Of a DNA stretch of 34,855 bases, positions 1 to 34,855 are shown piece by piece. The DNA is from Acidobacteria bacterium RIFCSPLOWO2_12_FULL_65_11 (GTDB lineage: Bacteria; Acidobacteriota; Vicinamibacteria; Vicinamibacterales; CAVVIG01), in assembly GCA_001767495.1 (NCBI GenBank), contig MELA01000123.1, forward strand, positions 1,727 to 36,581, in the 5' to 3' direction. How positions within the stretch are numbered: the first letter of the stretch is position 1; every line of letters begins with the position of its first letter. The translations under genes were made by a program, and so were the position numbers. The notes beneath the pieces were generated by a model. That model saw only the letters and a program-made list of their open reading frames with translations, was not told the origin of the DNA and searched no databases.

Positions 1-1489
1 GCGACCCAACACGTGGTCACCCGGCAACGCCAACCACACGACGAGGGCGGACGCCGCGCAAAGCCCGGCCGAAACGAACGCCACGGTGCCGCGATTCGCC
101 AGATAGATCGGCACGATCGCCAGCGCCGACACGCTCGCCAGCACGGTCGCTGACGACTGCATCCCGAGTTGTGGCAGCAGGACGTAGCCGGCGATCAGCG
201 AGCCGCACACGGCCCCAGCCGTATTGGCCAGGTACAACATCCCAGCGCGCCGGCCGACCGATGGCTCGGCACGCTGCACGATGGCGTTGGCCAGTGGAAA
301 CGTGAACCCTGCCAGCAGAGCGGGCAGCCCGATCTCGGGCAGCAGCAGCTTGAGATTGAACCAGAGCTCGGTCAGGGCCCGCCGTGCCGGCGCCATCGCC
401 CGGAGGTCCGCTCCCCCGGCACCCGCCGCATCGACACTCGCCGCACCGAGCCCGAAGAGCACCGTCAGCACGAACAGCGCCTGTACCATCATCAGGGCCT
501 GGGCGGGACGGCCGTGTCGGCGCTCGAACCAGCCACAGAGCAGCGCCCCCACCCGAGGCCGACCAGCAGCAGCGTGAGCAGCAGCGAGAACACCGCGCGG
601 AAACCGCCCAGCAGGATGCTGGCATGGCGCAACCACAGGATTTCCATGCCCAGCGCGCCGAATCCGGAGAGGGCCAGCGCCAGGGTCGTCCCCACGCCAC
701 CGCGCCTGATGGCAGCGGCGACCTCGCTGGTGCGACCGTCGGCCGCTTCTGCCTCTTCTCGTGCTTCGACGTCTTCGGTTCCCTAGGTGTCTCCGGTTGC
801 ACCTCCGGAGCCGCCGGCCTGCGGGCAGCCAGCCACAGCGCGCCAGCGGCCGCGCAGACATTCAGTGATACGGCGACCATCTGAGTGGCAAAGAGGCCGG
901 CCACCGGCACAAAGGCGAAGTCGGTGAGGAACGCTCCCGCCGCGGCGCCGACGGTATTCACCCCGTAGAGCAGCGCGATCGTCCAGCCGCTGACGGTGAG
1001 GTCCGACCTCACCAGGTAGCGGATCAAGACGGTCAAGGTGCCGCCCATGAGCAGCGTCATCGGAGCAGCCAGCAGGATCGCGAGACCCGCTCGAGCGATG
1101 TAGGACACCAGGGTCAGATCGCTCCATCCGTCCGCTCCAGTCGTATAGGCGGACATGCCGGCGACCAGGGCACCGAGTTGCGGCAGGACGAGCGAGACTC
1201 CCAGGGCCAGCGCGGCGATGAGCCCCTCCATGTAGGCATAGGCTCGCAGGAGCGAATCGGGAAGCACGGCATAGCGCCGGTCTGCCCACTGGCCCATGGC
1301 GTAGCTGCCTACGCCAAGCCCGAGCATGAAGATGGCAATGACGAGGGACGCCGAATGCACCGTGTTGCCGAATACGTGACCGAATTCCCGCACCCAGACA
1401 ACCTGATAAATCAGCCCGCTGATGCCTGACAGGAAGAAGAGGATGTAGAGGAGAGCCGAGCCCACGATATCGGGGTCCTTCCAGGTCAA
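1..1489 (-). pseudogene. Fused MFS/spermidine-synthase-like membrane protein, frameshifted, 3' end outside window
   Basis: Multipass membrane protein resembling the N-terminal transporter-like half of fused MFS/spermidine synthases; the family motif SGISGLIYQVVWVREF lies near residue 21 and is followed by GLGVGSYAMGQWADR. A TTG at 1489 starts the frame; no strong ribosome site is seen. The protein must be read in three frames. The first runs from 1489 to about 780-700, the second continues from about 780 to 555 (GALGMEILWLRHASILLGG), and the third runs from about 555 to the window edge (LLLPEIGLPALLAGFTFPLA, YLANTAGAVCGSLIAGY). Homology-like sequence continues smoothly across both breaks, so two single-base indels, rather than three genes, explain the pattern. 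The second break sits in a G-rich run (546-554 on the plus strand), which also fits a sequencing error. The spermidine-synthase domain would lie beyond position 1. Family call is firm; whether the gene is truly broken is not. Confidence 0.75.
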
Positions 1490-1554
1490 TGCCCGCTGTG
1501 CACCGTTTCAGCCGCAGCTACGTGAAATCGGGCCGCACCAGGCGGTCGCGCTCA

Positions 1555-1560
1555 ATTATA
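1555..1560 (-). promoter_or_regulatory. Possible -10 box (TATAAT) upstream of the MFS/spermidine-synthase gene
   Basis: The minus strand reads TATAAT here, about 65 nt upstream of the TTG at 1489. No convincing -35 hexamer is seen at 17 nt spacing (AAAATC only). It lies in the 170-nt gap between two minus-strand genes; nothing else was recognised in that gap. Confidence 0.3.
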
Positions 1561-1659
1561 GGGGAAACGGGCTCGTAGATTTTCGGGCTCGCCAGGGCCA
1601 CGGCGCACTCGGCGCGAGCCGCAGCATCGCTCCAGCGAGACTCGACAAACGAGAGGCGA

Positions 1660-4407
1660 TTACCGCACGAAGTCGGCGAGGGCGGCCTCGTCGGAATTGA
1701 CCTTGACGTCCCGGACGCGGCCGGGGACGGGCAGGCGCACCTCGACCGTCCCCTCGTCGAGCACGATCGTTTCGTCGCGGGTGGACCGATCGGCGAGCTC
1801 GATTGTGACGGTCACCGGCAGCACGAACACGGAGTCTCCGAGCTGCTCGAACGTCAGCACGACGCCGCCGTTATCGGCGCGCCAGTTGCTCCGGATGCGC
1901 GGAATGCCCTGACCGTAGATCCACTCGCCAAAGAACGACTCGAGCGGCACGTCGGTGACCGCGCCGAAGCTGGCGCGCAGATCCTCGGTCCCGGCCTTCT
2001 GGAACCGCCAGTCGGCGTAGAACTGGCGCAGGCCCCCGAAGAAGGCATCGTCGCCCACCACCCGCCGGAGCATGTGAAGCACGGCGGCGCCCTTGTTGTA
2101 GACGAGCGCGCGGAAGACGCGCGAGTCGCCCTTGATGTGCCCGAGCCGGTAGCCCAGATAGACCGGGCCCTGGTCCGACTCGTTCAGGCTCCAGCGGCGC
2201 AGCTGCCGCAGGATGTTGTCGAAGGCGCCGGGCTGCCGCCACTCGGCGTAGAGCAGCGCGAAGTACTGCGCGAAGCCCTCGCTGATCCACTGCTCGTGGA
2301 AGTTCTTCCAGCCGACGGCCTGGCCCCACCACTGGTGCGCCACCTCGTGCGCCAGGAAAAAGTCCTCGAAGCTCGAGAAGTACGCCGGGTCGTTCCGCCA
2401 CTGCAGCGTCGTGAAGGGCGGAGGCTGGTTGAGCTGCACGAAGTAGGGCGGGCTGTGGCCGCCGGGCAGGTCGTTCTCGACGAGCGCCACCGTGAACGCC
2501 GGGTACGGGAACTCGCCCACGATCGACCCGTAGAACTCGAGGATGTCGACGATGCGCCCGGTCAGATTGCGGCCGCGGCCGGTCTGCCGCGGATTGGCCT
2601 CCACCCTGACGTCGATTGTCTGGAAGCCGGACACGCCGAACGCCCGGATGACGCCGGCGTCCGAGGCAATGGTCGCCGTCGCGTCGGCGGCATGCGCCAG
2701 GCGCGTGACGAGCCAGCTCAGGTAGCGGACGGGCCGCGCGGCCACCGAGGTGGATTGCCTCCACGTGATGTCTCTCGCGCCCGGGCTCGGCGGTACGGGC
2801 TCGGGAGGCGCCTCGACCACGCCGGTTGCGACACTCGCGTAGTTGTCGGGCACCGACAGGCGCAGGCGCGCCGTCGCGAAGTCGCTCACCATCGACTGCG
2901 CGTACCAGTACGCACTGTTGCTGTAGAGCCAGCTCGGCTCGGCCGGCAGCAGAAACGTTTCTTCGAAGCCCGGCGGTTGCCCGGGCGGCGGCTGCCCGGG
3001 CGGCCGCTGCCCGGCCTGGCCGGCGGCCGGTGTCAGCAGCTCGTTCATCACCCTGTCGGGGGGCAGCCGGCCCGCGTAGGTGACCACCAGATCGAAAAAT
3101 GTGCCGGGCGGCGCGGCGGAGGGGAGCTGCACGATGAAGCTGTCCTGGTTGAGGTCGCGCACGGCGAGCAGCCGACCGAACTGCGGGCTGACGACCGACG
3201 AGATCGTGAGCTGGCGCGCCAGCCGCAGGCTGAAAATGCCGAGGGTGCTCGTCTTGACGCGCAGCCGTAGCGCGGTGTGCCCCTCCATCCAGAGGCGCTC
3301 GGGCTCGAATCGCGCGTCGATGTCGTAGTTCACCACGTCGTAGTCGATGAGATCGTCCTCGCTGTAGAACGGCCCCCGCTCATCGAGCTTCTGCCGCGAG
3401 GCGTAGAGCGAGATCGTGCGCCGGCGGCGCCGGTCGAACAGGCCGATGTCCTCGGCGTTGCCGCTCATCCGCGAATAGGTCAGCGTGTCGTAGTCGCGCG
3501 TGCGCACCTCGGCGACCAAGTCGCCCCGCTCCGGAACGGTGGACCACAAGGCCGAGCTCAAATCCCGCAGATCGACGGCAAACGACTTCTGGATCTCGTC
3601 GTCGAACAGCTCCGTGGCCCGCCGCAGATCGCGGGCGTCCACCGGGCGCTCTTCGAGCGTGCCGGCAATCCGCACGTTGAACTGCGCCGGACTCAGCCTG
3701 ATGAAGACGGCGTCGACGCGCGTCCGCAGGATCTCGCTGCCCGAGAAGATGCGCACCTGCCCGCGCTCGGCCTCCGACGAGGGCGCGAAGGTCATCTCGC
3801 CGCGCCCGGTCACGGCGAGCGCCGTCACGCCCCCGGGAACCTCCGAGACGAACACGGCGGCTTGGGGAATCTTCAGCTCGAAGTCTTCGGAGGTGATGAC
3901 GAGATTGCGGCCGGCCAGCTGTTTTTCCGGGTTCAGTTGAAGCTGGTGCAACCCCGCGAACGCGCTCATCTCGTTCTGAGCGGCGATCTGCCACTTGAGC
4001 CCGGCCTCGTCTTGCGATCTCGATCGGTGGACGTCCAGGCGCCAGCTGCCGAGGCGGCCCTCTCGGCCGAACTCCGTGAAAATGTCCGCGTACAGCGCGT
4101 AGCCTTCGCCCGGCGGCACGTCGGCCAGCGGCTGCCGGTCGCGCTCGCGCACCACCGCCCGCGTAATGCGGCTGCTGAACCAGTCGGCCGCGAACAGACG
4201 CGCTTGGGCCCGGTCGGCGTTGGGCGCGAGCAGCGGCAGGTACTGCCGCGGATCGCCGGACTGCAGGCCGAGCTCGAGCGCACGCAGGAGCCTCAAAATG
4301 CCGTCAGATTCGGGCAGTGGAGAGCCGGGCGACTGGCCGGTGGACGGGACCGACAGCGCCGTCCACACCAGGACGGTCGCGACGGTCGCCAGAGGAAGGC
4401 GTAGCAC
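1660..4407 (-). CDS. Secreted M1-family zinc metallopeptidase
   Basis: A 915-residue protein with an N-terminal signal peptide (LRLPLATVATVLVWTALSV). The gluzincin zinc site HEVAH is at about residues 685-689, followed after exactly 18 residues by the third ligand Glu in WISEGFAQYF, which is the M1 aminopeptidase spacing. The M1 N-terminal beta-domain seems to begin near residue 355 (DYDVVNYDIDARFEPERLW). The roughly 330 residues before it are an extra periplasmic region with no motif that I recognise. A Pro/Gly/Gln-rich linker lies near residues 465-485. The start is GTG at 4407, chosen because AAAGGA lies just upstream and it gives a complete signal peptide. The role is probably periplasmic peptide or protein degradation. 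It lies divergent from the sulfatase gene across 109 nt. Function within M1 (aminopeptidase or endopeptidase) cannot be read from the sequence. Confidence 0.9.
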   Translation of the reverse strand: MLRLPLATVATVLVWTALSVPSTGQSPGSPLPESDGILRLLRALELGLQSGDPRQYLPLLAPNADRAQARLFAADWFSSRITRAVVRERDRQPLADVPPGEGYALYADIFTEFGREGRLGSWRLDVHRSRSQDEAGLKWQIAAQNEMSAFAGLHQLQLNPEKQLAGRNLVITSEDFELKIPQAAVFVSEVPGGVTALAVTGRGEMTFAPSSEAERGQVRIFSGSEILRTRVDAVFIRLSPAQFNVRIAGTLEERPVDARDLRRATELFDDEIQKSFAVDLRDLSSALWSTVPERGDLVAEVRTRDYDTLTYSRMSGNAEDIGLFDRRRRRTISLYASRQKLDERGPFYSEDDLIDYDVVNYDIDARFEPERLWMEGHTALRLRVKTSTLGIFSLRLARQLTISSVVSPQFGRLLAVRDLNQDSFIVQLPSAAPPGTFFDLVVTYAGRLPPDRVMNELLTPAAGQAGQRPPGQPPPGQPPGFEETFLLPAEPSWLYSNSAYWYAQSMVSDFATARLRLSVPDNYASVATGVVEAPPEPVPPSPGARDITWRQSTSVAARPVRYLSWLVTRLAHAADATATIASDAGVIRAFGVSGFQTIDVRVEANPRQTGRGRNLTGRIVDILEFYGSIVGEFPYPAFTVALVENDLPGGHSPPYFVQLNQPPPFTTLQWRNDPAYFSSFEDFFLAHEVAHQWWGQAVGWKNFHEQWISEGFAQYFALLYAEWRQPGAFDNILRQLRRWSLNESDQGPVYLGYRLGHIKGDSRVFRALVYNKGAAVLHMLRRVVGDDAFFGGLRQFYADWRFQKAGTEDLRASFGAVTDVPLESFFGEWIYGQGIPRIRSNWRADNGGVVLTFEQLGDSVFVLPVTVTIELADRSTRDETIVLDEGTVEVRLPVPGRVRDVKVNSDEAALADFVR

Positions 4408-4501
4408 TGTTCCTTTAGATTCTCAAAGGAAATGCCGGGTGTCCAGCGAAGTCGGAACATCCCCCCGCTCTTTTTTTGATGCACCAGTTGAGGGGCGCCG
4501 C

Positions 4502-4507
4502 TAAAAT
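4502..4507 (+). promoter_or_regulatory. -10-like box (TAAAAT) 9 nt before the sulfatase start
   Basis: TAAAAT is separated from the ATG at 4517 by exactly 9 nt, so transcription would begin only about 2-3 nt before the start codon. AGGAG at 4510-4514 lies in the same 9 nt, too close to the ATG for ordinary Shine-Dalgarno use. No good -35 is seen. The same geometry recurs at 13010, 22775 and 22641. Confidence 0.4.
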
Positions 4508-4516
4508 TCAGGAGCG

Positions 4517-6604
4517 ATGGCCAGACGAGAGCCTTCCGGGACCTTCGGTCGCTCGGTGCCGGTGCTCGTTCACCTGGCCGTTCCCTGGATGCTCGTCGCG
4601 TTATTGGAGCTGGGACTGAGCGCCCTCATTCCAGATACGGCCCTGCGGAACGAGCAACTGCCGTTTGGCGCCAGGATCGGCCTCGCTGCGTATGGCCTCA
4701 CGCTCCTCGCCGCTGGCGTGGGCGCCGTCTGTGGACTCCTGATGCTGCTGGCCCGCCCGGGCCGACGACATCCTGTCGTCCACTGGACGATCGGCCGTGT
4801 GCAGACCTTCGTCGTGTGGGTCGCCGTTCTTCTGTACGGGGCGAGCTGGACGGCCTTCTGGAACGCCGGCGTGTTTCTCGATCGCGAGGCCTTCCTTTTC
4901 TGGCTGCCTCATCCCGTGCAGGTCTTCCACTGGGTGTACCCCCCGCTCGCCGTCGGCGTCCTCGTCTCGACACTGGCGGCGGCAGTGGTCCTGGGCCGAT
5001 GGGTTCCTCGCTTTGTGGCCGCCAGGCCTCTTTCGTTTCAACGCCAACTTGTCGTCACCGCGGGCGCCGCCCTCGGCGCGTGCGGTCTTGCGGCGCTCGT
5101 CGGGGCGTTGACCTACGGGGGAGAAGCGACGACGCCCGATCGCTCGAAATCTCTGTACGCCGTGACCCGCGACGATCGTGCCGGACCCCTGGCCCACGCG
5201 GTTGCGGATCTGCGGAGACGCCTGTCGCCACCCGCCGACCTCCCGGTCATCGTCCTCAACGAGGGGATCGGGATCGTCCGGCGGCCCATCGTGTCGATGG
5301 AGCAGTATCTGGCCGGCGTCGATCGGGGCCGCGTCAAGCCGTGGAACGTGCTCTCGATACAGATCGAGTCTCTGCGTTCGGATCAGCTTCGCGCCTACGG
5401 TGGCGGCCGGGACGTCATGCCGACGCTCGATGCGCTGGCCCGCGAGTCGCGCGTGTTCACCAATGCCTACATCCAGGCGAGTCATTCGAATTACGCGGAT
5501 CTGGTTCCGTTGTCATCGCATTACCCCCTGCGGTCGACCGAGGAGTACGCCTATCCGCCGAACCCGACCTATCCACGGGTGCTCATCTACGACGTCCTGA
5601 AGGCCGTCGGGTACAAGACGGCCATCTTTTCCTCCCAGAACGAGAACTGGGGAGGGATGCTCAACTACCATCGGCCGAGCAGTCTCGATCGCTTCTTCCA
5701 CGCGGAGACGTTCGCCGGTCCGACCTATACGCCATGGGAGGATGCCGGGTTCGCGCAGTGGGTCAAGCAGACCAAAGGCGCTGGGAGCGTCGACGATCGC
5801 TACACCGTGGGCGAGGCCATGCAGTGGATCGACGGCGTCGCCGGCAGTCCGTTCTTCCTGCACATGAACCTCCAGAGCAGCCACGTGCCGTACGTGGTGC
5901 CCGAAGGCTTCCCGCATCGATTCAGCCCAGAGAAGCTGGACTTCACGATCATGTGGGGGAAGTTCCCACTCGACAAGATCGAAACCGTCAAGGATCGCTA
6001 CGCGGACAGCCTGTTCTACGAGGACACACAGATCGCGCGGCTGTTCGACCATCTTCGACAGCGCGGGCTGTGGGAGAACACCGTGATCGTCGTGGGCGGC
6101 GACAACGGCGAGGCCTTTTACGAGCACGGCTTTCCTTCTCACGCCGGTCCGCTGTTCAACGAGGTGATGAAGGTGCCGATGATCGTCCGGGCGCCAGGGC
6201 TTCTGCCTGGCCGTGACGATCGCCCGGCGATGTTCCTCGACATCCCGCCATCGGTGTCCGACCTGCTGAGCCTTCCGGCCCATCCAAGTTTTCAGGGGAT
6301 CAGCCTGTTCGAGCGTCGCAGCAACCCGGATCGCTCGCTCTACATGATCGTCCAGACGCCGTTGGCGTACCAGTCGGCCATCGTCCGCTCGGGCTACAAG
6401 CTCCTGTTGTCCGAACGGGACGGCGTGCGGCTGCTCTTCGACTTGACCCGCGATCCGGGAGAAAAGCGGAACATCGCTTCGTCTCGTCCGGATCTGGTCG
6501 ACCAATTGACCGGCCGACTGCAGGTGTGGCGTGGGGAACAGCTCACGTACTATCAGGATGTTTCACGGCAGAGCAGAGAATACCCACCAGTACTCAAGGA
6601 CTGA
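4517..6604 (+). CDS. Membrane-anchored sulfatase / LTA-synthase-like enzyme (copy A)
   Basis: A 695-residue protein with about five N-terminal membrane segments (roughly residues 15-36, 55-79, 95-115, 138-160 and 176-199) and a large C-terminal alkaline-phosphatase-superfamily domain from about 275. The sulfatase/LtaS-type core starts with NVLSIQIESLRSDQLRAYGG, where Glu284 sits at the usual metal-ligand position. It is followed by QASHSNYADLVPLSSHYPLR, where the nucleophile Ser/Thr is expected, and by GGDNGEAFYEHGF near 527-539, which carries further metal ligands. Such enzymes transfer or hydrolyse phosphoglycerol, phosphoethanolamine or sulfate groups on envelope glycans; the substrate is not identifiable here. 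A close paralogue lies at 19169-21325. The next gene overlaps its end or starts immediately after it, suggesting cotranscription. Confidence 0.88.
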   Translation: MARREPSGTFGRSVPVLVHLAVPWMLVALLELGLSALIPDTALRNEQLPFGARIGLAAYGLTLLAAGVGAVCGLLMLLARPGRRHPVVHWTIGRVQTFVVWVAVLLYGASWTAFWNAGVFLDREAFLFWLPHPVQVFHWVYPPLAVGVLVSTLAAAVVLGRWVPRFVAARPLSFQRQLVVTAGAALGACGLAALVGALTYGGEATTPDRSKSLYAVTRDDRAGPLAHAVADLRRRLSPPADLPVIVLNEGIGIVRRPIVSMEQYLAGVDRGRVKPWNVLSIQIESLRSDQLRAYGGGRDVMPTLDALARESRVFTNAYIQASHSNYADLVPLSSHYPLRSTEEYAYPPNPTYPRVLIYDVLKAVGYKTAIFSSQNENWGGMLNYHRPSSLDRFFHAETFAGPTYTPWEDAGFAQWVKQTKGAGSVDDRYTVGEAMQWIDGVAGSPFFLHMNLQSSHVPYVVPEGFPHRFSPEKLDFTIMWGKFPLDKIETVKDRYADSLFYEDTQIARLFDHLRQRGLWENTVIVVGGDNGEAFYEHGFPSHAGPLFNEVMKVPMIVRAPGLLPGRDDRPAMFLDIPPSVSDLLSLPAHPSFQGISLFERRSNPDRSLYMIVQTPLAYQSAIVRSGYKLLLSERDGVRLLFDLTRDPGEKRNIASSRPDLVDQLTGRLQVWRGEQLTYYQDVSRQSREYPPVLKD

Positions 6605-8714
6605 AGGCTTGCGGAGCGGCCTCCGGCTGTACGGCGCTGTCATCGTGCTGGCCGGAGGCCTGACGTATTGGAACAGCCTGTCGGGACCCTTCATTCTTGA
6701 CGATCAGACCTCGATCGTCGGCAACGAACAGATTCGCCGCCTGTGGCCGCCGCCGGATGTGCTGTTCCCGGCCCGAGAGCTTTCCACCGCAGGGCGACCC
6801 GTTGTCAGTGTCTCGTTTGCGCTGAACTACGCGTTTGACGGGCTGGAGGTCGACGGCTATCACGTCGTCAACGTCGCGATCCATCTGTGCTGCGCGCTTC
6901 TTCTGTTTGGCGTCGTTCGACGCACGCTGAACCTGCCTTCAGTCGTAGTGTCCGGCTTCAGCCGGACCTTGTTGCCGCAATCCGCCGGCCACTCTGCGAA
7001 CCTCGCGCTGGCCTCCGCGCTCATCTGGATGCTGCATCCGCTGCAGACCGAAGCGGTCAACTACGTCACGCAGCGAACCGAGCTGCTGATGGCCTGTTTC
7101 GGCCTGCTGACGTTGTACGCCGGCATGCGCGCTCACGAAAGCACGCTCGCACGTGGCGTCCGCCTCGATGCGGACCATGCTTTCGTACGTAGTGTCCGGC
7201 TTCAGCCGGACCGTGGTTGGGCGTGGCAATGGTTGGCGGTGGTGGCCTGCACGTTGGGCGCGGGCAGCAAAGAATCGATGGCGACCGTGCCGGTTCTGAT
7301 TGTTCTCTTCGACCGGATCTTTGTCTTCGAGTCGCTGAAAGAGGCGTGGCGCGTTCGGTGGCGCTTGTACCTAGGGCTTGCCGCCTCCTGGATCGTGCTG
7401 GCGGCCTTGATGTGGTCCGGCCCACGGTCGTCGTCCACGGGATTCTCGACGGGCGTGAGTCCGTGGGTCTACTTGCTCAATCAGACGGTGCTGATCGTCC
7501 GGTACCTGAGACTGACCTTCTGGCCGAGCTCGTTGGTCATTGATTACGGCGTGCCGCAGCCGTTGACGCTCGCCGACGTCATGCCGTACGCCGCGCTGCT
7601 CGTGCTCCTGCTGCTCTCAACGATGGTGGCGCTGAAGTACCGGCCGAAGCTGGGATTCCTGGGAGCCTGGTTCTTCATCACCCTGGCTCCCGCGTCGAGC
7701 GTCCTTCCCATCGCCACCTGGGTGGGCGCCGAGCGGCGCATGTATCTGCCGCTGGCGGCCGTCGTGGTCCTCTTTGTCGCGATGAGCGCGACCGTGCGAG
7801 GGGCGACGACCATCAGGGTGGTGGTCGTCGTCCTGCTTTCGGCGGCGCTCGCGATGGGCACGGTACGTCGCAACCGCGACTACCAGTCTGCCATCACGCT
7901 CGCACAGACGGTGATCGAGCGGTACCCGCACGCCCGCGCGCATACGTGGCTGGGGGAGGGGTTGATCATCGAGGGCCGCCGGGAGGAGGGGATCGCTCAG
8001 CTGCGCGAGGCGACCGCGGGTGATGCCAAAGCCCATCTCGGCCTGGGCCTTACCTTGTTCGAGGACGGAAGGCTGGACGAAGCCGTCGACCAGCTTCAGC
8101 AATTCGTCCGCAAAGAACCGCTGCTGTTGGAGGTGATCTCGGCCCGCCAGACGATCGGCGCGGCCTTTCTCAAACAGGGCAAGCTCGGCGACGCCGAAGC
8201 GGAGTTCCGCGAGCTTGTGCGGATGCGACCGGCAGATGCAGATGCGCACGGCCTGCTTGCCGAGGCACTGTTCAAGCAGGGGAAATTCGAAGAGGCCATC
8301 GGCCACTATCAGCAGCAGCTCAAGGCGAAGCCGAACTTGGTCGACGTGCTGACCAATCTCGGGATCTCGTCGATCGCGATCGGCCGGGTCGACGAGGCCA
8401 TTCGGCACTTTCGGCGGGCGGCCGAGCTCGACCCGGGAAACGGCGGCGCCGAGCGGAACCTGGCGCGGGCGCTCCTGGAGAAGCGGGACTACAACGAGGC
8501 GGCCGTTCACGCCGAGCGCGCCATCGACCTTGCGGCCGACGATCCGGTCGCGCACGACGAGCTTGGTCTCGCGCTCGCAGGTCAGGGCAAGCTGGATGAG
8601 GCGATTGTCGAGTTCCGCCGTTCGCTGCAGCTCGATCCAAACGACGCCGAAGTCCGCGACCACCTCGCCGCCGCCCTCCGCGCACGGGCCGGCTCATCGC
8701 CCGTCAAGCCGTAG
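6558..8714 (+). CDS. TMTC-like membrane protein with C-terminal TPR repeats, interrupted in frame by REP elements
   Basis: The N-terminal half is a multipass membrane domain of the kind found in TPR-containing O-mannosyltransferase-like (TMTC) proteins. Motifs include YWNSLSGPFILDDQTSIV, RPVVSVSFALNYAFDGLEVD and HPLQTEAVNYVTQRTELL. The C-terminal 270 residues contain about seven TPR units (for example ALFKQGKFEEAIGHYQQQL). Start is uncertain: GTG 6531 and ATG 6558 overlap the sulfatase gene, whereas TTG 6609 follows its stop and has AAGGACTGAAGG just upstream. Two REP palindromes and one decayed copy lie inside the coding frame, encoding VVSGFSRT (6945-6967) and RSVRLQPDR (7189-7211). These lengthen periplasmic or loop segments without breaking the frame. 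The likely role is sugar transfer or assembly at the envelope with the upstream sulfatase; this is inferred from family and context. Confidence 0.8.
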   Translation: MFHGRAENTHQYSRTEGLRSGLRLYGAVIVLAGGLTYWNSLSGPFILDDQTSIVGNEQIRRLWPPPDVLFPARELSTAGRPVVSVSFALNYAFDGLEVDGYHVVNVAIHLCCALLLFGVVRRTLNLPSVVVSGFSRTLLPQSAGHSANLALASALIWMLHPLQTEAVNYVTQRTELLMACFGLLTLYAGMRAHESTLARGVRLDADHAFVRSVRLQPDRGWAWQWLAVVACTLGAGSKESMATVPVLIVLFDRIFVFESLKEAWRVRWRLYLGLAASWIVLAALMWSGPRSSSTGFSTGVSPWVYLLNQTVLIVRYLRLTFWPSSLVIDYGVPQPLTLADVMPYAALLVLLLLSTMVALKYRPKLGFLGAWFFITLAPASSVLPIATWVGAERRMYLPLAAVVVLFVAMSATVRGATTIRVVVVVLLSAALAMGTVRRNRDYQSAITLAQTVIERYPHARAHTWLGEGLIIEGRREEGIAQLREATAGDAKAHLGLGLTLFEDGRLDEAVDQLQQFVRKEPLLLEVISARQTIGAAFLKQGKLGDAEAEFRELVRMRPADADAHGLLAEALFKQGKFEEAIGHYQQQLKAKPNLVDVLTNLGISSIAIGRVDEAIRHFRRAAELDPGNGGAERNLARALLEKRDYNEAAVHAERAIDLAADDPVAHDELGLALAGQGKLDEAIVEFRRSLQLDPNDAEVRDHLAAALRARAGSSPVKP
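6945..6967 (+). repeat. REP palindrome inside the TMTC-like gene (plus orientation)
   Basis: GTAG-TG head followed by the palindrome GTCCGGCT-TC-AGCCGGAC. It begins exactly on a codon boundary and encodes V-V-S-G-F-S-R-T. It sits in a predicted loop between RTLNLPS and LLPQSAGHSANLA. Confidence 0.9.
7158..7211 (+). repeat. REP doublet inside the TMTC-like gene (one decayed, one intact)
   Basis: A decayed core GTCCGC-CTCGAT-GCGGAC at 7158-7175 is followed, 36 nt core to core, by an intact GTAG-headed REP at 7189-7211. Here the intact copy is read in a different frame from the one at 6945 and encodes SVRLQPD. Both keep the gene open. Confidence 0.85.
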
Positions 8715-8813
8715 TCAAGCCGTAGTGTCCGGCTTCAGCCGGACCTGGAAGCTTCAGCCGGACCTGGAGCTTCAGCCGGACCTGCAGGAGGTCCGCCTAA
8801 AGGCGGACGCTAC
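8704..8813 (+). repeat. REP cluster between convergent TMTC-like and DUF5916 genes
   Basis: An intact plus-oriented REP lies at 8722-8744. It is followed by two decayed copies keeping only the half GCTTCAGCCGGAC (8751-8763 and 8769-8781), and by a minus-oriented C-type REP at 8791-8813 (GTCCGCCT-AA-AGGCGGAC then GCTAC). Just before the first REP, the 11-mer TCAAGCCGTAG is tandemly duplicated (8704-8714 and 8715-8725), and its first copy contains the TAG stop of the TMTC-like gene. The hairpins could also act as a bidirectional transcription end; no separate T-run terminator is seen. Confidence 0.85.
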
Positions 8814-8827
8814 AGGCGATAAACGGC

Positions 8828-11176
8828 CTACAGCCTGAACAGTCTGTTGATCTTGACGACGAACGCGCGGTTGGCGAGGGCTGGGAAGCCTGAGGTGGCT
8901 GTGTCGCGTTGTTCGTTGAAGACGACGAACAGTTCGCTGCCAGGTTGATACTCCCAGCGCAGGCGGACGTTGGAGGAGACCGATCGGGTCGCGGAGTTGT
9001 ACTGCACGAGCGAGCTGATAAACATCAGCGGCGTCACGGTGTAGGTCACGCGCGAGCCGGTCAGTTGCGTGGTGAACGATCCCTGCGGGAGGTCGAGCCA
9101 GTTTACGGTGTAGGTGGGCTCGAGTGAGAGCTGCCGCGCAACGTTCAGCCGGCCGCGGCTGATGCTGAACGCCGTCAGGTTGCCGCCGTAAAACGTCCCG
9201 TGGTCGACGTCGAAATTGGCCGAGATTCTCCGCTGCTGAGCAAAGCCGACGCCGACGCGCACGTTGGCGTACTTGTAGCCACCCTCCGGAATGGTCACGA
9301 CCGATGCGATGAGCGACGGCTGCGGGACGAACTCGTAGGTGTTGGTATAGGCGACACTCACGCGATCGCTCGTCTGGAACTCGGTGGAGAAGTCGCCGCT
9401 CAGGTTCCGCGTCTCGAGTCGGCCGGCGCCGTTCTCGATGTACTGCGCCGATCCGGTCCATGAGAACTTTCTCACCGACTTGATGGACCTCGGCCGCGGG
9501 CTGAACCGGAGGTTCGCAAAATTCCGCTGGATGTCGTCGCGCCGCAGGAAGCCGACTTCCGGGTTGAAGTGATCGCCCACGACCAGATGATCCAACATGA
9601 GGCCGTAGCGATCCCCGTTGTAATTGATCTCGCCGCGATAGCTCGTGTTGTCGTTTCTCACACCCGTGGTGTCGGTTCGCGCCCAGTACGTATTGATCGA
9701 CAGGTTGTCGAAGAATCCGAAGGAGGCGTCCAACCCGTACGCGGCGTTGCTCCCGATGCCGCTCCGTCCCACGGATCGCTCGGTCAGGATGAGCCCGAGG
9801 CTGCTGCGGCGCAGCACGTCCCGTTTGATGCGGAGGGCCGAAAAGTTCGTCGCCCGCGCTCCTGACTTCGCCTCGTCGGTGGTCTGGATGTTCAGCACGC
9901 CGAGCGTATAGCGGCCGAGCCGGCCGCTGACACGACCGCCGCCCGCGATCGGCACCGGCGTGCCTTGATGGAGACCGATACTCCGGCTGTAGAACAGAAT
10001 CGGCGTGTCGCCCCCGCCACCGGCCTGCCCGCCGCCGCCCGCTCCGCCAAAGGTAAATGTTCCCTGATTCTCCAGGAAGAATTCACGCTTCTCCGGGAAG
10101 AACAAGCTGAACCGGGTCAGATTGATCTGTTGCTCGTCCGCCTCGACCTGCGAGAAGTCGGTGTTCACCGTCAGATCGGCGGTGACGCTCCGTGTGATGC
10201 CGAGCTTCGCGTCGAGGCCGATATCGCCGCCCGGATCGTTCGAGATGACGGGAGTCGCCTTGGCGTCGCTCGTCAGATTCGACGTGACGTACGGCTTGAT
10301 CTCCAGATTCCTCAACAGAAGCGGCGCCTCCAGGCCGACCAGCGTCGCGGCCCGCGACGCCTGAAGGAGCCCCTGCTGGCCCCGCCCGGGCGGGATGGGC
10401 ACGAGGAACGAGAGCTCGTTCTTCCATCGGTTCGTGCGCAAGGCATTGAAGCCCCAGATTTGGGCGCGCCCCGGCCGGTAGCGGATCGACTTGAACGGGA
10501 CGGCGGCTTCGACCGACCAGCCGCCCTCGAACCGAGCGGCCTTGACTTCCCAGATGGGATTAAAGTCGCCGCCCCACTGCCGCTCGTTGGTCACCTGCGC
10601 ATCCGACCGGCCGCCGACTGCGTTGGTCACGAACGCGAACGAGTTCCGCCGGTCGTAGTACGTGTCGAGGATGAAGGCGACGATATCGTCGCCGGTCCAC
10701 ATGCCGTTGTTGTCGCGGCGCATCTCGTTGCCGACCACGCGCACCGGCTGGCTCTCCCAGCAGCGGAACGACACGTAGACCTGTCGGTCGTCGAAGGCGA
10801 CCCAGACCTCGGTCTTCTCGGTCGCGGGGGCACCCGCCTGCGGCTCGGTCTGGACGAAGTCCGACATGGCCGGCACGCGGGTGTAGAAGGCTTCGTCAAG
10901 TGCTCCGTCGATGCGGAGCGGCGTGGTGAGACGCACGGCCCGAGCCGTCACGCGGCCGGCCTCATCGCGAGCGACCACTGCTGGGAGCGCCGGCGGCGCG
11001 GTACCCTCGAAGGCAAACGGGAGATCGAGCGGCGCTTCGGCCGGCACGACCGAGAGCGGCTGGGCGCCCGGCGGCACGGCACCCTGGCCCGCCTCGGACC
11101 TGACCGCGCCCAAGAGCAGAGCGACCGCAACGAGGAAACGGAGGGTGAAACGACTCTGCCGAAAGATCAGTCTCAA
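8828..11176 (-). CDS. DUF5916 outer-membrane protein with N-terminal carbohydrate-binding-like domain
   Basis: A 782-residue exported protein with a signal peptide (FTLRFLVAVALLLGAVRSEA). The N-terminal third is a CBM9-like beta-sandwich: residues about 75-260, with PLRIDGALDEAFYTRVPAMS, EVWVAFDDRQVYVSFRC and GWSVEAAVPFKSIRY. It continues into DUF5916, which in family terms is an outer-membrane beta-barrel: TDFSQVEADEQQINLTRFSL, FPEKREFFLENQGTFTFG and many alternating strands. It ends in INRLFRL, consistent with a barrel terminus. The start is a TTG at 11176, the only candidate that preserves the signal peptide, and it overlaps an imperfect inverted repeat (11169-11218). Substrate is unknown; these proteins are common in Acidobacteriota and Bacteroidota. 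The next upstream gene on this strand is the metallo-hydrolase, separated by a REP. Confidence 0.88.
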   Translation of the reverse strand: MRLIFRQSRFTLRFLVAVALLLGAVRSEAGQGAVPPGAQPLSVVPAEAPLDLPFAFEGTAPPALPAVVARDEAGRVTARAVRLTTPLRIDGALDEAFYTRVPAMSDFVQTEPQAGAPATEKTEVWVAFDDRQVYVSFRCWESQPVRVVGNEMRRDNNGMWTGDDIVAFILDTYYDRRNSFAFVTNAVGGRSDAQVTNERQWGGDFNPIWEVKAARFEGGWSVEAAVPFKSIRYRPGRAQIWGFNALRTNRWKNELSFLVPIPPGRGQQGLLQASRAATLVGLEAPLLLRNLEIKPYVTSNLTSDAKATPVISNDPGGDIGLDAKLGITRSVTADLTVNTDFSQVEADEQQINLTRFSLFFPEKREFFLENQGTFTFGGAGGGGQAGGGGDTPILFYSRSIGLHQGTPVPIAGGGRVSGRLGRYTLGVLNIQTTDEAKSGARATNFSALRIKRDVLRRSSLGLILTERSVGRSGIGSNAAYGLDASFGFFDNLSINTYWARTDTTGVRNDNTSYRGEINYNGDRYGLMLDHLVVGDHFNPEVGFLRRDDIQRNFANLRFSPRPRSIKSVRKFSWTGSAQYIENGAGRLETRNLSGDFSTEFQTSDRVSVAYTNTYEFVPQPSLIASVVTIPEGGYKYANVRVGVGFAQQRRISANFDVDHGTFYGGNLTAFSISRGRLNVARQLSLEPTYTVNWLDLPQGSFTTQLTGSRVTYTVTPLMFISSLVQYNSATRSVSSNVRLRWEYQPGSELFVVFNEQRDTATSGFPALANRAFVVKINRLFRL

Positions 11177-11218
11177 GTCTGGACTGTTAAGTCTAACAGA
11201 CTCCAGACCTGAGACCTG
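11169..11218. repeat. Imperfect inverted repeat of the AAGTCTCAAGTC/GAGACTT family
   Basis: AGTCTGGACTGTTA (11176-11189) pairs imperfectly with TAACAGACTCCAGACCT (11194-11210), flanked by CAGTCTCA and TGAGACCTG. It resembles the element at 33886-33946 and overlaps the proposed TTG start of the DUF5916 gene, so it may alter that gene's leader. Confidence 0.6.
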
Positions 11219-11256
11219 ATTGCAAAAGTGTGACGCGTCCGGCGCTGCTTCCTGCT

Positions 11257-11279
11257 GTAGTGTCCGGCTTCAGCCGGAC
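11257..11279 (+). repeat. REP palindrome abutting the metallo-hydrolase stop codon
   Basis: GTAG-headed REP with core GTCCGGCT-TC-AGCCGGAC. Only one base separates it from the TAA stop (11281-11283, minus strand) of the metallo-hydrolase gene. Confidence 0.9.
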
Positions 11280-11280
11280 C

Positions 11281-12771
11281 TTACTGCGCCGCCCCGACGA
11301 CCCGGCGCAGGTCCGCGAGCGTTGTGGCTCCGGGGCCATGCCCCGCCAGAATCTGCTGCACGTCAAGGTTCATTCGCTGGAGCTGCTGGAGGAACGCCAC
11401 CGTGTTCGGGCTGACCGGCGCAGGCGGCGCATTGGCGGCCGGCGCGTTGAACATGTCGACCTCGAAGAGAATCTTCTGCTTCGGCAGGTAGCCGACCAGC
11501 ATCGTCGAGGTGTGATTGGTCGGCAGCGGATGGATTTCCAACGTCTGCGTGGCGTCACCGATCACGCGCTTGGCGGCCACCGCCTCGATGACAGGCGTTT
11601 TGGGCGACTTGGCCAGCAGATCCGGGCTGATGGTGTGCGGCATCTTGGCGATTTGCTCGTAGTAGGGTTTATTGGCCGTGTGGGTGATGATGCTGATGCC
11701 CTCGGCCATGGCGGCCCGCACGCCGCCCATGTGATCGAAGTGATTGTGTGAATTCACGACGTACCGAAGCGGCTTGTTGGGAATGGCCTGCCGCGTGGCC
11801 TGGATGACGGCCATCGCGCGGGTGTCGTTCTGCGGGACTTCAAAGAGCAGGCTGAAATCGGCAAACTCGACCGCCATGCTGTGATGCGAGCCACCCGTCA
11901 GGTAGAACACTCCGTCGGCCACCTTCGTGGTCGTGACCATTGTCGGCGGCGGGGCAGCGTTTCGTGCCGGAGGCGGATTGGCCGCGTAGGCCTGCTGGAC
12001 GCTCGCCGGCACGGGGACCGTGTTCAGTATCCCGTTGACCTCGACGCTCGCGACGGTGATATCGAGGATCGGGAAGCCGCCCTGCCGTGTCACGATGCGA
12101 GTGGGGAACTTCGCCCGACCGAACTGCTTGTATTGCGAGTAAGTGATTTCGGTGAGCGTGTCACCAACCACAGGCTGGTCCGTGCGGTATTCCACCTTCG
12201 ACACCAGGTTGTCGGCGCCCAGTGTCACGCTGACCGGAGCGCCGAATATCGTGAAGCCGATCACGCGCCCGGCCGCCGTCGCGTTGTTGGCCTCCGCCGC
12301 GACGAGCACGGCATGAGGAGTAGACCAGAACTCCAGCAGCCGCCCCGCAAGCGCCGCCTGCTGCGGGACGTTGGGGTCGGCGCCCGGCGCGGGGTTGGGA
12401 TTCACATTCCAGGCCACGCGGTTGTTCAGCGCCTGATTCAACCGTTGCGGATTGCCGGCGCCGAACAGCGGCAGACCGCCGCCGCCGCGGGCCGGTCCAT
12501 CCGGATTCGTGCGCTCGATCCGGATGCGCATCGTGTTGGCGACGTAGTCGAGTGCAACGTTGTAGTCGGTGACCTTGAACGTCGCCCAGGGGCCGCCCGG
12601 CGCGTACGCCTGCCCGAACGCGGCGTTGGTGCCGGTGCCCGAATACTGCACGGTCTGCACCGAGCCCATGGCCTCGGATGCGGCGGCGAGCGTCGCCTTC
12701 ACATCCTGCGCGCGGACGGTCGAGACCGCGGCTGTCGCCAGGACTGCTAGCGCCAGAAGTGTCTTTCGCAT
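11281..12771 (-). CDS. Exported metallo-beta-lactamase-fold hydrolase
   Basis: A 496-residue protein with a signal peptide ending near VRAQ (residues 1-21). The C-terminal MBL fold carries the zinc motif HNHFDH at residues 342-347, followed by TNHTSTM, FEVDMF and a late AGHGPGATT that fit the remaining ligands. The N-terminal 270 residues form a separate region of unclear function, probably a beta-rich periplasmic domain (ATFKVTDYNVALDYVANTMR). The start is ATG 12771, supported by GGGAGG five bases upstream. The enzyme probably hydrolyses a small molecule or ester outside the cytoplasm; there is no basis for calling it an antibiotic-resistance lactamase. It is divergent from the first VWFA gene across 253 nt filled largely by REPs. 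Confidence 0.87.
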   Translation of the reverse strand: MRKTLLALAVLATAAVSTVRAQDVKATLAAASEAMGSVQTVQYSGTGTNAAFGQAYAPGGPWATFKVTDYNVALDYVANTMRIRIERTNPDGPARGGGGLPLFGAGNPQRLNQALNNRVAWNVNPNPAPGADPNVPQQAALAGRLLEFWSTPHAVLVAAEANNATAAGRVIGFTIFGAPVSVTLGADNLVSKVEYRTDQPVVGDTLTEITYSQYKQFGRAKFPTRIVTRQGGFPILDITVASVEVNGILNTVPVPASVQQAYAANPPPARNAAPPPTMVTTTKVADGVFYLTGGSHHSMAVEFADFSLLFEVPQNDTRAMAVIQATRQAIPNKPLRYVVNSHNHFDHMGGVRAAMAEGISIITHTANKPYYEQIAKMPHTISPDLLAKSPKTPVIEAVAAKRVIGDATQTLEIHPLPTNHTSTMLVGYLPKQKILFEVDMFNAPAANAPPAPVSPNTVAFLQQLQRMNLDVQQILAGHGPGATTLADLRRVVGAAQ

Positions 12772-12888
12772 GGTGCCTCCCTTGTCGGTGGTTTTCGATC
12801 CGGGATAGAAGACACGTCAGCATAGTCTTGCCGCGACACCGACTCAAGGCGCGGCGCCCGGATTTCACAACTCGCCTGTGACCGCGGG

Positions 12889-12964
12889 ATCCGGCTTCAG
12901 CCGGATTAGGTCCGCCTGAAGGCGGACACTACGTACGCCCTGTAGGGTCCGGCTTGAGCCGGAC
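12889..12964. repeat. REP cluster between divergent metallo-hydrolase and VWFA genes
   Basis: Three palindromes lie here: a headless variant ATCCGGCT-TC-AGCCGGAT (12889-12906), a minus-oriented C-type copy (12910-12932, GTCCGCCT-GA-AGGCGGAC then ACTAC), and a plus-oriented G-type copy with a GTAGG head (12942-12964). They sit just upstream of the VWFA promoter region. The rest of the 253-nt gap shows no gene. Confidence 0.88.
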
Positions 12965-13009
12965 CCGAGCGGATGGCCACGAAGGCGGCTGTAGATGCTT
13001 GAATGCGCT

Positions 13010-13015
13010 TAAGAT
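13010..13015 (+). promoter_or_regulatory. -10-like box (TAAGAT) 9 nt before the first VWFA start
   Basis: TAAGAT is followed by exactly 9 nt (AGTGAGGAA) and the ATG at 13025. GAGGA lies only one base from the ATG, so a leaderless or near-leaderless transcript is as plausible as Shine-Dalgarno initiation. No clear -35 was found. Confidence 0.4.
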
Positions 13016-13024
13016 AGTGAGGAA

Positions 13025-15067
13025 ATGGCGAGAACGCTTCGACGTTTGGCGGGCCTCGGGCTGATCGCGGGCGTCCTCATCGGCGCCCAAGCGCGCCAGG
13101 TTGCGCAGGGCGAAGGCCCGGCCGTAGCGCAGGGGAACGGACAGCGCGGAGGCGGGCAACCCACCTTTCGCACCGGCGTCAACTTCGTCCGCGTCGACGT
13201 CATCGTCACCGACCGGGCGGGTCAGGTGGTGCTCGACCTGCGCCAGGACGACTTCGAGGTGACCGAGGGCGGCGGGGCGCAGACCATCGAGACCTTCAAG
13301 CTCGTGAAGCTGGACGGCGGCGTCGCGCAGGCCGCGGAGGGACCGGTACGGCGCATCCGGACCGATGCCGATGAGGAACTGGAAGCGTCGCGGGACGACG
13401 TCAGGCTGTTTGCGATCTTTCTGGACGACTATCACGTGCGCCGCCTCAACGGCCCGTCGGTCGGCGACCAGCTCGCGACGTTCATCGAGACCACGCTTGG
13501 GCCATCCGACATGGTCGGCGTGATGTCTCCGCTCCAGCCGGTTTCCTCGATTCGCATGACGCGCAACCGCGCGGCCGTGGCGCAGGCCGTGCGGGGGTTC
13601 GTCGGACGCAAGTACGACTACACGCCGCGCAACGACCTCGAACGGCAGTACTCGCAACAGTGCGCCGCGATCGTGGAACGTATCCGGAGCCAGGTGTCGC
13701 TCTCGGCCATCAGAGGGCTGGTCACGCACATGGGCTCGCTCAAGGAGGGCCGCAAGGCGTTAATCCTCGTGAGCGAGGGCTTCACGTACAACCTGCCATT
13801 CCAGATACTCGCGCGGGACCCGAATTGCACAAGTGTCACCCCCCAGGCGACGACCATCCCTTTTGCGAACGCCGACATGCAGAAGGACCTGCAGGAGGTG
13901 TACGACACGGCGAATCGCAACAACGTCGCCATCTACACCGTGGATCCGCGCGGCCTGGCCGTGTCGGAATTCGACATCGAACAGAGCGTCCAGGGTCAGA
14001 TCGACCGCGACTTCCTCAGCGCGACGCTCGACTCACTGCGGACGCTCTCCGAGCAGACCGACGGCCGCGCACTGGTCAACCGTAACAATCTGGGTGCAGG
14101 CATGACGCAGATTGTTCGCGATACGAGTGAGTACTATCTGCTCGGCTACAATTCGACCCAATCGGCCTCCGACGGGAAGTTCCACGAGATTAAGGTGCGT
14201 GTGAAGCGATCTGGCGTGCAGGTGCGCGCCCGCAAGGGCTATTGGGCGTTGACAGCGGCCGACACTGCGCGCGCGCTGGCGCCGCCCGCGCCGCCGCCGT
14301 CGAAAGCCGTCGACTCGGCGCTCGCCTTGATCAACCAGCCCGCCGACGCGCGCGTCATTCGGACCTGGATCGGCATGTCGCGCGGAGAAAACGGCAGGAC
14401 GAAGGTCACCTTCGTGTGGGAGCCCAAACCGGCGGTGCCCGGCAGTCGCACGGCTGCGGCAACCGACGCGCCCTCACGCGTTTCGCTCGTGGCGCTCGGG
14501 CCGGACGGCGCGCCGTACTTCCGCGGCGAGGTGCCCGACGGCACTTCCGGCCCGGGCAATGGCATCCTGACGTCACGCGCCTCGCGGGTGACGTTTGACG
14601 CCGTCCCGGGTCGGCTGCAGCTTCGCGTGTCGGTCCAGGGCGTCTCGTCCCGGCAGCTCGATGCCGAAACCCGCGAGCTCTCGGTCCCGGATCTCGGTCT
14701 GGCGCAAACCGCGCTCGGCACGCCGGCCGTCCTGCGCGCGCGCACGCTCCCCGAATACCAGCGGATGAAAGCCGACCCCGATGCGATGCCGATTGCGACG
14801 CGCGAGTTCAGCCGCAGCGACCGGCTGCTCGTCCGTGTGCCGGCGTACGGCCCCGGTGGTACGGCGCCAACGCTTGGCGTGCGCCTGCTCAACAGGGGAG
14901 GGCAGGCCATGACCGATCTGCCGACTGCTTCGTCGGGCACGGCCGGCGTCCAGCAGATCGAGGTACCCGTGGCCAGCCTGGCGCCCGGCGAGTATCTGAT
15001 CGAAATCACGGCGGCAGGTGACGCCGGCGCCGCGACCGAGGTGATTGGCTTCCGCGTGACCAGCTAA
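13025..15067 (+). CDS. VWFA-related domain protein (acidobacterial TIGR03436 type), paralogue 1
   Basis: A 680-residue exported protein with an N-terminal hydrophobic signal (LAGLGLIAGVLIGA). The family opening is clear: FRTGVNFVRVDVIVTDRAGQ followed by LDLRQDDFEVTEGG. A VWA-like fold follows (LFAIFLDDYHVRRLNGPSVG near 129-148, RKALILVSEGFTYNLPF, NNVAIYTVDPRGLAVSEFD, DTSEYYLLGYNSTQ). The usual metal-site DxSxS is replaced by D134-D-Y-H, so metal binding is doubtful. The C-terminal 250 residues form a beta-rich region repeated in the next gene (EFSRSDRLLVRVPAYGPGG). Such proteins are abundant in Acidobacteriota and their substrate is unknown; a secreted adhesion or interaction role is inferred. 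It is followed 53 nt later by paralogue 2, probably in one transcript. Confidence 0.9.
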   Translation: MARTLRRLAGLGLIAGVLIGAQARQVAQGEGPAVAQGNGQRGGGQPTFRTGVNFVRVDVIVTDRAGQVVLDLRQDDFEVTEGGGAQTIETFKLVKLDGGVAQAAEGPVRRIRTDADEELEASRDDVRLFAIFLDDYHVRRLNGPSVGDQLATFIETTLGPSDMVGVMSPLQPVSSIRMTRNRAAVAQAVRGFVGRKYDYTPRNDLERQYSQQCAAIVERIRSQVSLSAIRGLVTHMGSLKEGRKALILVSEGFTYNLPFQILARDPNCTSVTPQATTIPFANADMQKDLQEVYDTANRNNVAIYTVDPRGLAVSEFDIEQSVQGQIDRDFLSATLDSLRTLSEQTDGRALVNRNNLGAGMTQIVRDTSEYYLLGYNSTQSASDGKFHEIKVRVKRSGVQVRARKGYWALTAADTARALAPPAPPPSKAVDSALALINQPADARVIRTWIGMSRGENGRTKVTFVWEPKPAVPGSRTAAATDAPSRVSLVALGPDGAPYFRGEVPDGTSGPGNGILTSRASRVTFDAVPGRLQLRVSVQGVSSRQLDAETRELSVPDLGLAQTALGTPAVLRARTLPEYQRMKADPDAMPIATREFSRSDRLLVRVPAYGPGGTAPTLGVRLLNRGGQAMTDLPTASSGTAGVQQIEVPVASLAPGEYLIEITAAGDAGAATEVIGFRVTS

Positions 15068-15089
15068 CACCAAACCAGGAGAACGCGGA

Positions 15090-15116
15090 GGCCACGAAGG
15101 CCACGAAGGCCGCAGA
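15090..15116 (+). repeat. Short tandem GGCCACGAA repeat between VWFA paralogues
   Basis: GGCCACGAA occurs at 15090-15098 and 15099-15107, followed by a partial unit. The sequence fills most of the 53-nt gap and resembles the widespread 'cacgaaggccacgaagg' intergenic repeats; its 3' end supplies the AGAGG before the next ATG. Confidence 0.55.
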
Positions 15117-15120
15117 GGTT

Positions 15121-16977
15121 ATGAGCCACGGTTTATCCTTTCTTGGGGCTGCTCTCGTCGCTTCGCTCGCGCCCGCTCTCGTTCACGCGCAGGCAAGGAC
15201 GCCGCCCGAAGGGGTCGTCCACGTCGTGCGCATCGACGCCATCGCGGTTGACGCCAACGGCGGTTTCGTCAGCAACCTGCAGGCGGGCGACTTCGATCTA
15301 CGCGAAGGCGGCACACCCCAGACGATTGAAGAGGTCCGTCTCGTTTCGACCGGCGCTGCCGCGCCCGATGAGCCGCTGCCGCCGGTCGGCTCGGCGGCCG
15401 ACGAGCGTCGAGAAGCGGCGCGCCCCGGCACGCGGCTCGTGGCCATCTATCTCGACCAATACCACGTCAGCCCGGGCGCGAGCGCGGACCGGGTCCGTGA
15501 CGCCCTCGCCGGGTTCCTCGATCGCGATCTCGACCCGCGCGATCTTCTCGTCGTGATGAAACCGCTCGACTCGCTGTTCGGCATCCGACTGACGCGCGAC
15601 CGCGAAGGGGCGCGCCAGATCGTGGCCGGCTTCGAGGGACGCAAGGGCGACTATGCACCGCGGAACACCTACGAGCGTAACTTCATGGCCGGCACGCCCG
15701 AGCGGATCGAGATCGCACGCACGCAAGTGAGCATCTCGGCCCTTAACGCCTTGGCCGTGCATCTGGGCAGCCTCGGCGACCTCCGCAAGTCGCTCATCGT
15801 GGTGAGCGAAGGGCTGACGCGGCCGCCGCGCCAGAGGGGCCGGGAGTACCTGTCGACGATCGAGTCGACACTCACCGCCGCAAATCGCGCGAAGGTCTCC
15901 ATCTACCCGGTTGACCCTCGGCGGTCGGTGGCCGACGCTGCGGCCGCCGAGGACGAACGCGCAGCGCTTCGTACGCTCGCTGACGGCACCGACGGTCGAT
16001 CGGTCGAGGGCGACGCTGACTTGGGTGCAGCCATCGGCCGGATAGCCGCCGAGTCGGCGGCGTACTACCTGCTGACCTATCGGGCCCCTCACGTGGAGGA
16101 TGGCGGGTTCCACGAAGTGCAGGTGAGCGTGAAGCGCCCGGGCGTGCAGCTGAGGGCGCGACGCGGCTTCTTTGCGCCCTCGTTCGACGACAAGCTGCGC
16201 GAGGCGGTGCTGGACCGGGTCAACAACCCGCCTCCGCCGCCTCCGGTCGAGCCGGCCCGGCACATCAGCCCGCTCATCCGTCCGTGGTTCGGCTTCTCGC
16301 TCGGTGAGGCGGGCAAGACCCGCGTGAGCTTCGTCTGGGAACCCGTCGGCCGCCTGCCTGGCGACCGGTCGCGCCGCGGCCCCCCGGCGCGACTCGTGCT
16401 CACAGCGCTCGCGCCGGACAACACGGTGCTCTTTGAAGGCCCGGTGCTGCCGGCCGGTCCGGGCGGGATCGAGGACGTCAGCACGCCGACGCGCGCCGTG
16501 TTCGACCTGACCCCCGGCCGCCTGAAGCTGCGCATGAAGATTGAGGATGCGGCGGCCGATCTCCTCGACTCCGACGTCCGCGACCTCGTAGTCCGTGACC
16601 TGCGGCGCGCCGTGTCGATTGGCACACCGGAAGTCTTCCGCGCGCGTACGGCCAGAGAGTTCGCGGCCGTTGACGCCAACCCTGCGGCCGTGCCCGTCTC
16701 GTCGCGGGAGTTCAGCCGGACCGAGCGGATTCTGCTCCGTGTGCCGGCGTATTCGCCCTCTGACGGGGGTCGCGATCGGCCGACGGTCTCGGCAAGGCTG
16801 CTCAACCGCAGTGGTCAGGCAATGCGGTCTCTCGAGGTGCAGCCGGCGGCCGGCAACATGAATCGGATCGACCTCCCGCTGGCGGGTCTCGCCATCGGCG
16901 AGTACTTCGTTGAGCTGGCGGCAAGAGGCCGTCCTGGCGAGGCCAAGGAACTCATCAGCTTTCGCGTCACGAACTAG
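15121..16977 (+). CDS. VWFA-related domain protein (acidobacterial TIGR03436 type), paralogue 2
   Basis: A 618-residue protein built like its upstream neighbour: signal peptide (LSFLGAALVASLAPALVHAQA), VVHVVRIDAIAVDANGGFVS, LQAGDFDLREGG, a VWA-like core (RLVAIYLDQYHVSPG, LRKSLIVVSEGL, AKVSIYPVDPRR) and a C-terminal beta-rich region (EFSRTERILLRVPAYSPS). The MIDAS position again reads D112-Q-Y-H, without the serines. It lacks the Cys-containing insert of paralogue 1. The ATG at 15121 is preceded by AGAGG. The two genes are a clear tandem duplication, now strongly diverged; the conserved loss of the DxSxS motif in both suggests that it predates the duplication. Confidence 0.9.
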   Translation: MSHGLSFLGAALVASLAPALVHAQARTPPEGVVHVVRIDAIAVDANGGFVSNLQAGDFDLREGGTPQTIEEVRLVSTGAAAPDEPLPPVGSAADERREAARPGTRLVAIYLDQYHVSPGASADRVRDALAGFLDRDLDPRDLLVVMKPLDSLFGIRLTRDREGARQIVAGFEGRKGDYAPRNTYERNFMAGTPERIEIARTQVSISALNALAVHLGSLGDLRKSLIVVSEGLTRPPRQRGREYLSTIESTLTAANRAKVSIYPVDPRRSVADAAAAEDERAALRTLADGTDGRSVEGDADLGAAIGRIAAESAAYYLLTYRAPHVEDGGFHEVQVSVKRPGVQLRARRGFFAPSFDDKLREAVLDRVNNPPPPPPVEPARHISPLIRPWFGFSLGEAGKTRVSFVWEPVGRLPGDRSRRGPPARLVLTALAPDNTVLFEGPVLPAGPGGIEDVSTPTRAVFDLTPGRLKLRMKIEDAAADLLDSDVRDLVVRDLRRAVSIGTPEVFRARTAREFAAVDANPAAVPVSSREFSRTERILLRVPAYSPSDGGRDRPTVSARLLNRSGQAMRSLEVQPAAGNMNRIDLPLAGLAIGEYFVELAARGRPGEAKELISFRVTN

Positions 16978-17008
16978 GTCCACTGTCCTCGTGCCCAGTC
17001 CTGGCCGC

Positions 17009-17032
17009 CGACGGGTGTTCTGAGGCCCGTCG
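17009..17032 (+). terminator. Weak hairpin after the VWFA pair
   Basis: CGACGGG (17009-17015) pairs with CCCGTCG (17026-17032) around a 10-nt loop. There is no T-run, so this is at best a factor-dependent or pausing site. The rest of the 104-nt gap shows nothing recognisable except GCAAGGGA before the next ATG. Confidence 0.3.
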
Positions 17033-17081
17033 CCGTCCAGTCTGCCCGCCCTGGCCGGGGACTTCAGGGCAAGGGACGCCG

Positions 17082-19052
17082 ATGAAGAAGAAAACTCATT
17101 CAACGCACGGTCGTACAACGAAGGCGGTCATAGAGCCCAAGTCAGCTCAGGTCAATTCAAGTCCATCCCGTTTCTCGAGGCCATTCGGAATCGACCCTTG
17201 GGTGTATGCCCTGGCGTCCAGTTTCTTCCTACTGGCTCTTTTCGCCGCCCGTTACCTCTCGGATACCGATCTGGGCTACCACTTGAAGGGCGGCCAATGG
17301 ATTCTGGAAAACCGCCGTTTCCCCTCGACGGATGTCTACACCTATACGCGTTCGAGTGCCGATTACTTGGACCTTCATTGGCTCTATCAAGTCCTGATCT
17401 ATTCGATGTACCGCGTGGGCGGTTACACGTCCCTGTCTCTGCTCAACATTGTCTTGGTCGCCCTCGCTTTTTCGCTGACCCTGAAGCGCTTTCACATGAC
17501 CGGCGCTCCCTCATGGATGTGCGCCCTGTTGCTCTTGGTTGCGGTCTTGTCCTGCGAACTTCGTTTCCACATGAGGCCCGAGATCCTCACGTGGATACTC
17601 ATGTCGCTCATGCTATACGTTCTGGAAATCAGGTCGAGCCAAAAACGGAACGTCCTCTTTCTGCTTCCTCTTATTCAGGTGATTTGGACAAACAGCGAGG
17701 GACTCTTTGGCATCGGCTGGGGTGTGATGGGATTCTATTTGGTGTCTGATCTTGTTCATTCCTCCAAGATTAACAAACCACTTTGGCGCTACTCATTGCT
17801 GGCAGTCGCCTCGAGCCTGCTCAACCCCTACGTTTTCCGAGGCGCGCTGTTGCCTTTCACTTACCTTGCCACACTGGACGCCGCCAGCCCTTTCAAGCAA
17901 TCCATCGCCGAGTTCCAATCCCCTTGGTCGATGGGAAGCCGTTTCACGACTCCCGAATTGACCCTTCTTTCATACAAACTCTATTTCTTCTTTCTCCTTT
18001 TCCTTCTCGCCTCCACATTCAGGAAAAGAAAATTACACGAATTCCTTCTGGTGGGTGTGTTCTCCTATCTGTCCGCCACGACCTTGAGAAACATTCCCTT
18101 GTTCATGCTCGCCACCCTTCCTCTGGCCGCCACCAGTTGGAAGGAGCTGAATTGGGACTGGTTGAAGAGATTTCAAAGCTCCACGGTCTCCAAACCAGCG
18201 GCCGCCTGGATTTTTATTCTGATTCTGCTGGGTGTCGCCTCGAGAACCGTCACCAGCGCTCAATACGTTTCGGAGGGGAGACTAGACCGTTTCGGCCTGG
18301 GACTGGACGGCGAAACCCAGCCGGTCCACGCCGCGGAGTTCCTGGTCCGGAATCAGTTGGAGGGCCGGATTCTCAACCAAGTGAACACCGGCGGCTGGCT
18401 AGACTGGAGACGTCCCGGACAGGTCTTGATTGACGGAAGAACAGAGGTGATGGGTGAGGAGTTGTGGGTGGAGAACATGGCGTCGTTAAACCCAGGTGGA
18501 CTCCACGGACTGATCGCCAAGTATCAACCCGACATCCTCTTTTTCAATCCCGCTACGGCCCGTCAGTGGATTCTCGACCTTAATAAGCTGCCAGACTGGC
18601 GCCTGGTGTATCTCGATGAAGCAGCGTGTGTGTTTCTGAGAAAGGATTACGCGCCCCAGATCCCTCCCTTGGATGAAGATCGGCTATTAGCGGAAAGGGG
18701 ACTTTCCAAGGACGTGAGCGAGAACGCTCTTTCTCTCCTTCGAGAACCAGCCCCCCAAGCCTGGAAAAGCTTTGGGGAAAGTTTTTATAGACCGGCCGTA
18801 CATCCCAACGGACTCCAACGAATGGCGGTGTTCTTTCACTATCGCGGCGACTTCCAGATGTCTGAACCTCTCTTTCTTGAATGCATCCGGCGGAGCCGGG
18901 GAGTCTATTATGACTTTTACTTCAACGCCGGATTGATGTACTACTCTTCTCTTCAGTACGATAAGTGCCGTATTTGCATGCAGCGCGTCTTACAAGACGA
19001 CCCTGGTAATTCGGGTGCGCGACAGATACTGGAGAACCTGGGGGTAAGCTAG
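17082..19052 (+). CDS. Multipass membrane protein with C-terminal TPR-like segment (unassigned)
   Basis: A 656-residue protein with a basic, Lys/Thr/Ser-rich N-terminus and about ten membrane segments between residues 38 and 400. The segment DTDLGYHLKGGQWILENRRFP with TDVYTYTRSS resembles the first periplasmic loop of GT-C-type glycosyltransferase-like membrane proteins. The remaining 250 residues are soluble and end in TPR-like helices (FNAGLMYYSSLQYDKCRICM). No specific family was recognised; a polysaccharide- or lipid-linked sugar role is only an inference from topology and from the sulfatase neighbour. Its bases look clearly more A/T-rich than flanking genes, with many AAA/TTT codons, suggesting acquisition from another lineage. 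ATG 17082 has GCAAGGGA nine bases upstream. A terminator-like hairpin follows it. Confidence 0.7.
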   Translation: MKKKTHSTHGRTTKAVIEPKSAQVNSSPSRFSRPFGIDPWVYALASSFFLLALFAARYLSDTDLGYHLKGGQWILENRRFPSTDVYTYTRSSADYLDLHWLYQVLIYSMYRVGGYTSLSLLNIVLVALAFSLTLKRFHMTGAPSWMCALLLLVAVLSCELRFHMRPEILTWILMSLMLYVLEIRSSQKRNVLFLLPLIQVIWTNSEGLFGIGWGVMGFYLVSDLVHSSKINKPLWRYSLLAVASSLLNPYVFRGALLPFTYLATLDAASPFKQSIAEFQSPWSMGSRFTTPELTLLSYKLYFFFLLFLLASTFRKRKLHEFLLVGVFSYLSATTLRNIPLFMLATLPLAATSWKELNWDWLKRFQSSTVSKPAAAWIFILILLGVASRTVTSAQYVSEGRLDRFGLGLDGETQPVHAAEFLVRNQLEGRILNQVNTGGWLDWRRPGQVLIDGRTEVMGEELWVENMASLNPGGLHGLIAKYQPDILFFNPATARQWILDLNKLPDWRLVYLDEAACVFLRKDYAPQIPPLDEDRLLAERGLSKDVSENALSLLREPAPQAWKSFGESFYRPAVHPNGLQRMAVFFHYRGDFQMSEPLFLECIRRSRGVYYDFYFNAGLMYYSSLQYDKCRICMQRVLQDDPGNSGARQILENLGVS

Positions 19053-19102
19053 AAACCGCCAGATCAACCTGGCATTCGTTACCGTCAGTCCGATCGGGGA
19101 GT

Positions 19103-19127
19103 GGCGGGTCAGGCCCCCGCCTTTATT
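19103..19127 (+). terminator. Candidate rho-independent terminator
   Basis: GGCGGG (19103-19108) pairs with CCCGCC (19116-19121) around a short loop and is followed by TTTATT. It lies 50 nt after the membrane-protein stop and before the second sulfatase copy, so that copy probably needs its own promoter. Confidence 0.55.
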
Positions 19128-19168
19128 GGTACGTTGCCTCGAAATGTTTCCGCTGTGATCCCGTGGCG

Positions 19169-19312
19169 ATGAGCAAACCCAACGCGGCTAGGAAGAAGGC
19201 TCTCCGTCCGACGGTGGCTCGCGCCAGGTCGTCGTGGGCCTGGGTCTTCGAGCCTTCCGCTCCGATACTTGTTCATCTGGCGGTCCCTTGGCTGCTCGTC
19301 GCGGTGCTGTAA
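19169..19312 (+). pseudogene. Severed N-terminus of sulfatase copy B, ending at an in-frame TAA
   Basis: ATG 19169 opens a frame that matches sulfatase copy A at its first membrane helix (APILVHLAVPWLLVAVL against VPVLVHLAVPWMLVALL). Codon 48 is TAA (19310-19312) where copy A has GAG (Glu31). The frame then continues without shift as LGLSALIPDTALRDEQ. A single G-to-T change of a GAA codon would explain the stop. The break could be a real nonsense mutation or a base-call error. Confidence 0.75.
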
Positions 19313-21325
19313 TTGGGACTGAGTGCACTGATTCCGGATACGGCCCTGCGGGACGAGCAGCTGGCATTCGGTGCCAGGATCAGCCTGGCGGCGTACAGTC
19401 TCACGCTTCTCATGGCCGGCGTGGGTGCCATTGCTGGGCCCCTACTGTTGATGGCCCGCCTGGGCACGCCTGGAGTTCATCCTGTCGTTCGCTGGACGCT
19501 CGGCGGCCTTCGAGCCCTCGTGGTGTGGGCCGCCCTCTTACTGTACGGCGCGAGTTGGACGGCTTTCTGGAACGTCGGCGTGTTTCTCGACCGCGGAGCC
19601 TTTCTCTTTTGGTTGCCTCATCCCGTGCAGGTCTTCCACTGGGTGTACCCACCGCTGGCCATTGGCGTCATCGTCGCGACGCTCGCGGCCGCCGTGGTCT
19701 TGGCCTGGTGGGTTCCTCGTTGGGTTGCCGCCATGCGGTCCGTGGTGCAACGCCAGATCGTGGCCGCCGCCGCCAGCCTCGTTGGCGTGTGCGCCGGGGT
19801 GGCACTCATCGGCAGCCTGGCCTACGGGGGTCAAGAACCCGAGCAGTTGGAGACTTCGTATGCGCTGACCCGCGACGATCGCACGGGGCCGCTGCTTCAT
19901 GCGTTCGCGGATCTTCGCAGACGCCTCTCGCCTCCCGCAACATTGCCGGCGATCACGGTCAGGGCAGGGATCCAGAGCATCCGGCGACCGATCATCTCAA
20001 TGGAACAGTATCTGGCCGACGCCGATCGGAGCCAGGTCAAGCCGTGGAATGTCCTGATGATACAAATCGAGTCGCTGCGTTCCGATCAGCTTCGCGCCTA
20101 CGGTGGCACGCGAGACGTCATGCCGACGTTGGACGCCCTGGCGCGCGAGTCGCGAGTGTTCACGAACGCCTACATCCAGGCGAGCCATTCCAACTACGCG
20201 GATCTTGTTCCCCTGTCATCACATTACCCGCTGAGGTCGGAAGACGAACAGTACACCTACCCCGCGAACCCGACCTATCCTCGCGTGCTCATCTACGACG
20301 TGCTGAAGGCCCTCGGGTACAAGACGGCCATCTTTTCCTCCCAGAACGAGAATTGGGGAGGCATGATCAACTTTCATCGGCCGAGCAGCCTCGACCGCTT
20401 CTTCCATGCAGCAACCTTCGACGGTCCGACGTACGCACCCTGGGAGGACATTAGTTTCGCCGAGTGGGTCAAGGAAACAAAGGGCGCCGGGAGCGTGGAT
20501 GACCGTTACACGGTGGGAGGAGCGATTGAGTGGATCGACAGTGTCGCCGGCACCCCGTTCTTTCTCCATATGAACCTGCAGAGCAGCCACGTCCCTTACG
20601 TGGTGCCGGAAGACTTTCCGCATCGCTTCGGTCCGAAAAAACTGGACTTCACGATCATGTGGGGAAAGTTCCCGATCGACAAGATCGACATCGTCAAGGA
20701 TCGCTACGCAGACAGCCTGTTCTATGAAGACACGCAAATCGCGCGGCTGTTCGAGTATCTTCGGCGCCGCGGGCTTTGGGAAGACACCGTGATCGTCATT
20801 GGCGGTGATAACGGCGAGGCCTTCTACGAACACGGGTTTGCCGCTCACGCCACCTCACTGTTCAACGAGGTCATGAAAGTACCGATGATCATCCGGGTAC
20901 CTGGATTGGAGGCCAGCCGCGACGATCGTCCGGCAATGTTCCTTGACATTCCCCCCCCGGTGTTTGACATCTTGAGTCTGCCGGCCCATCCCAGCTTTCA
21001 GGGGATCAGCCTCTTCGAGCCACGGTCCGACCCCGCCCGGTCCATCTTCATGATCGTGCAGACTCCGGTGGCGCACCAGTCGGCGATTGTGCGCTCGGGG
21101 TTCAAGCTTCTCCACGCCGAACGAAGTGGAAGCTCTCTTTTGGGAAGATATCTTCTCTTTGACCTGGTGCACGATCCTGGAGAACAGGTCAACGTTGCGG
21201 CATCCCAGCCAGATCTGCTCGATGAGCTGTCCCGACGGCTGCAGCTGTGGCGTGGGGAACAGCTCAGCTACTACACCGACATCGCACGTCAGGCCCGCGA
21301 ATATCCACCTGTCCTCAAGGACTGA
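19313..21325 (+). CDS. Sulfatase / LTA-synthase-like enzyme (copy B), N-terminally truncated
   Basis: A 670-residue open frame beginning with the TTG directly after the in-frame TAA. It is a close paralogue of the protein at 4517-6604 over its whole length, with identical stretches around the active site (ESLRSDQLRAYGG, QASHSNYADLVPLSSHYPLR, IGGDNGEAFYEHGF). Membrane helices 2 to 5 and all catalytic motifs remain; only the first helix is cut off. If TTG 19313 is used, the enzyme would lose its N-terminal anchor but might still insert through the remaining helices. No ribosome site is visible for it, so either reinitiation, readthrough, pseudogenisation or a sequence error must apply. It ends at CTCAAGGACTGAAGGC, the same sequence that follows copy A, showing that the duplication included the 3' flank. 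A convergent glutamate dehydrogenase follows. Confidence 0.8.
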   Translation: MGLSALIPDTALRDEQLAFGARISLAAYSLTLLMAGVGAIAGPLLLMARLGTPGVHPVVRWTLGGLRALVVWAALLLYGASWTAFWNVGVFLDRGAFLFWLPHPVQVFHWVYPPLAIGVIVATLAAAVVLAWWVPRWVAAMRSVVQRQIVAAAASLVGVCAGVALIGSLAYGGQEPEQLETSYALTRDDRTGPLLHAFADLRRRLSPPATLPAITVRAGIQSIRRPIISMEQYLADADRSQVKPWNVLMIQIESLRSDQLRAYGGTRDVMPTLDALARESRVFTNAYIQASHSNYADLVPLSSHYPLRSEDEQYTYPANPTYPRVLIYDVLKALGYKTAIFSSQNENWGGMINFHRPSSLDRFFHAATFDGPTYAPWEDISFAEWVKETKGAGSVDDRYTVGGAIEWIDSVAGTPFFLHMNLQSSHVPYVVPEDFPHRFGPKKLDFTIMWGKFPIDKIDIVKDRYADSLFYEDTQIARLFEYLRRRGLWEDTVIVIGGDNGEAFYEHGFAAHATSLFNEVMKVPMIIRVPGLEASRDDRPAMFLDIPPPVFDILSLPAHPSFQGISLFEPRSDPARSIFMIVQTPVAHQSAIVRSGFKLLHAERSGSSLLGRYLLFDLVHDPGEQVNVAASQPDLLDELSRRLQLWRGEQLSYYTDIARQAREYPPVLKD

Positions 21326-21375
21326 AGGCGGCCGCCGGACCCGGGGAGCCCAGGCCACACCTTCACAACCTCGAA

Positions 21376-22626
<1,251 letters not shown>

Positions 22627-22635
22627 GGGGCACTC

Positions 22636-22641
22636 AGTCTA
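22636..22641 (-). promoter_or_regulatory. -10-like box (TAGACT) 9 nt before the gdhA start
   Basis: On the minus strand TAGACT is followed by the 9 nt GAGTGCCCC and then ATG 22626, the same spacing as at three other genes in the window. It lies in the 163-nt divergent gap. Confidence 0.35.
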
Positions 22642-22655
22642 ACGCGATCCGCGTC

Positions 22656-22758
22656 GTCCGGCTCAAGCCGGACACTACGACTGAACACGAACGTAGTGTC
22701 CGCCTTCAGGCGGACCGCTGTAACTGAACACGAATGTAGTGTCCGCCTTCAGGCGGAC
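22656..22758. repeat. REP cluster with a 43-bp tandem duplication between gdhA and the mutase
   Basis: A minus-oriented G-type REP (22656-22678) is followed by two plus-oriented C-type REPs (22693-22715 and 22736-22758; core GTCCGCCT-TC-AGGCGGAC). The last two are preceded by CTGAACACGAACGTAGT and CTGAACACGAATGTAGT, so a 43-bp unit is tandemly duplicated. The last copy occupies the -35 region of the mutase promoter and, read through, would add a spurious MSAFRRT N-terminus to that protein. Confidence 0.9.
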
Positions 22759-22774
22759 CCGGCAAGAACGCCGA

Positions 22775-22780
22775 TATAAT
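22775..22780 (+). promoter_or_regulatory. -10 box (TATAAT) 9 nt before the mutase start
   Basis: A perfect TATAAT, then exactly 9 nt, then ATG 22790. Transcription would start about 2-3 nt before the ATG, giving a nearly leaderless mRNA. The region where a -35 would fall lies in the flank of a REP palindrome. Confidence 0.55.
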
Positions 22781-22789
22781 CGAGGCCGC

Positions 22790-24397
22790 ATGAAGCCGAC
22801 AACCGAGACAGACGCCCCTGTCTTCACCACCGTTTCCGGACATCCCATCGACCGGCTCTACACCGCAGAGGATCTGAGCGGCGTCGAGTACGCGCGCGAC
22901 ATCGGCGACCCGGGTCAGTTTCCCTACACGCGAGGCATCCACCCGACCGGCTACCGCGGCAAGGTGTGGACGATGCGCCAGTTTTCCGGCTTTGGGACGC
23001 CCGAGGAGAGCAACGAGCGTTATCGGACGCTGCTCGCGGCCGGCGGCACCGGGCTCAGCGTGGCCTTCGATCTGCCGACGTTGATGGGGCGCGATCCCGA
23101 CCATGAGTTGTCGCTCGGCGAAGTGGGGAAGTGCGGCGTCAACGTCACGTCGCTCTCCGACATGGAGGCCTTGTTCCGCGGCATCGCGGTCGGCGATGTC
23201 ACCACGTCGATGACGATCAACTCGCCGGCGGCGATGATCCTGGCGATGTACCTGGTCGTGGCGGAACGGCAGGGCGCCCGCTGGGAGACGCTGTCGGGCA
23301 CGATCCAGAACGACATCCTCAAGGAGTTCATCGCCCAGAAGGAGTACATCTTCCCGCCGCGTCCCTCGATGCGGATCATCACCGACATCTTCGCGTTCTG
23401 CTCGAAGGAAGTGCCGAAGTGGAACACCATCTCGGTGAGCGGCTATCATATCCGCGAGGCCGGGGCGACGGCCGTGCAGGAGTTGGCCTTCACGCTTCGC
23501 GATGGCCTGGAATACGTGCAGTGGGGTGTGGAGGCCGGGCTCGACATTGACGAGTTCGTGCCGCGCATGTCGTTTTTCTTCAACGCTCAGAGCGACTTTT
23601 TTGAGGAGATCGCGAAGTACCGCGCCGCCCGGCGCCTCTGGGCGCGCGCGATGCGCGACCGCTTCGGGGCGACGAGCGATCGGTCGTGGAAGCTGCGCTT
23701 TCACGCGCAGACGGCTGGCGTGTCGCTCACCGCCCAACAACCGTACAACAACGTCGTCCGCACGGCGCTCGAGGCGTTGTCGGCCGTGCTCGGCGGCGCC
23801 AACTCGATCCATACGAACTCCCTCGACGAGGCGCTGGCGCTTCCGACGGCCGAAGCGGCGACCCTCGCCCTGCGCACGCAGCAGATCCTTGCGCACGAGA
23901 GCGGCGTGGCGAGCGTGGTCGATCCGCTGGGCGGATCCTATTTCGTCGAGAAGCTGACCGAGGAGCTGGAGGGCGGCGCGCACGCGTACTGCGAGACGAT
24001 CGACAGGATGGGCGGGATGGTGGCCGCCATCGAGCGGGGGTTCCCGCAGCAGGAGATTGCCGAGAGCGCGTACCGGTTCCAGCAGGCCGTCGAGCGCGCG
24101 GATCGGATCATCGTCGGCGTCAACGAATTCGTACAGCAGGACGGGATGCCGCTCGAGGTGCTTCGTGTCGACGAGCGCGCCGCCGACCGGCAGCTCGCCA
24201 AGCTCGCGGCGCTGAGGAAGTCGCGGAGCGCCGATGCGGTGCGCCGTACGCTCGACCAGCTGCGCCGGGCGGCCGCCACGACCGCCAATCTGATGCCGCC
24301 GGTCCTCGACGCCGTGCGGGCCTATGCCACGGTCGGCGAGATGTGCGACGCGCTGCGTGAGGTGTGGGGCGAGTACGAGGAGGTTGCCATTATCTAG
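22790..24397 (+). CDS. B12-dependent acyl-CoA mutase large subunit, isobutyryl-CoA-mutase-like
   Basis: A 535-residue TIM-barrel mutase of the methylmalonyl-CoA mutase family without a B12-binding (DxHxxG) domain, so it should pair with a separate small subunit not seen here. The family signature [20 protein letters not shown] is present. At the two positions known to set substrate choice, methylmalonyl-CoA mutase has Tyr/Arg; here they are F65 and Q183 (in [11 protein letters not shown]), the pair found in isobutyryl-CoA mutase, with the same 118-residue spacing. It therefore probably interconverts isobutyryl-CoA and butyryl-CoA in branched-chain or butyrate metabolism. ATG 22790 is preferred over the GTG at 22739 because the extra 17 residues come from a REP. 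The response regulator follows after 3 nt. Confidence 0.9.
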
Positions 24398-24400
24398 GGT

Positions 24401-25228
24401 ATGGGTAACCCAACGCTGCTTGTCGCAGATGACAGTGTCACCATCCGGCGTGTCATCGAGCTGACGTTTGCCGACGAGAACATCACGGTCGTGGCCGTCG
24501 GCGACGGCGATGAGGCCATCGAGCGCATCGAGGCCGCGCCGCCCGATATCGTGCTGGCCGACACCGGGATGCCCGGGCGGAACGGATACGAAGTGGCCGA
24601 GTACATCCGGCGGTCGCCGCGCCTGGCGCACATCCCGGTCGTGCTCTTGACCGGGGCGTTCGAGCCGGTCGACCATGCCAGGGTCGCCGCCGTGGGATGC
24701 GACGGCGTGCTGGCCAAGCCCTTCGAGCCGCAGGTCGTCGTGGCGCGCGTCAAAGAGCTGCTCTCCGGGCCGCGGGGCGCGGCGCGCTCGCGGGCTGACG
24801 ATCACCCGCTTGTCAGCCCTAAGCCGAAGGCGGCCCTTGATCCGGCCGCGCTCGATAGCTATTTCGATCGCCTTCACGCGGCGTTCTCGAATCCATCGGG
24901 GACAGGCGCAGGCGAGATAGACGAGATAGACTTGTTCAGGACAGATTCGAAGGAGCCACAGATGACGAACCCGACGCCACCCCTGGCCGATGCGTTTGCG
25001 GCGCTGCTGGCCGCCGAGCAGCGCGAGCCCCTTTCGGCCTTGCCGTCCAGCTGGCCCGCCGCGGGCGGGTCTGCCGTCTCGCAGACGCTGGTTGACGAGG
25101 CCACTCGCAGGGTCCTCGAACAGCTCTCCGACCAGGTCGTGCGGGAGACTGTCACCAAGGTCGTCTCGCAGGTCGCCGAGCGACTCGTCAAGGAAGAGAT
25201 CGATCGGATCAAGGGCTCGATCAAATAG
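24401..25228 (+). CDS. Response regulator with receiver domain and C-terminal helical tail
   Basis: A 275-residue cytoplasmic protein. Residues 1-122 form a CheY-like receiver: acidic pair in LLVADDS, phosphoacceptor Asp in DIVLADTGMPG, Thr in VVLLTG and Lys in VLAKPFEP. A long low-complexity linker follows, and the end is a charged amphipathic helix (VLEQLSDQVVRETVTKVVSQ then AERLVKEEIDRIKG). There is no DNA-binding or enzymatic output domain, so it likely acts by protein contacts, perhaps in polarity, motility or signalling scaffolds; this is inferred. It starts 3 nt after the mutase and ends exactly where the valS TTG begins, so the three may be cotranscribed. No partner histidine kinase is nearby. 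Confidence 0.87.
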   Translation: MGNPTLLVADDSVTIRRVIELTFADENITVVAVGDGDEAIERIEAAPPDIVLADTGMPGRNGYEVAEYIRRSPRLAHIPVVLLTGAFEPVDHARVAAVGCDGVLAKPFEPQVVVARVKELLSGPRGAARSRADDHPLVSPKPKAALDPAALDSYFDRLHAAFSNPSGTGAGEIDEIDLFRTDSKEPQMTNPTPPLADAFAALLAAEQREPLSALPSSWPAAGGSAVSQTLVDEATRRVLEQLSDQVVRETVTKVVSQVAERLVKEEIDRIKGSIK

Positions 25229-27865
25229 TTGTCGCCATTGACCCGCCTCGATCCAGCCCGTCTGCGCCTGCCCGACAAGCCTGCCATCGAGGGACTCGAA
25301 GCCAAGTGGACCGAGCGGTGGGGGGTGTCCGGTGTGTACCGGTTCGATCGGAGCCGGCCGCGCGCCGACGTCTATGCCGTCGACACGCCGCCCCCGACCG
25401 TCAGCGGCTCGCTGCACGTGGGCCACGTCTTCTCGTACACCCACACCGACGTGATCGCCCGGTTCCAGCGCATGCGAGGCAAGGCCGTTTTCTACCCGAT
25501 GGGCTGGGATGACAACGGGCTGCCGACCGAGCGGCGCGTCCAGAACTACTACGGTGTGCGTTGCGATCCGTCGCTTGCCTACGATCCCGCGTTTGCGGCG
25601 CCAGAGAAGCCGGGCAAGCAGCCGGTCTCAGTGTCGCGGCCCAATTTCATCGAGCTCTGCAATCGATTGACCGCCCAGGACGAGAAGGCGTTCGAGCATC
25701 TGTGGAGGTACCTCGGGCTGTCGGTGGACTGGTCGATGACGTACGCGACGATTGGCAAACGGGCCGAGCGCGCCTCGCAGCTGGCGTTTCTGCATCTCTT
25801 GCGCCGCGGCCTTGCCTACCAGCTCGAGGCGCCCACGCTCTGGGACGTCGACTTCCGGACGGCCGTCGCGCAGGCCGAGCTCGAAGACCGCGAGATGCCC
25901 GGCGCGTACTACCGGATCCGATTCGCTCTGCCTGATGTCGCTGGGTCTGCCGGGTCGAATGTAGTGTCCGGCTTGAGCCGGACCGTCGAGATTGAAACGA
26001 CTCGTCCTGAGCTCATTCCAGCCTGTGTCGCCCTCGTGGCGCACCCTGACGATGCGCGGTATCAGCCACTGTTTGGCACCGAGGTCACCACGCCCCTCTT
26101 TGGCGTGCGGGTGCCGGTCAATCCGCATCCGCTGGCGAACCCCGAGAAGGGGAGCGGCATCGCGATGATCTGCACGTTTGGCGACGTAACGGACGTCACG
26201 TGGTGGCGCGAGCTCAATCTGGGAGTGCGCGCCATCGTGCGGCCCGATGGGCGGCTGGCGCCCGTCCGGTTCGGCGAGCCGGGCTGGGAGTCGGAGGATC
26301 CACGTCGCGCGCAGGAACGCTACGCCCAGCTGGAAGGCAAGAGCGTCGGCAAGGCGAGGGAGCAGATGGTGCAGCTGCTGCGCGACTCGGGTGATCTGAT
26401 CGGCGAGCCGCGCCCGATCACGCACGCCGTCAAGTTTTACGAGAAGGGCGATCGGCCCCTTGAGATCATCACGAGCCGGCAGTGGTTCATCAAGACGATC
26501 GAGTTCCGCGAAGCCTTGCTTGCCCGCGGGCGCGAGATCGAGTGGCATCCGCCCTACATGCAGGCCAGGTACGAGAACTGGGTGAACGGCCTCAACGGCG
26601 ACTGGTGCGTCAGCCGCCAGCGGTTTTTTGGCGTGCCCTTTCCGCTGTGGTACCCGATCGACGCCTCGGGCCGCGTGGACTACGGGCGTCCGATGGCGGC
26701 GCGTGAGGCCGGGCTGCCGGTCGATCCGTCAACCGATGTACCGCCCGGCTACCGCGCAGACCAGCGTGGGGCGCCGGGCGGATTCGTCGGGGATCCGGAC
26801 GTCATGGACACGTGGGCCACCTCGTCGCTCACTCCCCAGATCGCGTGCGGATGGCCGGACGATCCGGATCTGTTCGCGCGGACCTTTCCAATGGACCTGC
26901 GTCCGCAGGCCCACGACATCATCCGCACGTGGCTCTTCGACACCGTGCTGCGGTCGCACCTCGAGCACGATTCGCTGCCGTGGAAGAACGCCGCGATCTC
27001 CGGCTGGGTGCTCGACCCGGACCGCAAGAAGATGTCGAAGTCGAAGGGCAACGTGGTGACGCCGCTCGCTCTTCTCGAGGAGCACGGTTCGGATGGCGTT
27101 CGCTACTGGGCCGCCAGCGGCCGGCCGGGTACCGACACGGCGTTCGACCCCAGCCAGATGCGCGTGGGCCGGCGTCTGGCGATCAAGCTGCTCAACGCGT
27201 CGAAGTTCGCACTCGGCGCGGCCGAGCCGCAGGGCGCGGTTGTGGCGCCGGTCGATCAAGCGATGCTGCGCAGTCTGGCGGCGCTCGTCGAGGAGGCGAC
27301 CGAGGCGTTCGAGGCGTACGACTATGCCCGCGCGCTGCAGCGGACCGAGAGTTTCTTCTGGCGCTTCTGCGACGACTACCTCGAGCTCGTCAAGGGTCGC
27401 CGCTACGGCGACCTGGGGCCGGAAGGCGCCGCCTCGGCTAATTCAGCGTTGGCCGCGGCCCTCTCGGTCCTGCTCCGCCTGCTCGCGCCGTTTCTGCCGT
27501 TTGTCACCGAGGAAGTCTGGTCGTGGTGGCAGGAGCGGTCGATTCACCAGGCGGCGTGGCCGACATCGGCCGAGCTGCTGTCGCTCGTCGCGGACAACTC
27601 AGAGGCGACGCGCCAGATCGATCAGGCGGCGTACGAGTGGGCCACCGAAGTGCTGTTCGAGGTGCGGAAGCAGCGCTCGGAAGCCAAGCAGCCGCTGAAA
27701 GTGCCCATCACGATGGTGACCGTGAGAGCCCAACGGCGGCAGGTCGGACTGATGCCCATCGTCGAGAACGATCTGAAGTCGGCGCTGCGCGTGCAGGTGT
27801 TTATCGCGTCGGTTGGCGAGCCGCGCGAAATCGTCGTGCAGGGATACGAAGCGATTGCATTGTGA
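25229..27865 (+). CDS. valS: Valine--tRNA ligase carrying an in-frame REP insertion
   Basis: An 878-residue class I aminoacyl-tRNA synthetase that charges tRNA-Val. HIGH appears as HVGH at 63-66 within PTVSGSLHVGHVFSY, and KMSKS at 601-605. The GWDDNGLPTERRVQNYYGV region and overall length look like the archaeal/actinobacterial-type ValS. The CP1 editing region is recognisable by EIETTRPELIPACVALVAHP. Just before it, residues 245-252 are VVSGLSRT, encoded precisely by a REP (25961-25983), so a mobile palindrome has been accommodated in an essential enzyme at a loop leading into the editing domain. The TTG start at 25229 directly follows the response-regulator stop; the TTG at 25238 is an alternative. 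nadC overlaps the stop (GTGA). Confidence 0.95.
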   Translation: MSPLTRLDPARLRLPDKPAIEGLEAKWTERWGVSGVYRFDRSRPRADVYAVDTPPPTVSGSLHVGHVFSYTHTDVIARFQRMRGKAVFYPMGWDDNGLPTERRVQNYYGVRCDPSLAYDPAFAAPEKPGKQPVSVSRPNFIELCNRLTAQDEKAFEHLWRYLGLSVDWSMTYATIGKRAERASQLAFLHLLRRGLAYQLEAPTLWDVDFRTAVAQAELEDREMPGAYYRIRFALPDVAGSAGSNVVSGLSRTVEIETTRPELIPACVALVAHPDDARYQPLFGTEVTTPLFGVRVPVNPHPLANPEKGSGIAMICTFGDVTDVTWWRELNLGVRAIVRPDGRLAPVRFGEPGWESEDPRRAQERYAQLEGKSVGKAREQMVQLLRDSGDLIGEPRPITHAVKFYEKGDRPLEIITSRQWFIKTIEFREALLARGREIEWHPPYMQARYENWVNGLNGDWCVSRQRFFGVPFPLWYPIDASGRVDYGRPMAAREAGLPVDPSTDVPPGYRADQRGAPGGFVGDPDVMDTWATSSLTPQIACGWPDDPDLFARTFPMDLRPQAHDIIRTWLFDTVLRSHLEHDSLPWKNAAISGWVLDPDRKKMSKSKGNVVTPLALLEEHGSDGVRYWAASGRPGTDTAFDPSQMRVGRRLAIKLLNASKFALGAAEPQGAVVAPVDQAMLRSLAALVEEATEAFEAYDYARALQRTESFFWRFCDDYLELVKGRRYGDLGPEGAASANSALAAALSVLLRLLAPFLPFVTEEVWSWWQERSIHQAAWPTSAELLSLVADNSEATRQIDQAAYEWATEVLFEVRKQRSEAKQPLKVPITMVTVRAQRRQVGLMPIVENDLKSALRVQVFIASVGEPREIVVQGYEAIAL
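25961..25983 (+). repeat. REP palindrome inside valS
   Basis: GTAG-TG head and core GTCCGGCT-TG-AGCCGGAC. It starts on a codon boundary of valS and encodes V-V-S-G-L-S-R-T, the same reading frame as the REP at 6945 in the TMTC-like gene. Confidence 0.92.
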
Positions 27866-28713
27866 TCGCGCCTCTGGACCCCGCGCTCTACCGCGACATC
27901 GTCCGCCGGGCGATTGAAGAGGACGTTGGCAGCGGCGACATCACGACGGCGGCGACCTTGTCGAGCGCCGAGCGCGCCCGCGGCGTCTTTCTCGTCAAGT
28001 CGGACTGCGTGATTGCTGGCCTTGACGTGGCCTTCGAAGTGTTCCGTCAGGTGGCAGCACAGGGGGACGACCCCTTGTTTGTGGCACGCAAGCACGACGG
28101 CGACCGATGCCGCGCTGGTCAAGCGGTGGCGGAGGTGACGGGGCCGGCAGCCGTGCTGCTGACAGCCGAGCGCACCGCGCTCAATTTCCTGCAGCGACTC
28201 TCGGGCATTGCCACCGTCGCGCGGGCGTTTGTCGACGCGGCCGGCGGACGCATCACGGTCCTGGACACACGAAAGACCACGCCGACGCTCCGCGCGCTCG
28301 AGAAATATGCGGTGCGCGCCGGCGGTGCGACGAACCACCGCGCGGGCCTCTTTGACGCCGTGCTGATCAAGGACAATCACGTCCGGCTGGCCGGCGGGGT
28401 GGCGGCGGCGGTCGACCGGATGCGCCGGCAGCGCCCGGGCCTGGCCATCGAGATCGAGGCGCAAAGTCTCGTCGAGGTCGACGAAGCGCTCGCCGCCCGC
28501 GTGGACACGATCCTGCTCGACAATCTGGGGTCTGATGAGATTCGCGAGGCCGTGCGGCGCGCGCGTGGCCGGGCCCGTACCGAGATCTCTGGCGGCGTGA
28601 CACTCGATCGCATGGCGGAACTTGCCGCGACGGGCGCGGACCTAGTCTCCGCCGGCGCGCTCACGCATTCAGCGCCGGCCATCGATATCAGCTTTGAGAT
28701 CGACCCGATCTGA
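27862..28713 (+). CDS. nadC: Nicotinate-nucleotide pyrophosphorylase (quinolinate phosphoribosyltransferase)
   Basis: A 283-residue cytoplasmic enzyme making nicotinate mononucleotide from quinolinate and PRPP in de novo NAD synthesis. Diagnostic motifs are present in order: EEDVGSGDITT, ERTALNFLQRLSGIAT, VLDTRKTTPTLRALEKYAVR, GGATNHRAGLFDAVLIKDNH, IEIEAQSL and ISGGVTLDRMAELAATGADL. The GTG at 27862 overlaps the valS stop by four bases (GTGA), giving the normal family N-terminus, so an upstream extension of the frame inside valS is rejected. birA overlaps its 3' end by about 20 nt. The compact valS-nadC-birA-coaX order implies a single operon of cofactor and translation genes. Confidence 0.95.
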   Translation: MIAPLDPALYRDIVRRAIEEDVGSGDITTAATLSSAERARGVFLVKSDCVIAGLDVAFEVFRQVAAQGDDPLFVARKHDGDRCRAGQAVAEVTGPAAVLLTAERTALNFLQRLSGIATVARAFVDAAGGRITVLDTRKTTPTLRALEKYAVRAGGATNHRAGLFDAVLIKDNHVRLAGGVAAAVDRMRRQRPGLAIEIEAQSLVEVDEALAARVDTILLDNLGSDEIREAVRRARGRARTEISGGVTLDRMAELAATGADLVSAGALTHSAPAIDISFEIDPI

Positions 28714-29536
28714 CCTCGACTCCGCCGCGCCATTACCGGCCGATCTGGCCGGGATGCTGGACCGCGCGCGCCCTCGCCTGGGTCGCCTGGGATCTCGCGT
28801 CCTGTACTTTCCGACTGTGGGGTCCACCAACGACGTCGCGCTCGCCCTTGCGAGCCACCTCGACTGTGAGGGTGCCGTCGTGCTGGCCGACGAGCAGACG
28901 TCCGGCCGTGGGCGCCGTGGCCGCGTGTGGTTCTCCCCGCCGGCGAGCGGGCTCTATGTGTCCGTCGTGTTGACGCCGGCGCGGGCCCGCACCGAGGTCG
29001 CGCGCGCGACGCGGTTGCTGACGATGGCCGCGGGCCTGGCGCTTGCCGAGGCTGTGGAGGCGTCCACTGGCCTGATCGCTGACCTCAAGTGGCCGAACGA
29101 CCTGCACGTCGGCGGCCGCAAGCTCGCCGGGATCCTCGCCGAGGCGACAACAGCCGGTGAAGCCGGGGCCCCGCGATCTGTAATCGTGGGCTACGGCGTG
29201 AACGTCGGTCCCATGGCGTATCCGCCAGAGCTCGGCAATCGCGCGACAGCGCTTGAAGTCGAGCTGGGCCGGCCCGTCGATCGGGCGCTCGTGCTGATTG
29301 AGACGCTGGCCGCGCTGGCACGACGGTACGACGACCTGCTCGCCGGGCGGTTCGATGCTATTCTCGACGCGTGGCGCCGCCGCGCGCCTGACAGTGTCGG
29401 GGCGCGGGTGACGTGGGCCGATCTGTCGGGCCTGCGGTCCGGCTTCACCGACGGCATCGACGACGATGGCGCGCTGCTCGTCAGGGTCGGCGAGCGCGTC
29501 GAGCGCATCGACGCGGGCGAGGTGACATGGCTGTAG
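28694..29536 (+). CDS. birA: Biotin--[acetyl-CoA-carboxylase] ligase, without DNA-binding domain
   Basis: A 280-residue ligase that activates biotin with ATP and attaches it to carboxylase carrier proteins. GSTNDVA at the N-terminus, the biotinyl-AMP loop SGRGRRGRVWFSPP and LKWPNDLHVGGRKLAGIL are all present, followed by the C-terminal SH3-like domain. There is no helix-turn-helix domain, so it should not act as a repressor of biotin genes. The TTG at 28694 overlaps nadC by 20 nt and keeps the family-like PLPADLAGMLDRARPRLG segment; ATG 28754 is an internal alternative. Confidence 0.92.
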   Translation: MRSTRSDLDSAAPLPADLAGMLDRARPRLGRLGSRVLYFPTVGSTNDVALALASHLDCEGAVVLADEQTSGRGRRGRVWFSPPASGLYVSVVLTPARARTEVARATRLLTMAAGLALAEAVEASTGLIADLKWPNDLHVGGRKLAGILAEATTAGEAGAPRSVIVGYGVNVGPMAYPPELGNRATALEVELGRPVDRALVLIETLAALARRYDDLLAGRFDAILDAWRRRAPDSVGARVTWADLSGLRSGFTDGIDDDGALLVRVGERVERIDAGEVTWL

Positions 29537-29568
29537 TGCGCTAGAACCTCTAGAGCCCCTGGACCAAA

Positions 29569-30348
29569 ATGCTGTTAGCGATAGACGTCGGCAACACCAA
29601 CATCGTGCTCGGCGTGTTCGATGGCGATCGACTCATCGAGAGCTGGCGCCTGGCGACGCTGCGCGAGCGAACCTCCGACGAGCTCGGTCTGGTGGTTGAC
29701 GCGCTCTTCGCGCGCAGCCACCTCGACAAGCGGTCGGTAGGCGGCATCATCCTCGGATCGGTGGTGCCGCCGCTGACGACGACCTTCGGCACGATGGCCA
29801 GACGATCCTTCGGGCTCCCTGCACTCAGTATCGAGCCTGGCATCAAGACCGGCATGCCGATCCTGTACGAGAACCCCTCGGAAGTCGGGGCCGATCGCAT
29901 CGTCAACGGCGTGGCGGCGTACGAGCGGTTCGGCCGATCGGCCGCCAGGCCGCTCGTCGTCGTCGATTTCGGGACGGCGACGACGTTTGACGCGATCACG
30001 GCGAGTGGAGAGTACCTCGGGGGCGCGATCTGCCCAGGCGTGCAGATCTCGGCCGACGCACTGTTTCAGCGTGCGGCCAAGCTGCCGCGCATCGACGTCC
30101 GCAAGCCGTCGCGTGTCGTGGGACGGACGACGGTCGGATCGATGGAGTCGGGATTGTTCTACGGGTACGTTGGGATGGTCGAGGGACTCGTGCGTCGTAT
30201 GGGCGACGAGCTGGGCGGCCATCCGATCTCGGTCGCGACGGGCGGGCTGGCGGCCATCATCGCGCCAGAGACTCCACTCATCGAGCATGTCGAGCCGGAT
30301 CTGACGCTGCACGGCCTGCGGATTGTGTGGGAACGAAACCAGTCTTGA
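29569..30348 (+). CDS. coaX: Type III pantothenate kinase
   Basis: A 259-residue kinase catalysing the first step of coenzyme A synthesis, phosphorylation of pantothenate. It has the ASKHA fold motifs of CoaX: the P-loop-like LLAIDVGNTNIVLGVFDG at the N-terminus, ENPSEVGADRIVNGVAAY, VVDFGTATTFDAITASGEYL with GGAICPGVQIS, and TVGSMESGLFYGYVGMVEGL. Length and start (ATG 29569) are normal for the family. It lies 32 nt after birA in the same operon; birA-coaX adjacency is common in bacteria. A small TTGCAGATT-type repeat begins directly after its stop. Confidence 0.95.
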   Translation: MLLAIDVGNTNIVLGVFDGDRLIESWRLATLRERTSDELGLVVDALFARSHLDKRSVGGIILGSVVPPLTTTFGTMARRSFGLPALSIEPGIKTGMPILYENPSEVGADRIVNGVAAYERFGRSAARPLVVVDFGTATTFDAITASGEYLGGAICPGVQISADALFQRAAKLPRIDVRKPSRVVGRTTVGSMESGLFYGYVGMVEGLVRRMGDELGGHPISVATGGLAAIIAPETPLIEHVEPDLTLHGLRIVWERNQS

Positions 30349-30349
30349 T

Positions 30350-30380
30350 ATTGCAGATTTCAGATTGCAGATTGCAGATT
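30350..30380 (+). repeat. TTGCAGATT tandem repeat at the coaX / hypothetical junction
   Basis: Overlapping copies of CAGATT separated by TGCA or T (30353-30380) directly follow the coaX stop. Translated in the downstream gene's frame they give IADFRLQIADY. This is a second short-repeat family, unrelated to the REPs, placed at the start of the next gene. Confidence 0.65.
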
Positions 30381-31081
30381 ACTGCCGCGAAGTCGAAGCC
30401 TACCTGTGCCGGAAGAACGACGGTCATCTGATCCGGATCGTCGGGCCCTCGTTCGATCTGGTGTCGGCCTGGGCGTCACGTGGTGTGCCACTTCGGATCG
30501 CCTGCCGGGGGATCGATCGATACGTCGAGCGCTACTACGCGAAGGGACCGCGGCGCCGGCCAGTCAGGATCGATTTCTGCGAGGCTGACGTCCTCGAGGC
30601 GTTCGATGAGTGGCGGCGCACGACGGGGTTGGCAGCAGATGCCGCGGCCGGGACCGGCAACGACGGCGACAGGTTGGGCGGCCGTCGCCTCTCGGGCCTC
30701 TCGCTGCCGGCGCACCTCGAGCGTGCGCTGCGGCGTCTGACATCGGCGCGGGCCTCGGGTGCGCTCGATGCCACCTTCGATCGCGTGCTCGACGAGGTGT
30801 CGCGGGAGCTGGATGCGGCGCGACAGACTGCGGGCGGCGTGCGCGGGGCGGCGCGACAGGCGCTCGTCGAGCGGCTCGCCGCGCTCGATCGCGAGATGCT
30901 TCGGGCGCTGCGATTGACACTCGACGAAGCATCCCGCGCCGCGCTGACACGCGAGGCCGAAGAGGATCTGACGGCCTTCCGGGCCGGGATGGCTGCCGAC
31001 GTGTTCGCGCGGGCCCGCGACGCGGCCGTTGACAGACTGCTGCGCGAGCGCTTCGGGCTGCCGACGGTTGCCTTTCTCTGA
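30365..31081 (+). CDS. Conserved hypothetical protein, mainly helical
   Basis: About 238 residues of unknown function. A small N-terminal region (YCREVEAYLCRKNDGHLIRI then VGPSFDLVSAWASRGVPLRI) includes ACRGIDRYVERYYAKG. It is followed by a long Ala/Arg/Glu-rich helical part, likely coiled coil, ending in LLRERFGLPTVAFL. No catalytic motif is visible. The frame is open from TTG 30323, overlapping coaX, but the first residues there are encoded by the TTGCAGATT repeat, so the true start is uncertain; TTG 30365 avoids the overlap. Its place at the end of the valS-nadC-birA-coaX run suggests cotranscription, which says little about its role. Confidence 0.65.
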   Translation: MQIADYCREVEAYLCRKNDGHLIRIVGPSFDLVSAWASRGVPLRIACRGIDRYVERYYAKGPRRRPVRIDFCEADVLEAFDEWRRTTGLAADAAAGTGNDGDRLGGRRLSGLSLPAHLERALRRLTSARASGALDATFDRVLDEVSRELDAARQTAGGVRGAARQALVERLAALDREMLRALRLTLDEASRAALTREAEEDLTAFRAGMAADVFARARDAAVDRLLRERFGLPTVAFL

Positions 31082-31090
31082 GCAACGGCG

Positions 31091-31194
31091 CTACCACGGA
31101 GGTCACAGAGAACAAACGGAGGTCACGGCAAGAGGCCAAGAATGTATCCGTGTCCTCCGCTGTCGGATTTCATCCTCCGTGGACTCCGTGGTAG
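31091..31194. repeat. CCACGGAGG-type inverted repeat element before the RNA methyltransferase
   Basis: CTACCACGGAG (31091-31101) is perfectly inverted as CTCCGTGGTAG (31184-31194). Between them are further copies of GGAGGTCAC (31098-31106, 31118-31126) and, inverted, TCCTCCG. The element fills the whole 121-nt gap. It is open in the downstream frame, which makes the methyltransferase frame look 58 residues longer than the real gene. Confidence 0.75.
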
Positions 31195-31202
31195 ATCTTT
31201 TC

Positions 31203-32450
31203 ATGATCTCGGCTGGAGACAACCTATCGCTCACCATCGAGAAGCCCGTGGCCGGCGGCCGGATGCTCGCCCGCCTCGACGGTCGAATCATCCTCGTATC
31301 AGGTGCGATTCCCGGCGAGCGTGTCAGGGCCCGCGTGGAGCGTGTCACGAAGGGCGTGGTGTACGCTGCCGCCGCGGCCATCGACGAGCCCTCGCGCGAT
31401 CGCCGACCGGCGGCTGGCGATCCGCTGTGCGGCGGCTGTCTCTACGCGCATGTCGCGTATCCGCGCCAGCTCGATCTGAAGGCGCGGGTCGTTGAGGACG
31501 CGTTCGCGCGCGTCGGACAGCTGGCGCTGCCAGGCCCCGTTCAGGTCGTGGCGTCCCCGGAGCAGGGCTACCGGATGCGGGCGCGGCTGCACGTCCGCGG
31601 TTCTCAGATCGGCTTCTTTCGAGAAGGCACGCACGAGATCTGCGACGTGCTTCAGACCGGGCAGCTGCTGCCGGCGACCTGCGACGCGCTCGATCGGCTC
31701 GATGTCGCCAGGCGCTCGCTGGGACTCGAGGCCGTGCGGGAGATCGAGCTGGCCGAGAACCTCGATGCCTCCGCCCGCGTGGTGTACCTCGACGGCCAGG
31801 GTCCCATTGACGCGCGACAACTCGACCTGCTCGGCGCGACCCAGGGGCTGACCGGGGTGGCAGCCGCCGATGGCGTCTGCGGTGACGCGTACCTCATCGA
31901 TGTTCTGACTGTCGGCAATGGGCCGCCCGTCTCGATCCGCCGCCATGTGCTGGCGTTCTTTCAGGGCAACCGGTACCTTCTCGAGGCGCTCGTCGCGCAT
32001 GTCATGGGACAGCTGGCGCCCGCAGAGAGGGTCGTCGATCTCTACGCGGGCGTCGGCGTGTTCTCGATCGCGGCCGCCGCTTGTGGGGCTCGGGTCACGG
32101 CGGTCGAAGGCGACACGGTTGCGGCCGCTGACCTGCGCGTGAACGCGGCCGCGGTCGGAGACGGCGTGGTCGCGATTCACCAGCCGGTAGAAGAGTTTCT
32201 GCGCGGCGCCTCGGTGGGGGTACACACCATCATCGTCGATCCGCCGAGGACGGGCCTGTCGCGCGAGGCGCTTGAGGGTCTCGCCTCGCTCGACGCGCGA
32301 CGAATCGTGTACGTGTCGTGCGATGTGGCCACGCTGGCCCGCGACACACGCCGCCTCGTCGATGGCGGCTACACCCTGGCGCGGATCGACGCGTTCGACC
32401 TGTTCCCCAATACGCCGCACGTCGAGACGGTGGCCGTTTTCGATCGGTGA
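31203..32450 (+). CDS. Class I SAM-dependent RNA methyltransferase (TrmA/RlmD-like 5-methyluridine type)
   Basis: A 415-residue enzyme that methylates uridine in rRNA or tRNA. It begins with a TRAM-like RNA-binding domain (LSLTIEKPVAGGRMLARLDG with SGAIPGERVRARVERVTKG). DPLCGGCLYAHV follows, a partial iron-sulfur site lacking the usual first cysteine. The catalytic half has the SAM motif VVDLYAGVGVFSIAAA, then DPPRTGLSREALEGL and YVSCDVATLARDTRRL, which contains the nucleophilic Cys, and ends FDLFPNTPHVETVAVF. ATG 31203 fits the family N-terminus; the upstream open frame is repeat sequence. The precise target base cannot be told between RlmD, RlmC and TrmA. A REP doublet begins 21 nt after its stop. 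Confidence 0.9.
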   Translation: MISAGDNLSLTIEKPVAGGRMLARLDGRIILVSGAIPGERVRARVERVTKGVVYAAAAAIDEPSRDRRPAAGDPLCGGCLYAHVAYPRQLDLKARVVEDAFARVGQLALPGPVQVVASPEQGYRMRARLHVRGSQIGFFREGTHEICDVLQTGQLLPATCDALDRLDVARRSLGLEAVREIELAENLDASARVVYLDGQGPIDARQLDLLGATQGLTGVAAADGVCGDAYLIDVLTVGNGPPVSIRRHVLAFFQGNRYLLEALVAHVMGQLAPAERVVDLYAGVGVFSIAAAACGARVTAVEGDTVAAADLRVNAAAVGDGVVAIHQPVEEFLRGASVGVHTIIVDPPRTGLSREALEGLASLDARRIVYVSCDVATLARDTRRLVDGGYTLARIDAFDLFPNTPHVETVAVFDR

Positions 32451-32471
32451 TCGACGATCCGCGGACGAGTC

Positions 32472-32529
32472 GTAGTGTCCGGCTTCAGCCGGACCGTGGA
32501 TGGGTCGTAGTGTCCGGCTTCAGCCGGAC
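32472..32529 (+). repeat. Left REP doublet of the RAYT unit
   Basis: Two identical GTAG-headed G-type REPs in direct orientation, separated by CGTGGATGGGTC. Perfect inverted partner of 33052-33109. Confidence 0.95.
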
Positions 32530-32557
32530 AAGGATCGCATCTTGCCAGCAACAAGGT

Positions 32558-33061
32558 ATGTTCACTGGCAACCCCGGCCACCTGAGGTCGTTCGACTACA
32601 CCGGTCCGCATCGGTATTTCCTAACGTTTTGTACCAGTACGCGCCGGCATCTGTTCACAACCCGCGACCGAGTTGACCTTGTATTGATGCAGATTTTGCG
32701 AAGTGCCGCTGACGAACGGTTTGCAATTGTTGCGTACTGCTTCATGCCGGACCACGTCCATCTCCTCATCGAAGGGCAGTCCGATTCGTCGGACTGCCGT
32801 CGATTCATCGCCCGTGCGAAACAGTTCTCTGGCTTCCACTATTCGAAGGCCTTCGGTCATCGCCTGTGGCAGAGATACGGGGTCGAGCGCATCCTCCGGA
32901 GCGAAGAGGCGACCCTGGTCGCCGCGAGATATGTGCTGGAAAATCCGCTCCGGGCCGGCCTGGCCAGGTACGTGGAGGAGTACCCGTTCCTCGGCTCGAC
33001 GACGCATACAGTCAGCGAGATTCTGGCGGTCGTGTCTGATATCTCCTCACGGTCCGGCTGA
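32558..33061 (+). CDS. REP-associated tyrosine transposase (RAYT, HUH/Y1 family)
   Basis: A 167-residue single-stranded-DNA transposase-like protein. It has the Y1_Tnp core: YFLTFCTSTRRHLF near the N-terminus, the HUH metal motif MPDHVHLL (H66, H68), FIARAKQFSGFHY, then LWQRYGVERILR and ARYVLENPLRAGLA with the candidate catalytic Tyr125. RAYTs are known to bind and cleave GTAG-headed REP palindromes. The palindromes flanking this gene and spread through the window all have this head, which makes them its likely substrates. ATG 32558 has AAGG three bases upstream; a longer open frame reaching back into the methyltransferase gene is rejected. The TGA stop (33059-33061) lies inside the first right-hand REP, so the final SG residues come from the repeat. 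The gene appears intact. Confidence 0.92.
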   Translation: MFTGNPGHLRSFDYTGPHRYFLTFCTSTRRHLFTTRDRVDLVLMQILRSAADERFAIVAYCFMPDHVHLLIEGQSDSSDCRRFIARAKQFSGFHYSKAFGHRLWQRYGVERILRSEEATLVAARYVLENPLRAGLARYVEEYPFLGSTTHTVSEILAVVSDISSRSG

Positions 33062-33190
33062 AGCCGGACACTACGACCCATCCACGGTCCGGCTGAAGCC
33101 GGACACTACGTACTGTCCACGGTCCGGCTGAAGCCGGATCCCGCGCGCATCGATCGTAACGTGTTACGTGGCGTCCGGCTTCAGCCGGAC
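33052..33190 (-). repeat. Right REP array of the RAYT unit
   Basis: Minus-oriented REPs lie at 33052-33074 and 33087-33109. A third copy at 33122-33139, ending GGAT, keeps the 35-bp period, and a headless palindrome lies at 33173-33190. The first contains the RAYT stop codon, and the last contains the stop of the convergent amidotransferase gene. The remainder of the gap holds nothing else recognisable. Confidence 0.92.
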
Positions 33191-33882
33191 TTTACGGAAG
33201 CGGCGGCTTCGAGGAAGCCTTCGAACAGCGGCCGAAATTCGCCGGTGCGCCAGAAGTTCTCCGGATGCCACTGGACCCCGAGACAGAAACGCCGGCTCGA
33301 ATCCTCAATCGCCTCGATGAGGCCGTCGGGCGAAGTGGCCGAGACGCGGAACCCGCGGGCGACATCCTTGACCGCCTGATGATGCCGGCTGTTCACGTCG
33401 CACGTGTCGGCGTCGCTCAGCCGCTCGCGCATCAGCTTCGAGAGCAGGGAATCCTTCTCGATCCACACTTCATGGGCCAGCGAGTACGGCTGGTTGGGCG
33501 GCACCGTCAGGCCGTGCGACACCGATCCGGTGACCTGCGACGGCACGTCCTGTACGAGCGTGCCCCCACAGGCGACATTGAGCACCTGAATGCCTCGGCA
33601 GATGCCGAAGATGGGCAGGTCGCGCTCGCGCGCGGCGGTGACGAGCCCAATCTCGAATTCGTCGCGCGCCGGATCGACGTCCTTCACGGTGGGGTGCGGG
33701 GCTTCCCCATACTGCCCGGGGACCACATCGTCGCCCCCGGTCAACAGGAGCCCCTCGACGCCCGTCAGCGCGGCCTTCAGGCCCATGGACGGCTCGAGAA
33801 TCCGAACCTCACCCCCGACGTGCAGGATGGCCTGCCGATAGTCCTCGATCTTGCGACAGGACGTAATACCGATCAGAGGCAT
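33181..33882 (-). CDS. Class I glutamine amidotransferase, gamma-glutamyl-GABA hydrolase-like (peptidase C26)
   Basis: A 233-residue cytoplasmic hydrolase of the PuuD/peptidase C26 group, which cleaves gamma-glutamyl amide bonds. MPLIGITSC opens the protein, EGLLLTGGDDVVPGQYGE follows, the nucleophile Cys is in FGICRGIQVLNVACGG, and the catalytic His is in LGVQWHPENFW. ATG 33882 is preferred; the open frame extends 11 residues upstream (to 33915), but those come from an AAGTCTCAAGTC repeat. The stop TGA lies in a REP palindrome (33173-33190), so the last residues KSG are repeat-derived. No polyamine or GABA genes are nearby, so the in vivo substrate is open. Confidence 0.88.
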   Translation of the reverse strand: MPLIGITSCRKIEDYRQAILHVGGEVRILEPSMGLKAALTGVEGLLLTGGDDVVPGQYGEAPHPTVKDVDPARDEFEIGLVTAARERDLPIFGICRGIQVLNVACGGTLVQDVPSQVTGSVSHGLTVPPNQPYSLAHEVWIEKDSLLSKLMRERLSDADTCDVNSRHHQAVKDVARGFRVSATSPDGLIEAIEDSSRRFCLGVQWHPENFWRTGEFRPLFEGFLEAAASVKSG

Positions 33883-33885
33883 ATC

Positions 33886-33946
33886 AAGTCTCAAGTCCCA
33901 AGTTTCAAGTCTCATGGCCAGCCTTGAGACTTCAGACTTGAGACTT
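33886..33946. repeat. AAGTCTCAAGTC inverted repeat between the amidotransferase and argS
   Basis: AAGTCTCAAGTC (33886-33897) is perfectly inverted as GACTTGAGACTT (33935-33946); between them AGTTTCAAGTCTC and TTGAGACTTC are further variants. It fills the 72-nt gap and would fold into a hairpin just upstream of the amidotransferase ATG and downstream of argS. A related element lies at 11169-11218. Confidence 0.75.
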
Positions 33947-33954
33947 ACACTCCG

Positions 33955-34855
33955 CTACATTCGCACTGGTACTTCTATCCCCATCACATCCAGTGCGCGC
34001 GTCAGCTGCTGGCGGAAGTATCCCCCCCCCACGGCGCGCCAGCCTCTCCGGTGCGCCTGTTCCTCGTTAATGACGGGGTAGCGGTGATAGAAGGCGTTGA
34101 AGAGCTGCGCCAGGCCGAAGGCATACTTCGCGAGCACCGAGAACTCCAGCGAGCGAACGACCTGGTCAACGATCTCATCGAGGCGCGCGGCTTCAAGGAC
34201 GAGCGCCCAGAGGTCGCTCGACTCGCCGGTCAATTCTTCGGCCGAGAGCTCGTCGAGCCCTCGTGCCAGGTCGGCGTCAGTCAGTCCTTCGCGCTCCCGC
34301 AGCTTGTGGAAGATGTTGTTGGCCCGCACGACGGCGTACTGGAGGTACGGACCAGAGTCGCCCTCAAAGCTCAGGGCCTCCTCGATGTCGAACACGATGA
34401 TCTTGCCCCGCGAGTACTTCAACATGAAGTACCGGATCGCCGCGACCGCGATTTGAGACGCGACCAGCCGCCGCTCGTCAGGCGAGAAATCGGGATTTCG
34501 TTTGGCGACCTCGGTCGAGGCCTTGTCGGTGAGTAGATCGAGCAGGTCGTCGATCTTCACGCCCAGACCCAGACGGCCCGACACATCAACGAAAGGTTTG
34601 TGGGCCCCCTCGGTGCCAGGCGTGATGTGGTAGCCGAGCTCACGTGCCGTCGCGTGTGACAACGCGACCATCTCGTAAGAGAAGTGAATAGCGTTATCGG
34701 CCTCGCGCTGGTGGCCGAGCGTGCGAAGCGCCTGTACGAGGAGCGCCTGGAGGTACGCCTGCCGCGAGTCGATGACGTTGTATGTGCGCTTCGCGCGGCC
34801 AAACGTCGGAGCGGCCGCGTCGCCCTTCTCGGACGTCGTCGACCATAGGGGACGG
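33955..34855 (-). CDS. argS: Arginine--tRNA ligase, C-terminal part (5' end outside window)
   Basis: The frame is open from the window edge to the stop at 33955, about 299 residues. Reading inward from the edge it gives TFGRAKRTYNVIDSRQAYLQ, LRTLGHQREADNAIHFSYEM and VALSHATARELGY, followed by the KMSKS-loop region VDVSGRLGLGVKIDDLLDLL. The C-terminal anticodon-binding domain follows: RYFMLKYSRGKIIVFDIEEA, SFEGDSGPYLQYAVVRANNI and the end ALDVMGIEVPVRM. These are characteristic of class I arginyl-tRNA synthetase. The HIGH region lies outside the window. An internal ATG at 34671 is not the start. Confidence 0.93.
   Translation of the reverse strand, partial: RPLWSTTSEKGDAAAPTFGRAKRTYNVIDSRQAYLQALLVQALRTLGHQREADNAIHFSYEMVALSHATARELGYHITPGTEGAHKPFVDVSGRLGLGVKIDDLLDLLTDKASTEVAKRNPDFSPDERRLVASQIAVAAIRYFMLKYSRGKIIVFDIEEALSFEGDSGPYLQYAVVRANNIFHKLREREGLTDADLARGLDELSAEELTGESSDLWALVLEAARLDEIVDQVVRSLEFSVLAKYAFGLAQLFNAFYHRYPVINEEQAHRRGWRAVGGGYFRQQLTRALDVMGIEVPVRM

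Follow-up and report, generated by a model that had tools for sequence, protein, structure and literature searches.

The window, by which the whole analysed stretch of 34,855 nt is meant, belongs to a 98%-complete draft genome of 3.55 Mb in 153 contigs. It carries a gene for a TMTC-like membrane protein, a valine--tRNA ligase gene and a gene for a REP-associated tyrosine transposase (RAYT), and GTAG-REPs lie within or beside each of them. The features are the following:

6531..8714, + strand: host gene, TMTC-like multi-pass membrane protein with C-terminal TPR repeats, 727 aa (open reading frame list, TPR families)
6945..6968, + strand: GTAG-REP copy 1, perfect 24 nt, read VVSGFSRT, codon position 1
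7153..7176, + strand: degenerate REP copy, 4 mismatches, read VRLDAD, in the same frame as the SVRLQPD copy
7189..7212, + strand: GTAG-REP copy 2, perfect 24 nt, read SVRLQPD
8722..8745, + strand: intergenic GTAG-REP directly after the host gene
25229..27865, + strand: REP-bearing valine--tRNA ligase gene, valS (NF000540, 1356 bits, cut-off 900)
25961..25984, + strand: GTAG-REP with a G loop, inside valS, read VVSGLSRT
32472..32530, + strand: two direct GTAG-REPs upstream of the RAYT gene
32555..33061, + strand: RAYT gene, about 168 aa, start ATG at 32555 (PF01797, NF047646, PDB 4er8)
33051..33144, - strand: inverted GTAG-REPs downstream of the RAYT gene, 35-nt spacing

The start of the TMTC-like gene is that of the gene model, and the coding signal runs from about 6617 (coding segment 6617-8693). 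The gene is matched in 60 of the 60 genomes searched, with identity of up to 60% outside the source genome; no TMTC model matched it, and the name TMTC, which follows the initial annotation and the presumed fold, is our assumption. As that annotation had described, two perfect REPs, both with the sequence GTAGTGTCCGGCTTCAGCCGGACC, are read in two different frames of this one gene (VVSGFSRT at 6945-6968 and SVRLQPD at 7189-7212), together with the decayed copy read VRLDAD. Copy 1 amounts to a 9-aa (27-nt) insertion, seen as a nine-residue gap in nearly all aligned homologs, and the copies at 7153-7176 and 7189-7212 jointly form an insertion of about 21-24 residues, with a gap in the nearest homologs. 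Copy 1 is placed between membrane segments and the other two copies in the next loop; in a simple hydropathy scan the REPs, residues 139-146 and 208-228, fall outside the predicted membrane segments.

Elsewhere in the window, a 490-aa ORF at 17-1489 (-) was split by the gene finder into 75-546, 554-746 and 754-1481, a three-frame split that may reflect frameshifts or atypical composition. The long stretches 4536-6608, a sulfatase gene, and 19239-21329 are paralogous and 72-82% identical by blocks.

The REP unit, its copies and the linked RAYT

The REP unit consists of GTAG, TG and a perfect hairpin, TCCGSC-TTNA-GSCGGA, whose loop is here TT(C/T/G)A. A degenerate 24-mer with a C or G loop has 285 exact copies in the source genome and a 23-mer with the loop base left free has 495, more than 100 per genome, with 0 in the reversed-pattern control for either; since hundreds of exact matches stand against none, the copies are not due to chance. 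At up to 4 mismatches, 342 copies (control 0) are found in a 1.85-Mb sample composed of 120 stretches of the source genome and the window, with the loop base C in 230, T in 85 and G in 27, and GTAGTG starts 280 of the 377 copies with up to 5 mismatches, which places GTAG directly 5' of the hairpin. At least one exact 23-mer was found in 20 of the 59 relatives searched, with 0 to 217 per genome, and REP abundance is therefore patchy inside one family. A genome record titled Bifidobacterium breve also holds the REP (stretches L166, L169 and L204); its title or bin looks wrong.

A PF01797 search of the source genome gave a single Y1 transposase match, which lies inside the window. The encoded RAYT scores 88.9 bits against NF047646 (NCBIfam, cut-off 80), has TnpArep as its best solved relative (PDB 4er8, E=2.6e-5) and shows, by eye, the HUH motif DHVH and a tyrosine in RYVLENP. 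The REPs are thus linked to a RAYT gene in the manner of a REPtron, with an HUH motif and catalytic tyrosine in the enzyme and inverted REPs at the flank, and this RAYT presumably moves them. The TGA stop of the RAYT gene (33059-33061) is itself supplied by the adjoining inverted REP, the protein ending in ...SRSG.

Genes in the sample were called with our own three-periodic Markov/Viterbi finder and not taken from annotation; the coding fraction was 0.86, and REPs were masked in the finder, so REP stops had no influence on the calls. As in REPtron systems, REPs are mostly extragenic and close to gene 3' ends: 244 of the 342 copies are noncoding, 22 lie at an edge and 76 in a coding segment, and a median of 20-27 nt separates the REP from the 3' end of the upstream gene in convergent and tandem gaps. 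The copies form 219 islands, 121 of them singlets, distributed over tandem gaps (103), convergent gaps (33), divergent gaps (23), contig ends (8) and single coding segments (52, a quarter of islands). If REPs landed at random, about 86% would be expected in genes, so the majority of in-gene landings have been lost or avoided.

Reading frames and host genes of in-gene REPs

The initial annotation regarded the REP as open in four of six frames, which holds for the C-loop form; with a T loop 3 frames are open, and with a G loop 5. That this openness was selected, so that the REP could reside in genes, was also suggested there, and has hardly any probability. The commonest form does leave 4 of 6 frames open, and in-gene copies are enriched in open frames, but random 24-mers at 65% GC are more open than the REP, averaging 4.97 of 6 (REP shuffles 5.00; GTAGTG plus a random hairpin 4.48), and 93% of them have at least 4 open frames. 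Furthermore, one frame is lost to the conserved GTAG, the loop base that gives the most open frames, G, occurs least often (27/342), T, which gives the fewest, occurs three times as often (85/342), and the majority of copies are outside genes.

Open frames are nevertheless over-represented in genes, as had been suspected. Among the raw in-gene copies, 62 of 76 are open against an expected fraction of 0.664 (p=0.003), a p-value that, like the others of the frame test, is somewhat too small because copies that share a gene are not independent; where coding sequence extends for at least 150 bp on both sides, 56 of 63 are open (p=4e-5). In 80 loci from other genomes, fetched by the C-loop form so that the loop base is not assessable there, the figure is 27 of 30 in-gene copies (p=0.004), and two further relatives, with few in-gene copies, have 9 of 11 open.

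The stops in the remaining 14 of the 76 raw copies are probably explained by gene junctions or merged genes. When islands with at least 120 bp of coding sequence on both sides are considered, 41 of 47 are stop-free and 6 carry a stop; in three of these six, Pfam matches on both halves identify junctions (DUF2520/PanB, SKI/Metallophos and XdhC/HTH), in two a family is found on the left half only, and the last we take, judging by eye, to be a MurG/MurC junction. All six were set aside as gene junctions before the 41 islands were counted, and 41 of 41 open follows from this step, so that the strength of that figure (probability 7e-8 under random frames, the six junction-like islands having been removed first) rests on the junction reading, whereas that of the raw 62/76 does not.

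The 41 accepted islands hold 52 copies in 33 coding segments, and 52 of 52 are open: 12 read VVSGFSRT, 15 SVRLQPD, 10 GPAEAGHY and 12 VRLKPDTT, with 2 in the TAG frame and 1 in the TGA frame. Each of these last three carries exactly the base change that removes the stop, namely GTAG to GTGG in Lnt and in a glycosyltransferase, and a G loop in a kinase. In the SVRLQPD frame a T loop would create TAG, and none of the 15 copies there has one; among the 34 copies in the remaining three open frames, 11 do (p=0.011). G-loop copies account for 10 of 76 in genes and 16 of 244 in noncoding DNA. The frame bias is survivorship through purifying selection, a filter that acts on each insertion and not on the element.

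The host genes are conserved. A homolog was found among the comparison loci for 19 of the 41 accepted islands, most with a gap at the REP, and these genus-level homologs suggest that the REPs were inserted; for stretches L036 and L087 the homolog has no clear gap at the REP. When ValS is aligned with the solved ValRS 1gax, its REP lies in a gap, and SMC (937 bits) holds four REP islands. Other accepted hosts are Lnt, Maf, a GatA-like amidase, a penicillin amidase, the Lhr helicase and a recombinase of the phage-integrase type, as well as DNA ligase D (LigD), ThyX and a YfcC-like antiporter, these three below profile cut-offs; PurH, MnmE and a methylthiotransferase are what we take three further proteins to be, judging by their sequences. 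The idea that REP-bearing genes are pseudogenes or false ORFs could draw on the match to a single homolog ORF in only 19 of 41 islands, and on the epimerase and lactonase joined across a REP in stretch L095, perhaps by gene fusion or read-through. It is nonetheless highly improbable: SMC, ValS, Lnt and Maf give full-length matches that span the REP, their open frames have no other disabling change, and ValS is the only one found in this nearly complete genome, weaker matches being split across other ORFs. The homolog gaps, the conserved hosts and the open frames thus support the earlier description of the REP as a coding insertion tolerated in real genes, and REP-decorated proteins presumably fold and work.

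Relatives have their own REP-like inserts in the matching loops of PurH (L260) and MnmE (L252, L262), and other repeat peptides in loops of the methylthiotransferase and in a linker of ThiS-MoeB type. Such inserts at matching places in other genera, together with the position of several REPs in inter-domain linkers (LigD, glycosyltransferases, kinase-PEGA), might suggest that in-gene REPs have acquired a function, either as an encoded peptide or as a hairpin in the mRNA by which translation is slowed between domains. This is very unlikely, given that the REPs are read in several frames as different peptides in unrelated proteins, with no dominant frame or orientation among in-gene copies, and that relatives' inserts of different sequence share one loop, which a permissive loop explains.

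Some further observations were made along these genes. The peptides WGPASTKND, EKGYDPFST and FAEATADRRSL, in the methylthiotransferase and ThiS-MoeB-type loops of relatives (L245-L274), possibly represent further in-gene repeat families. At 5186-6523 (-) of L095, methylmalonyl-CoA epimerase and lactonase domains share one ORF with a REP between them, a possible REP-made fusion. At 10276-10429 of L066, a 15-nt tandem array of about 8 units lies between two REPs in a histidine-kinase-like gene, and the homolog is without the array.

Very probably, then, these are selfish REPs spread by a RAYT, and those seen in genes are the in-frame, stop-free insertions that survived in permissive loops or linkers. 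Group-3-like GTAG-REPs would be spread by the RAYT encoded in the window as selfish single-strand hairpin elements that land inside as well as outside genes; in-gene landings that truncate or shift the frame would be removed by purifying selection, and those that keep the frame, bring no in-frame stop and sit in permissive loops or linkers would remain. Being frame-keeping and stop-free, the surviving in-gene REPs would be translated as 9-25 extra residues.

Tandem duplications at the GTAG head

Upstream of the GTAG head lie tandem repeats of 7-28 nt whose final base directly precedes GTAG, and the opposite side of the REP has almost none; some examples are 15404-15455 of L111, 8644-8735 of L091 and 16270-16309 of L035. 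Duplications exactly at the junction occur at 17 of the 204 free heads (5' flanks), at 1 of the 225 free tails (3' flanks) and at 65 of 20,000 random positions; without three REP-like units, 14 of 204 heads have a duplication (p=2.5e-4 versus tails), and with TRF 29 of 205 heads and 2 of 226 tails are positive (p=2e-8). Exact units in coding context are multiples of three in 5 of 5 cases (9, 9, 15, 15 and 18; the coding context of one, L024, is doubtful, as it lies in a set-aside junction island) and in 1 of 12 outside (p=0.001). In an early TRF test that was blind to orientation, islands outside genes showed no excess (39 of 157; control mean 33.1) and islands in genes did (19 of 62 against 6.5). 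In other genomes the head-side effect is weaker: the exact test gave 2 of 100 heads versus 0 of 109 tails and 1 of 34 versus 0 of 48 (pooled p=0.096), and the TRF test 12 of 103 heads versus 3 of 110 tails (p=0.014).

Generic hairpin slippage was considered and rejected; 323 non-REP perfect hairpins gave 4 left-foot and 0 right-foot duplications. It may also be that pre-existing tandem repeats served as REP targets, against which stand the REP tails without a tandem-repeat remnant and the homologs of L057 and L066 without the repeat.

In 92% of the 271 near-perfect copies GTAG is preceded by C or T, the commonest context being GTAC before GTAG (46 of 271). Because the duplications lie exactly at the GTAG head and are nearly absent at tails, they point to nicking by RAYT. 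A tentative reading, to which we give about one chance in three, is that RAYT nicks genomic REPs in place between this pyrimidine (Y) and GTAG. The 3' end released on the upstream side would slip back, be extended and be rejoined, leaving a tandem duplication of the flank that ends at the nick. No account of REP- or RAYT-linked tandem duplication by nick or slippage was found in the open-licence PMC literature, and the GTAG-head duplications look like a new observation; the spread of REPs is described as poorly understood in the accessible part of PMC8266576.

Known REP systems and meaning of the in-gene copies

The comparisons that follow apply to the accessible portions of the papers cited. 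GTAG-REPs inside genes are known elsewhere (Di Nocera et al. 2013, PMC3733652), and the present case is another instance of what has been described in other bacteria. The elements of that study share the GTAG head, the hairpin and the association with RAYTs; some copies lie wholly within ORFs and encode residues, others give neighbouring ORFs TAG stops, and neutral insertion in loops or linkers was suggested there. What differs is that here a frame and loop-base test shows the filter, and that the hosts include SMC and the sole ValS. The accessible text mentions Acidobacteria for a group of tyrosine transposases only, and no account of GTAG-REPs in Vicinamibacter was found in the open-licence PMC literature.

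The Rickettsia palindromic elements (Ogata et al. 2000, 2002, via PMC10969869 and PMC3733652) are likewise selfish palindromes that sit in frame within conserved genes unrelated to one another, as do the 41 islands here, with 52 of 52 copies open after six islands had been set aside. Those elements are about 150 bp long with a conserved ORF peptide of their own, in contrast to a 24-nt unit here that is read in at least four frames (12, 15, 2, 10, 1 and 12 copies in the six relative frames) and has an identified RAYT.

The group 3 TnpA-REP of the Marinomonas sp. MWYL1 REPtron (PMC8266576) acts on a similar unit, a perfect palindrome with a GTAG guide and a four-base TTNA loop, the third base of which is free according to SELEX. 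Sequence and host are different, and cleavage there is at CT or CA; here C or T precedes GTAG in 92%, a figure read from sequence alone. The REPINs of Pseudomonas fluorescens (PMC3116915) resemble the present copies as RAYT-linked REP populations with doublets and tandem arrays; that study counted extragenic REPs, whereas a quarter of the present islands lie in genes and singlets make up 121 of the 219.

These results extend in-gene REPs to a REP-rich genome of Acidobacteria type with an identified transposase, and caution against annotating peptides such as VRLKPDTT and SVRLQPD as motifs, since these are transposon footprints. The sorting of insertions by selection according to frame becomes visible through a loop base that presumably makes no difference to the transposase. 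The strand-specific duplications at the GTAG head are a trace, in sequence only, of possible RAYT action. If the nicking model is true, REPs would be generators of local tandem repeats, with transposase activity leaving a readable scar, and in genes they would be a source of linkers that grow in frame by units of 9, 15 or 18 nt.

Follow-up and report, generated by a model that had tools for sequence, protein, structure and literature searches.

A single-copy RAYT gene between exactly matching inverted REP doublets in an uncultured acidobacterial lineage

REP-associated tyrosine transposases (RAYTs, also TnpA-REP) flanked by inverted REPs are a published class (PMC2817692), and REP dimers and long TIRs around RAYT genes have likewise been published (PMC3733652). 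REPs located very near or directly after the RAYT stop codon were noted by Nunvar et al. (PMC2817692), and overlaps at the 3' end are recorded in PMC3733652. According to PMC8266576 and PMC6006769, the current view is that a RAYT is present in single copy and that gene and REPs do not move as a unit.

We analyzed a stretch of 34,855 nucleotides (the window) from the genome of Acidobacteria bacterium RIFCSPLOWO2_12_FULL_65_11 (termed G000), which contains a RAYT gene between inverted REP doublets. The closest described system is the gammaproteobacterial REPtron (PMC2817692; 4er8), with which the locus shares a single-copy HUH/Y1 gene, inverted GTAG-tagged REPs, hundreds of cognate REPs and a downstream REP at or adjoining the stop codon. 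It differs in its acidobacterial host, the short REP with a 7-bp stem, the location of the stop codon within the REP and the arms, each a head-to-tail doublet whose private spacer is the same on both sides. TIRtrons with their TIRYT genes are also RAYT-like genes in long inverted repeats, several of them in Acidobacteria (PMC3733652); their TIRs are unrelated to GTAG REPs, whereas the arms found here consist of GTAG REPs of a family abundant in the genome. REPINs (Bertels and Rainey, 2011, PMC3116915) are, like the arms, pairs of REPs that lie close to a RAYT and have conserved spacers, but they are inverted pairs forming one hairpin, whereas the two REPs of each arm stand in direct order. IS200/IS605 elements have the same catalytic domain and a gene bordered by palindromes; in contrast to these, the protein scores below the cut-off of the IS200 model, the gene is present once and evidence of transposition as a unit was not found.

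The accessible literature joining RAYTs with Acidobacteria yielded no description of the REP family of this locus. The locus is new as an acidobacterial member of the class with unusually well matched arms, while its layout is standard: the earlier note on this DNA had presented the arrangement as unusual, yet the published definition of the class is precisely a RAYT between inverted REPs (PMC2817692).

The RAYT gene and its flanking REPs

The RAYT reading frame is intact and encodes a Y1 domain (Table 1). The protein scores 90.5 bits against NF047646, the NCBI model for REP-associated tyrosine transposases (cut-off 80), and only 30.7 bits against the IS200 model NF033573 (cut-off 55). Its HUH motif is HVH (MPDHVHLL) and its tyrosine motif ARY-x-LENP. 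An AlphaFold model of the protein (pLDDT 78.5) was compared to all PDB chains, and the best structural match was 4er8 (TM 0.66-0.67), the E. coli TnpA-REP bound to a REP hairpin. Aligned by sequence to 4er8, the protein lines up in its HUH region as well as at the positions WQ, R and Y, of which WQ and R have been linked to the recognition of GTAG in E. coli (PMC6006769, PMC8266576). No other Y1 transposase gene was found in the genome, a draft that is 98% complete. The locus combines a RAYT-type Y1 domain, inverted GT(A/G)G REPs, abundant cognate REPs and a single gene copy for its REP type, as RAYT/TnpA-REP loci do, and the earlier assignment as an intact RAYT gene with GTAG-REPs fits the data.

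Table 1. Features of the RAYT locus (positions in the window)
Feature	Positions	Strand	Remarks
Left neighbor: TRAM-domain RNA (uracil-5) methyltransferase-like gene	31029..32450	+	PF05958, PF01938; true start may be further in
REP L1, GTAGT foot and 18-nt palindrome	32472..32494	+	7-bp hairpin, single-stranded GTAG foot
12-nt spacer CGTGGATGGGTC, locus-private	32495..32506	+	
REP L2, same as L1	32507..32529	+	28 bp upstream of the RAYT start codon
RAYT / TnpA-REP gene, 167 aa	32558..33061	+	PF01797, NF047646, 4er8
REP R1	33052..33074	-	RAYT stop codon 33059-33061 in the loop
12-nt spacer, identical to that of the left arm	33075..33086	-	
REP R2	33087..33109	-	
Spacer CGTGGACAGTAC	33110..33121	-	G000: here only; G015: same RAYT locus, 1 mismatch, in context
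REP R3, decayed	33122..33144	-	foot GCGGG, not GTAGT
REP R4, GTGG foot, opposite orientation	33168..33190	+	stop codon of the amidotransferase gene (convergent) lies within
Right neighbor: class I glutamine amidotransferase / peptidase C26 gene	33181..33915	-	PF07722, PF00117

The RAYT gene lies between two arms located about 520 bp apart. The doublets at 32472-32529 and 33052-33109 pair exactly and one further outward base pairs as well, making 32471-32529 the exact reverse complement of 33052-33110 over 59 bp, spacers included. The claim of perfect inverted doublets around an intact gene thus held, and with mismatches allowed the arms reach 71 nt at 93% identity. Each arm consists of GTAGT-GTCCGGCTTCAGCCGGAC, the spacer CGTGGATGGGTC and the identical REP repeated, that is, two identical 23-nt copies (GTAGT followed by GTCCGGC-TTCA-GCCGGAC) in direct, head-to-tail order. 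When folded alone, a single REP forms a DNA hairpin of 7 bp that leaves the GTAG foot unpaired. A genome-wide search for CGTGGATGGGTC in REP context, with up to three mismatches, matched these two arms only; this shared private spacer indicates that the arms have a common origin or exchange sequence. Beyond its doublet, the right side has a decayed REP as its third and an oppositely oriented REP as its fourth unit, so the locus does not form a tidy box with two ends. An Rfam search gave no match at the locus, and a simple sigma-70 scan and a search for T-run terminators found neither element around the RAYT gene.

The stop codon of the RAYT gene is part of the first right-hand REP, the TGA of the gene being the TGA of the REP loop. 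In the window and in L113, L114, L118, L120 and L122, the downstream REP starts nine bases ahead of the stop codon's end; these six RAYTs represent five loci, and the wider clade compared comprises 11 tree rows. L196 shows the same join, and so does L198, where the REP is degenerate. Its conservation across loci shows that gene and downstream REP stayed together at different loci. A stop codon within a REP was also considered as a RAYT-specific trait, which was rejected: the neighboring amidotransferase gene ends within a REP, too, so the location of the stop codon is partly a habit of the REP.

The REP family across the genome

Exact palindromes of the pattern GTNCGGCTNNAGCCGNAC occur 388 times in the 3.55-Mb genome and GT(A/G)G-tagged REPs 552 times, and the reversed-pattern control gave 0 for both. 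With a family spread over the whole genome, repeated REPs at the locus are expected and a bare REP is unsurprising. Within the window, REPs of the same family were observed at 6950, 7194, 8727, 11262, 12889-12964, 22656-22758 and 25966. The genome G015, which has a RAYT at the same locus, contains 411 GT(A/G)G REPs, and seven genomes (G002, G005, G011, G012, G024-G026) contain neither REPs nor a close RAYT. Three others (G001, G003, G017) have 33-73 REPs without a close RAYT, showing that REP counts track the RAYT imperfectly.

Head-to-tail REP pairs are present at 32 places in the genome. The spacers of such arrays mostly repeat within one array and differ between arrays, and in clear cases (e.g., C16 and C140) the spacer is composed of the end of the upstream flank and the start of the downstream flank. 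Such a composition is the mark of a simple tandem duplication of a REP together with adjoining DNA. REP pairs in opposite orientation do occur elsewhere in the genome. In a sample comprising L162-L181 and the window, two REP stem types were seen, CCGGC and CCGCC. Different stem types were joined in all eight head-to-head and in 18 of 28 tail-to-tail pairs, and the same stem type in 25 of 33 head-to-tail pairs, a tally biased by its source, 20 genome stretches from contigs already known to bear REPs.

More distant acidobacterial RAYTs (L124, L129, L134 and L131) are flanked by differing GTAG-tagged palindromes of their own (GTAGCAAGGCCCTTCAGGGCCGCT at L124, for instance), which would be expected were every RAYT paired with a separate REP type. 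In the genome G098 two RAYT genes (L116 and L117) are located 6 kb apart on one contig, with 73% DNA identity and different flanking REPs.

The same site in related genomes

The amidotransferase gene was identified in 25 genomes of the family, and in 22 of these the methyltransferase gene is located beside it on the stretch examined. A RAYT lies between the two genes in three of the 22: in G000 and in G014 and G015, two genomes of another genus. One genome, G007, has a different gene framed by REPs at this position (L107, 700-1361; a 219-aa frame). A decayed RAYT had been suspected in this REP-rich site of 0.9 kb and was rejected in view of the different open frame. The remaining 18 genomes, which all belong to genera other than g1, the genus represented in the comparison by G000 alone, have neither; the empty sites that the earlier note had suggested looking for were therefore found. 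Because 18 genomes of the family have an empty site, an old insertion or repeated loss at this site is real.

At the shared locus the RAYT has diverged about as much as its neighbors. The identity between G000 and G015 is 71% for the RAYT, 76% for the amidotransferase and 76% for the arginyl-tRNA synthetase; between G000 and G014 it is 65%, 72-73% and 70-71%, respectively. The arms of the relatives are less well matched: the longest exact inverted match is 34 bp in G015 and 8 bp in G014, where the downstream REP is decayed. Among the 25 homologues compared, the 59-bp arms of the window are the longest, followed by 35 bp. The G015 arrays have a period of 49 bp on one side and of 35 bp on the other, and the spacer CGTGGACAGTAC, private to the locus in G000, recurs at the G015 locus. 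Since the arms differ in the relatives while the gene stays, the exact match in the window reflects a recent local event.

The orientation of the RAYT is the same in G000 and G014 and reversed between the same neighbors in G015. In this draft genome a REP-associated rearrangement adjoins the flipped gene (L113, 4700-6600): the 3' end of the methyltransferase gene is duplicated, the two copies enclose another gene of about 1.4 kb, and each copy has REPs next to it.

In the RAYT tree the three same-locus RAYTs group only together with a long-branched fourth one, L035/L119 from G004 (support 97/85; 89/93), which is weak to moderate support. In the species tree, which lacks resolution in its backbone, a clade uniting the two genera (g1+g11) is not rejected (p-AU 0.35) and not demonstrated either. 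These sequences would be read most simply as the result of a single insertion that predates the divergence of the two genera and was then inherited vertically, with a residual probability left for independent insertions at one site. In the G004 relative (L119, 4001-4501) the reading frame is open, and both the first histidine of the HUH motif (DQVH) and the tyrosine of catalysis (AKEILETP) are lost; G004 has only one REP of the family, and this gene is possibly dead or repurposed.

Origin of the matching arms

We consider it likely that the locus is a REPtron, with a single-copy, mostly vertically inherited RAYT that has the GTAG-tagged REP family as its substrate. The RAYT would probably bind the top-strand REP in its folded form, through the GTAG foot and the hairpin, and would probably nick and rejoin it, whereby REPs spread in trans and the gene stays put. 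The flanking arrays probably grow by local tandem duplication of a REP with adjoining DNA, in units of 35 bp here. The arms probably became alike through a recent exchange in inverted orientation, be it by gene conversion, by strand switching or because recombination between the arms inverted the gene. Copying within the local arrays, gene conversion or inversion explains the identical arms best, and they are not to be taken as the ends of a freshly moved transposon.

Inverted arms might instead serve as a recombination switch, in which homologous exchange flips the RAYT, keeps the arms alike and possibly makes expression phase-variable. Perfect arms of 59 bp at this distance are plausible recombination substrates, and the reversed RAYT of G015 speaks for such a switch. 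This one flipped case comes from a single, further rearranged draft genome, with its methyltransferase 3' end repeat and inserted gene, and could be a rare accident; G000 and G014 agree in orientation, and the sigma-70 scan gave no promoter-like site around the gene. We therefore regard a switch as unlikely. Quite unlikely, too, is the more far-reaching version that the arms repeatedly invert the RAYT in place and that the gene, with a stop codon written into the REP that serves as substrate, is coupled to the condition of that REP; if true, the locus would be an invertible, self-linked REPtron.

The earlier note had seen in the locus a self-contained mobile unit that moved recently or is kept identical by gene conversion. 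Gene conversion fits the data; recent movement found no support. For an IS-like unit that was recently transposed to this site and has the identical arms as its ends speak the length of the arms, the longest of the homologues, as recent transposition would also give, the lack of a RAYT between the same two genes in 18 family genomes, and the relatives at other loci, which keep inward-facing REPs and often the stop codon in the downstream REP. Such a unit is nevertheless very improbable: the genome contains one copy, additional REPs lie outside the right arm, and published work (PMC8266576, PMC2817692 and PMC6006769) gives no sign of RAYT mobility. Moreover, two genomes of another genus share the locus with an old RAYT that has diverged like its neighbors, and their arms are unmatched; for the relatives with the gene at this site, this is the situation that the earlier note itself regarded as making recent transposition unlikely. 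An assembly artefact as the cause of the symmetry is extremely improbable: the metagenome-assembled genome is a draft of 153 contigs and short-read assembly can be misled by inverted repeats, but 59 bp are below common read lengths, the outer units differ between the sides, which renders a collapse unlikely, and the gene order matches G014.

As a REPtron, the locus places a layout first described only in gammaproteobacteria in an uncultured acidobacterial lineage, with a clear pairing of RAYT and REPs. The site is available in filled, flipped, decayed and empty form and can be used to probe how a RAYT persists during turnover of its flanking REPs.
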